Shown one piece after another: positions 1-64,000 of a DNA stretch of 64,000 nt. Position 1 is the first letter of the stretch; every line of letters begins with the position of its first letter. Where the stretch lies: positions 1 through 64,000 of the forward strand of contig CAJJBV010000004.1 of assembly GCA_905182525.1 (NCBI GenBank). Direction: 5' to 3'. The stretch is from Cryomorphaceae bacterium (GTDB taxonomy: Bacteria > Bacteroidota > Bacteroidia > Flavobacteriales_D > Parvicellaceae). The notes beneath the pieces were generated by a model that saw only the letters and a program-made list of their open reading frames with translations, was not told where the DNA came from and made no database searches. The position numbers were made by a program, and so were the translations under genes.

Positions 1-1956
1 TCCATCGATCCAAGTGATGCTGTCGCAAGAAGAAATAACATCTGTTCCACTTAAATTTTGATTTATCGTTAAATTAAGAGTAACTAACACTATCACATCC
101 TGCAGCGTTTGTCAAAGTGTAGGTAGCTGTATTGTTACTAGTTGAATAATTATTTCCATCGATCCAAGTGATGCTGTCGCAAGAAGAAATAACATCAATC
201 CCCGTATTGTTACATGACACAACTCCATTTTCTACAATATTAGATCTAGAGGAGTTAAAAGACCTTGATGGGTCACAGGTATAACTACTTACAACTTCTA
301 TTTGGTAATAAAGTTGTCCAGCTGGCGCAGTTAAGTCTGTATATGAATTTAAGTTACTTGCTATGGTAGTTAAAAGAACCATATTATTAGCACTTAATCC
401 TCTATAGATATTGTAACTAGGATAAGTAAACCCTTCATAGCCAGACCATATTAAATTCCATGCTGATCCAATTCCTTGATTAATTGTTAAATGAATGGTT
501 TTATGAAAGTCTCCTAAATCAGACTCAACTCCGCAGGAGTCAACCGCAGAAAGCTTGTAACGGTAGGCTTGAACAGCTGGATTAGAAGAAACATCGTCAA
601 AAACAGCAGTATCATTATAGGCAGTTCCTCCAATTTTTTGATAAATATTGGCTTGGTTGGTTTCTTTATAAACATAAAAAGAATCTATAGCTGTTGAATT
701 AGGATGTTCCCAAACAACTCTATTAAAATTAGTCTTGAGGATTTACTCCAACTATACAAACATCTGGTGGTTGTACAAATGAAGCATTTACATTAAATGG
801 GAGTGATGTAGAAGCACATCCCCCACTGTTAGTAACAGTAACAGAATAACTACCAGAGCTAGTAATAACTTCCGATGAAGATGTTCCCCCACTTGACCAA
901 GAATAAGTAGCAAAATTATTAGGAACTGATAATGTTACAGAACTTGCTTGACATGGCACAAATGATCCACTAGATGTAATAAAAGGAGGATTTGGAGTTG
1001 GTGCTACTGTTACCGATATATCATTAGAAACTTCAGGACAACCATTTTGAGAAATTAATACTGAATAGTTGCCAGATTGAGTTGGGTAATAAATAGAATC
1101 TACAGCACCTGGAATATAAGTTCCATTTAATCTCCATTGGTAGCTAAAAGTAGGATCTGTATTACAAGTTAAAAATATGGAATCGCTCAAACAAGCAGTA
1201 ATTGGACCAGTTTGATTAATTGTAGAAGCATGAGTACAGCTTGTACCACCAGCGCAAAAGATGAAATCGTCTTTAAACATGGTATCTGTACACCCAGTAA
1301 GAATATTTTCAGCAATTAGAGTAACATCGTAAAGTCCATTATTTAAAAATTGATGAAAAACACTAGCATTGTTGCTTTGAAGAATAGTACCATCACTAAA
1401 GTCCCAAGTAAAGTTGTAGTTAGATGGATTAGGAGTGGTATTGGTAAACTGAGCAGCAAAAGGTGGAGCAGTAAATAAGGTCTGGTTAACAGTAAAGTCT
1501 GCATTAAACTGGTTAGGATTTATTGTTAAATTAAGAGTAACTATACTATCACAACCAGCAGCATTTTGAATAGTATAAGTAGCAGAATTGTTACTAGAAG
1601 AGTAGGTATTACCATCGATCCAAGTGTAAGACTACATGAAATTATAGTGTCGATTCCATAAGTTACTATTTGCTGTCAAAAAGGGTTGATTATATATACT
1701 ATCGCAGCCACTAGCAGTAGTTAAAGTGTCATAAAAAATTATTTGGAGTAAAATATGTTTGGCCATTGTATAAATAACTACCACAATAAGAATTAAAGTT
1801 TATTCCAGATAAATTGATTGCAAATATTTTTATATTTTGACATTGTAAATTTTATGTGTAAAGAATCCAACTGTAGAATCTATATAAGCATTTGCTTTTG
1901 ATAAACTCATGTCAGGATTGGTTTGTAAACTACTTGCATTTGAAGCATTACCTTGA
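1..1956 (-). CDS. Large repeat-rich surface protein (PKD, Ig-like and SprB-like repeats), frameshifted, runs off the left edge
   Basis: Reading leftwards on the minus strand, the segment encodes a PKD-like domain (about 1300-1500), an Ig-like region with paired Cys (about 800-1260), a fibronectin-like region (about 380-720) and then SprB-like repeats with the motif CDSITWIDGNNYS. One such repeat lies at 155-196 and recurs at 1-42, so the protein continues past the window. Frame breaks occur near 731 (one extra base relative to the second copy at 33731), near 1620 and in the T-run near 1730. The region 1620-1956 has no long open frame, but its shifted frames read as more of the same protein (GCDSIYNQPF; SLSKANAYIDSTVGFF), linking it to the esterase-like segment upstream. 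These modules are typical of T9SS-exported adhesins. No sorting domain is visible before the edge. Substrate or ligand unknown. Confidence 0.6.
241..1563. repeat. Long direct repeat, copy 1 (PKD/Ig-like module)
   Basis: This segment matches 33241-34563. The part from about 733 to 1563 looks base-for-base identical to 33733-34563 on my reading. From about 360 to 730 there are only a few differences, including a one-base indel near 731, and the match degrades towards 241. It covers the PKD, Ig-like and fibronectin-like modules of two surface-protein genes. The sharp identity core with decaying flanks suggests recent duplication or gene conversion, or possibly an assembly effect. Confidence 0.85.
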
Positions 1957-3166
1957 CTAGCAGGCAACCCTTGAAGCTTGAGAAAGTAGAATAAGGGTAT
2001 TTAAATCCCAAAATTCCCAAGGAGCACCTTCCCCAGGATTACCAGTAACAAATGGAAATAGATTTTCTGGAGCATTATTTATTACAACACCAGAAAAATC
2101 TTGAGTTCCAATTAAATTATTTGAAGCATTTTGAGCAGCTATTGTATAGATATCATTTGTATTGTTAATAGAAATATTATTACCTAGTATATTTGCCTTT
2201 TTAACTACATCATGAGACCCGCTAATATTAGAAATTATGTTAACACCAGAAACAGAAATATTTCCGGTTGTAAACCTAGCAATAGCATCTAAGTTTCCGT
2301 GAACTGCTGCAACGGGAACATCACCTGCCTCTAGCCATGATAAATCCATAAGCATTCCTCCCATATTACAAACCATATGAACTTTGTTAGAATAGCCAAT
2401 ATTACTTGGAGTATTGTAAGCAGGATTTCCTCCATAACCATCCCAGTCACCTAAAACAGCAGTATCAAGCAAAGGCATTGCAGTTACAGGATCAAGAAAT
2501 TTAGGCAATTGTAATTCAGAAAGCTTATCAATAGTTGCATAGGCAAGTGCTATATGACCTCCAGTACCTTCACCAACTATAATTATTTTAGAGGTATCTA
2601 TTCTGTAAGTATTTCCATTTTCGTAATCCTCTCTTAAAAACCTGACGGCTGCTTTTGCATCTTGGACTCCTCTAAATACTGCTTTTAAAAAGCTAGAAGC
2701 CCTCTCTGGTTCGGTTGGTAACGTCGGATTCCATCCTAACCTATAATCCGTATTTGCAACTACATAACCTCTTTTTGCATACTCGTTACAAAACGTTTGA
2801 GTCGCATAATCAAAAGTTCTTGAACCAGTAGCATTACCATTTCTAATAATTGGAGCAAATTCCCCAGTATGTAAGTAAATAATTAATGGTCTTTCAGAAA
2901 CTGTGTCACCAGAAGGCTGAAAAATATCCATTTCTAAAGCTGGCATAGAAAATAAAATAGGAGTAGGAGGGGTTGTTGTAGTATCCAAACCAATAGGAGT
3001 TGAAGAACCAGTCGCTACTGGTAACGTCTCTCCTATAATACTGACTTGATTTACTGCATATACTATATTGTTTGTTGCGACAGTTGAATTAAATACTGGA
3101 TCTAAATATCTTGTTTGCCCAAAGCAAATTGACTGGAGCAACATAACAGTATAATACTCTCTTCAT
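1957..3166 (-). CDS. Esterase-like alpha/beta hydrolase, probable N-terminal domain of the large repeat protein
   Basis: The fold follows the carboxylesterase/BD-FAE pattern: an oxyanion-type strand (PLIIYLHTGEF, about residues 86-96), NTDYRLGWNP (131-140), a helix rich in Ala/Arg (DAKAAVRFLRED) and the nucleophile-elbow position at 191-196. There the motif is GEGTGG, so the usual catalytic Ser is Gly. Candidate Asp (HGNLDAIARF) and His (SGSHDVV) positions remain. The longest frame starts at 3144. However, an ATG at 3164-3166 follows a leader shared with two other genes here, and removing one T makes a better signal peptide (MKRVLYCMLLQSICFGQ), so I extend the start with one frameshift. The stop at 1957 also looks like a frame break, because the next frame continues QGLPASQGNASNASS into the repeat region. 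Probably exported and either non-catalytic or using another chemistry. Confidence 0.6.
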
Positions 3167-3232
3167 TTTGTAAGTTTTAAATCATCAAGTTAAGAAAAAA
3201 GCAAATCCTATTTTAAAATAATAGGTGTTATT
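3167..3232 (-). promoter_or_regulatory. Shared 5' leader, copy A
   Basis: The minus-strand sequence just before the ATG at 3166 contains TTTAAAACTTACAAAATG-type bases preceded by GCTTTTTTCTTAA and TAACACCTATTA blocks. The same blocks precede the genes starting at 36742 (nearly all of them) and 8278 (proximal part only). Such conservation in non-coding sequence suggests common expression control or recent duplication of the gene starts. No TAnnTTTG match was found inside it. Confidence 0.5.
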
Positions 3233-3267
3233 ACGTTAATTGACTTAGTTAAGAAAGCAAAGGGAGG

Positions 3268-6200
3268 TTAGTCCTTAATCACTTTCACTTCCTCAACTCT
3301 ATCACCATAAGCAACTTTAAGAAGATAAATTCCTCTTGCATAATCTTGTAAGCTAATGGTAGTTTCATTGTTGATTTGAAGTCTATTTCCAATTAAATCA
3401 TAAACCTCAGTTTGGATGTTTCCATTGAAGTTTTCTATGCTAATTGTAATGTTTTCATTTGTTGGATTTGGGTAAAGGGAAATAGTATTGATTATTTCTT
3501 GAACTGAATTAGGATTTATATTAAAACATCCTAATGGGTAATTGCAATTTGTAGAGAAGGTAACATTTGGGTCAATTATAGTCCAATTAGCATTTGACCA
3601 AGCAGGATTATCAACTTCAATACAAGAAAGATTAGGATTTAAATTAGACTCAACCAACAATGTATTGTTATTTCCATTTTTGACATTTAAACACGTTAGT
3701 TGATTATTATCGCAATACAAATAAGTTAAAGCCGTATTTTGACTTACATCAAGACTGGTTAGTTGATTATTGAGCAATTCAAATAGTTAAAGCGGTATTT
3801 TGACTTACATCAAGGTTGGTTAGTTGATTATGATAGCAATACAAATTAGTTAAAGCGGTATTTTGACTTACATCAAGGCTTGTTAGTTGATTATTGTAGC
3901 AATCCAAATAAGTTAAAGCAGTATTTTGACTTACATCAAGACTGGTTAGTTGATTATAAAAGCAATTCAAATCAGTTAAAGCAGTATTTTGACTTACATC
4001 AAGGTTGGTTAGTTGATTATTCTGCAAATCAAAGAAGTTAATGCAGTAAAATCTTCAATTCCTGTTAAATCTGAAATGGCTTTACTTGAGATATTTAAAC
4101 TGGTAATACCAACTATATTGGAAGTAGTAACAGAATCATCATTAGCTATACCATTGCCCATTCCATTAGCTTCTAAATAGGCTTCAAAGTTATCATCAGG
4201 AACGTAGGTTTGAGGCGACAATGGTGGAGGACAATTAGTACTAAAGTAATGTTGAGCATCAATATTTGTCCAATTGTTAGTAGAGTAAGTTACATCATCA
4301 ACATTTATACAAGTTAAATTTGGATTATTAGTAACATTAAATTAAGAAGGTTTTGATTATTCCCGTTTCTTAAATCAAGACTTGTTAGTTGATTTGAATG
4401 CACAATTCAAATCAGTTAAAGCTGTATTTTGACTTACATCAAGACTGGTTAGTTGATTAATAGCACAATCAAAACAGTTAAAGCCGTATTATTGACTTAC
4501 ATCAAGGTTGTTAGTTGATTATCATGCACAATCAAACTAGTTAAAGCCGTATTATTACTTACATCAAGACTGGTTAGTTGATTTGAATGGCAATCCAAAT
4601 CAGTTAAAGCAGTATTATTGACTTACATCAAGGATGGTTAGTTGATTTGAATGAACAATCAAATAGTTAAAGCAGTAAAATCTTCAATTCCTGTTAAATC
4701 TGAAATGGCTTTACTTGAGACATCTAAACTGGTAATACCAACTATATTGGAAGTAGTTACAGAATCATCATTAGCTATACCATTGCCCATTCCATTAGCT
4801 TCTAAATAGGCTTCAAAGTTATCATCAGGAACGTAGGTTTGAGGCGACAATGGTGGAGGACAATTAGTACTAAAGTAATGTTGAGCATCAATATTTGTCC
4901 AATTGTTAGTAGAGTAAGTTACATCATCAACATTTATACAAGTTAAATTTGGATTACTAGTAACATTAAAATTAAGAAGGTTTTGATTATTCCCATTTCT
5001 TAAATCAAGACTTGTTAGTTGATTTGAAGAACAACTTAAAATAGTTAAAGCTGTATTTTGACTTACATCTAAAGCTGGTTAGTTGATTAAAGCACATTCA
5101 AACAGTTAAAGCCGTATTTTGACTTACATCTAAGGTGTTAGTTGATTTAGCCACAATAAACTGTTAAAGCGTATTATTACTTACATCAAGACTGGTTAGT
5201 TGATTTAAGCAATCCAAACAGTTAAAGCAGTATTTTGACTTACATCAAGGCTGGTTAGTTGATTATTACCGCAATTCAAATCAGTTAAAGCCGTATTTTG
5301 ACTTACATCAAGGTTGGTTAGTTGATTATTGTAGCAACTCAAATAAGTTAAAGCGGTATTTTGACTTACATCAAGGTTGGTTAGTTGATTATTACGCAAT
5401 CAAAGAAGTTAAAGCGGTATTTTGACTTACATCAAGGTTGGTTAGTTGATTATGATAGCAACCCAAATAAGTTAAAGCGGTATTTTGACTTACATCAAGG
5501 CTGGTTAGTTGATTATTACGCAATTCAAATCAGTTAAAGCAGTATTTTGACTTACATCAAGCTTGTTAGTTGATTATGTAGCAATCCAAAGTAGTTAAAG
5601 CAGTATTTTGACTTACATCAAGGATGGTTAGTTGATTTGAAGCAAATCAAATAGTTAATGCAGTAAAATCTTCAATTCCTGTTAAATCTGAAATGGCTTT
5701 ACTTGAGACATCTAAACTGGTAATACCATCTATATTGGAAGTAGTAACAGAATCATCATTAGCTATACCATTGCCCATTCCATTAGCTTCTAAATAGGCT
5801 TCAAAGTTATCATCAGGAACATAGGTTTGAGGGCAATGGTGGAGGACAATTAGTACTAAAGTAATGTTGAGCATCAATATTTGTCCAATTGTTAGTAGAG
5901 TAAGTTACATCATCAACATTTATACAAGTTAAATTTGGATTACTAGTAACATTAAAATTAAGAGATTTTGATTGTTCCCATTTCTTAAATCAAGACTGGT
6001 TAGTTGATTTGATGCAACTCAAATCAGTTAAAGCGTATTTTGACTTACATCAAGACTGTTAGTTGATTATAGCAATCAAAACAGTTAAAGCGTATTTTGA
6101 CTTACATCTAAAGTGTTAGTTGATTATAAGCAACTCAAACTAGTTAAAGCCGTATTATTACTTACATCAAGACTGGTTAGTTGATTTGAATTGCAATCCA

Positions 6201-8278
6201 AATCAGTTAAAGCAGTATTTTGACTTACATCAAGGATGGTTAGTTGATTTGATAGCAATTCAAATTAGTTAAAGCAGTAAAATCTTCAATTCCTGTTAAA
6301 TCTGAAATGGTTTGGCTTGAGACATCTAAACTGGTAATACCAACTATATTGGAAGTAGTTACAGAATCGTCATTAGCTATTCCATTAGCCCATTCATTAG
6401 CTTCTAAATAGGCTTCAAAGTTATCATCAGGAACTAGGTTTGAGGAGGTACAATTAGTACTAAAATAATGTTGAGCATCAATATTTGTCCAATTGTTAGT
6501 GGAGTAAGTTACATCATCAACATTTATACAAGTTAAATTTAGATTACTTGTAACATTAAAACTAAGAAAGTTTTGATTGTTCCCATTTCTTAAATCAAGG
6601 CTTGTTAGTTGATTTGATAGCACCACAAAGTAGTTAAAGCCGTATTATTACTTACATCAAGGCTGGTTAGTTGATTATTGAGCAACTCAAACTAGTTAAA
6701 GCAGTATTTTGACTTACATCAAGACTTGTTAGTTGATTATATACCGCAATACAAAGTAGTTAAAGCCGTATTTTGACTTACATCAAGGCTGGTTAGTTGA
6801 TTTGAATAGCAATACAAAGTAGTTAATGCAGTAAAATCTTCAATTCCTGTTAAATCTGAAATGGTTTGGCTTGAGACATCTAAACTAGTAATACCAACTA
6901 TATTGGAAGTAGTTACAGAATCATCATTAGCTATACCATTGCCCATTCCATTAGCTTCTAAATAGGCTTCAAAGTTATCATCAGGAACGTAGGTTTGAGG
7001 CAATGGTGGACAATTAGTACTAAAGTAATGTTGAGCATCAATATTTGTCCAATTGTTAGTAGAGTAAGTTACATCATCAACATTTATACAAGTTAAATTT
7101 GGATTATTAGTAACATCAAATAAGAAGTTTTGATTGTTCCCATTTCTTAAATCAAGACTTGTTAGTTGATTTGATGCACCATCAAATAGTTAAAGCCGTA
7201 TTATTACTTACATCAAGAGCTGTTAGTTGATTATAGCAACTCAAAACAGTTAAAGCGTATTATTACTTACATCAAGACTGTTAGTTGATTATCATGCACA
7301 ATCAAATCAGTTAAAGCCGTATTATTACTTACATCAAGGCTGGTTAGTTGATTATGATACAATACAAATCAGTTAAAGCAGTATTATTGACTTACATCAA
7401 GGCTTGTTAGTTGATTATTATAACAATACAAATCAGTTAAAGCAGTATTATTACTTACATCAAGGCTTGTTAGTTGATTATATACAATACAAAGTAGTTA
7501 AAGCAGTATTTTGACTTACATCAAGGCTTGTTAGTTGATTAGTAACAATCAAATAAGTTAAAGCAGTATTATTGACTTACATCAAGACTTGTTAGTTGAT
7601 TATTACGACAATCAATTAGTTAAAGCAGTATTTTGACTTACATCAAGGCTTGTTATTTGATTATATAGCAATCAAATAAGTTAAAGCAGTATTTTGACTT
7701 ACATCAAGGCTTGTTAGTTGATTATTCACAATTCAAATAGTTAAAGCAGTATTTTGACTTACATCAAGGCTTGTTAGTTGATTATTCCACAATCAAATAA
7801 GTTAAAGCAGTATTTTGACTTACATCAAGGCTTGTTAGTTGATTATTACACAATTCAAATAAGTTAAAGCAGTATTATTACTTACATCAAGGCTGGTTAG
7901 TTGATTTATTGACAATTCAAATAGTTAAAGCCAGTATTATTGACTTACATCAAGGCTTGTTAGTTGATTTGATTGAGCAATCAAAGTAGTTAAAGCCGTA
8001 TTATTACTTACATCAAGACTGGTTAGTTGATTTGATTAGCAATCAAATAGTTAAAGCAGTAAAATCTTCAATTCCTGTTAAATCTGAAATGTTTGACTTA
8101 GATATCTAAACTGGTAATACGTATTAATATTGGAAGTAGTTACAGAATCATCATTAGCTATACCATTGCCCATTCCATTAGCTTCTAAATAGGCTTCAAA
8201 GTTATCATCAGGAACGTAGGTTTGTTGAGCTAAAGTTAATAGTGGAAAGCAAAGTAAAATAAGTAGAAGTTTCTTCAT
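3268..8278 (-). CDS. Giant leucine-rich-repeat protein with T9SS sorting domain (frameshifted)
   Basis: The N-terminus (8278 leftwards) has a signal peptide ending LLTLAQQ, followed by the cap TYVPDDNFEAYLEANG. The body is made of 21-residue LRR units of the type LTSLDVSQNTALTYLDC, about 45 in all. They are arranged in six modules, each opening with the VPDDNFEAYLEANG cap (near 8240, 6990, 6430, 5830, 4840 and 4200). Each module ends with a non-LRR insert with CINVDDVTYS and NNWTNID motifs. The C-terminus (3268 to about 3480) is a type A sorting domain: SLYPNPTNENITISIE ... GIYLLKV. Intact length would be about 1670 residues. The reading frame is broken many times by single-base indels, so only short frames survive. 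Likely a cell-surface or secreted adhesin or binding protein exported by the T9SS; ligand unknown. Confidence 0.75.
3690..8065 (-). repeat. 63-bp tandem repeat array encoding LRR units, in six blocks
   Basis: The unit on the plus strand reads roughly gttaaagc.gtattttgac then ttacatcaag..tggttagttgatta, repeated every 63 bases (21 codons). I count roughly 15 units in block 1 (7.15-8.05 kb), 4 in block 2, 5 in block 3, 11 in block 4, 5 in block 5 and 6 in block 6. Two in-frame versions exist, encoding SQNTALT and SNNTALT. A third, one base longer, occurs at about 4490, 4615, 7383, 7570 and 7935 and breaks the frame. Confidence 0.9.
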
Positions 8279-8325
8279 TTTGTAAGTTTTAAACCGTTAA
8301 AGTAAGAAAAAAGCAAAGTTTTTCA
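8279..8325 (-). promoter_or_regulatory. Shared 5' leader, copy C
   Basis: Immediately upstream of the LRR gene start, the minus strand reads CTTTGCTTTTTTCTTACTTT then GGTTTAAAACTTACAAAATG. It matches the proximal 45 or so bases of the leaders before 3166 and 36742, then diverges. Confidence 0.5.
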
Positions 8326-8408
8326 AAGTTTCAGTGCAACAGTGTAATAGTGTAAGGGGGTACCCATCCAATTTTGAAAACATACAAAAACCACAAAAAA
8401 ACATTATT

Positions 8409-8441
8409 TTGCGAACACATTGCGAACACTAGGGGAGTGTT
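8409..8441. repeat. 10-bp direct repeat plus small inverted repeat beside tRNA genes
   Basis: The sequence ttgcgaacac occurs at 8409-8418 and 8420-8429. It is followed by the inverted repeat aacact(agggg)agtgtt at 8425-8441. These lie in the 190-base spacer between the LRR gene start and the tRNA-Val genes, where I see no gene. They could be a processing or termination structure for the tRNA transcript, or a remnant of an attachment site. Neither is proven. Confidence 0.35.
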
Positions 8442-8470
8442 AGTATTTAAAAAGTGGTAATTAACAGATG

Positions 8471-8545
8471 TGGGCAATACTGGATTCGAACCGGTGACCT
8501 CTTGCCTGTCAAGCAAGCGCTCTAAACCAACTGAGCTAATTGCCC
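8471..8545 (-). tRNA. tRNA-Val (anticodon GAC)
   Basis: A cloverleaf can be drawn on the minus strand. The acceptor gggcaat pairs with attgccc, the D stem gctc with gagc, and the anticodon stem cttgc with gcaag around loop ttGACag. The T loop ttcgaat sits between accgg and ccagt, with one mismatched pair. The discriminator base is A and no CCA is encoded. The anticodon reads GUC and GUU valine codons. The T-stem mismatch could be a base error. It is in tandem with a second tRNA-Val. Confidence 0.88.
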
Positions 8546-8576
8546 ATAAAATAAAAAAGCCTCTATTGAGACTTGG

Positions 8577-8651
8577 TGGGCGATGAGGGATTCGAACCCC
8601 CGACCCCCTCGGTGTAAACGAGGTGCTCTGAACCAACTGAGCTAATCGCCC
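8577..8651 (-). tRNA. tRNA-Val (anticodon TAC)
   Basis: On the minus strand the acceptor gggcgat pairs with atcgccc, the D stem gctc with gagc, and the anticodon stem cctcg with cgagg around loop ttTACac. The T stem gggggttcgaatccctc-type arm is complete, and the discriminator is A with no encoded CCA. It is transcribed ahead of tRNA-Val(GAC), 31 bases away. The first 25 or so bases of the two tRNAs are nearly the same, which suggests they arose by duplication. Confidence 0.92.
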
Positions 8652-8700
8652 TAATTAAGGACTGCAAATATATTTAATTTTTTATTCTTCCATTACTAAT

Positions 8701-9901
8701 CTAATAAAATTCCTTAAGTATATCCCCGATTAGGAATGCACTCCCTGTAACAAGAATTAAATCGTCTTCATTTGCATTTGCTTTCGCCTTTAAAAATGCG
8801 GCTTTATAATCTTGAAATACAACGGTAGTTATTATTTTTTATTTGTTGTTTTATTAGCTCTGGATCAACGCTTCTAGAATTATCGGACTTTGTTAAATAA
8901 AATAAATTAGCATTAGGTAAAGTACTAATAATGGCTTCTAGATTTTTATCATTTGAAAACCCAATTATTAAATGAAGCTTATTAAATTTTTCATTTTCTA
9001 ATTGCTTTTTTAGTTCTTCAATACACTGTTTATTATGACCTATATCCAATATTATTCTTGGACTTTTGGAAACAACCTGCCATCTTCCTTTTATAGTTAT
9101 GTAAGATGAAGGCTCATCATTTATATTTAGTAAGCTATAATTAGTTTTTAAAATTTCCACAGCTTTTTTAGCAGTATTCCAGTTTTTAATTTGATAATTT
9201 GGTAGACTTGATTTTAAAAACTCTTGATCTTCTTTGGCTTTGTAAAGTGGAGCGTTTCTTTCTTTACAAATTTTTGAAAAAACATTTTCAGAGCTAATTC
9301 CAGAGCCTAAAAGGGTAGGGGTGTGCTCTTTAATTATACCCGCTTTTTCAAAAGCAATTTTATCTAAAGTATTTCCTAATATAGATTCGTGATCAATTCC
9401 AATGCTGGTTATAATGGATAGTTCTGGGTTTATTATGTTGGTAGAATCTAACCTGCCTCCCAGTCCAGTTTCAATTATATTAATATCGGTATTAGAATCT
9501 TTAAAAAATGAAAATGCTAGAGCAGTACTCCACTCAAAAAAGGAAGGTTTAACATCGCTAAATAGTTCTAAATTTTTTTCGTAAAAATCAACAATGTAAT
9601 CTTTAGTTATCCAATCATCATCAACTACAATACGTTCTCTAAAATCTATTAAATGTGGAGATGTGAAAATTCCTACTTTATATCCCGATTTTTTAAAAAT
9701 GTTGTAAAGTATATTACAAACTGATCCCTTTCCATTTGTTCCAGCAACATGAATGGTTTTTATATCTTTTTGTGGATTGTTAATTAATTCACAAAGACTT
9801 TTAATATTACTTAAATCACCTTTGTAGGCATCTTTCCCCTTTTTTTGATAGGATGGATACTGATTAAATAAGTACGCTACAACTTCTTTGTAGGTGCTCA
9901 T
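8701..9901 (-). CDS. folC: Folylpolyglutamate synthase / dihydrofolate synthase (one frameshift)
   Basis: A Mur-ligase-type ATP-dependent enzyme that adds glutamate to dihydropteroate or folates in the cytoplasm. The P-loop is HVAGTNGKGSV at about residues 49-59, followed by GIFTSPHLIDFRERI, ETGLGGRLDSTN (about 143-154) and the domain-3 motif ILDIGHN. The open frame stops at 8804. The expected C-terminus is in the next frame down to 8701 (TVVFQDYKAAFLKA ... ILVTGSAFLIGDIL, ending LKEFY), so a single indel near 8825 is inferred. The start codon at 9901 overlaps the stop of the upstream TonB gene (TAATG), indicating translational coupling at the end of the tonB/exb operon. Confidence 0.9.
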
Positions 9902-10630
9902 TATTTTTCAATATATTTTATTCTTTTAACCAGTCTGTCTTTTTGTATGCCAGATGAGGTTGGTGTAAACTTAAATTTAAGCTTACAGTCGTCAGCTATA
10001 AATTTTTGATCACTACTTGATAAAGTAATTGTAGTTCTTAGGATGAGGATAAAGAACTTTAGCTTCTAAAACATTTCCATCGGTATCAATTATAAACTGT
10101 ACCATAACATATCCTAGCCAATTTTTTGGATTATCTAGTTCTGGATTTCCAACGACTTGTCTTCCTTTACCGGAGCCAAAGCCACCGCCAGTATTTGGAC
10201 CTTTACCAGTTCCTATTCCTGTCCCTTGCCCTTCTCCATTACCCGATTCTTCGTTTCCAGTTCCCTTGCCAAATAACGTGCTAAAATCATTCTTAGGTTT
10301 AGGTTCTTTTATGATTTCTTCTTTAGGCGCTGGTTTTTTATCTTTTGGAGTTGAGTTACTTTTATTAGTAGTTACTGGAGATTCTTCTTGGGTTACTTCA
10401 TTTTCTGCTTTAATTGCTTCATTAACAGTTGGCTCTGTAGGATTAGAAGCTCCCGGGTTTCCACCACCAGCATCACTAAAGTCAAGCGTAATCACTTCTT
10501 CTAAGGTAAATTGTGGTGGATTTTGGAGTTCCATACAACCTTTGCTAAAAAAAATCATACATAATATGGATATATGAAATACTACACTTATTATTATTCC
10601 TAGCCTGTTGTTTTTTTGAAATAATTCCAA
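9901..10630 (-). CDS. TonB-family energy transducer (one frameshift)
   Basis: A short cytoplasmic N-terminus is followed by one transmembrane helix (IIISVVFHISILCMIFF, about residues 13-29). A long Pro/Lys/Glu and Gly-rich periplasmic spacer comes next, then a TonB C-terminal domain (NWLGYVMVQFIIDTDGNVLEA, residues about 168-188). The open frame ends at 10013, but the shifted frame continues RTTITLSSSDQKF to KRIKYIEK, ending at 9901. That is the expected completion of the C-terminal domain. It is downstream of two exbD genes and exbB on the same strand, so it should couple the inner-membrane proton motive force to outer-membrane receptors such as the one at 58-60.6 kb. Confidence 0.85.
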
Positions 10631-10631
10631 C

Positions 10632-11018
10632 TTACTTACTTCCTTTAGTTTTTATAACAACTTTTAAAGCATTTTGTTTTGCAATACGGATTATTTCATA
10701 AGCCGAAGCTCTATTTGCATCCTTATCTGCCAATAATTCAATGGCTTTATTTTCTCCTATTTCTTTCTTTAATTGTGATTCTATCGAACTAATATTTATA
10801 GGTAAAGAATTACTATTTAAGTAAAAATTATTTGCAGAATCTATGTAAACTTTAACGGGTGAGGTTAATGATGGATCTCCAGTTCCTTCGGGAAGTTTAA
10901 TTTGATGAGAAGTATTTACTAATGATGAAATAATAATAAAAAATATTAATAGCAAAAAAACTAAGTCTGTCATAGATGACATTCCACCATCAATTTTTAT
11001 TTTGTTCCCTGCTTTCAC
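10632..11018 (-). CDS. exbD: ExbD/TolR-family biopolymer transport protein (second copy)
   Basis: A 128-residue protein with a short basic N-terminus (KAGNKIKIDGGMSSM), one transmembrane helix carrying the conserved Asp (TDLVFLLLIFFIIISS, about residues 18-33) and a periplasmic domain ending KVVIKTKG. It partners with ExbB and TonB to convert proton flow into outer-membrane transport energy. It overlaps the upstream exbD copy by 4 bases and lies 1 base from tonB, so the four genes form one operon. The N-terminal 30 residues are almost the same as in the neighbouring ExbD, showing tandem duplication. Confidence 0.92.
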   Translation of the reverse strand: MKAGNKIKIDGGMSSMTDLVFLLLIFFIIISSLVNTSHQIKLPEGTGDPSLTSPVKVYIDSANNFYLNSNSLPINISSIESQLKKEIGENKAIELLADKDANRASAYEIIRIAKQNALKVVIKTKGSK

Positions 11019-11404
11019 TTTTTATTTCCGTTTAAAGAAATTTTAATATTATTTTGCTTAGCAATATCTATTATATAAACTGATGATTCCCAAGAACTTT
11101 CATTGCTTCCGTATAAAGAGATAATACTGTCTTTACCTAAGTTTTTTAAGATTTCATTTTTAATTTTGGAACTTGAGATTGGTGTTTTTTCAGAATTTAT
11201 AAAATACTCATTCTTGTCATTAATATTAACACTTAAAATTTTCTTATCGTTGCTCGAGCCCCCGTTTTTAGGAACATCGATATTTACTCCAGCTGTTATC
11301 ATTGTGGATATAACAATAAAAAAAATAAGCAATAAAAAAACTAGGTCTGTCATAGATGACATTCCCCCTTCAATCTTAATTTTATTTCCCGATTTAAAAT
11401 TCAT
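11015..11404 (-). CDS. exbD: ExbD/TolR-family biopolymer transport protein (first copy)
   Basis: A 129-residue ExbD paralogue: NKIKIEGGMSSMTDLVFLLL, with the membrane-embedded Asp at about residue 20, then a periplasmic domain containing NINDKNEYFINSEKTP and ending IKISLNGNKK. Two tandem ExbD proteins after one ExbB is a common Bacteroidetes arrangement and may give a mixed ExbD dimer in the complex. It is 2 bases downstream of exbB and overlaps the next exbD. Confidence 0.92.
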   Translation of the reverse strand: MNFKSGNKIKIEGGMSSMTDLVFLLLIFFIVISTMITAGVNIDVPKNGGSSNDKKILSVNINDKNEYFINSEKTPISSSKIKNEILKNLGKDSIISLYGSNESSWESSVYIIDIAKQNNIKISLNGNKK

Positions 11405-11406
11405 TC

Positions 11407-12147
11407 TTATTTTCCAGGAGCTTCTAGAATATCTAAAAATTCAATGGATGCACCCTCCATATTATGAATTACTTTTTCGACTTTACTTACTAAATAATTA
11501 TAAGCAACATAAGCAACAATGCCTACAATTAGTCCACCAACTGTAGTAATCATAGCTTCCATAATACCACCAGATAAACTTGCAATTTCAAATGTTTTTT
11601 CTTTAGACATGTTCTGAAATACTTTTACCATACCTAACACGGTACCTAAAAAACCAAGCATTGGAGCAACTCCTGAAATTGTAGCGAGCATAGAAAGCCT
11701 TCTTTCTAATTTACTTATTTCAAGTTTACCAATATTTTCTATGGATATTGCAATATCTTTCATTGGTTTTCCAACTCTACTTAATCCTTTTTCAATCATT
11801 CTTGCAATAGGATTATTACTAGATCCGCAATGTTTAATAGCGTTAGTTAAATCACCTTTTAAAACAAAGTCATTAATTTTTTGCATAAAATCTTTTTCTC
11901 CTTTTAAGGCTTTTTGAATCGTCATAAATCGCTCTATAAATACATAAACAGCTACAAAAGAAAAAATAAATAATAGGGACATTACAATTAAACTAGTTAA
12001 GCTATACTCTCCACTAATTGAATCGTAACCCCAAATTAATTGCCACATAGATATTTGTTCAGTTTCTATAATCGAGGGAGCTTCATCTAAGATTGTAGAT
12101 ACACTTTCTTGAATGTTAAAAAACATAGGAGGTAAATTGAAATTCAT
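11407..12147 (-). CDS. exbB: ExbB/TolQ/MotA-family proton channel
   Basis: A 246-residue membrane protein with three predicted helices: LIVMSLLFIFSFVAVYVFI (about 53-71), then the MotA/TolQ/ExbB domain with LATISGVAPMLGFLGTVLGMV (about 152-172) and VGGLIVGIVAYVAYNYL (about 203-219). The Thr/Gly-rich segment GFLGTVLGMVKVF is the family signature of the proton path. It heads the operon exbB-exbD-exbD-tonB-folC. The ATG at 12147 follows an A/T-rich spacer behind nhaD. Confidence 0.92.
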   Translation of the reverse strand: MNFNLPPMFFNIQESVSTILDEAPSIIETEQISMWQLIWGYDSISGEYSLTSLIVMSLLFIFSFVAVYVFIERFMTIQKALKGEKDFMQKINDFVLKGDLTNAIKHCGSSNNPIARMIEKGLSRVGKPMKDIAISIENIGKLEISKLERRLSMLATISGVAPMLGFLGTVLGMVKVFQNMSKEKTFEIASLSGGIMEAMITTVGGLIVGIVAYVAYNYLVSKVEKVIHNMEGASIEFLDILEAPGK

Positions 12148-12188
12148 TTAATAAGTTTTTTAATAAAATTACAGCTTTTTAAAAGCTA

Positions 12189-13565
12189 TTAAAGGCTATG
12201 GAACAATAGAAATGAACAGGCACCCGTTAAGTAACCAATTGCAGCAAGCCATGCAATGTTCTTTAAATACCAGAAAAATGATATTTTTTCCATTCCCATT
12301 GCTACAACTCCAGCGGCAGATCCAATAATAAGCATACTACCACCAGTTCCAGCAGAATAAGCTATAAAATGCCATACTAAATCATCAGTAGGCAAATTAA
12401 ACATACCCATACTTGCAGCTACTAAAGGAACATTGTCAATAACAGCAGATCCAAACCCTAGTAAAATCACAAAATAATTTATTGGAATTGCTTCTTGAAC
12501 ACTTTTACCTAAATTAAAAACTATTCCAAGAGACTCTAGAGCTGCAACAGTCATTAAAATACCCAGAAAAAATAGTATTGAGGGCATTTCTATTCTAGAC
12601 AATGCCTTAAATATTGGACTAGAGGAGTGACTGTTTTCATCTATTGTAGATTTATCGTCAAGGGTATTCAAACTAAATTTTCTAGAACTGAAAACTTCTC
12701 CAAATAATGTTACTATTGCCAAAGACAACATCATACCTACATAAGGTGGTAAATGGGTTACAGTTTTAAATATTGGAACAAATATTATAGCTGATAAACC
12801 TAGTATTAACATTGTTGAGCCATGCTTAATTTCATTTACTTCTTCATTTGGTGGTTCAAAATTAGATCTAAAAGGTTTTAAAAAGCTAGCTATTGTTGTA
12901 GGAACTAACATACATATTAAAGAAGGAATAATTAGTAATTTTACCAATTCTAATGATGAAACTTTTTCTCCCATCCAAAGCATAGTTGTAGTTACATCGC
13001 CAATAGGAGACCAGGCACCACCAGCATTTGCAGCAATTATAATTAGACCAGCAAACCAAACTCTATCCTTATTTTCTTTAATTAGTTTTCTAAGAATTGT
13101 AATTAATACAATCGTGGCAGTCAAGTTGTCAATAATAGCAGATAAAATAAATGCTAATATGCACATGATCCATAAGAGGTAAGTTTTCTTTTTGGTTTTG
13201 ATAAATCTTTTAATTGTTGCAAAACCATTAAAGTGGTCAATAATTTCTACTATCGTCATAGCTCCAATTAAGAAAACTAGGATCTCGCAAGTTTTTCCAA
13301 AATGATGAAGTAGTGTACTCTCAAATAACAACATCTTCGAAGCTCCATGGTTATGAGAATGATGTGGTAATGATGCAAATCCGTTAACCATCTCGTGTTT
13401 ATCAGAATCAAACCAGTTAACAAAATCATCTAATCCAAAAGCTATTAATGCCCATGACAAAGCCATCATTAATAACGCGGGAACTAACTTGTCAATTTTA
13501 GTAGAATGTTCTAATGTAATTGCTAAATACCCAAATACAAAAATTAATACGATTGCAATTTCCAT
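12189..13565 (-). CDS. nhaD: NhaD-type Na+/H+ antiporter
   Basis: A 458-residue inner-membrane protein of the ArsB/NhaD permease superfamily with about 11-12 hydrophobic helices. Visible motifs include FILSAIIDNLTATIVLI, AANAGGAWSPIGDVTTTMLW and VIDNVPLVAASMGMF, which carry the conserved Asp/Asn/Thr residues of the ion path. A His-rich loop (HHSHNHGASK, about residues 69-78) between early helices is unusual and could bind metal. It exports Na+ in exchange for H+, as expected of a marine bacterium. Transcribed in the same direction between the dehydrogenase gene and exbB. Confidence 0.9.
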   Translation of the reverse strand: MEIAIVLIFVFGYLAITLEHSTKIDKLVPALLMMALSWALIAFGLDDFVNWFDSDKHEMVNGFASLPHHSHNHGASKMLLFESTLLHHFGKTCEILVFLIGAMTIVEIIDHFNGFATIKRFIKTKKKTYLLWIMCILAFILSAIIDNLTATIVLITILRKLIKENKDRVWFAGLIIIAANAGGAWSPIGDVTTTMLWMGEKVSSLELVKLLIIPSLICMLVPTTIASFLKPFRSNFEPPNEEVNEIKHGSTMLILGLSAIIFVPIFKTVTHLPPYVGMMLSLAIVTLFGEVFSSRKFSLNTLDDKSTIDENSHSSSPIFKALSRIEMPSILFFLGILMTVAALESLGIVFNLGKSVQEAIPINYFVILLGFGSAVIDNVPLVAASMGMFNLPTDDLVWHFIAYSAGTGGSMLIIGSAAGVVAMGMEKISFFWYLKNIAWLAAIGYLTGACSFLLFHSL

Positions 13566-13574
13566 AATTATAAT

Positions 13575-14806
13575 TTAAATTAATTGTTTTAATGCAATTT
13601 CAAATGCAGTTTTAGAAATATTTTTAATACTTGTGCTTTTTTCAAAGACATTTTTCAACGCTTTTCTTATGGTCTCAGAGGTATCTTTAAATATATTCTC
13701 ATCTTTGATTTTATCAATATCATTGCCCATTAAATACGCAAAAACTCTAGCCATTCCACAATTTGAAATAAAATCAGGAATAAGACTTGTGTTTTGATCA
13801 GTATAGTCAGAAATTGGACCAAAAAATATTTCTTTATCTGCAAATGGCACATTAGCACCAGGTGCAATTACTTCGATTCCAGATTTAAGCATTCTGTCAA
13901 CTTGATTTTTTGTAATCAATCTTGAAGCTGCGCAGGGCAAAAATATTTCGGCTTTTAAATCCCAAATTTCATTATTTATTTGCTCAAATGGACGTAAATC
14001 TTTCTGCACTTATGGAATTACCATTCTTATTGAGAAACAACTTTTTAATTTCTTGAAAAGAAAAACCATCTTTATTGATCAACCCACCATCTCTATCTAC
14101 AATTCCAACAATTTTAGCTCCTTCTTGGGCAATGTAGTAAGCTGCTGCAGAACCCACATTTCCCCAGCCTTGAATAATTACTCTTTTGTTTTTTAATTCA
14201 CCTCCATAAATACTGTAATAATGTTTTACAGATTCTGAAACTCCATATCCTGTAATCATATCTGCGACTGCAAATTTTCCTGTCTAAACTAGGAGAGTAT
14301 TTTTCACTTTCAATTGTTTTTAAAACTCCTTGGCGCAATTGTCCAATTCTATTTATTTTTTGAGATTCTCTTGGTTGAAAATGCCCATTGAAAACTCCTT
14401 CTTGAGGATGCCATACTCCACAGTCTTCAGTAATTGGAATTACTTCATGTATTTCGTCAATATTAAGATCTCCACCAGTACCGTAATAATGTTTTAAAAG
14501 AGGGGTTACCGCTGCATACCATCTTTTTAAAACTTCTTTTTTTCTAGGGTCATTAGGGTCAAAATTTATTCCGGATTTTGCTCCTCCTATTGGCGGCCCA
14601 GAAACTGTGAATTTAACTTCCATTGTCTTTGCAAGTGAAGTTACTTCATGCTGGTCAAGTCCAATTCTCATTCTAGTTCCACCTCCAGCAGCACCTCCTC
14701 TTAATGAGTTGATAACAACCCATCCTTTAGCTTCAGATAATTGATCTTGCCATTGGAAAACAATTTCAGGAATTTTGTTTTCAAATTTTTTAAGTAAATC
14801 TTTCAA
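13575..14806 (-). CDS. Glu/Leu/Phe/Val dehydrogenase family enzyme (two frameshifts)
   Basis: Three overlapping frames make one protein of about 408 residues. They carry the N-terminal dimerisation domain with the substrate-binding Lys in GPPIGGAKSG (K77) and TGGDLNIDE, then the Rossmann domain with IIQGWGNVGSAAAYYI, and a C-terminal part with CAASRLITKNQV. Both breaks are single extra A residues in short A-runs. Near 14275, aggaaaatttgc should be aggaaatttgc. Near 14013, gcagaaagattta should be gcagaagattta. Correcting them gives the joins RKFAVADMITG and ISAEDLRPFEQ. It catalyses reversible oxidative deamination of glutamate or a branched-chain amino acid; substrate and cofactor cannot be settled by eye. 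The window also carries a distinct NADP-type gdhA at 39.2 kb. Confidence 0.88.
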
Positions 14807-14882
14807 ATTAATTATAAAGATTCAAATGTAAAAAGAAAGTATGTATTGTAGAGTTTAGTAGTAACTCTTTTCAAACAAATTT

Positions 14883-15944
14883 TTATGGAACGAATAAAAC
14901 ACCAGCTGACAAATCTTTTGAAGCGCCTGTTACTGATGATAATATGTTATTCTCATTTCTGATTTTTAAAACTCCAAGTAATGAAAAGATTAGTGCTTCT
15001 TTAAATTCAATCATGTTTTTTTCTGGAACAACGGTTTTTATTTTTAGTTCATTAATCTTTTGAATCCAGAATTTATTATATGCACCTCCGCCAGTTATAA
15101 GAAGTTCACTATTCTCATTAATTTGAAAAGTATTTCTAATGGTTCTTGATAGATGAACTCCAGCAGTATAAAGTTGATCATATATACTTGAGCCACTATT
15201 TTTATATATGGGCTTATACCAATTGTTAAAGTCCTCTATAGATAAAGATTTTGGAAAAATTTTCTTGTAAAAACTTAAATTTTCTAGTTTAGTGATTAAA
15301 CTTTCATCTAATTTTCCCATTTGAGCAAGATTTCCATCTTTATCGTAGGGATGACCAATTTTTTTTGATAAATAATTACTTATCATATTCGCAAAATTTA
15401 GATCACCAGCGAATCTTTGATTATTTGAGTTGAAAGAAATATTAGCAATTCCCCCTATATTTAGACAACCTGCATATTTTTTAAATAATAATTCATCACC
15501 TATTGGAACTAAAGGAGCACCTTGACCTCCAAAAGCTACATCAAGACTTCTAAAATCTGAAATAGTTTTAATATTAGTTACAGCGCAAATTTGGTTGCCA
15601 TTGCCAATTTGGTAAGTAATCATATTTTTTGGCTCATGAAAAATTGTATGTCCATGTGAGGAAATTAAATCTACATCACTTTTTTTAATTTTATTTTTTT
15701 TTAAAAATTTGTTTATGATTTCACCAATATAATTGCCGTATTGATGATCGAGTTGAATAAATTCTCTTGCTTTTGTGGTATGTGCTTTAATAAGCTTATT
15801 TATCCATATTTCAGAATATTGAAATGTTTCACAAGCTAAAATTTTACAAAACCACTTTTTTTTAAAACTTAATTTTGTGTATACAACATCTATTCCATCT
15901 AATGATGTTCCTGACATAACTCCAATAACATTATATTTGTTCAT
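14883..15944 (-). CDS. anmK: Anhydro-N-acetylmuramic acid kinase
   Basis: A 353-residue cytoplasmic sugar kinase that phosphorylates and hydrolyses anhydro-MurNAc during peptidoglycan recycling. It opens with IGVMSGTSLDGIDVV (about residues 7-21), the ATP-binding signature of the family. It also has SSHGHTIFHEP, GFGGQGAPLVPIGD-like VAFGGQGAPLVP, LNIGGIANIS and a C-terminal ITGGGAYN. Length is normal for the family. It is divergent from the acyl-CoA dehydrogenase gene, with about 70 A/T-rich bases between the starts. No other recycling gene is adjacent. Confidence 0.95.
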   Translation of the reverse strand: MNKYNVIGVMSGTSLDGIDVVYTKLSFKKKWFCKILACETFQYSEIWINKLIKAHTTKAREFIQLDHQYGNYIGEIINKFLKKNKIKKSDVDLISSHGHTIFHEPKNMITYQIGNGNQICAVTNIKTISDFRSLDVAFGGQGAPLVPIGDELLFKKYAGCLNIGGIANISFNSNNQRFAGDLNFANMISNYLSKKIGHPYDKDGNLAQMGKLDESLITKLENLSFYKKIFPKSLSIEDFNNWYKPIYKNSGSSIYDQLYTAGVHLSRTIRNTFQINENSELLITGGGAYNKFWIQKINELKIKTVVPEKNMIEFKEALIFSLLGVLKIRNENNILSSVTGASKDLSAGVLFVP

Positions 15945-16012
15945 AAGTTTTAAGTAAATCGTATTACTACAATATAGTATTTATTTTATAAATTTAACAC
16001 CAAATTAAAAAT

Positions 16013-17152
16013 ATGAATTTTGACCTTACCGAAGAACATAAAGCTGTTAGAGAAGCTGCTAAAAATTTTGCTGTAAACGATTGTAAAGCAGGGGTTATTG
16101 AGAGAGACACTAATCAAAAAGTTGGTTTTGATCAATTAAAAAAATTAGGTGAATTAGGTTTTATGGGAATGATGGTAGATCCAAAATATGGCGGAAGTGG
16201 TATGGATACTTTGAGTTATGTTCTAGCTATAGAAGAAATCTCTAAAATTGACGCCTCTATTTCTGTTGCTATGTCTGTAAATAATAGTTTAGTATGTTGG
16301 GGTTTGGAAAATTTCGCAAGTGAAGATCAGAAACAAAAGTATTTAGTTCCTTTAGCTAAAGGTGAGAAAATTGGTGCATTTTGTCTTTCAGAGCCTGAAG
16401 CTGGTTCAGATGCAACCTCTCAAAGAACTACAGCTTTGGATATGGGCGATCATTACCTTCTTAATGGCACAAAAAATTGGATAACTAATGGAAGTACAGC
16501 TTCAACATATTTAGTTATTGCTCAAACTGATGTAGATAAAGGTCATAAAGGAATTAATGTTTTTATTGTTGAAAAAGGAATGCAGGGATTTGAAATTAGT
16601 GCAAAAGAAGATAAACTAGGGATTAGAGGGAGTGATACACATACATTAGTATTTAATGACGTAAAAGTTCCTAAAGAAAATAGAGTAGGTGATAATGGTT
16701 TTGGATTTAAATTTGCCATGAAAACTCTTGCTGGTGGTAGAATAGGTATTGCCGCTCAGGCACTAGGTATTGCAGCTGGTGCTTACGAACTTTCACTGGC
16801 TTATTCCAAAGAAAGAGAAACTTTTGGAAAACCAATCCATCAGCATCAAGCCATTCAATTTAAATTAGCTGACATGTATGTAGATATTGAAAATGCTAGA
16901 AATTTAGTCTACAAAGCTGCTTGGCATAAGGATCAACATATGGACTACAATTTATCTGGTGCTGTTGCAAAATTGCATGCTTCTGAAGTTGCAATGAGAA
17001 CTACTATTGAAGCAGTTCAAATTCACGGTGGATATGGATATGTTAAAGAATACCATGTTGAAAGACTAATGAGAGATGCGAAGATTACACAAATTTACGA
17101 AGGGACTTCAGAAATTCAAAGAATTGTAATAGCTAGAAATACAATCAAATAA
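16013..17152 (+). CDS. Acyl-CoA dehydrogenase
   Basis: A 379-residue FAD-dependent enzyme that introduces the alpha-beta double bond in acyl-CoA. The two family signatures are clear: GAFCLSEPEAGSDA (about 121-134) and the C-terminal QIHGGYGYVKEYHVERLMRD (about 333-352). The catalytic Glu sits in YEGTSEIQR (about E362). The size and motifs resemble short/branched-chain or butyryl-CoA dehydrogenases, but chain-length specificity cannot be read from the sequence. The gene stands alone, convergent with gldJ. A long A-run follows the stop with no obvious hairpin. Confidence 0.93.
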   Translation: MNFDLTEEHKAVREAAKNFAVNDCKAGVIERDTNQKVGFDQLKKLGELGFMGMMVDPKYGGSGMDTLSYVLAIEEISKIDASISVAMSVNNSLVCWGLENFASEDQKQKYLVPLAKGEKIGAFCLSEPEAGSDATSQRTTALDMGDHYLLNGTKNWITNGSTASTYLVIAQTDVDKGHKGINVFIVEKGMQGFEISAKEDKLGIRGSDTHTLVFNDVKVPKENRVGDNGFGFKFAMKTLAGGRIGIAAQALGIAAGAYELSLAYSKERETFGKPIHQHQAIQFKLADMYVDIENARNLVYKAAWHKDQHMDYNLSGAVAKLHASEVAMRTTIEAVQIHGGYGYVKEYHVERLMRDAKITQIYEGTSEIQRIVIARNTIK

Positions 17153-17187
17153 AAAAAAAAAATGATATAACGCTTAAATTCTAAATA

Positions 17188-19129
17188 TTATTCCCAAGAA
17201 TTAATACCACTTGGACTTCCTATTCTATCCATTGCACATCTAAAACCTATTGCAGATGTTGAACGGTCTTCTTCCAAAAATCTTCTTGTACCAGGATTTA
17301 AATAATAAGCTCTGTCTTTCCATGAAGCTCCTTTATATACTCTAGATTTATCAGAAATAAGAGTGGTTAGTGAAGCTGCTGGTGTACCATTATACTTTTT
17401 TTCTTTACCTCTTTGATACATTGCAAAATCTTCATTCATAGCTCCGCTGTTGAAATCATCAATTTTTTGTTGATTGTAATCAGGATCACCGGGATGGGCT
17501 ATGGATGACTTCAAGTCACCATCTAAATAATCTATATTATCTGCTATCCTGTAATTACTTCTTTTCATATTCTCTTCTGCAGTTACATCTCTCATTTGAA
17601 CATTCCCAGGGGTGTTTAAAATATAATCAGACATTCCAGCTCTTAACATAGGGCTTATTTGTATCGAATAACCAGCTAAATCAGGATCTTGTTGAACTTG
17701 CAAATCAAAATCTTCAAAAATTCTGTCAAAAACTTCTTGTATTTTTCCAGATGCTTCAATAATTTGTCTGTTTTTAACTAATGCTTGTGCTTGTTTTATT
17801 TGTTCAGATATGACGTTTAAAAGCTCTTTTTCAACTGAATCTAACCTTACTTTTGTCACATATCCGTATGTTCTTGAACCTTTTTCAACTTTGTCTTCTC
17901 TTTCTGCTTTAAATTCTGCAATATATTGTTCTAATCCATCAATATCGTAGGTAGCTACATTGTATTTCTCATCAATTAGAACCCGAAGCATTTAGTACTT
18001 TAGTTTTGAAAACATTTCCTCTAAATGGTCTAAACTCATTGGCGTCTTGAGATGTTAAGGGTCTGTAAACATCAAGAACCCATTCACTAACATTACCAGC
18101 CATATTGTATAATCCATAATCATTAGGCCAATAAGAATATACTGGAGCAGTAATATCTGCATTATCATTTAAATGACCAGAAACACCCATATAATCACCT
18201 CTTCCTCTTACAAAATTTGCAAGCATATCCCCTTGAAAATTTTCTTGAGGATTTCTAACCCAGTGACCATCCCAAGGATAAACTCTTTTTTCAATAATTC
18301 TTTCATCAACTGTATTTCCTATTAAGCCGTAAGCAGCAAATTCCCATTCAGCTTCAGTTGGGAGCCTATATCTAGGAAGTATAATTCCATCTTCCATTTT
18401 CACGTCTCTTGTAGCTAAATTTTTAACTTTAAGCTTTCCAGTGGAGGGATCATATCCCCCCTTAGAAGGATCTAAATTCGCTATTTGACCTTGGGGATTT
18501 AACCCTTGTTGATACTGACCAGCTAAATAAGCGTCAGTGGTAAACGGCTCATTTTGTTGGTTAGGATTCATTAATAAAACACCTTCTCTTATTAATATAT
18601 ATTCATTTACTCTATCAGTTCTCCATCTACAAAACTCACTTGCTTGTTTCCATGATACACCAACAACTGGGTAATCTCTGTAAGCAGGGTGCCTTAAGTA
18701 GTATTCCACATATTTTTCATTGAAACCTAATTTTTCTCTCCAAGACAAGGTGTCAGGTAAAGATTTTTTATAAATCATAGGATAATCAGTATATGTTCTA
18801 CTTATCCAATACATGTATTCACACCAGTGGTAATTAGATATTTCAGTTTCATCTAGGTAAAATGAAGATACTGAAACTCTTCTAGGAATATTGTGATTTT
18901 CATAAGTTACATCTTGTTCAACTTTTCCCATTGTGAAAGTTCCTCCCTCAATCATTATTAGGCCTGGACCTGTTTCTTGATCAGTAAAAGATGATTTTTG
19001 AAAGCCACCATTCTTAGGATTGTTATAGTCCCAACCTGTAATACTTGATTGTTCATATTCACTTTTACAACTGAAGATCAAACAAAAGATTGATAGAATA
19101 CACAATAAAGAAGTAAAATTATTTCTCAT
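17188..19129 (-). CDS. gldJ: Gliding-motility / T9SS lipoprotein GldJ (one frameshift)
   Basis: The N-terminus is a lipoprotein signal (CILSIFCLIFSCKSE, lipid Cys about residue 21). A formylglycine-generating-enzyme/SUMF-type domain follows (MIEGGTFTMG, VVGVSWKQASEFCRWR, LPTEAEWEFAAYG, NMAGNVSEWVLDV) and resumes at the C-terminus with YKGASWKDRAYYLNPG and AIGFRCAM. The first frame stops near 17972 and the second begins at 17991; they join around VFKTKVL...RVLIDEKYNVATYD. The combined length is about 645 residues. The middle part (about 395-520) is Lys/Glu-rich and probably helical. GldJ is an outer-membrane lipoprotein needed for T9SS function in gliding flavobacteria. It is divergent from porU across the porP-like gene. 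Confidence 0.9.
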
Positions 19130-19179
19130 TTTATAAAGGTTTATGTTCGCAATTAACGTAAAACTGTTACGATAAGTTT

Positions 19180-19187
19180 CAAATTTA
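19180..19187 (-). promoter_or_regulatory. Candidate -7 element for gldJ
   Basis: The minus strand reads TAAATTTG here, an exact match to the Bacteroidetes -7 consensus TAnnTTTG, about 50 bases upstream of the gldJ ATG. No strong -33 TTG was identified, so the call rests on one element. Confidence 0.4.
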
Positions 19188-19196
19188 TGCTTTTTT

Positions 19197-20186
19197 TTAG
19201 AAAGATGGACAACTTAATGCTTGCTTAATATTATTTTTATTTTGACACTGGAAATTAAACTGTATAGAAATTTCATGTGATCCAGAGGAAGCTATATATA
19301 AACGAGATAGATTTATATCATAACTGTATCCAATTTTAATTAATCCAACTTTGGTTCCAACTAAAAAAGCATAATTGTTATTATCTCTAAACCAAAATCC
19401 AATCACGTAGGGCTCTTTTTCAGCGTAAAAACCTAAATTCAATTGCTCATTATAACCTTGTGATTTCCAAATTAAGTTAGGAGACAGAATAAATTTTTCA
19501 TCGTTTGATGAAGTTTTTTTATTAATTGGTATATGGCACCCAAAATTAAGTGTGTATTTTCTTTCTAGTTTTGAATTATTTGAAAAAAAACTTTGTTCAG
19601 GCTCAGATAAGTGATGAGTAGAAAAACCCAAAAAAACATTTTCTCTGTAGGCTAAAATTCCAGCACTAAAATCTACACCGTTTATAGAGTTGTTTAATAA
19701 AGAATTAGATGTTGGTAAAACAAATCCTCTTAATGGATCTATCATATCTATATAAGTTAATTGACTTTGGTCAAATTTATTCTGCCAAAAACTTGCCTCA
19801 AGCCCAGTTCTTAGTGTGATTTTTTTAGATATTTTTAACTCATATGAGTATATTCCACTAATCTTATTATTCTGAATTGAATTTGTCAATCTGTCTGATA
19901 GTATTAGGATTCCTAAACCTCCTTTAAATTTCTCGAAATTTTGATCATAAGAAAAAGATGTTGTATTAAAAACACTTGGAATTCCAGTCCATTGAGACCT
20001 ATGATTTATGCTCATTCTGGGACAAATATTAGAGCCAGCAAATGCTGGGTTAAGATAAATTGGATTGGAATAAAACTGAGTAAATTCTGCGTCTTGACTT
20101 TTAATATTTAAACATAAACATATTATAATTATTATTACGTTTAAATAATTTATGATATTACAATATGTCTTTAATAAATTTACCAC
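19197..20186 (-). CDS. PorP/SprF-family type IX secretion membrane protein
   Basis: A 329-residue protein with an N-terminal hydrophobic segment (NVIIIIICLCLNIKSQ) and the family opening AEFTQFYSNPIYLNPAFAGS, then INHRSQWTGIP and alternating beta strands ending ISIQFNFQC. PorP/SprF proteins are outer-membrane beta-barrel partners of the T9SS. They are often specific to one large adhesin or form the gliding track. It lies between gldJ and porU on the gldJ strand, about 70 bases from gldJ. The signal sequence is atypically long; a later start within the first 30 residues is possible. Confidence 0.85.
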   Translation of the reverse strand: MVNLLKTYCNIINYLNVIIIIICLCLNIKSQDAEFTQFYSNPIYLNPAFAGSNICPRMSINHRSQWTGIPSVFNTTSFSYDQNFEKFKGGLGILILSDRLTNSIQNNKISGIYSYELKISKKITLRTGLEASFWQNKFDQSQLTYIDMIDPLRGFVLPTSNSLLNNSINGVDFSAGILAYRENVFLGFSTHHLSEPEQSFFSNNSKLERKYTLNFGCHIPINKKTSSNDEKFILSPNLIWKSQGYNEQLNLGFYAEKEPYVIGFWFRDNNNYAFLVGTKVGLIKIGYSYDINLSRLYIASSGSHEISIQFNFQCQNKNNIKQALSCPSF

Positions 20187-20280
20187 TCTAATAATAAAAT
20201 GAAAATAATAAAATCATTAATCAATATACCTAGGTACAATATTACTTTTAATTTTGAGTTATTAACCAACAAAACTTATT

Positions 20281-23200
20281 GTGAATTATTGTAAAGCAAG
20301 TTTAATTTTCTTCATTTTTATTACTATTCAATCTTTTTCTCAAAAAGAATTTAGAATTGAAAGTGAAATTGAATATGAAATAGTTAAATGGACTAATGAT
20401 TCAGATACTAAATTAATATCACCTATTAAAGGCTACTTTGATCAGCTCTCTTTGCAACCCGTATTTCAGTACAAATTAAGTTTTGCAGATTATGAAGTTA
20501 AAAGTTTTGATTTTAGTGAAAGAGCCCTGACACAGAGTGAAATAAGTTCTTATAATGATGCAAAAATAACTAATAATTATAACATTTACTTTCGGAAACA
20601 GGAACAAAACTCAAAACAAAAAAACAGTCTTTTATTATTAAATTGTATAAGAAAAGTTAATAATCAACTATTTTTAATTACTGAATTTCAAATCAATTTA
20701 GAAAAATCATCAAATACTACGACTCCAAAGAAATCAACGTTTTCAAATCAATCAGTTTTAAATGATGGTTCTAGCTGGTTTAAACTTGGGAATTTCGAAG
20801 CTGGAATTTATAAAATTGATTATAACTTTTTAATAAATAATTCAATTATAGATGCAAATATTTCATCCAATAGTATCCACATATTTTCTAATAATTATGG
20901 TCTTTTAAGTACAATTAATGATGATTCTAGGCCTGACGATTTAAATCAACAATCAGTTTATATTTATGACGGTGGCGATGATATATTCTCACAAGGAGAT
21001 TATATTTTATTTTATCTAAATGGCTCTAATAGAGTTAATTGGAACGGGAAAAACTTTTTTCACACTAATCATATCTATTCTGATAGTGCATATTGTTTTT
21101 TGAATATTGATGATACAAGAGTATCAAATAGATTAGACAGCACTAATAATCTTAGTCAAAATTTTAATCAAACGATTACAAAATTTAAGGATTTTAAATA
21201 CTTAAATAATGATAAATTGAATTTATTAAAATCTGGATCTCAATGGTTTGGCGATATTTATGATTTAACAAACACTTATGATTATGCTTTCCCATTTAAT
21301 AATTGTTTGGACTCATCTCACATAAAGTTAAATTTAATGAGCAAATCGAACTATTCATTGGCTTATTTTTACCCTACTATATTTTCGTTAACAAGAACAG
21401 TTCCAATCCCTTCTTCAGGTCCATCATATTATGCAGATGTAGGAAAAATTGTTGTAGATGAGTTTGATGTTTTAAATAATCCAAATCTTCCTTACATACT
21501 TAATTTAGAGTATTTTAATAACAACGCACCTTCCTCTAAGGGTTATCTAGATTATATTGAAATCAATTGCGACAGAGCACTTTTTATTGATAATCAACAA
21601 TTCAACTTCAGAATTCCAAATTTTGGAACATCAAATAGTTATTCGAAAATAGTCTTAGAAAATTCAAACTCTGTTGATATGGTTTGGGATATTTCTAATA
21701 ATTCTGACATTAAAAATTTATCATTTTCAAAAAACAGCTCTCAATTATTCTTTCTTTCAAAAATAGATACACTCAGGCATTTTATTGCTGTTTCTGGATC
21801 AAACTTTCCAGTTCCAAAGTTTATAAAACGAGTTTTAAATCAAAATTTACATGGATTTGGCAAGAACAGATATGATAATCGTTTCGCCATCTGAGTTTTT
21901 ATCAGCAGCACAAGATTTAAAATTATTACATCAAAATGAAGGTTTAGAAGTTGTTTTAGTTACTGATGAGGAAATTTACAATGAATTTTCTGGAGGATTA
22001 CCAGATGCTTCAGCTATTAAACAATTTTTAAGAATGTTTTATGTCAGAGAAAATGGAAATCCAAATACAATTCCCAAATATTGCTTACTTTTTGGTGATG
22101 GAACATATGACAATAGAAATATTTTGGGCCATAATAAAAACTTATTACCAATTTTTGAATCTAGCGAATCTATAAGTGTTGTTAATACTTATGCTTCAGA
22201 TGATTATTTTGCAATTTTGTCAGATGGAGCATCTATGCAAAACACAGATTTTTTAAATATAGGTGTAGGAAGATTGGTAGTAAACAATTTAATTAGAAGC
22301 TAACGAAATGGTTCAAAAAATCAGAAATTATACTAAAGAAAATCAAAATTCTTCAAATAATTTAACTTGTAATAACAACTTAGCAAATAGTATTTATGGA
22401 GACTGGAGAAATAAAGTAGTTTTAGTAAGTGATGATGAGGACAATAACGCATATTTTAATGATATAGAAATCATGTCTTCAAAAATCTCTACAACCAAAC
22501 CCTCGGTAAACATCTCAAAAATTCATTCCGATGCATATGCCCAGCTATCAACAACTGTTGGAGAAAGAATTCCAGATGCAGCAGACGCAATTAATCAGAA
22601 AGTAAATAACGGAGCAATTTTGGTAAACTATATTGGTCATGGAGGTGAAACAGGATGGGCTCAAGAACAAATTTTAACAGTTCCTACTATTAAAGATTGG
22701 GACAATAATAAAGCAATGCCGGTATTTATGACTGCTACTTGTGAGTTTGGTAGATTTGATGACCACGACCGAGTTTCTGCTGGAGAATATATCCTCCTAA
22801 ATAAAAACGGCGGTGGGATAGGATTATTTACTACAACAAGATTAGTATATGCAACACCTAACGAATGGCTTAATAGATTCTTTTATGACACTGTTTTTGA
22901 TTTTGTAAATAATAAACCACAAAGGCTTGGAGATATTTATATGGGAACTAAAAATAAATTTGCTCAATTTAGTGCTGATAAAAATTATAGAAAATTTGCA
23001 CTTTTAGGCGATCCAGCAATTAAGTTTGCCTTGCCTGAATTTAAGGTTCAAATTGACTCTTTTAATACTGATACTATTAATGCATTAAGCGAAGTTGGTG
23101 TATATGGTCATTTAGATGATAATTTCGGGAATCAATTGACAAATTTTAATGGTAAAGTATATCTTACTTTTTATGATAAAAAATCATCTTTATCAACTCT

Positions 23201-24099
23201 TGGAACTAACTCTGGATCGGATAAGTTGTCTTTTGAAACATGGAAAAATATTATTTATAAAGGTAAGTCTACTGCAACAAATGGTAATTTCAGTTTTACT
23301 TTTAAAGTTCCTAAAGATATTAGCTATGAATACGGGTTTTCAAGAATGAGTTTATATGCAGAAGATGGGTCTATTGATGCTAATGGATATAACGAATCGC
23401 TTATCATTGGAGGAATTGAAAATAATGCAACAATTGATGAACAGGGTCCCCGAACTTGAAATATTTTTAAATGATGAGAATTTTGTTTCGGGTGGTATTT
23501 CTAATAGTGATCCACTTTTAATGGTTTCGGTTTTTGATGAAAATGGAATTAATACAGTTGGCAATGGAATAGGTCATGATATTGAGTTAGTTATTGATAA
23601 TAACTATAATAAATCTATTATTTTAAATGATTACTATGAATCCGATTTAGACACCTATAAAAGTGGTAAAATAAAATTTGAACTTAATGAGTTATCCCCG
23701 GGAGAGCATACTTTAAAAATTAAGGTTTGGGATAATTACAACAATTCATCCTCAAGAGAGCTAACTTTCGTTGTAGTTGAAGAAACTGAAATAAAATTAT
23801 CTCACGTTCTTAATTATCCAAATCCTTTCACTACTAAAACTGCATTTTTTTTCGAACATAATCAAAACTGCGATTTTTTAGACCTAAGTATAATAATTTA
23901 CTCTGTGACAGGTAGAGTAGTTAAAAGAATTAATAGAAGAATTCATAATGAGGGTTTTAGATCGGAAGGTGTTTTTTGGGATGGAAAAGATGATTTCAAC
24001 GAAACTTTGGCTAAGGGAGTTTACCTATATAACCTTAGTATAACTAACGAGCAAGGAATGAAAGCTGATAAAACACAAACTATGTTCCTTCTAAAATAA
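20281..24099 (+). CDS. porU: T9SS signal peptidase / sortase PorU (three frameshifts)
   Basis: The four frames join into one protein of about 1270 residues. It has a signal peptide (FFIFITIQSFSQ), a large N-terminal beta region, then a gingipain-type C25 peptidase domain. The catalytic His is in NYIGHGGETGWA (about residue 786) and the Cys in MTATCEFGRFD (about 820). It ends with its own C-terminal domain (NYPNPFTTKTAFFF ... KGVYLYNLSI). Breaks lie near 21865 (LHG/ARTDMIIVSP), 22290 (an extra A before GAAGCTAACGAA) and 23450 (CCCC for CCC). The last two are simple insertions. PorU cleaves the sorting domains of T9SS cargo and attaches it at the cell surface. GTG start at 20281; porV follows 60 bases downstream. 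Confidence 0.93.
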
Positions 24100-24122
24100 T
24101 TAATATCTAAATACTATTTATA

Positions 24123-24130
24123 TATATTTG
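24123..24130 (+). promoter_or_regulatory. Candidate -7 element for porV
   Basis: TATATTTG matches the Bacteroidetes TAnnTTTG consensus, 28 bases before the porV ATG in the porU-porV spacer. A matching -33 element is not obvious. It would allow porV transcription independent of porU. Confidence 0.4.
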
Positions 24131-24158
24131 TCGTTGGCACTTATCGTAATTTAAATAA

Positions 24159-25409
24159 ATGAGATTTAAAAAAATAAAAATATTGAAATTAGCTTTAATG
24201 AGTTTAGCTATTTTAATCTTTAGTAATTTAACATTTTCCCAAATATCTATCCAACAGTTAGGAGGAAGTGAAATTAATACCATAACAACAGCTGTCCCAT
24301 TTCTACTAATATCTCCAGATTCTAGGTCTGGTGCGATGGGGGATGCGGGAGTTGCTATTAGTCCAGATGCTAACGCTATTCATTGGAATCCTGCTAAATT
24401 AGTATTTATAGACCCAATGGATGATGTAGGTTTTTCTTTATCTTATTCTCCATGGTTGAGAGCACTTGTAAACGATATAAACTTAGTATACTTATCCGGA
24501 TACAAAAGAATTGATAGGTTTTCTACTGTAGGAGCTTCTTTAAGATACTTTTCTCTTGGAAATATAACTTTTACAGATGATTTTGGAACTACAATCAGAG
24601 ATTTTAAACCAAATGAACTTTCCCTAGATGTTGTCTACTCTAGAAAGTTAAGTGATAATTTTTCAGCAGGTTTATCCGCTAGATATATTTATTCTAATTT
24701 AACTGGTGGCGTTACTAGTGGTGGTGCAGATACTAAGCCTGGCCAAAGTGTTGCTACTGATTTATCACTTTATTATATCACTAACTCTTTTAGATTAGCT
24801 GATAAACCTTCTAGTATTGCTTTTGGAACAAACATTTCAAATATTGGAGCTAAAATTAGTTATACCGAAGCAGCTAATTCAGACTTCATTCCAACTAATT
24901 TAAGACTAGGAACTACTCTTAATATGGAATTAGACGAATTTAATAAGTTTTCTTTTTCCATTGATGCTAATAAATTACTTGTTCCAACTAATCCGGAAAC
25001 GGAACCTGGTACTACAACAATTGTTTCGGGTAGAGATAATAATGTAGGGCCAGCTACTGGCATATTTGGTTCATTTAATGATGCCCCTGGAAATGTTTTA
25101 TTAGATGATAATGGGGATTATTATGTAGAAAAAGGATCTATACTTAAAGAAGAGCTCAATGAAATTAACTTATCATTTGGAGCCGAGTTTTTATATAGTG
25201 AAGTTTTTGCTTTAAGGGCAGGCTATTTTTACGAGCATCCAACCAAAGGTAATAGAAGATTTTTATCCTTTGGAGCAGGTGTTAAATATAATGTTTTAGA
25301 ATTAGATTTGTCTTATATATTAGCACTTACTCAACAAAGTCCTTTAGCAAATACCATTAGATTTTCTATAAAGTTAAATATGGGTTCAACTGCTAAATCA
25401 GAAGAATGA
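24159..25409 (+). CDS. porV: T9SS outer-membrane protein PorV
   Basis: A 416-residue outer-membrane beta-barrel of the FadL-like PorV/LptO family. A signal peptide (LALMSLAILIFSNLTFSQ) is followed by the hallmark AVPFLLISPDSRSGAMGDAG (about 45-64), then SPDANAIHWNPAKL. The C-terminal strand is NTIRFSIKLNM. PorV shuttles sorting-domain cargo from the translocon to the PorU attachment complex. Its place directly after porU is conserved in flavobacteria. The stop overlaps the next gene by 4 bases. Confidence 0.95.
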   Translation: MRFKKIKILKLALMSLAILIFSNLTFSQISIQQLGGSEINTITTAVPFLLISPDSRSGAMGDAGVAISPDANAIHWNPAKLVFIDPMDDVGFSLSYSPWLRALVNDINLVYLSGYKRIDRFSTVGASLRYFSLGNITFTDDFGTTIRDFKPNELSLDVVYSRKLSDNFSAGLSARYIYSNLTGGVTSGGADTKPGQSVATDLSLYYITNSFRLADKPSSIAFGTNISNIGAKISYTEAANSDFIPTNLRLGTTLNMELDEFNKFSFSIDANKLLVPTNPETEPGTTTIVSGRDNNVGPATGIFGSFNDAPGNVLLDDNGDYYVEKGSILKEELNEINLSFGAEFLYSEVFALRAGYFYEHPTKGNRRFLSFGAGVKYNVLELDLSYILALTQQSPLANTIRFSIKLNMGSTAKSEE

Positions 25410-25894
25410 TCAAGAAATTAGATTTCTCTTATAATTCATATGAATCTATAAACGAACTTAATTCAAAGGATCAAAAATTATTAAAATCAGCTGAGCAAAT
25501 TCTTGAAAAATCTTATTCTGTTTATTCGGGCTTTAGTGTTGGTGCAGCAGCATTACTAAGCAATGGAGAGATAGTTTGTGCAAATAATCAAGAAAACGTT
25601 GCATACCCTTCATCAATGTGTGCAGAAAGAGTTCTTTTTTATTATTGTAAGTCAAATTTTCCTGATTGTATTATTGAAAAAGTAGCAATCACTGTTAAAG
25701 CAGTTGAGAAAATAATTGATGAACCAATTTCCCCATGCGGAGCGTGCAGACAAGTAATGTTTGAGTATGAGAATAATCAAGATAAAAAGATTAAAATACT
25801 ACTTAAAGGTGAGGTAGGAAATGTATATGAAATAGACAGTATTACAGATTTACTTCCATTAGGTTTTCAGACTGATGTTCTAAAACGTTATTAA
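25406..25894 (+). CDS. cdd: Cytidine deaminase
   Basis: A 162-residue zinc-dependent deaminase converting cytidine and deoxycytidine to uridine forms in pyrimidine salvage. It is of the three-cysteine tetrameric type: SSMCAERVLF (Cys ligand and catalytic Glu, about residues 70-79) and SPCGACRQVMFEY (about 110-122). The ATG overlaps the porV stop, so it is probably translated from the same message. Confidence 0.93.
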   Translation: MIKKLDFSYNSYESINELNSKDQKLLKSAEQILEKSYSVYSGFSVGAAALLSNGEIVCANNQENVAYPSSMCAERVLFYYCKSNFPDCIIEKVAITVKAVEKIIDEPISPCGACRQVMFEYENNQDKKIKILLKGEVGNVYEIDSITDLLPLGFQTDVLKRY

Positions 25895-25931
25895 AATTCA
25901 TTCGAAAACTTAAATTTCTTTTCATATATAC

Positions 25932-25939
25932 TATATTTG
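25932..25939 (+). promoter_or_regulatory. Candidate -7 element for pdhA
   Basis: TATATTTG fits TAnnTTTG, 16 bases before the pdhA ATG. The -33 region is weak (A/T-rich, no clear TTG at the usual spacing). Confidence 0.45.
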
Positions 25940-25955
25940 TTGAAAATATTTTGAT

Positions 25956-26993
25956 ATGTCTACAACAACCATAGAAAAACCATTAAAAAATAAATCTAAA
26001 GAAGTCTTGAACTTTTCTAAAAAACAATATTTAAAATGGTATAAAGACATGCTTCTTATGCGTAAAATTGAAGAGCGCATAGGGCATCTATACATTCAAC
26101 AAAAATTTGGTGGTTTTTGTCATTTATATATTGGACAAGAGGCTGTTGTTGCCGGAACTGCTTCCGCTTGTGCTAAAGAAGATAAACATATTACAGCCTA
26201 CAGAGATCATGCTCATCCAATTGCTTTAGGTGTTCATCCTAAATATATGGTGGCTGAATTATATGGCAAGAAAACGGGAATGTCTAAAGGAAAAGGTGGT
26301 TCCATGCATATGTTTAATAAAGAAGTTAATTTAATGGGCGGCCACGGAATAGTTGGAGCGCAAATCCCAATGGGTGCTGGAATTGCTTTTGCAGATCAGT
26401 ACAAAGGGAATAAAGGGGTTACTTACTGTTCTTTTGGAGATGGTGCTGCTAGACAAGGCGCTTTGCATGAAACATTTAATATGGCAATGATGTGGAAATT
26501 ACCGGTAGTGTTTATAATTGAAAATAATAATTATGCCATGGGAACATCTGTAAAAAGAACTACAAATGTTGAAGACATGAGTGAGATTGGTAAATCTTAT
26601 CATATGCCGTCTTTTGTTGTTGATGGAATGTCGGTTGAAGCTGTACATAATGCAATTGAGGAAGCATCTCAAAGAGCAAGGGATGGAGAAGGTCCAACTT
26701 TATTGGACATAAGAACTTACAGATATAAAGGACATTCAATGTCTGATCCACAAAAGTATAGAACTAAAGATGAAGTTGAAGATTTTAAAGATAAAGATCC
26801 AGTATCTCAAGTACTAGATACTATTATGAGTAATAAACTAGCATCAGAATCAGACATTAAGAAAATTCAACAGGACGTTAAAGATCTAGTAGACGAATCA
26901 ATTAAATTTGCAGAAGAATCTCCAGAATTAGAACCACATGAACTATATGAAGATGTGTATATGCAAAAAGATTATCCATTTATTAAAGACTAA
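25956..26993 (+). CDS. pdhA: Pyruvate dehydrogenase E1 component, alpha subunit
   Basis: A 345-residue thiamine-diphosphate enzyme subunit. The TPP-binding motif GDGAARQGALHETFNMA begins at about residue 161 and closes with IIENNNYAMGT. The phosphorylation-loop-like YRYKGHSMSDPQKYR follows. It decarboxylates pyruvate together with the beta subunit and passes the acetyl group to E2. The E2 gene follows 5 bases later. The E1-beta gene is not in this window, a split arrangement also seen in other flavobacteria. Confidence 0.95.
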   Translation: MSTTTIEKPLKNKSKEVLNFSKKQYLKWYKDMLLMRKIEERIGHLYIQQKFGGFCHLYIGQEAVVAGTASACAKEDKHITAYRDHAHPIALGVHPKYMVAELYGKKTGMSKGKGGSMHMFNKEVNLMGGHGIVGAQIPMGAGIAFADQYKGNKGVTYCSFGDGAARQGALHETFNMAMMWKLPVVFIIENNNYAMGTSVKRTTNVEDMSEIGKSYHMPSFVVDGMSVEAVHNAIEEASQRARDGEGPTLLDIRTYRYKGHSMSDPQKYRTKDEVEDFKDKDPVSQVLDTIMSNKLASESDIKKIQQDVKDLVDESIKFAEESPELEPHELYEDVYMQKDYPFIKD

Positions 26994-26998
26994 ATTTT

Positions 26999-28280
26999 AT
27001 GGCTGAGATTGTTAGGATGCCCAAACTGAGTGATACCATGACCGAGGGAGTGGTTGCAGAGTGGCACAAAAAAGTAGGTGATAATATTGAAAGTGGCGAA
27101 TTATTAGCTGAAATTGAAACTGATAAAGCTACCATGGAATTTGAATCCTTCCAAGAGGGAGTTTTATTGCATATTGGTGTGCAAAAAGGAGATACTGCTC
27201 CAGTTGACTCTATTTTAGCAATTCTTGGTGAAAAAGGGGAAGATATAGCAAAGTTACTTGAAGAAGAAAAAAGTACTAATGCCAAAGTAGATGAAAAAGA
27301 GATTGAAAAACCTGACAGAAATAAAAGTTGAACCACTTAAAGATAATTTTGTTCAGCCATCTATCCCTGTAGCCCAACCAGCTTCTAATACAGTGATTAC
27401 TACCAAAAATTTTCCTTCTGCAGAATCAAATAGTGATATAGATGTTAAAGCATCGCCTTTAGCAAAAAAACTTGCAGATGAAAAAGGAATTAATTTGAAA
27501 TTTGTAAATGGAACTGGTACTGAAGGCCGAATAATAAAAAGAGACATTGATAATTTTCAGGGAAAATCAATTGTAAGTGGACAGGAATCTTTTCAAGATG
27601 AGCCAGTGTCCCAAATGAGAAAGGTTATTGCCCAAAGATTAGCTGAAAGTAAATTTACTGCTCCTCATTTTTATTTAACAGTTTCAATTGATATGGATAA
27701 TGCCATTCAGGCAAGAAAATCAATTAATAGCTCAATAAGCCCATCAAAAATTTCTTTTAATGATTTTGTTGTGAAAGCAGTTGCAGCTTCTTTAATTGAT
27801 CATCCTAAGGTAAATGCTTCTTGGTATGGCGATTTTATAAGGTACAATAAACACGTACATATTGGTGTAGCTGTTGCAGTAGACGATGGTCTTTTAGTCC
27901 CCGTTGTAAGATTTGCCAACGAAAAATCATTGACTCAAATTGGAGATGAAGTTAAATTACTTGCTCAAAAAGCTAAAGATAAAAAGCTTCAACCAGAAGA
28001 ATGGGAGGGTAATACTTTTACAATTTCAAATCTTGGAATGTTTGGTATTGATGAATTTACAGCAATAATTAACACTCCAGATGCCTGTATTTTAGCAATT
28101 GGTGGAATTCAGCAGGTTCCTGTAGTCAAAAATGGAGAAATTGTTCCTGGTAACACTATGAAAGTTACACTAAGCTGTGATCATAGAGTGGTAGATGGAG
28201 CAGTTGGATCATCATTTTTAAATACTTTTAAAAACTATTTAGAAAATCCAGTTTTATTACTTGGCAAGGATTCAATTTAG
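26999..28280 (+). CDS. pdhC: Dihydrolipoamide acetyltransferase, pyruvate dehydrogenase E2 (one frameshift)
   Basis: The N-terminal lipoyl domain carries the lipoylated Lys in ETDKATME (K43). The second frame holds the peripheral-subunit-binding domain (ASPLAKKLADEKGINL ... GRIIKRDI) and the catalytic domain (FTISNLGMFGIDEF; SCDHRVVDGA with active-site His). The two frames overlap at 27291-27331 and join inside the charged linker after DEKEIEKP, so a single indel is inferred. It transfers acetyl groups from lipoate to CoA and forms the complex core. Co-transcribed with pdhA. Confidence 0.93.
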
Positions 28281-28330
28281 TCCTTAATATCTATTTATTT
28301 ATTATATTTCATAGATGAAACTAACATGGT

Positions 28331-30430
28331 TTGTCATTGAATAACGATGTATTAAATACTCCGATTGAGTTTCTTAAAGGTGTAGGCCCTAAAAGAGCTG
28401 ACATTTTGAAAAGTGAGTTGGCCATATACACTTTTAGAGATTTACTTGATCACTTCCCATTTAGGTACGTAGACCGTTCAAAAACTGTTCCCGTAAAAAA
28501 TATCTTAGAATCTCAAGGAAGTGTTCAAATTTCTGTTACCATCAAGGATGTTAAAGAACTTGGACAACCAAGAAAAAAGCGACTTTTAGTTTCTGCTTAT
28601 GACGATTCTGGAACTGTTCAATTGGTTTGGTTTAAGGGCATTAAGTGGATAAAACCAACTATTAAAATTGGTCATCAGTATGTTGTTTTTGGTAAGCCAA
28701 CATCATATGGTGGTTCTTTTAATTTTAATCATCCAGAAATGGAGTTAGAAGAAAAAAACAAGTCTAAAATTGGCAATCTTCAGCCTGTATATCATTCAAC
28801 AGAAAAACTTACTGCATTTGGCCTGCATTCCAAAGGAATGGAAAATTTAATGAGGAATTTAATGCCCCAGGTTTTAAAATACATTCCTCAAACTTTATCA
28901 AACAAAATAGAGCAAAAAAATCACTTTCCCTCTATTAATCAAGCCTATGAAAATATTCATTTTCCAAAAGAAAAATTATTTCTTCAAAAATCAATTCTCA
29001 GGTTAAAATATGAAGAACTATTTTTTCTGCAACTGAGTATGACAAGGCAAAAAATAAACACTAGAAATAAATTAAAAGGGTTTATTTTCAAATATGTTGG
29101 AGATAATTTTAATGACTTTTTTAAAAAACACTTGCCATTTGAACTAACTGGTGCTCAGAAAAGGGTTGTAAAAGAAATTCGTAAAGACTTAGGGGCAGGT
29201 GTACATATGAATAGACTGCTTCAGGGAGACGTTGGTAGCGGAAAAACACTTGTTGCAGTTTTAACTATTTTACTCTCTATTGATAACGGATTTCAGTCTT
29301 GTTTAATGGCACCTACAGAGATTTTAGCAAATCAGCATTATAAGTCAATAGTAAATTTCCTAGGTCCATTGGGGATAAAAGTATCTTTATTAACTGGCTC
29401 AGTAAAAAAATCCGATCGTAAAATTATTCACGAGTCTTTAGAAAATGGATCCTTAAATGTACTTGTTGGAACTCATGCACTTTTAGAAGATAAAGTGAAG
29501 TTTAAAAATCTAGGCCTAGCTGTTATCGATGAGCAACATAGATTTGGTGTAGCACAAAGAGCTAAACTCTGGAAAAAAAATACTCAACCTCCTCATGTTT
29601 TAGTGATGACAGCGACACCAATTCCAAGAACACTAGCGATGACTTTTTATGGTGACTTAGATGTTTCTGTTATAGATGAATTACCACCGGGAAGAAAACC
29701 AATTAATACAACCCATAAATTTGACTCAAGTAGGCTTAAAGTTTTTCAGTTTATCGAAGATGAAATAAAAAAGGGACATCAAGTATATATTGTTTATCCT
29801 CTTATTGAAGAATCTGAAAAGTTAGATTATAAAGATTTAATGGATGGATATGAGAGTATTGTAAGAAGATTTCCATTGCCAAATTACCAAGTAAGTATTG
29901 TTCATGGAAAGATGAAGCCTGAAGCTAAAGAATATGAAATGAATCAGTTTGTAAGTGGCAAAACACAAATTATGGTTGCAACAACTGTTATTGAAGTTGG
30001 GGTAGACGTCCCTAATGCTTCACTGATGATTATAGAAAGTGCAGAAAAATTTGGGTTGTCTCAACTTCATCAATTAAGAGGACGGGTTGGAAGAGGAGCA
30101 GAAAAATCATATTGTATATTAATGAGTGGTTATAAGCTCTCTAAAGAAGCAAAAATTAGACTTGAAACTATGGTTAGAACCACTGATGGATTTGAAATAT
30201 CAGAACAAGATTTAAAAATTAGAGGGCCCGGTGATATTATGGGCACACAGCAAAGTGGTGTTTTGGATTTTAAGCTTGCAGATCTTGCTAGAGATGGCCA
30301 AATTGTTCAATTATCGAAAATTGATGTAGATCAAATACTTAAAGAAGATGTAAATATTTCTAAGTCCGGAAAATGCATCTATAAAAAGAGAATTAATCCG
30401 TCAAATGAAATTAAAACCAAATTGGAGTAA
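28331..30430 (+). CDS. recG: ATP-dependent DNA helicase RecG
   Basis: A 699-residue branch-migration helicase that remodels stalled forks and Holliday junctions. It has the N-terminal wedge/OB region, Walker A GDVGSGKT (about 299-306), motif II DEQH (about 399-402), TATPIPRTLAMT, and the C-terminal TATTVIEVGVDVPNA and QLRGRVGRG motifs. The only in-frame start before the conserved N-terminus is TTG at 28331, because a stop lies 9 bases upstream in frame. An ATG at 28326 is in another frame and hits a stop at once, so either TTG is used or one base is wrong here. Confidence 0.95.
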   Translation: MSLNNDVLNTPIEFLKGVGPKRADILKSELAIYTFRDLLDHFPFRYVDRSKTVPVKNILESQGSVQISVTIKDVKELGQPRKKRLLVSAYDDSGTVQLVWFKGIKWIKPTIKIGHQYVVFGKPTSYGGSFNFNHPEMELEEKNKSKIGNLQPVYHSTEKLTAFGLHSKGMENLMRNLMPQVLKYIPQTLSNKIEQKNHFPSINQAYENIHFPKEKLFLQKSILRLKYEELFFLQLSMTRQKINTRNKLKGFIFKYVGDNFNDFFKKHLPFELTGAQKRVVKEIRKDLGAGVHMNRLLQGDVGSGKTLVAVLTILLSIDNGFQSCLMAPTEILANQHYKSIVNFLGPLGIKVSLLTGSVKKSDRKIIHESLENGSLNVLVGTHALLEDKVKFKNLGLAVIDEQHRFGVAQRAKLWKKNTQPPHVLVMTATPIPRTLAMTFYGDLDVSVIDELPPGRKPINTTHKFDSSRLKVFQFIEDEIKKGHQVYIVYPLIEESEKLDYKDLMDGYESIVRRFPLPNYQVSIVHGKMKPEAKEYEMNQFVSGKTQIMVATTVIEVGVDVPNASLMIIESAEKFGLSQLHQLRGRVGRGAEKSYCILMSGYKLSKEAKIRLETMVRTTDGFEISEQDLKIRGPGDIMGTQQSGVLDFKLADLARDGQIVQLSKIDVDQILKEDVNISKSGKCIYKKRINPSNEIKTKLE

Positions 30431-30459
30431 TATTAGTTAATCACTATTTGAACATTTCC

Positions 30460-30467
30460 TATATTTG
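30460..30467 (+). promoter_or_regulatory. Candidate -7 element for efp
   Basis: TATATTTG matches TAnnTTTG, 18 bases before the efp ATG in the recG-efp spacer. A second TATTTG lies 10 bases further upstream. No clear -33 box. Confidence 0.45.
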
Positions 30468-30485
30468 TTTTTTTAAAAATTATAT

Positions 30486-31052
30486 ATGGCATCAACTTCT
30501 GAAATAAAAAATGGATTGTGTATTAAGCATAATCATAAATTAATGCAAGTCATAGAATTTCAACACGTGAAACCAGGTAAAGGTCCAGCATTTGTGAGAA
30601 CTAAAATGAAAGGTATTGAGGATGGCAGAGTTTTAGACCATACTTTTCCATCTGGACATAAAATTGAGATTGTTAGGATTGAAAACAGATCCTATCAATA
30701 TTTATATAAGCAAGATGATGGCTATCATTTTATGAACACTCAAAATTTTGAACAAATTTTTTTAGAATCTCATATGATTGATAAGCCAGACTTTTTAAAA
30801 GAAGGTATAATTTGTACTGTAATTTTCCATGCAGAAGAAGAATTGCCATTGTTAGTTGAGCAGCCTCAATTTCTTCAGGCTGAGGTCACTTACACCGAAC
30901 CTGGAGTTAAGGGTGATACAGCCACTAATGCAATGAAGCCAGCTACTATTGATACCGGAGCCGAAGTTAAAGTTCCGTTATTTATTAATAATGGAGACAT
31001 GATAAAAGTTGATATTCAGAAAAGTATGTATGTAGAAAGAGTCAAGTTATGA
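30486..31052 (+). CDS. efp: Elongation factor P
   Basis: A 188-residue translation factor that relieves ribosome stalling at polyproline stretches. Three beta-barrel domains are expected. The acceptor loop HVKPGKGPAFVR places the tip Lys at K32, a lysine type as in EpmA- or 5-aminopentanol-modified EF-P. The C-terminal motif EPGVKGDTATNAMKPATIDTG is typical. No modification gene is adjacent. The stop overlaps the next gene by 4 bases. Confidence 0.96.
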   Translation: MASTSEIKNGLCIKHNHKLMQVIEFQHVKPGKGPAFVRTKMKGIEDGRVLDHTFPSGHKIEIVRIENRSYQYLYKQDDGYHFMNTQNFEQIFLESHMIDKPDFLKEGIICTVIFHAEEELPLLVEQPQFLQAEVTYTEPGVKGDTATNAMKPATIDTGAEVKVPLFINNGDMIKVDIQKSMYVERVKL

Positions 31053-32110
31053 GTTATACAATTCACGGAATTCAACATTTAGGAGTAGGTGTGCCAGATC
31101 ATAAAAAAGCTTGGGATTGGTACATTAAATTTTTTGGAATGGATATTCCGTTATTTAATGATGAAGCTGAGGCACCATTGATGACCATTTATACAAAAGG
31201 AAAAGTAATTTCCAAAAGAGCTGCAATGGTTTTAAATATTAAGGGTGGATGCGGTATGGAAGTTGTTTCCCCTACAACTTTTAAAGCAACTCATTCTAAA
31301 ACAAGTTTTCAGTTAGGTGATTTAGGAATATTTACTGGATTGATAAAAACACCTAATATTGAAAAAGCTTTTCATTTTTTTAAATCAAATAAAGCAAATT
31401 TAATTTCTGAACTTGTAAAATCTCCTTATGGATGGGATACTTTTTACGTAAAAGATTTAAATGATTTAGTTTGGCAAATAGTACCAGCAAATGATTTTTA
31501 TACTAACCACAATCATGTTACAGGTGGTACATCTGGTTGTTCAATTGGAGTTAAAGACATGAATAACTCAATTTCTTTCTATAATTTATTAGGCTACGAT
31601 GAAATTATTGCTGATAACAGCGGAGTTTTTCCAGACTGGGAAAATATTAATGGTGGAAATAATGAATTTAGAAGAGTACTACTTTCACAAAAAAATCCAT
31701 CTGGTGGAGGGTTTTCTCAATTAGCAGGTAAAAGTTATATAGAATTGGTTCAAGATCTTTCTAAAAGAAAACCAAATAAAATATATCAAGATAGGTTATG
31801 GGGGGATATTGGTTTTGTTCACTTGGGTTTTGATGTTAGAAATATGCAGGCTCTTGGTGAGAAACTATCCTCGGAAGGGTATGGATTTACATGTGATACC
31901 AAAGATGTTTTAAGTATGGGAGAGAATACAAAAGTACACTGCACATATTGTGAAGACCCTGATGGAACATTAATTGAAATGATAGAGGTATATAAAATTC
32001 CTATTATTGAAAAACTAGGATTATTTCTTAATGTAGAAAAAAGAAAACCATCTCAGCCGTTACCTAGCTGGATGTTAAAAGCTTTAAAATTTACTAGGGT
32101 TAAAATTTAG
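31049..32110 (+). CDS. VOC (glyoxalase/bleomycin-resistance) family protein, two domains
   Basis: A 353-residue protein with two vicinal-oxygen-chelate halves. The first begins IQHLGVGVPDHKKAWDWYIK (about 7-26). The second begins GCSIGVKDMNNSISFYNLLGY (about 159-179), with a later GFVHLGFDVRNM and a C-terminal metal-type Glu in DPDGTLIEMIEVYK. The family covers metal-dependent dioxygenases, isomerases and lyases, and the sequence does not tell which. It overlaps efp by 4 bases and overlaps the convergent SDR gene by 4 bases. Confidence 0.8.
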   Translation: MSYTIHGIQHLGVGVPDHKKAWDWYIKFFGMDIPLFNDEAEAPLMTIYTKGKVISKRAAMVLNIKGGCGMEVVSPTTFKATHSKTSFQLGDLGIFTGLIKTPNIEKAFHFFKSNKANLISELVKSPYGWDTFYVKDLNDLVWQIVPANDFYTNHNHVTGGTSGCSIGVKDMNNSISFYNLLGYDEIIADNSGVFPDWENINGGNNEFRRVLLSQKNPSGGGFSQLAGKSYIELVQDLSKRKPNKIYQDRLWGDIGFVHLGFDVRNMQALGEKLSSEGYGFTCDTKDVLSMGENTKVHCTYCEDPDGTLIEMIEVYKIPIIEKLGLFLNVEKRKPSQPLPSWMLKALKFTRVKI

Positions 32111-32895
32111 TTAGAGAATTGTTTTCTCATTATTTTATAAAAAAGTTCAGGAAAAAACCTTTTTAATTTTAGAATCCAAGAACCTTTTCCGCCAGAATAA
32201 ATTTCTTTTTTATTGTCTATAATTCCATCTATAATATCTTGAGCACATTTTTCAGGTGAAATACCATTTGTTATTAGTGGATCACTTTTACCCCATCTAT
32301 CTCCATTTTCTGAAAAAGCATTTTCAGCAATATTAGTATTGACTAAAAATGGAAAAACTAAGCTTATTTTAATATTATTTTTTTCTTCTTCAAATCTTAA
32401 TGATTCAAAAAAACCAACTTGAGCAAATTTTGATGCAGAATAGGCAGACCTTTGAAAAAAACCAAACTTTCCAGAACTACTACTTACTGTAGCAATATGC
32501 CCTTTTTTTTGTTGTTGCATTATGGGAAGGACAGCTTTAGTTAAAGCAATGGTTCCGAAATAATTTATCTCCATAATTTTCCTGTCTAGTTCAATAGCTG
32601 TTTTAAAAGCTTCTAATCTTTGACTAGTTCCACCATTGTTAATTAAAAGATCTATGGTTTTGAATTTTGATAATACTTTTTCTACTTTTTCAGGAAATTC
32701 TGAAGATTTTTCTAAATCTAGTGGCAAAATAAATGTATTTGAATTGCAAGAATTTGCCAACTCTTTAAGTAATTCTTCATTTCTAGATGAAATAACCAAA
32801 TTAGCACCTAAGGAAGCAAATTTTACAGCTAACGCTTTCCCAATTCCAGAAGAAGCACCGGTTATCCAAACTGTTTTTTGATTGAAGTTAATCAT
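32107..32895 (-). CDS. SDR-family NAD(P)-dependent oxidoreductase
   Basis: A 262-residue classical short-chain dehydrogenase. The cofactor motif is TGASSGIG (residues 12-19), followed by NNGGT (about 87-91), the catalytic Ser in VSSSSGKFG and YSASK (about 151-155). The C-terminus is Arg/Lys-rich (KLKRFFPELFYKIMRKQFSN), resembling the DHRS7-like group that may touch membranes. Substrate unknown. It converges on the VOC gene with a 4-base tail overlap. Confidence 0.9.
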   Translation of the reverse strand: MINFNQKTVWITGASSGIGKALAVKFASLGANLVISSRNEELLKELANSCNSNTFILPLDLEKSSEFPEKVEKVLSKFKTIDLLINNGGTSQRLEAFKTAIELDRKIMEINYFGTIALTKAVLPIMQQQKKGHIATVSSSSGKFGFFQRSAYSASKFAQVGFFESLRFEEEKNNIKISLVFPFLVNTNIAENAFSENGDRWGKSDPLITNGISPEKCAQDIIDGIIDNKKEIYSGGKGSWILKLKRFFPELFYKIMRKQFSN

Positions 32896-32969
32896 AACTT
32901 CTGCAAAGATACGTAAAACGTTTTGGTAGTCATGAGTTTAAAAACAAATGGATGGATTCAGAAATAACT

Positions 32970-34616
32970 TTATTGCTTTATCACTTTCACTTCCTGAAGC
33001 TTATCACCATAAGCAACTTTAAGAAGATAAATTCCTCTTGCATAATCTTGTAAACTAATGGTAGTTTCATTGGTGTTTGAAGCTCTATTTCCAATTAAAT
33101 CATAATACTCAGTTTGTATGTTTCCATTGAAGTTTTCTATGCTAATTGTAATGTTTTGATTCGTTGGATTTGGAAATACTTTAACAGTATTAATTTTTTT
33201 ATTTATAACTGAGGATGGTGACTGCCCGTTTTCTACAATATTAGATCTTGATGTATTGAAAGATTTTGATGGATCACAGTTATAGCTACTCACAACTTCA
33301 ATTTGGTAATATAATTGTCCACTTGGTGCAGTTAAGTCTGTATATGAATTTAAGTTACTTGCTATGGTAGTTAAAAGAACCATATTATTAGAACTTAATC
33401 CTCTATAGATATTGTAACTAGGATAAGTAAACCCTTCATAGCCAGACCATATTAAATTCCATGCTGATCCAATTCCTTGATTAATTGTTAAATGAATGGT
33501 TTTATGAAAGTCTCCTAAATCAGACTCAACTCCGCAGGAGTCAACCGCAGAAAGCTTGTAACTGTAGGCTTGAACAGCTGGATTAGAAGAAACATCGTCA
33601 AAAACAGCAGTATCATTATAGGCAGTTCCTCCAATTTTTTGATAAATATTGGCTTGGTTGGTTTCTTTATAAACATAAAAAGAATCTATAGCTGTTGAAT
33701 TAGGATGTTCCCAAACAACTCTATTAAAATTAGCTTGAGGATTTACTCCAACTATACAAACATCTGGTGGTTGTACAAATGAAGCATTTACATTAAATGG
33801 GAGTGATGTAGAAGCACATCCCCCACTGTTAGTAACAGTAACAGAATAACTACCAGAGCTAGTAATAACTTCCGATGAAGATGTTCCCCCACTTGACCAA
33901 GAATAAGTAGCAAAATTATTAGGAACTGATAATGTTACAGAACTTGCTTGACATGGCACAAATGATCCACTAGATGTAATAAAAGGAGGATTTGGAGTTG
34001 GTGCTACTGTTACCGATATATCATTAGAAACTTCAGGACAACCATTTTGAGAAATTAATACTGAATAGTTGCCAGATTGAGTTGGGTAATAAATAGAATC
34101 TACAGCACCTGGAATATAAGTTCCATTTAATCTCCATTGGTAGCTAAAAGTAGGATCTGTATTACAAGTTAAAAATATGGAATCGCTCAAACAAGCAGTA
34201 ATTGGACCAGTTTGATTAATTGTAGAAGCATGAGTACAGCTTGTACCACCAGCGCAAAAGATGAAATCGTCTTTAAACATGGTATCTGTACACCCAGTAA
34301 GAATATTTTCAGCAATTAGAGTAACATCGTAAAGTCCATTATTTAAAAATTGATGAAAAACACTAGCATTGTTGCTTTGAAGAATAGTACCATCACTAAA
34401 GTCCCAAGTAAAGTTGTAGTTAGATGGATTAGGAGTGGTATTGGTAAACTGAGCAGCAAAAGGTGGAGCAGTAAATAAGGTCTGGTTAACAGTAAAGTCT
34501 GCATTAAACTGGTTAGGATTTATTGTTAAATTAAGAGTAACTATACTATCACAACCAGCAGCAGTTTTGAATAGTATAAGTAGCAGAATTATTACTAAAA
34601 GAGTAAGTATTGCCAT
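32970..34616 (-). CDS. C-terminal part of mosaic surface protein: PKD, Ig-like, fibronectin-like and T9SS sorting domain
   Basis: This frame is the C-terminal third of a gene that starts at 36742. Its apparent start (34616) is artificial, because one extra C near 34564 shifts TIQNAAGCDSIVTLNLT out of frame (compare copy 1 at 1564). In order it holds a SprB-like end (GCDSIVTLNLTINPN), a PKD domain (NFTWDFSDGTILQSNN), Ig-like domains with Cys pairs, a fibronectin-like segment (FNRVVWEHPNSTAIDSFYVY) and a type A sorting domain (VFPNPTNQNITISIE ... GIYLLKV) ending at 32970. The first 1.3 kb duplicates 241-1563. Likely exported by PorV/PorU and attached to the cell surface. Confidence 0.75.
   Translation of the reverse strand: MAILTLLVIILLLILFKTAAGCDSIVTLNLTINPNQFNADFTVNQTLFTAPPFAAQFTNTTPNPSNYNFTWDFSDGTILQSNNASVFHQFLNNGLYDVTLIAENILTGCTDTMFKDDFIFCAGGTSCTHASTINQTGPITACLSDSIFLTCNTDPTFSYQWRLNGTYIPGAVDSIYYPTQSGNYSVLISQNGCPEVSNDISVTVAPTPNPPFITSSGSFVPCQASSVTLSVPNNFATYSWSSGGTSSSEVITSSGSYSVTVTNSGGCASTSLPFNVNASFVQPPDVCIVGVNPQANFNRVVWEHPNSTAIDSFYVYKETNQANIYQKIGGTAYNDTAVFDDVSSNPAVQAYSYKLSAVDSCGVESDLGDFHKTIHLTINQGIGSAWNLIWSGYEGFTYPSYNIYRGLSSNNMVLLTTIASNLNSYTDLTAPSGQLYYQIEVVSSYNCDPSKSFNTSRSNIVENGQSPSSVINKKINTVKVFPNPTNQNITISIENFNGNIQTEYYDLIGNRASNTNETTISLQDYARGIYLLKVAYGDKLQEVKVIKQ
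33241..34563. repeat. Long direct repeat, copy 2 (PKD/Ig-like module)
   Basis: Matches 241-1563, with an apparently perfect core of about 830 bases at 33733-34563. After the shared part, copy 2 ends in a sorting domain while copy 1 runs into further SprB-like repeats. The switch lies at the codons for NIVENG near 33225. Confidence 0.85.
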
Positions 34617-36131
34617 CTATCCAAGTGTAAGAACTACATGAAATACTATCAGTTCCATATAATGAGTTAATAATAACTGTATCTGAGACATTACATTGAT
34701 TATATTAAAATAAATTCCCCATTCACAAATAAATCCATCGTCTATTGCAAAATTATCTCTTACAGTTAATGTCCATGTACCATTTACTGGACACCCCACT
34801 AAAGCAGGTAAATATGATTCTTCCGGCTCATATAAACCAGGAACAACCATAATACCACCTGATGGTCCAGATGCGGCAGTAGTGTTGTATCCGTTAACGA
34901 AAGCAGGCATTGCACTACTTAAATTTGAAAAACAGTATTGCTCACAAACACCAACATTTCCTGTATTATCATCAAATGCACCACCAAGAAATGTACTTCC
35001 TCCACCAAAACCACCAGGAAACAACCCGCCAGCAGTAATAGAACTATTAAAAATATTAACACTTTGTCCAGAGGGACAAGTTAGTTTCATTTCTAAATCA
35101 CCTAAAAAAGAATGTTCCATTTTTACACACATTTTTTCAATATCATTTGGATTTTGAATTGTAGCTCCTGGTAGAAATCCAGAAATAGTAATATCAGTAG
35201 TATAGTTTGTTCCCGAACCATCCGGTAAATAAGTTAAACTACCAAAAACCACACTATCCAGAGAATTTAAAGATGCGGTTACATAGTAAACTCCTGGGGA
35301 GGTTACTAATCTCGTTTCATTTACACTACTATCATCCCATAAGTACGTATTAAATCCAGAGCCAGCATCTAAAAAATAACTATTACTAAAACATAAATTA
35401 GTATCTGGTCCAAGGTCTACGTTTAGTACGTCTATCACCATATTATCAATAGCGGTACATCCATTGACATAAGTTCCAGTAACAGAGTAAGTCCCAACTG
35501 TACTAGTAATTAAAGTTTGATTAGTAGAACCATCGCTCCACAAGTAAGAAGCAAAGCCTGTTCCAGCGTCTAAAGTTTGTGTAGACCCCTCGCAAATTAA
35601 AGTAGTGTCTGGACCTAAATCTAATGAGTTAGAGCCACTAGTAACCGTAATAAAACCTGTTTTGGTTTCACTATCGCTTCCAGTACTAGTAGTAACTGTG
35701 AGAGAAACATCGTAAGTTCCAACTGATGCATAAGTATGAGTTAGGTTTTGTAAACTAGAAGTAGTACCATCGCCAAAGTCCCATGACCAAGCAGTTGGTA
35801 TTCCTGTAGATAAATCTGTGAATGTAACGCTGGTTCCTTGGCAAAAAGTAGAATCACTAGCAGAAAAATCGGCAGTTAAAGAAGAAAACAAAGCACAGTC
35901 GTTACTAAAACTAATATGGCTATCAATATTAGTCCAATTAGCATTAGAATAAGCAATATCATCTACAGAAATACAATTTAAGTTGGGATTTCCGACAGCG
36001 TTGAAAAAGGAAAAATTTATATTATTTCCATTTCTTACATCTAAACTCGTTAGTTGATTATTGTAGCAATAAAGATTAATCAAAGCAGTATTATTACTGA
36101 CATCTAAACTCGTTAGTTGATTTGATTGCAA
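34617..36131 (-). CDS. Middle part of mosaic surface protein: LRR units, PKD, Ig-like and P-domain-like
   Basis: This frame continues the gene begun at 36742. It holds two LRR units (NQLTSLDVSNNTALINLYC), the LRR-end insert (CISVDDIAYSNANWTNID), and a PKD domain (AWSWDFGDGTTSSLQNLTHT, about residues 112-131). Two Ig-like repeats follow (LDLGPDTTLICEG; VDLGPDTNLCFSN). Then comes a segment like the proprotein-convertase P-domain (KMEHSFLGDLEMKLTCPSGQ; NGTWTLTVRDNFAIDDGFI). The frame fails near 34695, but the shifted frame continues CNVSDTVIINSLYG ... SYTWIDGNTYS into the next segment. P-domains usually accompany secreted proteases or adhesins; no catalytic domain is seen. Confidence 0.7.
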   Translation of the reverse strand: MQSNQLTSLDVSNNTALINLYCYNNQLTSLDVRNGNNINFSFFNAVGNPNLNCISVDDIAYSNANWTNIDSHISFSNDCALFSSLTADFSASDSTFCQGTSVTFTDLSTGIPTAWSWDFGDGTTSSLQNLTHTYASVGTYDVSLTVTTSTGSDSETKTGFITVTSGSNSLDLGPDTTLICEGSTQTLDAGTGFASYLWSDGSTNQTLITSTVGTYSVTGTYVNGCTAIDNMVIDVLNVDLGPDTNLCFSNSYFLDAGSGFNTYLWDDSSVNETRLVTSPGVYYVTASLNSLDSVVFGSLTYLPDGSGTNYTTDITISGFLPGATIQNPNDIEKMCVKMEHSFLGDLEMKLTCPSGQSVNIFNSSITAGGLFPGGFGGGSTFLGGAFDDNTGNVGVCEQYCFSNLSSAMPAFVNGYNTTAASGPSGGIMVVPGLYEPEESYLPALVGCPVNGTWTLTVRDNFAIDDGFICEWGIYFNIINVMSQIQLLLTHYMELIVFHVVLTLG

Positions 36132-36742
36132 CTCAAATCAGTTAAAGCGGTATTTTGACTTACATCTAAACTCGTTAGTTGATTAATTGCAACCAAACTA
36201 GTTAAAGCAGTAAAATCTTCAATTCCTGTTAGGTCGGAAATATTTTGACTATTTACATTTAAAATGGTATACTCCACTAATATTGGAAGTAGTAACATAA
36301 TCATCATTAGCTATACCATTGCCCATATTCATTAGCTTCTAAATAGGCTTCAAAGTTATCATCAGGAACGTATGTTTGGTGAGTATAGTGAATTTACAGT
36401 TACACTACCTACCATCCCACTAGCAGCATGAGAGCCTACTGAACAATCGTAGTTATATGTTCCAGCAACAGTAAATTTATATGCAAAAATAACAGCTCCT
36501 AATGTACTAGTTGCTGGAGAATCAAAAGTTACTGGATTATTAAATGGTTGTCCAGTTATAGAATTAATATTTCCATTAACATCGTGATATCCGCCATCAT
36601 TAATCCAAATTACAGAATCACCAACATCTATAGTTAATGAACTTGGAGTATAGTAATAACTGCCAGTATTAATTGTATAGGTATTTTGTGAATATAATCC
36701 AGTATTAATAATAAGAAAAATTGCAAATAATATCTTCTTCAT
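36113..36742 (-). CDS. N-terminal part of mosaic surface protein: signal peptide, blue-copper cupredoxin, LRR cap
   Basis: The N-terminus is a signal peptide (FAIFLIINTGLYSQ) followed by a plastocyanin/azurin-like domain of about 100 residues. All four type 1 copper ligands are visible: H53 (GGYHDV) and C100, H105 and M110 in YDCSVGSHAASGM. At 36362 the frame breaks by one base. The next frame continues QTYVPDDNFEAYLEAN and DLTGIEDFTALTSL, the cap and first LRRs of the kind found in the 3.3-8.3 kb gene. The whole gene (36742 to 32970) would encode about 1250 residues. The copper domain may act in electron transfer or metal binding at the cell surface. Fusion to LRR/PKD modules is unusual to my knowledge. 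Confidence 0.75.
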
Positions 36743-36803
36743 TTTGTAAGTTTTAAACCATCAATTTAAGAAAAAAGTAAATCCTAATTAAAATTAATAG
36801 GTG
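36743..36803 (-). promoter_or_regulatory. Shared 5' leader, copy B
   Basis: The minus strand carries TAACACCTATTA, an A/T spacer, TAGGATTTACTTTTTTC and TTTAAAACTTACAAAATG. It nearly matches the leader before 3166 along its full length, and the proximal part of the leader before 8278. Confidence 0.5.
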
Positions 36804-36827
36804 TTAATAGGTAAGTTCACCTATTAA
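36804..36827. promoter_or_regulatory. Perfect 9-bp inverted repeat upstream of the cupredoxin gene
   Basis: ttaataggt and acctattaa flank the 6-base spacer aagttc. A direct copy of ttaataggt also lies just before it (36794-36802, taggtgttaataggt context). No T-run follows on the minus strand, and the A-run lies on the plus-strand 3' side, so it does not look like a terminator for either neighbour. An operator is possible. Confidence 0.35.
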
Positions 36828-36894
36828 AAAAAAATAATTTACTTTTTTAAGGGATTGGTTGAGTTAAAAATTGTTGTAAATAATATGAAATTAA

Positions 36895-38895
36895 TTATTT
36901 CGATAATTTATTAATCAAATCCTCATCTGCTATATTTGGAAGTGTTACTTTAAGTTTTGGATTTCTTTGCATTTCTCTTTTAATAGCAAAAATTGCTTCT
37001 TTATTTCTAGCCCAGTTTCGTCTAGCAATTCCATTATTTACATCCCAAAACAACATGTTAGATATCTTTTCTTCAGAATCTTTAGATCCATCAATTGTTA
37101 GTCCAAATCCACCATTAATTACTTCACCCCAGCCAACTCCGCCACCATTGTGAATGCTTACCCATGTAGCACCTCTAAAAGAATCTCCAATTACATTTTG
37201 AATTGCCATATCTGCTGTAAAGGCTGATCCATCATAAATATTGGAAGTTTCTCTGTATGGTGAATCTGTTCCAGAAACATCGTGGTGATCTCTTCCCAAA
37301 ATAATTGGTGCAGATATTTCTCCATTTTTAATGGCTTTGTTAAATGCTTTGGCAATTTCAATTCTACCTTCAGAGTCGGCATAAAGAATTCTAGCTTGAG
37401 AGCCCACTACCAAATTATTTTCCTGGGCACCTTTAATCCATTGAATATTATCTCTCATTTGTTGCTTTATCTCAACTGGAGCTTTTAAAATTAAAGCTTC
37501 CAAAACAGCACAAGCAATTTCATCACTCTTTCTTAAATCAGTGGAATCTCCAGACGAACAAACCCATCTGAATGGACCAAACCCATAGTCAAAACACATT
37601 GGACCCATAATATCTTGCACGTAAGATGGATATTTAAAATTAATCCCATCACTTTTCATAACATCAGCACCTGCTCTAGAAGCCTCTAATAGAAATGCGT
37701 TTCCGTAATCAAAAAAGTAAGTACCTTTTTGGGTATGTTTTTTAACAGCTGAAGCATGCTTTATAAGAGTTTCTTTAACTTTTTTCTTAAAAAGCTCTGG
37801 ATTTTTAGTCATTAATTCATTTGATTCCTCAAAGCTTATTCCAGATGGGTAGTAACCACCTGCCCAAGGATTATGTAATGAGGTTTGATCTGATCCAAGC
37901 TCAATAAATATATTTTCTTCATCAAACTTTTCCCATACATCTACAATATTTCCACTATAAGCAATGGAAACTATCTCTTTATTTTTTTTAGCTTCTTTAA
38001 CTCTGGAACAAAGTTTATCAAGATTGTCAATTACTTCATCTACCCAACCTTGTTCATGTCTTTTATAACTGGCTTTTGGATTAATTTCTGCAGTTACAGA
38101 AATAACGCCTGCAATATTTCCAGCTTTAGGCTGAGCACCACTCATACCACCTAACCCAGCAGTAACAAACAACTTGCCTTCTGGGCCATTTTCATCAATT
38201 TTTCTACAAGCATTAAGTAAAGTGATGGTAGTTCCATGTACAATTCCTTGAGGGCCAATGTACATGTAAGATCCTGCAGTCATTTGACCATATTGTGTAA
38301 CTCCTAAAGCATTGAACTTCTCTAAATCATTTGGAGTTGAATAATTAGGAATCATCATTCCATTGGTAACTACGACTCTTGGAGCATTTTTATGAGAAGG
38401 AAAAAGTCCCATTGGATGACCACTGTACATAGCCAGAGTTTGATCATCTTCCATTTGAGATAAATATTGCATCGTAAGCAAATATTGCGCCCAGTTTTGA
38501 AAAACAGATCCATTTCCTCCATAAGTAATTAATTCCTGTGGATGCTGAGCTACAGCTGGATCCAAGTTGTTTTGAATCATTAACATTATTGACTTAGCCT
38601 GAGTAGACTTACCTGGATAATCTGTAATTGGCCTTGCAAACATTTCATAATCTGGCTGAAACCTGTACATATATATTCTGCCATAAAGATTTAATTCATC
38701 ATTAAATTCTGAACCTAATATTTCATGATGTTTAACTGGGAAATAACGAAGTGCATTTTTAAGAGCTAATACTTTTTCATTTTTTGAGAGCAAATCTCTT
38801 CTGTTGGGAGCATGACTAATATCGTTTAGTCTTTGTTTAAACTTAGGTAGATTATCAGCAATACCTTGAATAATTGAGTTTTTAAAGCCAGACAT
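36895..38895 (-). CDS. hutU: Urocanate hydratase (long form)
   Basis: A 666-residue NAD-dependent enzyme converting urocanate to imidazolone propionate in histidine degradation. Conserved segments include ELITYGGNGSVFQNWAQYLL (about 120-139), TAGSYMYIGPQGIVHGTT, ILGRDHHDVSGTDSPYRET and GGGVGWGEVINGG. It is about 110 residues longer than the classical 550-residue urocanase, matching a longer bacterial subtype. No other hut gene is nearby. A 54-residue Cys-rich gene lies 5 bases upstream on the same strand, suggesting co-transcription. Confidence 0.95.
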   Translation of the reverse strand: MSGFKNSIIQGIADNLPKFKQRLNDISHAPNRRDLLSKNEKVLALKNALRYFPVKHHEILGSEFNDELNLYGRIYMYRFQPDYEMFARPITDYPGKSTQAKSIMLMIQNNLDPAVAQHPQELITYGGNGSVFQNWAQYLLTMQYLSQMEDDQTLAMYSGHPMGLFPSHKNAPRVVVTNGMMIPNYSTPNDLEKFNALGVTQYGQMTAGSYMYIGPQGIVHGTTITLLNACRKIDENGPEGKLFVTAGLGGMSGAQPKAGNIAGVISVTAEINPKASYKRHEQGWVDEVIDNLDKLCSRVKEAKKNKEIVSIAYSGNIVDVWEKFDEENIFIELGSDQTSLHNPWAGGYYPSGISFEESNELMTKNPELFKKKVKETLIKHASAVKKHTQKGTYFFDYGNAFLLEASRAGADVMKSDGINFKYPSYVQDIMGPMCFDYGFGPFRWVCSSGDSTDLRKSDEIACAVLEALILKAPVEIKQQMRDNIQWIKGAQENNLVVGSQARILYADSEGRIEIAKAFNKAIKNGEISAPIILGRDHHDVSGTDSPYRETSNIYDGSAFTADMAIQNVIGDSFRGATWVSIHNGGGVGWGEVINGGFGLTIDGSKDSEEKISNMLFWDVNNGIARRNWARNKEAIFAIKREMQRNPKLKVTLPNIADEDLINKLSK

Positions 38896-38900
38896 TTTAA

Positions 38901-39065
38901 TTATTTATTAAATCCATAGGGACAGTGCTTACATTTGTTTTCACAACAATAACCCCTTTTTTTATGATACTTTTCAGTAAAAACAACCAATCCATCTTCA
39001 GAAAAGTAATAATTATCTTCTTTAAGTTTTAGTTTGGAAGAAGTGTCTGTAAAAGATGAACCCAT
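38901..39065 (-). CDS. 54-residue Cys-rich protein (DUF5522-like)
   Basis: The ATG is at 39065 and the stop at 38901. The product is MGSSFTDTSSKLKLK ... YYFSEDGLVVFTEKYH, ending KRGYCCENKCKHCPYGF. The closing motif GYCCxxxCxHCPYG with four cysteines is the hallmark of small DUF5522-type proteins, which often occur as fusions or neighbours of other genes in Bacteroidetes. Four Cys plus His suggest metal or Fe-S binding. Function unknown. It lies 5 bases before hutU and probably shares its message. It is divergent from gdhA. Confidence 0.8.
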   Translation of the reverse strand: MGSSFTDTSSKLKLKEDNYYFSEDGLVVFTEKYHKKRGYCCENKCKHCPYGFNK

Positions 39066-39106
39066 ATTACTAATTTAATTATCTATTTAAGAAGAATCTA
39101 CTTTGT

Positions 39107-39116
39107 TTTACGTAAA
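39107..39116. promoter_or_regulatory. Palindrome in the divergent hutU-gdhA spacer
   Basis: tttacgtaaa is a perfect 10-base palindrome midway between the DUF5522-like/hutU start and the gdhA start. The spacer (39066-39201) holds no gene that I can see. Function as an operator is a guess. Confidence 0.25.
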
Positions 39117-39201
39117 TCACACAATAAATTGATTCACATCCACAAAAACAGAAAATAAAATTGCATACATTTACTTTAAATTCTAAAAATACAATATTAT
39201 T

Positions 39202-40554
39202 ATGTCCCAATACCAAAATAAAATTGATTCTTTTATTGAGGAATTAATGATAAAAGATGGTCATGAACCAGAGTTTATTCAAGCTGTGGAAGAGGTTGTA
39301 GAAACCATAATACCTTTTATAGAAAATAACTCAAAATATCATAACACAAAGATTTTAGAAAGAATTGTAGAACCAGAAAGAGTAATTCAGTTTAGAGTGC
39401 CTTGGGTTGATGATTCTGGAGAGCCGCAAGTAAATAGAGGATATAGAGTTGAGTTTAATTCGGCTATTGGCCCATACAAAGGAGGATTGAGATTTCATCC
39501 CTCTGTTAATCTGTCCATATTAAAATTCTTAGGTTTTGAGCAAATTTTTAAAAACTCTTTGACTACTCTTCCAATGGGGGGTGGTAAAGGTGGCGCTGAC
39601 TTTAATCCTAAAGGAAAGTCGGATAATGAAGTAATGAAATTTTGCCAATCATTCATGACGGAATTATCAAGACATATAGGGCCTAATACAGATGTTCCAG
39701 CAGGAGACATTGGAGTTGGTGGACGTGAAATAGGGTACATGTTTGGCCAATATAAAAGATTGAGAAACGAATTTACAGGAGTTTTAACTGGCAAGGGAAT
39801 TAATTGGGGTGGATCATTAATTAGACCTGAAGCTACGGGTTATGGCGTAGTTTATTTTGCAGAAAAAATGTTGAACACTAAAGGAGATGATTTTAAAAAT
39901 AAAAAAGTTGCTATTTCTGGTTCTGGAAATGTAGCTCAGTTTTCATGTGAAAAATGTATTCAACTTGGTGCTAAAGTTGTTACTCTAAGTGACTCTAAAG
40001 GTTATATTTATGATTCAGAAGGTATTGATCAAGAAAAGTTATCGTGGATAATGAATTTAAAAAATGTTGAAAGAGGAAGAATTTCTCAATACACTAAAAA
40101 ATATCCGAATGCTACTTTTCATGAAGGTGAAAAGCCATGGGATGTTTCAGTTGATTTGGCTTTACCATGTGCAACACAAAATGAATTAAATGAAGAGCAT
40201 GCTGAATTACTTGTGAAAAATGGATGTATAGCTATTGTTGAAGGCGCAAATATGCCTTGTACGCCCGAAGCAATTTCAGTTTTTACAGAAAATAAAATAC
40301 TTTTTTCACCTGGAAAAGCATCAAATGCGGGTGGAGTTGCAACCTCTGGTTTAGAAATGTCGCAAAACTCACTTAGATATAATTGGACTAGAGAAGAAGT
40401 TGACTCTAAACTACATAATATAATGCTTGAAATTCACCAACAATGTGTGAAATATGGCAAACAAAGTGATGGCTATATAGACTATGTAAAGGGTGCTAAT
40501 ATTGCAGGTTTCGTAAAAGTTGCAGATGCAATGATTGATCAAGGAATGGTTTAA
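39202..40554 (+). CDS. gdhA: NADP-type glutamate dehydrogenase
   Basis: A 450-residue hexameric enzyme linking 2-oxoglutarate, ammonium and glutamate. Key motifs are RVPWVDDSGEPQVNRGYRV, GPYKGGLRFHPSVN (about 93-106), LPMGGGKGGADFNPKGKSD (catalytic Lys about residue 129), and VAISGSGNVAQFSCEK for the dinucleotide fold. Length and sequence fit the NADP-dependent class, unlike the shorter paralogue at 13.6 kb. The kbl gene follows after a single base. Confidence 0.95.
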   Translation: MSQYQNKIDSFIEELMIKDGHEPEFIQAVEEVVETIIPFIENNSKYHNTKILERIVEPERVIQFRVPWVDDSGEPQVNRGYRVEFNSAIGPYKGGLRFHPSVNLSILKFLGFEQIFKNSLTTLPMGGGKGGADFNPKGKSDNEVMKFCQSFMTELSRHIGPNTDVPAGDIGVGGREIGYMFGQYKRLRNEFTGVLTGKGINWGGSLIRPEATGYGVVYFAEKMLNTKGDDFKNKKVAISGSGNVAQFSCEKCIQLGAKVVTLSDSKGYIYDSEGIDQEKLSWIMNLKNVERGRISQYTKKYPNATFHEGEKPWDVSVDLALPCATQNELNEEHAELLVKNGCIAIVEGANMPCTPEAISVFTENKILFSPGKASNAGGVATSGLEMSQNSLRYNWTREEVDSKLHNIMLEIHQQCVKYGKQSDGYIDYVKGANIAGFVKVADAMIDQGMV

Positions 40555-40555
40555 A

Positions 40556-41743
40556 ATGTACGGATTAATCAAAGACCAACTTACTAAAGAGCTTTCAGAA
40601 ATTGAATCTTCTGGATTGTTTAAAAATGAAAGAGTTATCACAACTTCTCAAGGTGCAAGTGTACATGTTGAAGGGGGTGGTGAAGTTGTAGTTATGTGCG
40701 CTAACAACTATTTAGGCCTGTCTAATAATATAGACGTGGTAAATGCTGCAAAATCAGCTTTAGAAACCCACGGATTTGGAATGTCATCTGTTAGATTTAT
40801 TTGTGGTACTCAAGATATTCATAAAGAGCTAGAAAAGAGAATTGCTGATTTTTATAAAACAGAAGATACAATATTATATGCAGCAGCATTTGATGCTAAC
40901 GGAGGATTATTTGAACCATTATTTGGGCCTGAAGATGCAATTATTTCCGATGAGTTAAATCACGCCTCCATAATTGATGGAGTTAGATTGTGTAAAGCCA
41001 AAAGATTTCGTTATAAACATAGCGATATGAGTGATTTGGAAACTCAACTTAAAGATGCTCAGGGATTAAGAAATAAAATTATAGTAACTGATGGTGTTTT
41101 TTCTATGGATGGAGATATTGCCAAAATGGACCAAATATGTGATTTAGCCGACAAGTATAATGCCATGGTAATGACAGATGAATGCCACTCTGCAGGATTC
41201 ATTGGCAAAACTGGCAGGGGAGTTCCAGAATATCATAATGTAATGGACAGAGTAGATATTATAACTGGAACGTTAGGTAAGGCCTTGGGTGGAGCTATGG
41301 GAGGCTATACCACTGGTAAAAAAGAAGTTATCGAAATGTTAAGGCAAAAATCAAGACCATATTTATTTTCTAATTCTTTAGCACCTTCAATTGTTGGAGC
41401 TGCAAATAAAGTTTTTGAAATAATTAGTGATAATACAGAGCTAAGAGATCGATTAGAAAAAAATACAAAATATTTTAAAAGTAAAATAATTGCCGCTGGA
41501 TTTGAAGTTAAAGATGGTGATTCTCCTATAGTTCCAATAATGTTGTACGATGCCTCTCTTTCTCAAAAATTTGCTAATTTACTACTTAAAGAAGGTGTTT
41601 ATGCTGTTGGATTCTTTTATCCAGTAGTGCCAAAAGGCAAAGCCAGAATTAGGACTCAAATATCAGCGGCACACACACTAGTTCATTTAGACAAAGCAGT
41701 GAATGCTTTCATTAAAGTGGGTAAAGAATTAAAGGTGATTTAA
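40556..41743 (+). CDS. kbl: Glycine C-acetyltransferase (2-amino-3-ketobutyrate CoA ligase)
   Basis: A 395-residue PLP-dependent alpha-oxoamine synthase that cleaves 2-amino-3-ketobutyrate with CoA to glycine and acetyl-CoA in threonine catabolism. Motifs are CANNYLGLSNN, GFGMSSVRFICGTQ, DELNHASIIDG, MTDECHSAGFIG and the PLP-Lys region TGTLGKALGGAMGG (Lys about residue 242). I use the ATG at 40556 directly after the gdhA stop; a longer in-frame start at 40535 would overlap gdhA. No threonine dehydrogenase gene is adjacent. Confidence 0.94.
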   Translation: MYGLIKDQLTKELSEIESSGLFKNERVITTSQGASVHVEGGGEVVVMCANNYLGLSNNIDVVNAAKSALETHGFGMSSVRFICGTQDIHKELEKRIADFYKTEDTILYAAAFDANGGLFEPLFGPEDAIISDELNHASIIDGVRLCKAKRFRYKHSDMSDLETQLKDAQGLRNKIIVTDGVFSMDGDIAKMDQICDLADKYNAMVMTDECHSAGFIGKTGRGVPEYHNVMDRVDIITGTLGKALGGAMGGYTTGKKEVIEMLRQKSRPYLFSNSLAPSIVGAANKVFEIISDNTELRDRLEKNTKYFKSKIIAAGFEVKDGDSPIVPIMLYDASLSQKFANLLLKEGVYAVGFFYPVVPKGKARIRTQISAAHTLVHLDKAVNAFIKVGKELKVI

Positions 41744-41771
41744 TAAACCAATTTAAAAAGTTGACAAGTCG

Positions 41772-41803
41772 ATTGTTAGTATGGAAATTATATCATATCT
41801 TTG
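41772..41803 (+). promoter_or_regulatory. Promoter of the rplM-rpsI operon
   Basis: A -33 TTG (41773-41775) and a -7 TATCTTTG (41796-41803) are separated by 20 bases, matching the Bacteroidetes housekeeping promoter layout. The -7 box lies 30 bases before the rplM start. Confidence 0.6.
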
Positions 41804-41832
41804 CACCCCAATAAACTAATAAGATTATAAAC

Positions 41833-42279
41833 GTGAGTCATTTAAGTTATAAAACGATATCTGCTAACAGTGAAACTGTAAACAAGCAATGGTTATTGAT
41901 AGACGCAGAGGGACAGCCATTAGGTCGTTTGTCTAGTAAAATAGCCAAATTTATAAGAGGAAAACACAAAGTAGATTATACACCACATGTAGATTGTGGA
42001 GATAATGTAATTGTAATTAATGCTGAAAAAGTAACCTTATCCGGAAATAAATGGGAGAATAAGGAATACATTAGACATACTGGATACCCAGGTGGACAAA
42101 GATCAATGACTGCAGCTTCTTTATTAAAAAAGTTCCCAGAAAGATTAGTTGAAAAAGCAGTAAAAGGAATGTTGCCTAAAAATAAGCTAGGAAAAAAATT
42201 ATTTGGAAATCTTCATGTATTTGTTGGAGAGACTCACGATAAAGAAGCCCAAAAACCAAAAAAAGTAGAATTTAATTAA
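41833..42279 (+). CDS. rplM: Ribosomal protein L13
   Basis: A 148-residue large-subunit protein. Motifs are WLLIDAEGQPLGRLSSKIAK, RGKHKVDYTPHVDCGD and the signature KAVKGMLPKNKLGKKLFGNL. It starts with GTG at 41833; no in-frame ATG precedes the conserved SYKTISANSETV. First gene of the conserved L13-S9-S2-EF-Ts cluster. Confidence 0.97.
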   Translation: MSHLSYKTISANSETVNKQWLLIDAEGQPLGRLSSKIAKFIRGKHKVDYTPHVDCGDNVIVINAEKVTLSGNKWENKEYIRHTGYPGGQRSMTAASLLKKFPERLVEKAVKGMLPKNKLGKKLFGNLHVFVGETHDKEAQKPKKVEFN

Positions 42280-42286
42280 TTATTTA

Positions 42287-42673
42287 ATGTCGATAATCAA
42301 CAAATTAGGAAGAAGAAAATCTTCAGTAGCAAGAATTTACCTTAAAAGTGGTAAAGGAAAAATCACCATCAATAAAAGAGATCATAAAGAATATTTTAGC
42401 ACTGATGTTCTTCAGTATAAAATTTCGCAGCCATTTGAACTAACTGGAACAAAAGGAAAATACGATGCTACTATAAATGTTAAAGGTGGAGGAAATACTG
42501 GTCAAGTTGAAGCAATAAGACTAGCAATATCAAGAGCTTTAGTTGAAATTAATGCTGATTATAAACCTCTTCTAAAAGCGGAAGGCCTAATGACAAGAGA
42601 TCCAAGAATGGTAGAGAGAAAGAAACCTGGTCAACCTAAAGCAAGAAAGCAATTTCAATTTAGTAAAAGATAA
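42287..42673 (+). CDS. rpsI: Ribosomal protein S9
   Basis: A 128-residue small-subunit protein: GRRKSSVARIYLKSGKGKI at the N-terminus, GGGNTGQVEAIRLAISRAL in the middle, and the basic tail GQPKARKQFQFSKR, whose final residues reach the P-site tRNA. It lies 7 bases after rplM. Confidence 0.97.
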   Translation: MSIINKLGRRKSSVARIYLKSGKGKITINKRDHKEYFSTDVLQYKISQPFELTGTKGKYDATINVKGGGNTGQVEAIRLAISRALVEINADYKPLLKAEGLMTRDPRMVERKKPGQPKARKQFQFSKR

Positions 42674-42684
42674 AATTTTAAAAA

Positions 42685-42786
42685 TATGCACTAGGGTGCA
42701 TAGTTTAGTATCTAAGGTATGTAGATCATAATTATGCTACTATATATCTGCTGATTAATAATAACAGTAAAAAGAAAGTAAACAAT
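42685..42786 (+). promoter_or_regulatory. rpsB leader region
   Basis: The 113-base rpsI-rpsB spacer contains the hairpin atgcac(tagg)gtgcat at 42686-42701, without a following T-run, then an A/T-rich stretch up to the ATG. A leader at this place could carry ribosomal-protein autoregulation, but I recognise no known motif. Confidence 0.3.
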
Positions 42787-43581
42787 ATGACAAAAGTAAC
42801 TTTTGAACAAATGCTTCATGCTGGAGTGCATTTCGGACATTTAAAAAGAAAGTGGAATCCAAGTATGTCCCCATACATTTTTGACGAAAAAAAAGGAATC
42901 CATGTAATTGATTTAAATAAAACATTAGTTAAACTACAAGATGCTTCTAATGCAGTAAATCAAATCGCCAAATCTGGCAGAAAAATTCTCTTTGTAGCTA
43001 CAAAAAAACAAGCTAAGGAAATAATATCTACCAAAGTTTCTGAAGTTAATATGCCATTTGTAACTGAAAGATGGCCTGGAGGAATGCTTACTAATTTTAA
43101 GACCACTCGTAAAACCATCAAAAAAATGACTTCTATAGATAAAATGATGAAAGATGGTACTGCAAATCATTTATCTAAAAGAGAAAGATTACAATTAACT
43201 AGACAAAGAGATAAAATTGATAAGATTTTTGGAAGTATTTCGGATATGAATAGACTTCCAGCAGCAATTTTCATAGTAGATGTTAAAAAAGAACATATTG
43301 CTGTCGCAGAAGCTAAAAATTTAAATATTCCGATTTTTGCCATGGTTGATACTAATTCGAGTCCAGAAGGAATAGACTTTATTATCCCTTCTAATGATGA
43401 CGCAACTAAATCTATTGACTTGATAATAACAAATCTTTGTGATTCTATTAAGGAAGGATTAGGTGAAAGAAAAGAAACTAAAGATAAAATTGCCCAGGAA
43501 AAAGCTGCTAGAGATGCTAAAAATGAAGCTGAAAAAATCAGTAAAGAAGATAATCAAGAGAAAGAAGAAGTAAAATCGTAA
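42787..43581 (+). CDS. rpsB: Ribosomal protein S2
   Basis: A 264-residue small-subunit protein: MLHAGVHFGHLKRKWNPSM (about 9-27), ERWPGGMLTNFKT, and PIFAMVDTNSSPEGIDFIIP. The C-terminal 35 residues are Lys/Glu-rich, a common Bacteroidetes extension. It precedes tsf by 12 bases. Confidence 0.97.
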   Translation: MTKVTFEQMLHAGVHFGHLKRKWNPSMSPYIFDEKKGIHVIDLNKTLVKLQDASNAVNQIAKSGRKILFVATKKQAKEIISTKVSEVNMPFVTERWPGGMLTNFKTTRKTIKKMTSIDKMMKDGTANHLSKRERLQLTRQRDKIDKIFGSISDMNRLPAAIFIVDVKKEHIAVAEAKNLNIPIFAMVDTNSSPEGIDFIIPSNDDATKSIDLIITNLCDSIKEGLGERKETKDKIAQEKAARDAKNEAEKISKEDNQEKEEVKS

Positions 43582-43593
43582 ATCATAATTAGA

Positions 43594-44415
43594 ATGAGTA
43601 TTACCGCTAAAGACGTTAATGAGTTAAGAAAAAAGACTGGTGCAGGCATGATGGACTGTAAAAAAGCTTTAACTGAATCAAACGGAGATATGGAACAGGC
43701 TATAGATTTTTTAAGGAAAAAAGGTCAAAAAATAGCTGCTAAAAGAGGGGATAGAGACGCTAAAGAGGGACTAGTTATTGCTAAATCTGCAAATGGAATA
43801 GGATATTTAATATGCCTTAATTGTGAAACAGACTTTGTTGCTAAAAACGACGAATTTATTAAACTAGTACATTTTTTTATAGATCAAGCCTTAGAAAACA
43901 ATGTTTCATCATTAGATGAATTATTGAAAATGAACTATCTAGAATCTGGATTAACCATTGCTGAAAAAATTGTAGAACAAAGTGGTGTTATTGGTGAAAA
44001 AATAGAAATTTCATATTTTGAGAAAATAGATGCTGTTAAAGTTGTAGCTTACAATCACCCAGGTAATCAGATAGCTTCATTAGTAGGATTAACTTTAGAT
44101 GCTGAGGAAATTGGAAAACAAGTCGCAATGCAAGTTGCTGCAATGAATCCAATTGCTTTAGACCAAGATTCTGTTTCACAAGATGTTATTGATAGAGAAA
44201 TTGAAGTTGGGAAGGATTTAGCTATCCAAGAAGGAAAGCCAGAAGATATGGCTGAAAAGATTGCCAAAGGAAGATTAAACAAATTCTTCAAAGAAACTAC
44301 TCTTGTTAATCAAGCATTTATAAGAGATAATAAAAAATCTGTTGGTCAGTTTCTTAAAGAAAGTGATCCTGATTTAATGGTGACTAACTTTAAAAGATAT
44401 TCATTATCAATTTAA
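43594..44415 (+). CDS. tsf: Translation elongation factor Ts
   Basis: A 273-residue nucleotide-exchange factor for EF-Tu. The N-terminal UBA-like motif is VNELRKKTGAGMMDCKKAL (about 8-26) and the core motif is CLNCETDFVAKNDEF. The C-terminal signature GQFLKESDPDLMV is present. A hairpin terminator follows it. Confidence 0.97.
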   Translation: MSITAKDVNELRKKTGAGMMDCKKALTESNGDMEQAIDFLRKKGQKIAAKRGDRDAKEGLVIAKSANGIGYLICLNCETDFVAKNDEFIKLVHFFIDQALENNVSSLDELLKMNYLESGLTIAEKIVEQSGVIGEKIEISYFEKIDAVKVVAYNHPGNQIASLVGLTLDAEEIGKQVAMQVAAMNPIALDQDSVSQDVIDREIEVGKDLAIQEGKPEDMAEKIAKGRLNKFFKETTLVNQAFIRDNKKSVGQFLKESDPDLMVTNFKRYSLSI

Positions 44416-44431
44416 TTTTGTTAATTTAATT

Positions 44432-44457
44432 AGAGAGCTTTAAGCTCTCTTTTTTTT
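44432..44457 (+). terminator. Intrinsic terminator after tsf
   Basis: agagagc and gctctct form a 7-bp stem around a 5-base loop, followed by eight T residues. It lies 17 bases after the tsf stop and before pyrH. Confidence 0.85.
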
Positions 44458-44473
44458 GCTTTAATAATAAATT

Positions 44474-45184
44474 ATGAAATACAGAAGAATTTTACTAAAA
44501 CTAAGTGGAGAAGCTCTAATGGGAGACAAACAGTTTGGCATTGATAATAATAGATTAATGCAATACGCTAATGACATTAAAGAAATTTCACAAATGGATG
44601 TAGAAATTGGAATTGTAATAGGTGGAGGAAATATTTTTAGAGGAGTTCAGGCAGAAAAAGGAGGCATGGATAGAACTCAGGGAGACTATATGGGCATGTT
44701 AGCTACAATGATAAATAGCATGGCTCTACAATCAGCTCTTGAATCATTAGGGCTAGTCACGAGATTACAATCAGCAATAGAAATGAATCAAATTGCTGAG
44801 CCATATATTAAAAGAAAAGCAGTAAGACATTTAGAGAAAAGAAGAATTGTAATTTTTGGTGCTGGAACTGGCAATCCATTTTTTACCACTGATTCTGCAG
44901 CTTCGTTAAGAGCTATAGAAATAGACTCAGACGTGATTCTTAAAGGAACAAGAGTAGATGGTGTATATAGTTCTGATCCAGAGAAAAACCCAAATGCAAC
45001 TAAGTTTGATACAATAACTTTTGATGAGGCATATGATAAAAAACTAAAAATAATGGATATGACTGCTTTTACCTTATGTAAGGAGAATCAAATCCCTGTT
45101 ATAGTTTTTGACATGAATTGCCCTGGTAATTTAAAAAAAGTTATATTAGGTGATAAGATTGGAACCTTAGTTACAATAAATTGA
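44474..45184 (+). CDS. pyrH: UMP kinase
   Basis: A 236-residue amino-acid-kinase-fold enzyme phosphorylating UMP to UDP. Motifs are [11 protein letters not shown] (about 7-17), [28 protein letters not shown], and [16 protein letters not shown] with [13 protein letters not shown]. It lies 16 bases downstream of the tsf terminator and 8 bases from frr. Confidence 0.97.
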
Positions 45185-45191
45185 TTTTGTC

Positions 45192-45752
45192 ATGGATGAA
45201 GTTAAAATTATTTTAGAGGAAGCAGAGATAGGAATGAATAAATCTGTTTCTCACTTAAATATAGAATTAAGCAAAGTTAGAGCAGGTCGTGCTAACCCAT
45301 CAATGCTAGATACAGTTATGGTTGATTACTATGGATCACCAACTTTATTATCTCAAATAGGAAATGTAAGTACACTTGATTCAAGAACTTTAACTATTCA
45401 ACCATGGGAAAAACCAATGCTTGATGAAATAACAAAAGCTATAATTAATGCCAACTTAGGTCTTAATCCTCAAAATAATGGCGAAGTAATAATTATTTCA
45501 GTACCTGTCTTAACCGAAGAAAGAAGAATAGATCTTGTAAGAAAAGCTAAATCCGAGGGGGAACATGCCAAAGTCAGTATTAGATCACAAAGAAAAGATG
45601 CAAATGACATGGTTAAGAGTCTAAAAGATGAGGGTTTAAGCGAAGACGGAATCAAAGAATCTGAGGAAAACATTCAGAAATTAACGGACTCTTTCACTAA
45701 GAAAGTAGACGAATTAATAGCCGTAAAAGAAGCGGATATTATGAAAGTTTAA
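45192..45752 (+). CDS. frr: Ribosome recycling factor
   Basis: A 186-residue factor that splits post-termination ribosomes with EF-G. Motifs are LSKVRAGRANPSMLDTVMVDYYG (given here in part), IQPWEKPMLDEI and the helical C-terminus VSIRSQRKDANDMVKSLK. Co-directional and closely spaced with pyrH. Confidence 0.97.
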   Translation: MDEVKIILEEAEIGMNKSVSHLNIELSKVRAGRANPSMLDTVMVDYYGSPTLLSQIGNVSTLDSRTLTIQPWEKPMLDEITKAIINANLGLNPQNNGEVIIISVPVLTEERRIDLVRKAKSEGEHAKVSIRSQRKDANDMVKSLKDEGLSEDGIKESEENIQKLTDSFTKKVDELIAVKEADIMKV

Positions 45753-45851
45753 TTAGGTTTTTCATCTTTTATGCTTGATAATTAGGAATTTATCAAAAAT
45801 ATCTTGAGTTTTGCAGCTATTTGCAAATTATAAATATATAAATTAACTATT

Positions 45852-46067
45852 ATGAAAAAGTTTTGGATTTTACCCGTTACAGCATTAATGATATCTTGTG
45901 GTGCTGCTACAGAAGAAGCTCCTGCTGCAGAACCTGTTGAAGAGGTTGCTCCAGTTGAAGAGGTTGCTCCAGTTGAAGAAGTTGTTGCTGACTCTACAAT
46001 GGAAGAAGTTGTTGCTGACTCTACAATGGAAGAAGCTCCAGCAATGGAAGAAGCTACCGAAGAATAA
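45852..46067 (+). CDS. Small acidic repeat lipoprotein
   Basis: A 71-residue protein with a lipoprotein signal (ILPVTALMISC, lipid Cys about residue 16), then almost only Ala, Glu, Val, Pro, Asp and Thr in short repeats (EEVAPV twice, EEVVADSTM twice). The tail is strongly acidic and probably disordered. Function unknown. It sits alone between frr and a terminator. The internal DNA repeats could change copy number by slippage. The alternative frame in the same place is a Leu/Lys-rich shadow. Confidence 0.7.
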   Translation: MKKFWILPVTALMISCGAATEEAPAAEPVEEVAPVEEVAPVEEVVADSTMEEVVADSTMEEAPAMEEATEE

Positions 46068-46103
46068 GTATCAAGAATAATATAATTCTAATGGAATTTA
46101 TTT

Positions 46104-46129
46104 AAAAGCCCTTAATTGGGCTTTTTTTT
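46104..46129. terminator. Bidirectional terminator
   Basis: aaaagccc and gggctttt form an 8-bp stem around ttaatt, with T-runs continuing on the plus strand. It serves the acidic lipoprotein gene and, read the other way, the radical SAM gene that ends at its edge. Confidence 0.8.
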
Positions 46130-47144
46130 ATGCCCAGACTTTTGATCCTTCAGAGCAATTCCGACATATTTCAATTTCTTTTCTATCTAAAAATATTTGT
46201 TTTCTGAAATTATTATAATAATTACTAAACCAAACTTTTTTAAAACTATCATTTTCTAAGTTTCCTAAAGTATGTCTTGCATCTTTATCAAAACAACAAG
46301 GAACTACACCACCTTTTGAGGTTATAACTGCACTGCTCCACATTCTCCAGCAATGGTTATAGAATTTATTTTTGATTTTATACTTGCCATTTTTTAATTT
46401 AACATAGCGAGAGTAATTTTCGTTATCTGGTATTAACTCATTGCCATCCTCATAATTATATAATTGAGCAGTCTTAAATCTTAATTCATCTACTCCAATT
46501 TCATTAGCTAAAATTTTCATTTCTTCAATTAGATGCTCATTAGTTCTTACAACAAGGAATTGAAAAATTATGTGAGGATATTGACTATTTAATTTTTTTT
46601 TCCAACGTAAAATATTTTTTGTTCCTTCAATTACTTTATTGTAATTCCCTTTTTTACGATATATCTCGTATGTTTCTTGACTGTTTCCATCAATAGAAAT
46701 TATTAATCTTTTTAGCCCTGAATCAATTGTTTTTTTACAGTTTTTATCGTTTAAAAAATGACCATTAGTGGACGTAGAACAAAATATTTTTTTTGATGTT
46801 GCATATTGTACAAAATCAAAAAAGTTTTTATTAATAAAAGGCTCACCTTGAAAATAATAATTTATGTAAGTTAAATTTTCAGAAAGTTCGTCAATTATTT
46901 TTTTATTTAGTGACATTGATAGATTCCCGATTTTTCTTGTGAATTCTTTTAGACCACTTGGGCATTCAGGGCAACCAAGATTACAGGAGGTTGTAGGCTC
47001 AATACTTAAAGCCATTGGAAGACCATAAACTTTAGAAGATTTAAAAATTCTAGATTTTATAAAACTAAAGTAAAGCTTAAAAATATTTACTATTCTTTTT
47101 ATAGATGAAAATCTAATTAAGGCTATTAATTCTGATCTGTGCAT
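46128..47144 (-). CDS. Radical SAM protein with SPASM-type C-terminus
   Basis: A 338-residue enzyme. The [4Fe-4S] motif for S-adenosylmethionine cleavage is CNLGCPEC (C54, C58, C61) after IEPTTS. YYFQGEPFINKNFFDFV and LIISIDGNSQETYEIYRKKG follow. The C-terminal Cys cluster VPCCFDKDARHTLGNLEN and CRNCSEG marks an auxiliary-cluster SPASM/twitch domain. Enzymes of this group modify peptides or small molecules. No peptide substrate gene is adjacent except the acidic lipoprotein on the other strand, and I see no reason to link them. Confidence 0.85.
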   Translation of the reverse strand: MHRSELIALIRFSSIKRIVNIFKLYFSFIKSRIFKSSKVYGLPMALSIEPTTSCNLGCPECPSGLKEFTRKIGNLSMSLNKKIIDELSENLTYINYYFQGEPFINKNFFDFVQYATSKKIFCSTSTNGHFLNDKNCKKTIDSGLKRLIISIDGNSQETYEIYRKKGNYNKVIEGTKNILRWKKKLNSQYPHIIFQFLVVRTNEHLIEEMKILANEIGVDELRFKTAQLYNYEDGNELIPDNENYSRYVKLKNGKYKIKNKFYNHCWRMWSSAVITSKGGVVPCCFDKDARHTLGNLENDSFKKVWFSNYYNNFRKQIFLDRKEIEICRNCSEGSKVWA

Positions 47145-47235
47145 TTGTTTTTCTAAAATTAGTAAAATCCTTTATTCTAATAGCCTTTAACTTCTCTATT
47201 AATTCATAACTTAGCTTTAAATTAATTATTTTAAG

Positions 47236-49872
47236 ATGTGGAAGAATATATCTAGAATTATTCTTGGTAATAGAATTTTAATTGTTGTTTTAATATTATT
47301 AATAACAATATTCTTCGGTTTTTTTGCTACTAAAATAAGATTGCAATATCAGTTAAATAAACTTTTACCTGAAAACGATCCAGTTTATATTGCATATGAA
47401 AATTTCAAATCAAATTTTGGTCAAGATGGTTTAATGCTAGTAATAGCAACTACCGAACCTGATTTTTATACTACTGATAAATTTAACGCATGGCTCGAGA
47501 TGGCTGATAGCATTAAAAACGTTAAAGTATTAGTTAGAGAAAATGATACTAGCTACTATAAATACGCAATTGACTCAGTATTTTCTGAGGGGCATCTTTA
47601 TAATATAGTTAAAAATAAAAAGTTTAAAAAATTTGATTTAGTTCAAATAATTGATAATTATCCTTTGAGTCAGCAAAAAATTGATAGCATACATAAGGTT
47701 ATAAGCGATCTTACTTTTTATGAAAATATTGTCTATAAAAAATCTAGTGATTTACACCTAATGATGTTGTTTATCAATAAAGATGTATTTAATTCTAAGT
47801 CAAGAGGAACTTTAATTACTGATGTTCATAAAATTGCTAATTCTTACAATCATTTATTTAAAAATTGGAAATTTTCTGGGCTTCCATTTATAAGATCATA
47901 CATTATGACAATTGTTAAGTCTGAGCTAACATTATTTGTGCTATTGGCCCTATTTGTAACTTCAGCCCTTTTATTTCTATTTTTTAGGTCTTTTAAAGTT
48001 GTTATAATTTCTTTAGTTGTTGTAATTGTAGGAGTTATCTGGTCCATGGGGATCATAGGTTTTTTGGATTATGAGTTAACATCTTTAACAGCTTTAATTC
48101 CTCCATTAATTATTGTTATTGGAATTCCTAATTGTATTTACCTAATAAATAAGTACCAACAAGAGTATAAAAATCATGGAGATAAGTTTAAAGCATTAGA
48201 TAAAATTATTCAAAAAGTAGGAAATGCAACTTTTTTAACTAATGCAACTACTGCATTGGGATTCGGAACTTTTGTGTTCACTAATTCTTCAATTATGATA
48301 GAATTTGGATTAATATCATTTATAAATATTCTTTGTATTTTTATTATTAGCATTTGTTTAGTTCCAATTATTTATAGCTATTTACCACCTCCAAAGAATA
48401 AACACACAAAGCATTTAGATAGAAAATGGATTTTCAATTTTGTAAATACGTTAGTAATTTTTTCTTCTAATTATAGAAAACAAGTATATATAATTACATT
48501 AATTTTTTTAGGTTTAGGATTCTATGGTATTAGTTTAATGCATACAACTGGAAATTTTACAGATGATTTTCCTAAAAATGGACAAATAGTAAAGGACTTG
48601 AAGTTTTTTGAAAAGGAGCTCAATGGATTATTACCATTTGAAATAGTTCTTTCTTATAAGGATACCGTTTACAAAAACTTTTCTAACATAGCAAAAATTC
48701 AAGACCTTCAAGAATCTTTAAAATCAGAAAAATATTTATCCAAATCACTTTCAATTGTAGATGCGATGAAATTTATATCTCAGTCCTATTCTAATGGTAA
48801 AAAGTCTAAATATGATTTAGATTTTAGTAAGTCCAAAGACCAAAAGTATTTTTCAAGGATAATTAAGTCAAAGTATTTTAAAAATACTTTCGATAAATCA
48901 AAAATAGATAATAGTAATGGTTTTGTAAGTAGTTTTCTTGATTCTACTCACTTAACTACCAGGATAACACTTCAAATTGCAGATATTGGAACTGCATCAA
49001 TGGATAGTCTTATTTCAAGAATAAACTATAAAATTGATAGTATAATTAATCCTGAGCAATTTCTTTATGAAACTGCCAAGAACCAAAATAATCTAAATTC
49101 TATATATAAATCAAATAAAATAATAAGGTTTAGGGTTAAAAAAAAATTAACAAACGGGGATCTTATTTCATCTAATAATTTCCCATCTTCTATTAATTCT
49201 ATTGATAGTTTATATGGAAATAAAGCTTTTAATAACGCTATTGTAGAATCAGTAGCTTCACTAAAGGTTAATTCTGATATTACAGGTTCAGGCGTGTTAT
49301 TTACTAAAGGAACAACATACATGATTAAAAATTTATTTGTAAGCTTAATGTTGGCAATCATTATTATTGCTTTAATAATGTCTTTTTTATTTAAGTCAGT
49401 TAAAATGGTATTAGTATCCTTACTTCCAAACCTTCTCCCTTTGGTTTTTACTTCTGCATTAATGGGATATTTTGGTATCGCTATAAAGCCATCAACTATT
49501 TTAGTTTTTAGTATTGCTTTTGGAATTTCTATCGATGACACGATTCATTTCTTAGCTAAATATAGACAAGAGCTAAAAACAAAAAATATATCTAGTGCTG
49601 TTGAAACTTCAATTAAGGAGACAGGTGTTAGTATGATATACACATCTATAATTTTATTTTTTGGATTCTCAATTTTTTCAGCTTCAGAATTTGGAGGAAC
49701 CCAAGCACTTGGTATTTTAATTTCTTTAACATTATTTGTAGCAATGCTAACGAACTTAATTTTATTACCATCACTTCTTTTAACTTTAGAAAAAATGGTA
49801 ATCACTAAAAATTTTAAAAATTCGGAGGATTATTTTTATGATGATTCCGATATAGAACTTGAAAAATTATAA
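47236..49872 (+). CDS. RND/MMPL-superfamily exporter
   Basis: An 878-residue inner-membrane protein with the RND layout. One helix near the N-terminus (IVVLILLITIFFGFFA) is followed by a periplasmic loop and five helices (about 230-390, with GIPNCIYLINKYQQE). A second half repeats this (one helix near 417-435, loop, helices from about 695 with SIAFGISIDDTIHFLAKYRQ). The GIPN and SIDDTIH segments are the proton-relay motifs of MMPL/HpnN-like proteins that move lipids or hydrophobic compounds. No adaptor or outer-membrane partner is adjacent. The rfbA start is 3 bases after the stop. Confidence 0.85.
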   Translation: MWKNISRIILGNRILIVVLILLITIFFGFFATKIRLQYQLNKLLPENDPVYIAYENFKSNFGQDGLMLVIATTEPDFYTTDKFNAWLEMADSIKNVKVLVRENDTSYYKYAIDSVFSEGHLYNIVKNKKFKKFDLVQIIDNYPLSQQKIDSIHKVISDLTFYENIVYKKSSDLHLMMLFINKDVFNSKSRGTLITDVHKIANSYNHLFKNWKFSGLPFIRSYIMTIVKSELTLFVLLALFVTSALLFLFFRSFKVVIISLVVVIVGVIWSMGIIGFLDYELTSLTALIPPLIIVIGIPNCIYLINKYQQEYKNHGDKFKALDKIIQKVGNATFLTNATTALGFGTFVFTNSSIMIEFGLISFINILCIFIISICLVPIIYSYLPPPKNKHTKHLDRKWIFNFVNTLVIFSSNYRKQVYIITLIFLGLGFYGISLMHTTGNFTDDFPKNGQIVKDLKFFEKELNGLLPFEIVLSYKDTVYKNFSNIAKIQDLQESLKSEKYLSKSLSIVDAMKFISQSYSNGKKSKYDLDFSKSKDQKYFSRIIKSKYFKNTFDKSKIDNSNGFVSSFLDSTHLTTRITLQIADIGTASMDSLISRINYKIDSIINPEQFLYETAKNQNNLNSIYKSNKIIRFRVKKKLTNGDLISSNNFPSSINSIDSLYGNKAFNNAIVESVASLKVNSDITGSGVLFTKGTTYMIKNLFVSLMLAIIIIALIMSFLFKSVKMVLVSLLPNLLPLVFTSALMGYFGIAIKPSTILVFSIAFGISIDDTIHFLAKYRQELKTKNISSAVETSIKETGVSMIYTSIILFFGFSIFSASEFGGTQALGILISLTLFVAMLTNLILLPSLLLTLEKMVITKNFKNSEDYFYDDSDIELEKL

Positions 49873-49875
49873 TTT

Positions 49876-50736
49876 ATGAAAGGAATTATTTTAGCAGGTG
49901 GCTCAGGAACTAGATTGCATCCACTAACCTTAGCTGTAAGTAAACAATTAATGCCAGTTTACAATAAACCAATGATTTACTATCCACTTTCAACACTCCT
50001 AAACGCGGGGATAAGAGAAGTGTTGTTTATTACTACCCCCAATGATCAGCCATTATTTAAGCATCTTCTAGGGGATGGCTCTAAACTTGGATGTAGATTT
50101 GAATACCAAATTCAACAAGAACCTAACGGTTTAGCTCAAGCTTTTGTAATTGGAAAACAGTTTATAGGAAAGGATAAAGTTGCCTTAATATTAGGAGATA
50201 ATATATTTTTTGGAACTGGAATGGGTGAAAAATTAGTAAGTTCTAGTGATCCTGAAGGAGGGTTAATTTTTGCCTACAGAGTAAACGACCCCAAAAGATA
50301 TGGTGTTGTAGAATTTGACGAAAATGGCACAGCTATTTCTATTGAAGAGAAGCCCACATCTCCAAAATCAAATTATGCTGTTCCTGGCTTATACTTCTAT
50401 GATAATGAGGTTATAAAAATTGCTGAAAATTTAAAGCCAAGTAAAAGAGGAGAATACGAAATAACTGATATAAACAAAGAATACTTGAAGTCTGGCAATT
50501 TAAAGGTCACTACTTTGCCTAGAGGAGTCGCATGGCTAGATACGGGTACTTTTACATCATTAATGCAAGCGTCTAATTTTGTTCAAACAATAGAAGAAAG
50601 ACAAGGTTTTGGAGTTGGTTGTATTGAAGCTGTTGCTCATTCTAACGGATATATTAATGACGAGAAACTAAAAGAGTTAGCTATTCCTTTGTTGAAAAGT
50701 GGATACGGTAATTATTTAATGAGTTTAATTGATTGA
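49876..50736 (+). CDS. rfbA: Glucose-1-phosphate thymidylyltransferase
   Basis: A 286-residue nucleotidyltransferase making dTDP-glucose, the first step to dTDP-rhamnose. Motifs are [22 protein letters not shown] (given in part; residues 3-13 [11 protein letters not shown]), [46 protein letters not shown] and [12 protein letters not shown]. The rest of the rfb pathway (rfbB, C, D) is not in this window. Confidence 0.95.
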
Positions 50737-50745
50737 AAATACTCT

Positions 50746-51710
50746 ATGTTAATTCGTTATAAAGATATTATTGATAAAGAATTAGACGTTTTCAGTAAAA
50801 AACTTCCATCAATTTCAATTTATGATCCAATAAAATATATCATAAATAACGGCGGAAAAAGATTTAGATCTTCACTTACTTTATTTTCTACGGATTTATT
50901 TTCAAATAATCCATTATTATCAATAAATGAAGCTTTAGCAATTGAACTGTTTCATAATTTCACATTAATCCATGATGATATAATGGATCAAGCTCCATTA
51001 AGAAGAAATCAACCATCAATTCATAAAAAATGGAATTCTAATATTGCAATTCTTTCTGGGGATCTCTTATATGCAGTTGTTAATAGCATTTTGTCAAAAT
51101 CTCCCTCTCAATCGGTTGAAACTAATATGCTTTTTCAAAAAACTGCAATTCAAGTTTGTGAAGGACAATCATTAGATATGGAATTTGAAAAATCAGAGTC
51201 TGTTACTATTCTGATTATATAGAAATGATACAACTTAAAACTGCAGTTTTAGTGGCTTGCTCTTTAAAAATGGGATCAATAATCGGCGGGGCTTCTAAAG
51301 AAGATTCTAATTTATTATATGATTTTGGATTGTACTTAGGAACCGCCTTTCAAATTCATGATGATATTTTAGATGTATTTCCAAATGAAGACAATTTTGG
51401 GAAGCAAGTAGGGGGAGATATTATTGAAAAAAAGAAGACAATTTTATTTATAGATTTTTTAAATAAATCGACTTCAAAGGAGCGAATATTAGTTGATCAA
51501 ATTCTTAGAGATAATAAATTAGATAATGAAATAAAAGTTGCCAAGGTTAAAGAGCATTTTATTAAATACTCCGTATTGAAAGTAGCTGAAGATCACAAAA
51601 ATAAATTCTATAATAAAGCTATTAGAAGTATTAAAAGTTTAAGTATTTCAAACAAAAAAAAGCAATTAATAGAAGGATTTGCAATTGATTTAATGAATAG
51701 AAAATTTTAG
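50746..51710 (+). CDS. Polyprenyl (isoprenyl) diphosphate synthase (one frameshift)
   Basis: Two frames make one protein of about 320 residues. The first Asp-rich motif is LIHDDIMDQAPLRR (D77, D78, D81) and the second is FQIHDDILDVFPN, followed by GKQVGGDIIEKKKT. The break is near 51212: a missing base turns SDYIEMIQLKTAVLVA into a stop. It condenses isopentenyl diphosphate units to an allylic primer. Product length (geranylgeranyl, octaprenyl or similar) cannot be told. It lies 10 bases after rfbA and is convergent with the epimerase gene. Confidence 0.9.
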
Positions 51711-52606
51711 GAATAAATTTCTCTTAGTGCATCTTCTATTTTTTCATACTTAAATTTAAATCCTGTATCCTTAATTTTCTTGTTAGATACTTTTACGCCT
51801 TTAAGTATGGTGTCTGACATTTCACCGTATAAAAATTTAAGAACAAAACTTGGAACATTTGGCAACCAAATTTTTTTATTTAGTTCTTCTCCAATTTTCA
51901 TTGTAAGATTTCGATTATCAATAAAATCTCCTGAGACAGCATTAAAAGTACCAGAAATATTTTTCTTCAAAATTGCTTCGAAGAATAAATTAACCGCATC
52001 CTCAATATGAATCCACGGCATGTACTGTTTGCCATCACCTAATGGGGATCCCAAGCTATTTTTTACCATATTAGCTATTCTTGGTAAAGCTCCGTGATTT
52101 TCATCTAAAATAACCCCAAGTCTAAATTTAACAGTTCTTGTAATTGGCTTAAATTGATCAACTGCATTTTCCCATTGTTTACAACAGTTTCCCATGAAAT
52201 CTTCAAAGGCTTGATCTTCTTCTGTGAAAATTTTGTCACTTACTTGGGCTCCATATATGCCAACTGCAGATGCAGATATAAATGCTGATATATTTAGCTT
52301 TAAAGTAGAAATTTTTGAATGTAAGAGTCTAGATGTCAAAACTCTACTTTTAACTATAATTTTCTTCCTTTTTTTTGTCCATGCTTTTTCTGCAATTCCC
52401 GCGCCAGCAAGATGCACAATATGAGTTACCTCTTTAAAACAATTTTCATCAATTTCATTTTTTCTCCAGTCCCATAAATAATTTTTTACGTCATTTTTTG
52501 AACTTTTATTTCTTGTTAAATGAACAACTTCAATATTGTTATTTAATAACTTTTTTGTAAGTGCAGTGCCTAACAACCCAGATCCACCCGTAATTAAAAC
52601 TTTCAT
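51707..52606 (-). CDS. TIGR01777-family NAD-dependent epimerase/dehydratase
   Basis: A 299-residue extended-SDR protein: VLITGGSGLLGTALTKKLL (about 3-21), VHLAGAGIAEKAWTKKRK (about 68-85), SASAVGIYG and GSPLGDGKQYMPWIHIEDAV. The C-terminal DUF1731-type tail is present (LPNVPSFVLKFLYGEMSDTIL). Members resemble YfcH; the physiological substrate is not established. Tail-to-tail with the prenyl synthase, with 4 bases overlapping. Confidence 0.88.
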   Translation of the reverse strand: MKVLITGGSGLLGTALTKKLLNNNIEVVHLTRNKSSKNDVKNYLWDWRKNEIDENCFKEVTHIVHLAGAGIAEKAWTKKRKKIIVKSRVLTSRLLHSKISTLKLNISAFISASAVGIYGAQVSDKIFTEEDQAFEDFMGNCCKQWENAVDQFKPITRTVKFRLGVILDENHGALPRIANMVKNSLGSPLGDGKQYMPWIHIEDAVNLFFEAILKKNISGTFNAVSGDFIDNRNLTMKIGEELNKKIWLPNVPSFVLKFLYGEMSDTILKGVKVSNKKIKDTGFKFKYEKIEDALREIYS

Positions 52607-52722
52607 CTTTTTAAAATTACATTTAAGAATTAACTTCCATCGTATTGTTTAGTTTGAATATGATAAAAGAATAATACAAAACTATATAATTTATTATCCA
52701 GTTAATTTTCTCCAAAGTTCTT

Positions 52723-52738
52723 AAAAGAAACTTCTTTT
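52723..52738. promoter_or_regulatory. Inverted repeat upstream of sucA
   Basis: aaaagaa and ttctttt are separated by two bases, 44 bases before the sucA ATG, within the 175-base spacer that otherwise holds nothing I recognise. It could be an operator. No exact TAnnTTTG box was found here. Confidence 0.3.
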
Positions 52739-52781
52739 CAGTTATTATTAAACCTATTTATTTTGCATATTTGCTAGTATA

Positions 52782-55502
52782 ATGGCACTAGATCAGTTTT
52801 CTTTTTTAAACAGCATTGATATTGACTATATCGATGAGCTTCATCAAAGATATTTAGTTGATAAAAGATTAGTTGAACCAAGTTGGCAAAGTTTTTTTGA
52901 TGGATATGAGTTTTCTAAGTTTAATTATGAGCAGGTTGACCAAATACCTATTAATGTTCTTAAAGAATTTAGAGTAATTAATTTAATAAATGCTTATCGC
53001 TCTAGGGGCCATTTATTTACTAAGACAAATCCAGTTCGAGATAGAAGAAAATATAATCCTACTCTAGAAATAAAGAATTTCGGATTAGACAATGAAGATT
53101 TGTTGACAGTTTTTCAAGCTAGTGAACAAGTAGGTTTAGATCCCTGTACGTTAAATGATATAATTATTCATTTAGAACAGACTTATTGCCAGTCAATAGG
53201 AATTGAGTATCAATATATTCGCCATCCAGAAAGAGTGGAGTGGATAAGAAAAAACATTGAGTTAAAAAATAGACCTCAGTTTTCTAAAGACCAAAAAAAA
53301 CATATTCTACATAAGCTAAACCAAGCAACAGTTTTTGAGCAGTTCTTACAAAAAAAGTTTGTTGGACAAAAAAGATTTTCCATTGAAGGAGCAGAGTCGT
53401 TAATTCCTGCTTTAGATGTTTTAATTGAAAACGGTTCTAATTTAGGTTTAAAAGAATTTGTTGTTGGAATGGCCCATAGGGGAAGGCTAAATGTTTTAGC
53501 TAATATTTTCAACAAAACCTACGATAAAATTTTTAGTGAATTTGATGGCAAAGAATATGATGACGAAGTTCTTTTTGATGGAGACGTTAAATATCATTTA
53601 GGTATAACTTCAGAAATTGAGACAGATAATGGGAACAATGTTAAAATTACGCTATCTCCTAATCCATCCCACTTAGAAGCTGTTGACCCAGTTGTAGAAG
53701 GAATTACAAGATCAAAAATTGATCGTGAGTTAAATGGAGATGAAAAGAAAATACTACCTATTTTAATTCATGGAGATGCTGCTATTGCAGGTCAGGGAAT
53801 TGTTTATGAAGTTATCCAGATGGCACAGTTAAAAGGATACAGAACGGGTGGAACTCTTCACATAGTTATAAATAATCAAGTTGGTTTTACTACAAATTAT
53901 TTAGATGCTAGATCAAGTACCTACTGTACAGATATTGCAAAATCTACATTGTGTCCAGTATTTCACGTAAATGGCGACGACATAGAAGCTGTCGTTCAAA
54001 CGCTAGACATCGCACTTAGATACAGACAGGAGTTTTCTAGGGATGTTTTTGTCGATTTATTATGTTACAGAAAGTATGGCCACAATGAAGGAGATGAGCC
54101 TAAATTCACACAACCTAAGCTATATAAAATAATTGCAAATCATCCAAATCCAAGAGAGATTTATCTTAAGAAATTAATTGATGAAAATGTAGTGAATATT
54201 GAAGAGGGGAATCAAATGGAAAAAGAATTTGATGACATGCTTCAGGAGCGTTTAAATGATGCTAAACAAATTCAAAAGGCAAAGATCACCAACTTTCTAG
54301 AGGATGTCTGGATCGGTTTTAGAAAATCGTCACCTAAAGATTTTGAAAATTCACCATTAACAAGTGTAAAAGAAAGTAAGTTACTTGAACTAGCTAAAAA
54401 AATGAATTCTCTTCCAGAGGGTAAAAAATATTTTAGAAAGATTGTCAAGTTATTTGATGATCGATTAAAAATGTTAGAGTCTGATAAGTTAGATTGGGCC
54501 ATGGGAGAACTATTGGCCTATGCAACTTTACTTGATGAAGGTAATTCCATTAGGATTTCTGGACAAGATGTAGAAAGAGGAACATTTTCTCATAGACATG
54601 CAGTTGTTAAAACAGAAGATGATGAAGAGGAAGTTGTTCCTTTGAATTTATTAAGTGATCATCAAGGGAAATTTGAAATTTACAATTCTCTTCTTTCAGA
54701 GTATGCAGTTTTAGGTTTTGATTATGGATATGCTTTTAATACACCCAATGGTTTAACTATTTGGGAAGCTCAGTTTGGTGATTTTTTCAACGGAGCTCAA
54801 ATAATAATAGATCAGTTTCTAAGTGCAGCAGAAGACAAGTGGGGAACACCTAACGGCTTAGTTATGCTACTTCCTCATGGTTATGAAGGAATGGGCTCAG
54901 AACACTCATCAGCTAGAATAGAACGATTTTTACAGCTATGTGCCGAAGAAAATTTTCAAGTTGCTAATTGTACAAATCCTGCTAATTATTTTCATCTTTT
55001 AAGAAGGCAAATGGCGAGGCCTTTTAGAAAACCTTTAGTAGTTTTTACACCTAAAAAACTATTGAGATATCATAGAGCAGTTTCTTCCATTAAAGAAATG
55101 TCAAATGGATCTTTTAAGGAAGTAATTGACGATTCTACAGCAATAGTATCTAAAATAAAAAAGGTAGTAATTTGCTCAGGTAAATTTTATTACGATTTAA
55201 TTGAGCATTACGAAACATTAAAACTAGAAAATATTGCATTTGTTAGATTAGAACAGCTTTATCCTTTTCCAGATTTACAATTAAAAGCTATTGTAGATAA
55301 ATACGGAAATGAATGTAAGTATTTATGGGCTCAAGAAGAACCTGAGAATATGGGGCCATGGTCTTACATATTAAGAAAGTGGAAACATTCAAATATCACC
55401 TGTTTTTCTCGAGAAGAATCTGGAAGTCCTGCCTCTGGTTCACCAAAAGTATTTGAGAGAAGACACCAAGAAATTATTAACAAAGTAATGTCATATTCAT
55501 AA
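52782..55502 (+). CDS. sucA: 2-oxoglutarate dehydrogenase E1 component
   Basis: A 906-residue thiamine-diphosphate enzyme of the TCA cycle. It starts with the short E2-binding helix and [20 protein letters not shown]. It has [16 protein letters not shown] (about 227-242), [33 protein letters not shown] (TPP-Mg site), [12 protein letters not shown], and [18 protein letters not shown] in the pyrimidine domain. It decarboxylates 2-oxoglutarate and loads succinyl onto the E2 encoded 10 bases downstream. Confidence 0.96.
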
Positions 55503-55512
55503 AAATAAAATT

Positions 55513-56736
55513 ATGTCAATATTAGAAATGAAAGTTCCAAGTCCTGGAGAATCTATAACAGAAGTAGAAATTGCAGAATGGATGGTTGAAGATGGAGATT
55601 ATGTAGAAAAAGATCAAACTATAGCTGAGGTTGATTCTGACAAAGCTACTCTTGAACTACCTGCAGAAGAGGCTGGAATAATTACTTTAAAAGCAGAAAT
55701 GGGAGATGTAGTTGCGGTAGGTCAAGTAGTATGTCTAATTGATACAGCTGCTTCTAAACCAGAAGGCGGTAAATCTTCTAGCGATGCTAAATCCGAACCA
55801 AAAAACACAGCTCCATCACCTGACCCAGTAAGTTCACCTTCTAATCAAGAAAAAACTTACGCATCGGGACATCCAAGTGTAGCAGCCAAAAAAATTATTG
55901 TAGAAAATAATATTCAAGTAGAGCATATTGACGGAACAGGAAAAGGAGGCAGAATAACAAAGCAAGACATTCTTCAATTATTAGCTTCTTTACCTGAAGA
56001 AGGCAACAGGAAAAGTGAGATACGTAAGTTGAGTATGCTTAGAAGAAAAATTGCTTCTAGATTAGTAACTGTAAAGAATGAAACGGCCATGCTTACTACT
56101 TTTAATGAAGTAGATATGAAACCAATTATGGATTTGAGAGCAAAATACAAAGATGCTTTTAAAGAAAAATACGGAGTAGGTTTAGGATTTATGTCCTTTT
56201 TTACCCATGCTTGTACTATTGCTTTAAAAGAATTTCCAACCGTTAATTCTATGATAGATGGCGACCATATGATATCGTATAATTTTAACGATGTTGGAAT
56301 TGCTGTAAGTACAGAAAAAGGATTGATGGTTCCTGTACTTAGAAATGCAGATGAAATGAATTTATTGGAAATAGAATCTAAAATTAAAGAACTCGCAATT
56401 AAAGCTAGAGATGGTAAAATTTCAATTGAAGAAATTACAGGCGGAACGTTTACCATTACTAATGGTGGTGTATTTGGCTCTATGCTTAGCACCCCAATAA
56501 TTAACCCTCCTCAATCTGCAATTTTGGGTATGCATAATATTGTTCAAAGACCAGTTGCTATTGATGGAAAAGTAGAAATAAGACCAATTATGTATTTAGC
56601 GCTTTCTTATGATCATAGAATAATTGACGGAAAAGACAGTGTTGGCTTTTTAGTAAAGGTTAAAGAAGTACTAGAAAACCCTGAAGAATTAGTTTTTGGG
56701 GGTAAGGATCCTCAGAAAATTCTGATGAATTATTAA
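55513..56736 (+). CDS. sucB: Dihydrolipoamide succinyltransferase, 2-oxoglutarate dehydrogenase E2
   Basis: A 407-residue protein with an N-terminal lipoyl domain (lipoyl Lys in DSDKATLE, K44), an Ala/Pro/Ser linker, and a peripheral-subunit-binding domain ([14 protein letters not shown] ... GRITKQDIL, about 117-157). The catalytic domain has [13 protein letters not shown] and [18 protein letters not shown]. It follows sucA and converges on the DUF5689 gene. Confidence 0.96.
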
Positions 56737-56742
56737 TTTTTT

Positions 56743-58013
56743 TTACTCGTCAATTAGAATATTATCAATTTCCCAGGTTGCTCCACTAGAATTTGTTCCA
56801 GTATATTTAAATGCAATTGTTGTTGTAGGGGAAATAAATTGTGTTAAATCAATATTTCCGCTAGATACAAAATCCCAATCTCCCGAATCAACATCCCAAT
56901 TTGGAACATAATTGGTAAGATCAATCCATGTACCCTGTTGTGATGGATTACTTACCCCATCATAATCACTAGAAATAAATAATTCTAACCTTGGTCCAGG
57001 CTCGTACTGAACTACATTATCAAATGATAAGAAAGGTGAGCTAGTTGAAGTTAAATCAACAGCAGGAGAAACCATCCAACTTTCACACGCATAATTTTGA
57101 AAAATACTAACATCAAAATTTCCAGCAGATGCAACATTTCCTCCAAATATTTCCCATTCCCCCCAATTTTCAGTTGTTGTTGTTCCTGTCCAAAAACTTT
57201 TCCAATTTCCAGATGTTATAGAACCATCATTAAAATCTTTTAACAAGAACCACTTCCAGAACCACCGCCACCGGAAGAGCCGTTACATCTAGCTGAATCT
57301 AATTTCACTTCATTAATATCTCTTATAACGAATTGTTTTTCAGAATTATATATAGTGAATATTCCAATTACTGAACCTTTCCCAGATGGTAGAGTATCGT
57401 CAGCAAAATTTGCATATCCACTTGTTCTTACAGAAATAGTATTTCCATTACAGTCAGAAAGAATTCTAGAACCTGTAGTTAGATTAATTGCATCAGCATA
57501 AGTCATTCCCATTTCAGTAAATTCAACATCATTTAATTTAACTAATCTACTTTGATCCTCATTTATACTAAGCTGATTTATAGAAGACTCGAAAGGCTCA
57601 ACAAACTTTTCTGTCGCAATTTTAACTACTTGTTGATCAACATCTATATTATCTAATTGAATAAGATCGCCATATTCACTCATAGTAACATCTTTAACAT
57701 TTATTCGAATACTATCCCCTATGTATAGTCCTCCAGAAGCTTTTAGTTGAATTTTTATTGCGCCACTTAAATCTTCCATATAAATTTCTTTATAAAAAGC
57801 ACCATTGGTTTCTTCTGTTGTTATATTTCCAACAATACTGTAATTACTGTCAATTACAGTTACAGATCCTGTAAACATATCTTTTAAGTCACCTATAGAT
57901 ATTATTTCACCAACAGGGACTTCATTAGCCGGTGGATTATCATATTTTTTATTGCAAGAAAATTGTAATGATATTACAGTTAGTATTAAAATTATATTTT
58001 TCATTCTTTTCAT
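56743..58013 (-). CDS. DUF5689 plus choice-of-anchor-J lipoprotein (one frameshift)
   Basis: The N-terminus is a lipoprotein signal (ILILTVISLQFSCNKK, Cys about residue 20). A DUF5689/OB-fold-like domain follows (EIISIGDLKDMFTGS, GAFYKEIYMEDLSGAIKIQL, GSVIGIFTIY; about 37-240), then a Gly/Ser linker. The second frame starts at 57246 and gives a jelly-roll choice-of-anchor-J domain (GNWKSFWTGTT, ACESWMVSPAVDL, FLSFDNVVQ, ATWEIDNILIDE). A missing T in TCTTGTTAAAAG explains the break (SC/LLKDFNDGS). Intact length is about 423 residues. It lies 4 bases after a TonB-dependent receptor gene and is probably its surface-exposed binding partner. Confidence 0.8.
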
Positions 58014-58017
58014 TTTT

Positions 58018-60600
58018 TTAAAATAAATAACTCACCATTAAAAAGTAGGTTCTACCATACATGTAGCCATATTTATTGGGGAATCTTTGAATATTTGAAG
58101 CGTCGTAACGTAATTGTTCAAACCCGCCAGTTTTGAAAGAAGTATTATCTAGTAAATTATTAACGTTAAGTCCTAATCTTATATAACTGTTGTTTTTATA
58201 AATTTTCCAGCTTTTTCCACAAAAAAGGTTAACAGCGTTTCCATCGCTTAACTTAGTTTGGTCAATTATATCGTCTCTGTATGGATACTCATTGCCATAG
58301 GCGCTAGTAGCTTCTGCAGTTCTTCTGTCAGGATTGGGAGATAAATATATATCGGCAAAATAATTAAAATTAATTCCAGCATACCAGTATTTTGGAGAGT
58401 TGTATTTAATACCAAGTGAAGCTGCTTGTTGAGGCATTCCGCCAATTTTAAAATTCCTTAAATAAACTACTTTGTCCACCGCAATTAGTTCTTGTGAATT
58501 ATCTCTGGTAATAGTTGCCACAGGTCTAGAATTATATAAATAATCTCCAACAGTAAATGCACCAGTTAATTGAACTGTAGAGGTAATATTACTTTCGAAA
58601 CCTAGCTCCAATCCCATAAAAATTTGGTCTACATTGGTCATCATATAATTTACAAAAGTTCTGTATTCATCGTGATAGAAAGATCTTGCCCAAGTTTGGT
58701 CGTTTATTTGGGTATAAAATCCAGTTAATCGAGCTTTTAAAAATGGAAGCCTAATATTATAATTTAAATCACCCGATATTATTTCAATAGAATTTAAATT
58801 TGGAACCAGTTGATCTCTTGTTCTTGGCGATACATATGCATTTCTAACATAAGGTGCTTCAGTTTTATACATGGCATTAAAGGATAACAAATGTCTTCCA
58901 GTAATCTTATACAAAAAACCCAATTTTAATCCGTAATTATAAAAGTTTTGCTTTTCGGACTTTCCTAAAGAGCTTTCTGGAAACCTTCCATTTTGCATTT
59001 TACCATTTCTCCAAAAAGTAGTAGTTGAGGTATTTATTCCAAAAAAAGATTCAATTCTATTTTTATTATAACTGTAGGTTCCAAATAACTCATTTTTATT
59101 TACATGAATGTCGTAATTGTAACCGAAAATATCTCCTTCTCTAACGATGTTATTAATGTTTTGCAAATCATTTTGAGCTAAAGAAGGATCGTCAAAATCC
59201 CTAAGTGCAAAAGGATCAATATCTACCCAAAAATCACCCCCTAAAAGATCATTCATTTTTCGGTAGTTTTTACTTTTATAAATACTTGCATTAAGTCCAA
59301 AATTTAAATCACTGTATTCATTAATATTTAACTTTCCAAAACTGTTAAACCCATAGTGCCTTGGGTCTAATCGATACTCTTCTACAATATATTTAGATCT
59401 TTTTCCAGTTAGTGAAGATTGGGTATTTCCAATATTATTTTGAGTGTATAAGTTGTTATAATTCCCTTGATACATTAAATCCCAATTTAATTGAGTAGTA
59501 TTTGGATCATTGCTTTGCCAACCATCTAAAATTTGTTGATATTCATTTTGACTAGCAATAGTTTGACTACCAGTTAGTGTACCTTGATCACTAATAAAAT
59601 AACTTGGTAAATACTTGTAATAATCAGGTCTTGGATCGTTGGCACCAAACCAATTTAAATTGGTGTTACTTGTTTTCCCCACAATAGCATAAAAATTAGA
59701 CTGAATATTTAATTTTTCTGAAAGTTTCCAATAATGGCCCAATGTCATGTAAGGCTTGTGATTGTCTCTATTTCTTGCATTTCTCTTTTTTTGAGTTCCA
59801 TCACTTTGAGTTTGATATCCCCAATATGGATTGTAAAAAGGATCTCCAGTAAGGTCATAAGCTTCTTGAACTGCAATACCTTGTCTTCCTTGAACAGTTG
59901 GTGCTCCAAAAACCATCAAATTCAAAGTATGTTCTTCATTTATTTTCTTTTCAATAGAAAGTAAATAGCTTCCAGCACTATAATAAGATCCAGGAACGTA
60001 TCCTTCTTCAGACCATCTTGAGGAACCACTTATTAAAAATCCCCAACCTTTTTTATTTAACCCACTATTATAGGTTAACATAGTTCTATTTCTATAGGAT
60101 CTATTGGTAGAAGCATAAGAAATTCTAGTTCCAACTTTTTTTAGGGAAGGAAGTGCGGACATATAGGAATAAGCCCCTATACTTCCAAAATTTGCTTCAG
60201 AATTGGATATTCCAAAGCTAGTTTCTGGATACCTAGTAACATCGTTTAATCCTCCCCAATAGCTCCAAATTGTCCAGCCATTTTCCGGATCATTTACTGG
60301 TATTCCATTTATAATAAGCCTAGTATTTTCAGAGCTGTAACCTCTAAGCCTATATCTAGCAGCACTAAAATTAAATCCTGCTTGGTTTACATAAACATCT
60401 CTTGAAGATTGTAATAAACCACTAATATCTTGGGATTGCAACTCATTATCTAGTAAATCTACTGTAGTGGTAAAAACTGGAATTATATTTTTAGTACTAT
60501 CTACTTCAAATGAAGCATCAGTTTGAGCTTGATTACTTAAAAATAACGAAGTTAAAACTGCAACAGAAAAAATTTTAGAATTGATATATTTACTAAACAT
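58018..60600 (-). CDS. TonB-dependent outer-membrane receptor
   Basis: An 860-residue protein with a signal peptide (VAVLTSLFLSNQAQ) and a plug domain (DISGLLQSSRDVYVNQAGFN, RLRGYSSENTRLIINGIPVN, ending near residue 165). A long beta-barrel follows and ends in the aromatic residue of GRTYFLMVSYLF. It lacks an N-terminal carboxypeptidase-regulatory-like domain, so it is not a typical SusC. It imports a large or scarce ligand using TonB/ExbBD energy. Downstream lies the DUF5689 lipoprotein; divergently lie two EEP-family hydrolases. That hints at a nucleic acid, nucleotide or phosphoester ligand, which is inference only. Confidence 0.9.
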   Translation of the reverse strand: MFSKYINSKIFSVAVLTSLFLSNQAQTDASFEVDSTKNIIPVFTTTVDLLDNELQSQDISGLLQSSRDVYVNQAGFNFSAARYRLRGYSSENTRLIINGIPVNDPENGWTIWSYWGGLNDVTRYPETSFGISNSEANFGSIGAYSYMSALPSLKKVGTRISYASTNRSYRNRTMLTYNSGLNKKGWGFLISGSSRWSEEGYVPGSYYSAGSYLLSIEKKINEEHTLNLMVFGAPTVQGRQGIAVQEAYDLTGDPFYNPYWGYQTQSDGTQKKRNARNRDNHKPYMTLGHYWKLSEKLNIQSNFYAIVGKTSNTNLNWFGANDPRPDYYKYLPSYFISDQGTLTGSQTIASQNEYQQILDGWQSNDPNTTQLNWDLMYQGNYNNLYTQNNIGNTQSSLTGKRSKYIVEEYRLDPRHYGFNSFGKLNINEYSDLNFGLNASIYKSKNYRKMNDLLGGDFWVDIDPFALRDFDDPSLAQNDLQNINNIVREGDIFGYNYDIHVNKNELFGTYSYNKNRIESFFGINTSTTTFWRNGKMQNGRFPESSLGKSEKQNFYNYGLKLGFLYKITGRHLLSFNAMYKTEAPYVRNAYVSPRTRDQLVPNLNSIEIISGDLNYNIRLPFLKARLTGFYTQINDQTWARSFYHDEYRTFVNYMMTNVDQIFMGLELGFESNITSTVQLTGAFTVGDYLYNSRPVATITRDNSQELIAVDKVVYLRNFKIGGMPQQAASLGIKYNSPKYWYAGINFNYFADIYLSPNPDRRTAEATSAYGNEYPYRDDIIDQTKLSDGNAVNLFCGKSWKIYKNNSYIRLGLNVNNLLDNTSFKTGGFEQLRYDASNIQRFPNKYGYMYGRTYFLMVSYLF

Positions 60601-60644
60601 TTAAAGAAGATTATATAAAGTAAATTAAGTTGATTACTTTTATG

Positions 60645-60652
60645 CAAAAATA
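60645..60652 (-). promoter_or_regulatory. Candidate -7 element for the TonB-dependent receptor
   Basis: The minus strand reads TATTTTTG, matching TAnnTTTG, 45 bases before the receptor ATG, in the 71-base spacer shared with the divergent EEP gene. Confidence 0.35.
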
Positions 60653-60671
60653 ATTTAATTATTCTTTAAGG

Positions 60672-61728
60672 TTGAAAGTTCAACATATTTTATTAACATT
60701 TTTACTTTTTTTCAAGACATTTTATTCTCAGAATAATAAGCCTATGGAACTTAATTTAGAATGCGTTGCATTTTATAATTTAGAAAATCTTTTTGATACC
60801 ATAGTCGATCCCGACACTAACAAAATTCTCCAGGAAGACTTTCACCCCTTTGGGTAAGAAAAACTTTAATACTGATAAATACTTTCACAAACTTAAAAAT
60901 TTAGCTTTTGTCTTAGATACCATTGGTAAAGAAGTTACTCCTTTAGGTCCAAGTATAATTGGTGTATGCGAAATTGAAAATACACTTGTTTTAAAAGATT
61001 TAGTGTCACAATCATCAATAGCTGATAAAAATTATAAAATTATTCATCACGAAGGCTCAGATGCTAGGGGAATTGACTGTGCACTTCTTTATGATCCTTT
61101 GCATTTTAAAGTAACTTCTAGTAAATCTGTTAAGTTTACTATACCAGAAAATGAAAGATTTAGATCTAGAGATCAGCTAGTTGTTTCAGGTGAATTGTTG
61201 GGTGAGAAAATACATTTTATTGTAGTTCATTGGCCATCAAGAAGGGGAGGGGAAGCTAAAAGTAGACCTAAGCGTATTGAAGCTGCTAAACTCACAAAAT
61301 CTATTGTAGACTCCTTAAAACAAATTGATAAAAATGCAAAAGTAATTGTTATGGGTGATTTTAATGATGATCCAATTTCTCCAAGTGTTGCAGATTTTTT
61401 AAAAGCCAAAAGATCTATGGTTCTTAAAAATAACCAAATGTATAATACCATGTATGAACATTACAAAAACGGAATTGGAACGTTAGCTTATAGAGACCAA
61501 TGGAATTTATTTGATCAATTTATTTTAACTCCATCTTTAATAGACTTAGATAAAAAATATGATGGCTTTAGTTTTTATAAATCGGTTGTATTTAATAAGT
61601 CATTTTTAAAAAATCAAAAAGGAAATTTCAAGGGATATCCATTTAGAACTTTTGTAGGGTCTACTTTTTTAGGAGGTTACAGCGATCACTTTCCGGTTTA
61701 CATGTTTTTAGTTAAAAAGGCTTTATGA
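60672..61728 (+). CDS. Endonuclease/exonuclease/phosphatase (EEP) family protein (one frameshift)
   Basis: The N-terminus from a TTG start is a signal peptide (HILLTFLLFFKTFYSQ). EEP motifs follow in order: CVAFYNLENLFDT, GVCEIENTLVL (metal Glu), FIVVHWPSRRGGE, VIVMGDFNDDP and GGYSDHFPVYMF (catalytic His). The break is near 60850: TTTCACCCC has one extra base, and correcting it joins EDF-TPLGKKNFN. Intact length is about 351 residues. The family are metal-dependent phosphodiesterases (nucleases, sphingomyelinases, phosphatases). The four-base overlap with the next EEP gene indicates an operon. Exported to the periplasm or beyond. Confidence 0.85.
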
Positions 61729-62933
61729 AGTTTTTATTCATAATTTTCTTATCAATAACTTCATTACTTACTTACTCTCAGGACTCTTTAAAAATTACTT
61801 TTTATAATCTGCTAAATTTTCCTTCTTCACAGCAGGATAGGACAGATACCTTAAAAAAAATTCTCGATTATATAAAGCCCGATATTTTTGTAGTAAATGA
61901 ATTGACTTCTTTTAATGGAGGAGCTTTAATTAAGAATAATGTTTTAAATGCTGGAGGTTCTAACATTTACCAAAGTGCATTATTTTTTGATGGTCCTGAC
62001 ACTGACAATTTACTTTTTTATAATCAAAATAAATTCTCTCTTTATTCACAGCAGCAAATACCAACTCAGCTTAGAGATATAAGTGAGTATGTTTTGTACT
62101 ATAAAAACCAAATTAACCTTGTAAGTGATACTAGTTTCATTTATGTTTATTCTATTCATTTAAAGGCGGGAAACAGCCCTGTAAACGAAGAGCTAAGAAG
62201 GCAAGAGGCAGAATCATTTAAACAATTTTTAGTAAATAATAATCGAAATGAAAGATTAATTATTGGGGGAGATTTTAATTTTTATTATGCTTCCGAACCC
62301 GGTTGTCAAGAAATTCTATATGGTCAAGGCTTAAATCTTCTAGATCCGATTAATCAAATGGGTAATTGGCATAATAGCAGTTCATTTAAAAATATTCATA
62401 CTCAAAGTACAAGATCTGCTACTGGCGGATATGCTGGAGGAGCATACGGTGGAATGGACGATAGGTTTGATATTATATTTGTTTCTAATGATGCTATTAA
62501 TGGAGCTTCAGGTTTAAAATATATTGAGAATACTTATATAGCGGAAGGTCAAGATGGGAGTTATTTTAATCAAGCTTTAAATAATGTAAATAATTCTCAA
62601 GTTCCTCAAGAAATTGCCAATGCGCTTTTTTATATGAGTGATCATTTACCTGTGTCTCTTTCTTTTTATTTAAATTCTCCTACATCAATTCTTATTCAAG
62701 AGAGCGATAAAATTAAGTTTATAAAAGGTTATAATTATTTAAATGTAGATTTTATGGAAAATCAAATACTAGATGTAACAATTTATGATTTAAATGGAAG
62801 AGTTTTATATAAAGACAAAACCTATAACCAAAAACAAATAGAAATTGACCTTTCATATTTCAGAAAAGGATTTTACATTATAAACTGCAATTTGCAAAAT
62901 GAAAGAATTAATCATAAGTTTATAATTGATTAA
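61725..62933 (+). CDS. Secreted EEP-family protein with T9SS sorting domain
   Basis: A 402-residue protein with a signal peptide (FIIFLSITSLLTYSQ) and EEP motifs: KITFYNLLNFP, DIFVVNELTSFNG (metal Glu), YVYSIHLKAGNSP, IIGGDFNFYYASEPG and MSDHLPVSLSFY. A type A-like sorting domain occupies the last 75 or so residues (DVTIYDLNGRVLYKDKTYN ... LSYFRKGFYIINC). It would be a surface-anchored or released phosphodiesterase exported by the T9SS. It overlaps the upstream EEP gene by 4 bases. Confidence 0.88.
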   Translation: MKFLFIIFLSITSLLTYSQDSLKITFYNLLNFPSSQQDRTDTLKKILDYIKPDIFVVNELTSFNGGALIKNNVLNAGGSNIYQSALFFDGPDTDNLLFYNQNKFSLYSQQQIPTQLRDISEYVLYYKNQINLVSDTSFIYVYSIHLKAGNSPVNEELRRQEAESFKQFLVNNNRNERLIIGGDFNFYYASEPGCQEILYGQGLNLLDPINQMGNWHNSSSFKNIHTQSTRSATGGYAGGAYGGMDDRFDIIFVSNDAINGASGLKYIENTYIAEGQDGSYFNQALNNVNNSQVPQEIANALFYMSDHLPVSLSFYLNSPTSILIQESDKIKFIKGYNYLNVDFMENQILDVTIYDLNGRVLYKDKTYNQKQIEIDLSYFRKGFYIINCNLQNERINHKFIID

Positions 62934-62957
62934 TAAGATTTACCTAATAACTTTTTT

Positions 62958-63405
62958 ATGAAAATATTTTTAAAAATAATTACTATAATTTCTTTTGGTT
63001 TCTTAATTGAATCTTGTAAAAAAGATAAAGAGATAACAAATTCAGACTTGTTAAATGGAGATTGGAATATTACAAATTTAGAATATGATACTCAGATGAG
63101 ATACCTGTTGTTGGAACTCAATCTTTTTCCGGAGAAGCTAACGATGCTGGTTTTTGGAGTTTTCAGTATCCTGAAAATACATGTTCTAATACTTTAAGTT
63201 TTGCAGTTACAATTGATAATCCGTTAATCTCTGCGATCTTTGATTCAATTCCAATTGATATTAACAGCAATGGAACTTGGGAATTAAGTAATAATGATAA
63301 TACTCTAACTATAACTGATGAGCAAACAGGTGCCGTTTCAAGTTATCAAATTTTATCAATTCAAGAAAATATTTGCTTTTTAGAAGGCCAAATACAGGTT
63401 GAATG
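62958..63405 (+). CDS. Small lipocalin-like lipoprotein (one frameshift)
   Basis: The N-terminus is a lipoprotein signal (ISFGFLIESCKKDKE, Cys about residue 20), followed by LLNGDWNITNLEYDTQ, an opening common to lipocalin-like Bacteroidetes lipoproteins. The open frame diverges near 63095. The next frame continues EIPVVGTQSFSGEAND, TWELSNNDNTLTITDE and ENICFLEGQIQVE to a stop at 63405. The sum is about 149 residues. It follows the EEP genes by 24 bases on the same strand. Ligand unknown. Confidence 0.7.
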
Positions 63406-63479
63406 AAATGTTTGGTTTTAGTCCTGTCTGTTGATATTGAGTTGAGGCTTAATAAATAATAAGATTACAGTCTTCTATT

Positions 63480-64000
63480 CTATATTTCTTCTGATATAAA
63501 TTCGTCAACTAGTTTGTAAAACTCATTGGGATTTTCAGCGTGCAACCAATGCCCCACATTTTTTATGGTTTTAATTTCTCCATTTGGGAATGCTGCTTTT
63601 ATATCCTGGAAATCTTCTTCAAGAATATAATTTGACAATTCGCCTCTTAAAAACAGTGTTTTTAAATTGGAATTTTCAATATTAATTTCTTTTAATATTT
63701 CCTCAATATTAATTTCAATTTGTTTTAAATTCATTCTCCATGCTAATTTCCCTTTTTCAATCCAGTATAAGTTTTTTAATAAAAATTGTTGAATACCTAA
63801 ATTAGAAATATGTTTTTTAATGACTTCTTGAGCATGACTTCTACTGATGGTTTTTTCTAAATCAATACTATTTAAACCTTTTAAAATTTCTTCGTGATGC
63901 ATTGGATAAGATTTTAAACCAATGTCAGCAATAATTAATTTATATACATATTCTGGGTAATTTTTGGCAAACATTAAAGCTACTTTTCCACCCATTGAGT
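63480..64000 (-). CDS. Alpha/beta-fold hydrolase, 5' end beyond window
   Basis: The frame enters from the right edge. The bases at 63996-63998 give the Ser of the nucleophile elbow HSMGGKVALMFA. Later come LFLRGELSNYIL (Asp/Glu region) and the catalytic His in NVGHWLHAENP. The pattern resembles YbfF-type esterases. About 170 residues are visible, and roughly 80-90 N-terminal residues lie outside. It is convergent with the lipocalin-like gene; the 74-base spacer holds no clear terminator. Confidence 0.8.
   Translation of the reverse strand, partial: SMGGKVALMFAKNYPEYVYKLIIADIGLKSYPMHHEEILKGLNSIDLEKTISRSHAQEVIKKHISNLGIQQFLLKNLYWIEKGKLAWRMNLKQIEINIEEILKEINIENSNLKTLFLRGELSNYILEEDFQDIKAAFPNGEIKTIKNVGHWLHAENPNEFYKLVDEFISEEI

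Follow-up and report, generated by a model that had tools for sequence, protein, structure and literature searches.

A cupredoxin domain at the head of a putative mosaic T9SS cargo protein in a Cryomorphaceae bacterium

The analyses described below suggest that a locus on the minus strand of the 64,000-nucleotide stretch of DNA analysed here (hereafter the window) is one modular T9SS cargo gene, interrupted mainly by consensus errors and assembled as a mosaic from other genes of the same genome, whose product would present, at the cell surface, a copper-binding head active in redox chemistry or copper handling; we assign this reading a probability of about 0.6. The locus appears to combine domains in a new way; secreted copper proteins of its general kind are common but seem not to have been described. 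The original prediction for this DNA is thereby partly confirmed as an observation and partly supported as an interpretation.

Domain layout of the locus

The T9SS-type gene lies in pieces at window positions 36742–32970, with its start codon at 36742 and its last sense codon ending at 32973, in agreement with the predicted coordinates and strand. The leader (promoter/5′ UTR, 36740–36815), common to other genes of the genome and conserved further upstream in several copies, includes TTTAAAACTTACAAAATG (36740–36757), which overlaps the start codon. The first piece (36742–36365, 126 aa) consists of the predicted signal peptide, MKKILFAIFLIINTGLYSQ (36686–36742, with a putative cleavage site), borne out by its sequence and by an N-terminal helix in the predicted model, and of a plastocyanin/azurin-type cupredoxin domain (36392–36685). 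Read by eye, the neighbours of the locus are a urocanate hydratase-like gene and a short-chain dehydrogenase.

Assignment of the cupredoxin is based on a Pfam profile match (PF00127, E 3.8e-9, 37.3 bits against a cut-off of 21.2), on plastocyanins as the best solved relatives in the PDB (E 2.2e-6), and on an AlphaFold2 model (pLDDT 90.2) that aligns with plastocyanin 1pcs over 88 residues (Z 13.8, rmsd 1.4), the Greek-key cupredoxin fold being seen in this predicted model only. All four type 1 ligands, H53, C100, H105, and M110, are found exactly at the positions claimed for them and align with the ligands of plastocyanin; in an alignment of 47, H53, C100, and H105 are invariant and M110 is kept in at least 90%. 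The likeness to the plastocyanin/azurin family (PF00127; 1pcs and 2plt, cyanobacterial and algal) comprises the predicted fold, the ligand order H...C...H...M, and the GMVG after the last His loop, whereas the ligand loop is C-x4-H-x4-M here and C-x2-H-x4-M in the aligned plastocyanins. The score with the plastocyanin equivalog TIGR02656 (34.8) is far under its cut-off of 87.85. Plastocyanin is a soluble carrier, whereas the cupredoxin of this locus would belong to a T9SS-tailed protein of the cell surface.

The cupredoxin is followed by an LRR cap and units, a PKD domain, weak Ig-like repeats, a P-domain, a short repeat, a second PKD domain, a block with weak Ig likeness, an unassigned stretch, and the sorting domain. 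The LRR part, consisting of the N-cap (TYVPDDNFEAYLEAN) and units (35895–36375) spread over three frames, stays under the Pfam cut-offs (LRR_4, 23.3 against 27 in three stretches; LRR_EndoS, 25.2 against 27.9), but it gives an internalin-like match (1.4e-8), shows a repeat pattern clear by eye, and resembles the DNA of LRR paralogs elsewhere in the genome (identities given below). Both predicted PKD domains were recovered (35643–35864, PF18911, E 2.6e-17; 34302–34478, PF00801, E 1.9e-8), as was the P-domain segment at 34703–35249 (PF01483, 37.5 against a cut-off of 21, E 2.6e-9). Less clear are the two Ig-like (GPDT...) repeats (35255–35640), assigned by eye, for which the Pfam search gave a weak match to Ig_7 (E 0.0016) that lies below the cut-off and none that was significant. 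What had been called a SprB-like repeat is indeed a short repeat (...SSYTWIDGNTYSFSNNSATYTIQN..., 34552–34712), read in another frame with a frame change at each side, but this 74-aa piece matched no Pfam family at E up to 1. Finally, the T9SS type A C-terminal sorting domain (32982–33179) scores above two curated cut-offs (PF18962, 35.7 bits against 27; TIGR04183, 31.3 against 23), as expected from the original prediction; the same genome contains the T9SS core gene SprA (SprA_N, E 4.2e-158, in an open frame of 2472 aa) and 77 sorting-domain matches.

Mosaic origin, frame breaks, and gene number

Most parts of the locus recur elsewhere in the genome. The leader is also present at ten other places, and TTTAAAACTTACAAAATG has ten exact copies and one with a single mismatch genome-wide (reversed control, 0). 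The cupredoxin DNA is 85–92% identical to five in-genome paralogs, the LRR/PKD DNA 81–91% to two arrays (C4:3268-8240 and C6:139734-143842), and the tail 86–94% to four loci. The P-domain is 98% identical to C1:74429-74975 (genome G000, the same genome), within a gene at C1:73.4–75.7 kb where no cupredoxin matched, and a C-terminal block (33226–34643) is almost identical to C4:225-1642 (>99% over ~1.2 kb), with two substitutions between ~34590 and ~33330 and the other differences at the block ends. This pattern, in which the ends are kept and the middles swapped, is consistent with recombination between cargo genes, and, judged from these comparisons, the locus is best read as a probable mosaic surface protein made of shuffled in-genome cargo modules.

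The reading frame shifts at least six times, in net terms, between the signal peptide and the sorting domain, within 36393–36113 and 34712–34552; the three or four single-base breaks originally counted are therefore too few. One change lies at 36393–36365, three more follow down to 36113, and two fall between 34712 and 34552, so that four are crowded into ~280 bases around the cupredoxin–LRR junction and at least three further net changes affect the LRR cap and units after it; a likely compensated pair near 36190–36170 comes in addition to the six. Because of these changes, the joined protein is one that we infer; no base was altered in any sequence, and the joined translation pieces were used only as search queries.

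It is likeliest, though inferred and not proven, that the breaks are mainly consensus errors in repeated DNA, because they lie in multi-copy DNA, other repeat paralogs are broken as well, and single-copy genes are intact. Both break zones are in DNA repeated within the genome, namely that of the LRR arrays and that of the C4:225-1642 block. Relative to the latter, at 98% identity, single-base differences occur here at ~34632 and ~34563 and in the other copy at ~33733, each near-identical copy thus having single-base indels absent from the other. Most other repeat-type cargo paralogs of the genome are also broken, including four of the five other cupredoxin paralogs (C1:101605, 199977, 204729, and 212443, with C4:235122 intact at 205 aa), and none of the eight best-matching cupredoxin copies in relatives is. 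The single-copy genes, SprA most clearly, and most genes of the window have intact frames. The LRR array on C6 extends to the contig end, and the C4:225-1642 block is at a contig start. Since its near-identical copy sits at a contig end, a local misassembly of the C-terminal block is possible.

What counts against consensus errors is that at least four frame changes in ~280 bases are dense for a polished assembly, and the number of indels, with four around one junction, would rather suit a true pseudogene, that is, a decaying cargo copy, assembled by recombination and no longer in frame, which serves at most as a module donor for gene conversion. That the paralogs C1:204729 and C1:212443 and the LRR arrays are broken too, and that near-identical blocks are common to other loci, as gene conversion would leave them, agrees with this explanation, which we nevertheless consider rather improbable in view of the substitution pattern. 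Counted by codon position, the substitutions are 0/0/12 for the P-domain against C1:74429-74975, 5/3/12 for the C-terminal block against its copy, and from 8/4/17 to 15/10/20 for the cupredoxin against each paralog (49/25/101 summed over five comparisons). This strong third-position bias, amounting to 12 of 12 in the P-domain, indicates that the modules have been under protein-level constraint and speaks against long-standing decay. Moreover, stops arise only via the frame changes, and it is the repeated DNA in which the indels concentrate, single-copy genes as long as 2472 aa having kept their frames.

As to whether the locus represents one gene or two, neither the frame of the cupredoxin nor that of the LRR cap is closed at the junction (36365–36393), and hence one frame change joins them. 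As assembled, the cupredoxin frame does stop at 36364–36362, and small stand-alone genes for a cupredoxin with a sorting tail exist in this genome (C4:235122, 205 aa) and in relatives, and no relative searched has the LRR fusion; a small cupredoxin protein and an adjacent downstream LRR/PKD cargo might accordingly have been misread as one or joined by misassembly. We regard this as quite unlikely. On its own, the 126-aa cupredoxin ORF would be without a sorting tail, although its small stand-alone relatives in the genus carry one. No frame of the LRR part provides a start or a signal peptide, whereas in the LRR paralog that begins at window 8278 both immediately precede this cap. The cupredoxin and LRR frames overlap, and neither DNA is near-identical to any other locus, so that neither was simply copied in; a chimeric assembly of the two was rejected as the main explanation for the same reason. 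A single gene therefore appears to be the better reading, since the cupredoxin lacks a tail, the LRR part lacks a start and signal peptide, and the frames overlap at the junction. The claim of one modular T9SS cargo with a copper head is thus supported, also by the intact frames of the same genus described next.

Related cupredoxin and LRR cargo proteins

A cupredoxin match was obtained in 73 of 150 relatives, and five frames of the same genus, of 1462, 1395, 1174, 811, and 751 aa, are intact with a cupredoxin head and a T9SS tail; relatives thus do not always encode the cupredoxin as a separate gene. Among 81 related cupredoxin frames from named genomes, 46 have at least 500 aa, the domain is N-terminal in 52, the four ligands are kept with the same spacing in 80, a fasciclin motif is present in 20, and an LRR cap in none. 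In these genomes the cupredoxin may stand alone with the tail, be joined to between one and five fasciclin domains, lie within lamin-tail proteins, or head CBM48/lamin-tail proteins. The architecture, originally described as unfamiliar, is in this respect ordinary, large T9SS cargo proteins headed by or containing a cupredoxin being common in marine Flavobacteriales.

The pairing with LRRs is another matter. A cupredoxin and an LRR in one intact frame, as might have been expected in relatives from the original prediction, were not found with a junction query in 38 other genomes of the family, among the matches listed from 398 other genomes of the order, or in 394 other genomes of the phylum. 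Long matches apparently spanning the junction, such as those in G013 (1–146) and G345 (1–154), were rejected as frames of 205–239 aa running into the sorting tail, and another (G239:C40, 8–157, 735 aa) as fasciclin-like by motif. From the counts in relatives and these null searches, the head position of the cupredoxin is ordinary in the group and the LRR partner is not; the fusion rests on the broken locus, because no searched genome has both in one frame. What seems specific to this locus on the available sequences is therefore the cupredoxin–LRR pairing, within a common kind of secreted copper protein.

Three groups of proteins are worth comparing with the putative product. The three longest cupredoxin-headed T9SS cargo proteins of the same genus (L119, 1462 aa; L148, 1395 aa; L138, 1174 aa) likewise have the cupredoxin directly after the signal peptide, a large modular body, and a T9SS tail, but their bodies are lamin-tail/CBM48-type repeats, whereas that of the present locus is LRR–PKD–P-domain. 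The cupredoxin–fasciclin proteins (L125, L137, L150, and L153) are likewise secreted and headed by the same cupredoxin, which is paired there with fasciclin. Conversely, the LRR T9SS cargo proteins (window 8278–3271; C6 of this genome from 139668; G009:C10, a 1426-aa frame) share the LRR cap, units, and PKD but have the cap directly after the signal peptide and no cupredoxin, the copy at window 8278–3271 having the same leader as the locus.

Possible role of the copper head

In the predicted mechanism, a gene built by recombination among cargo genes with a common leader, similar tails, and interchangeable middles would encode a protein exported by Sec and then moved across the outer membrane by the T9SS via its C-terminal sorting domain. 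The protein would remain on the cell surface or leave it, with the type 1 copper domain at the far N-terminal end, raised on LRR, PKD, Ig-like, and P-domain modules that form a stalk; the LRR and P-domain parts may hold partners or surfaces. Copper binding and redox function of the head are predicted from its ligands, and the retention of these ligands in 80 of 81 frames suggests a metal site in use; with modest confidence, the head most likely binds copper and acts in redox chemistry or copper handling. This functional step alone, and not the rest of the reading, would fail if the cupredoxin fold were only a structural or binding domain free of copper and redox chemistry. Its occurrence as one exchangeable module among adhesion-type domains, with no redox gene adjoining the locus (neighbours read by eye), is compatible with such a scaffold, which is doubtful in our judgement, as four ligands including the axial Met at the same spacing in nearly all frames exceed what a scaffold needs.

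Type 1 copper domains are familiar chiefly as electron carriers, either soluble or membrane-held. In the open-access full texts searched, cupredoxin and T9SS occurred together in a single paper, on unrelated genes, plastocyanin and T9SS not at all, and nothing was found on a cupredoxin–LRR T9SS architecture; in that literature the cupredoxin T9SS family therefore seems undescribed. Some of its genes have light- or redox-related neighbours: one cupredoxin gene (L120) lies near rhodopsin, photolyase-related, and SOUL genes, another of the cupredoxin–fasciclin type (L128) beside MerR, photolyase-related, SOUL, and carotenoid-type genes, and a third (L143) has a SelR/MsrB gene directly upstream, as have, by clustering, several related loci; these loci come partly from close relatives and are not independent. 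In flavobacteria, photolyase-like genes are reported to accompany proteorhodopsin, with no copper domain among them (PMC2668756). A rhodopsin is present in the genome studied here, away from the locus. It is tempting, although decidedly speculative, to suppose that marine Flavobacteriales use a family of type 1 copper domains, exported by the T9SS, as interchangeable heads for redox chemistry or copper handling, with a partial connection to light or oxidative stress, and that the present locus extends this use to an LRR adhesin bringing copper chemistry to a partner or particle. A T9SS-tailed type 1 copper domain with intact ligands that recurs on the large surface proteins of ocean bacteria would place copper or electron chemistry outside the cell.

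A leader shared by dissimilar genes

An 18-nt leader, TTTAAAACTTACAAAATG, whose last bases form the start codon, occurs at ten sites in the source genome (G000), ahead of genes that are otherwise unlike each other. Copies lie at window 3164–3181, 8276–8293, and 36740–36757, at G000:C4:234130–237131, and at G000:C3:338423 and 342713, with five of the ten sites clustered in a 3-kb stretch of C4, the contig carrying the window; for several copies, the conservation extends further upstream. With at most one mismatch, the leader is found in 8 of the 11 genomes of the genus. It may represent either a promoter/5′ UTR in common or a cassette-like leader.

Upstream of the frame-broken, cupredoxin-headed T9SS cargo gene, a perfect inverted repeat (AATAGGT-GAACTT-ACCTATT, window 36806–36825) sits 5′ of the start codon, between the end of the neighbouring gene and the cargo gene, and is a possible operator or terminator element.

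Other broken T9SS cargo

Further T9SS cargo lies at the start of the contig, in its first 8 kb (window 77–8296). It is composed of LRR arrays, a PKD/Ig block, and a sorting tail, has heavily broken reading frames, and includes, at 225–1642, a near-identical copy of the C-terminal block of the cupredoxin-headed gene. Another G000 locus, L221 (G000:C6:137000–143842), holds a tandem-repeated LRR-PKD cargo that reaches the contig end; its numerous frame changes are repeat-linked damage of the same kind as in other G000 cargo.

Neighbours of related cupredoxin genes

The gene directly 3′ of the intact cupredoxin-tail paralog (L227:7783–8769; G000:C4:235782–236768) encodes a product which looks, on visual inspection, like an exported ring-cleavage dioxygenase. 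At locus L153, a MerC mercury-resistance protein gene (L153:5327–5773) lies close to a cupredoxin-fasciclin gene, and clustering placed similar ORFs in five other loci. The cupredoxin-tail and cupredoxin-fasciclin genes of L120, L128, L143, and related marine Flavobacteriales loci lie near rhodopsin, photolyase-related, SOUL, MerR, carotenoid-type, or MsrB (SelR) genes, and a connection of these cupredoxin genes with light or oxidative stress is possible.
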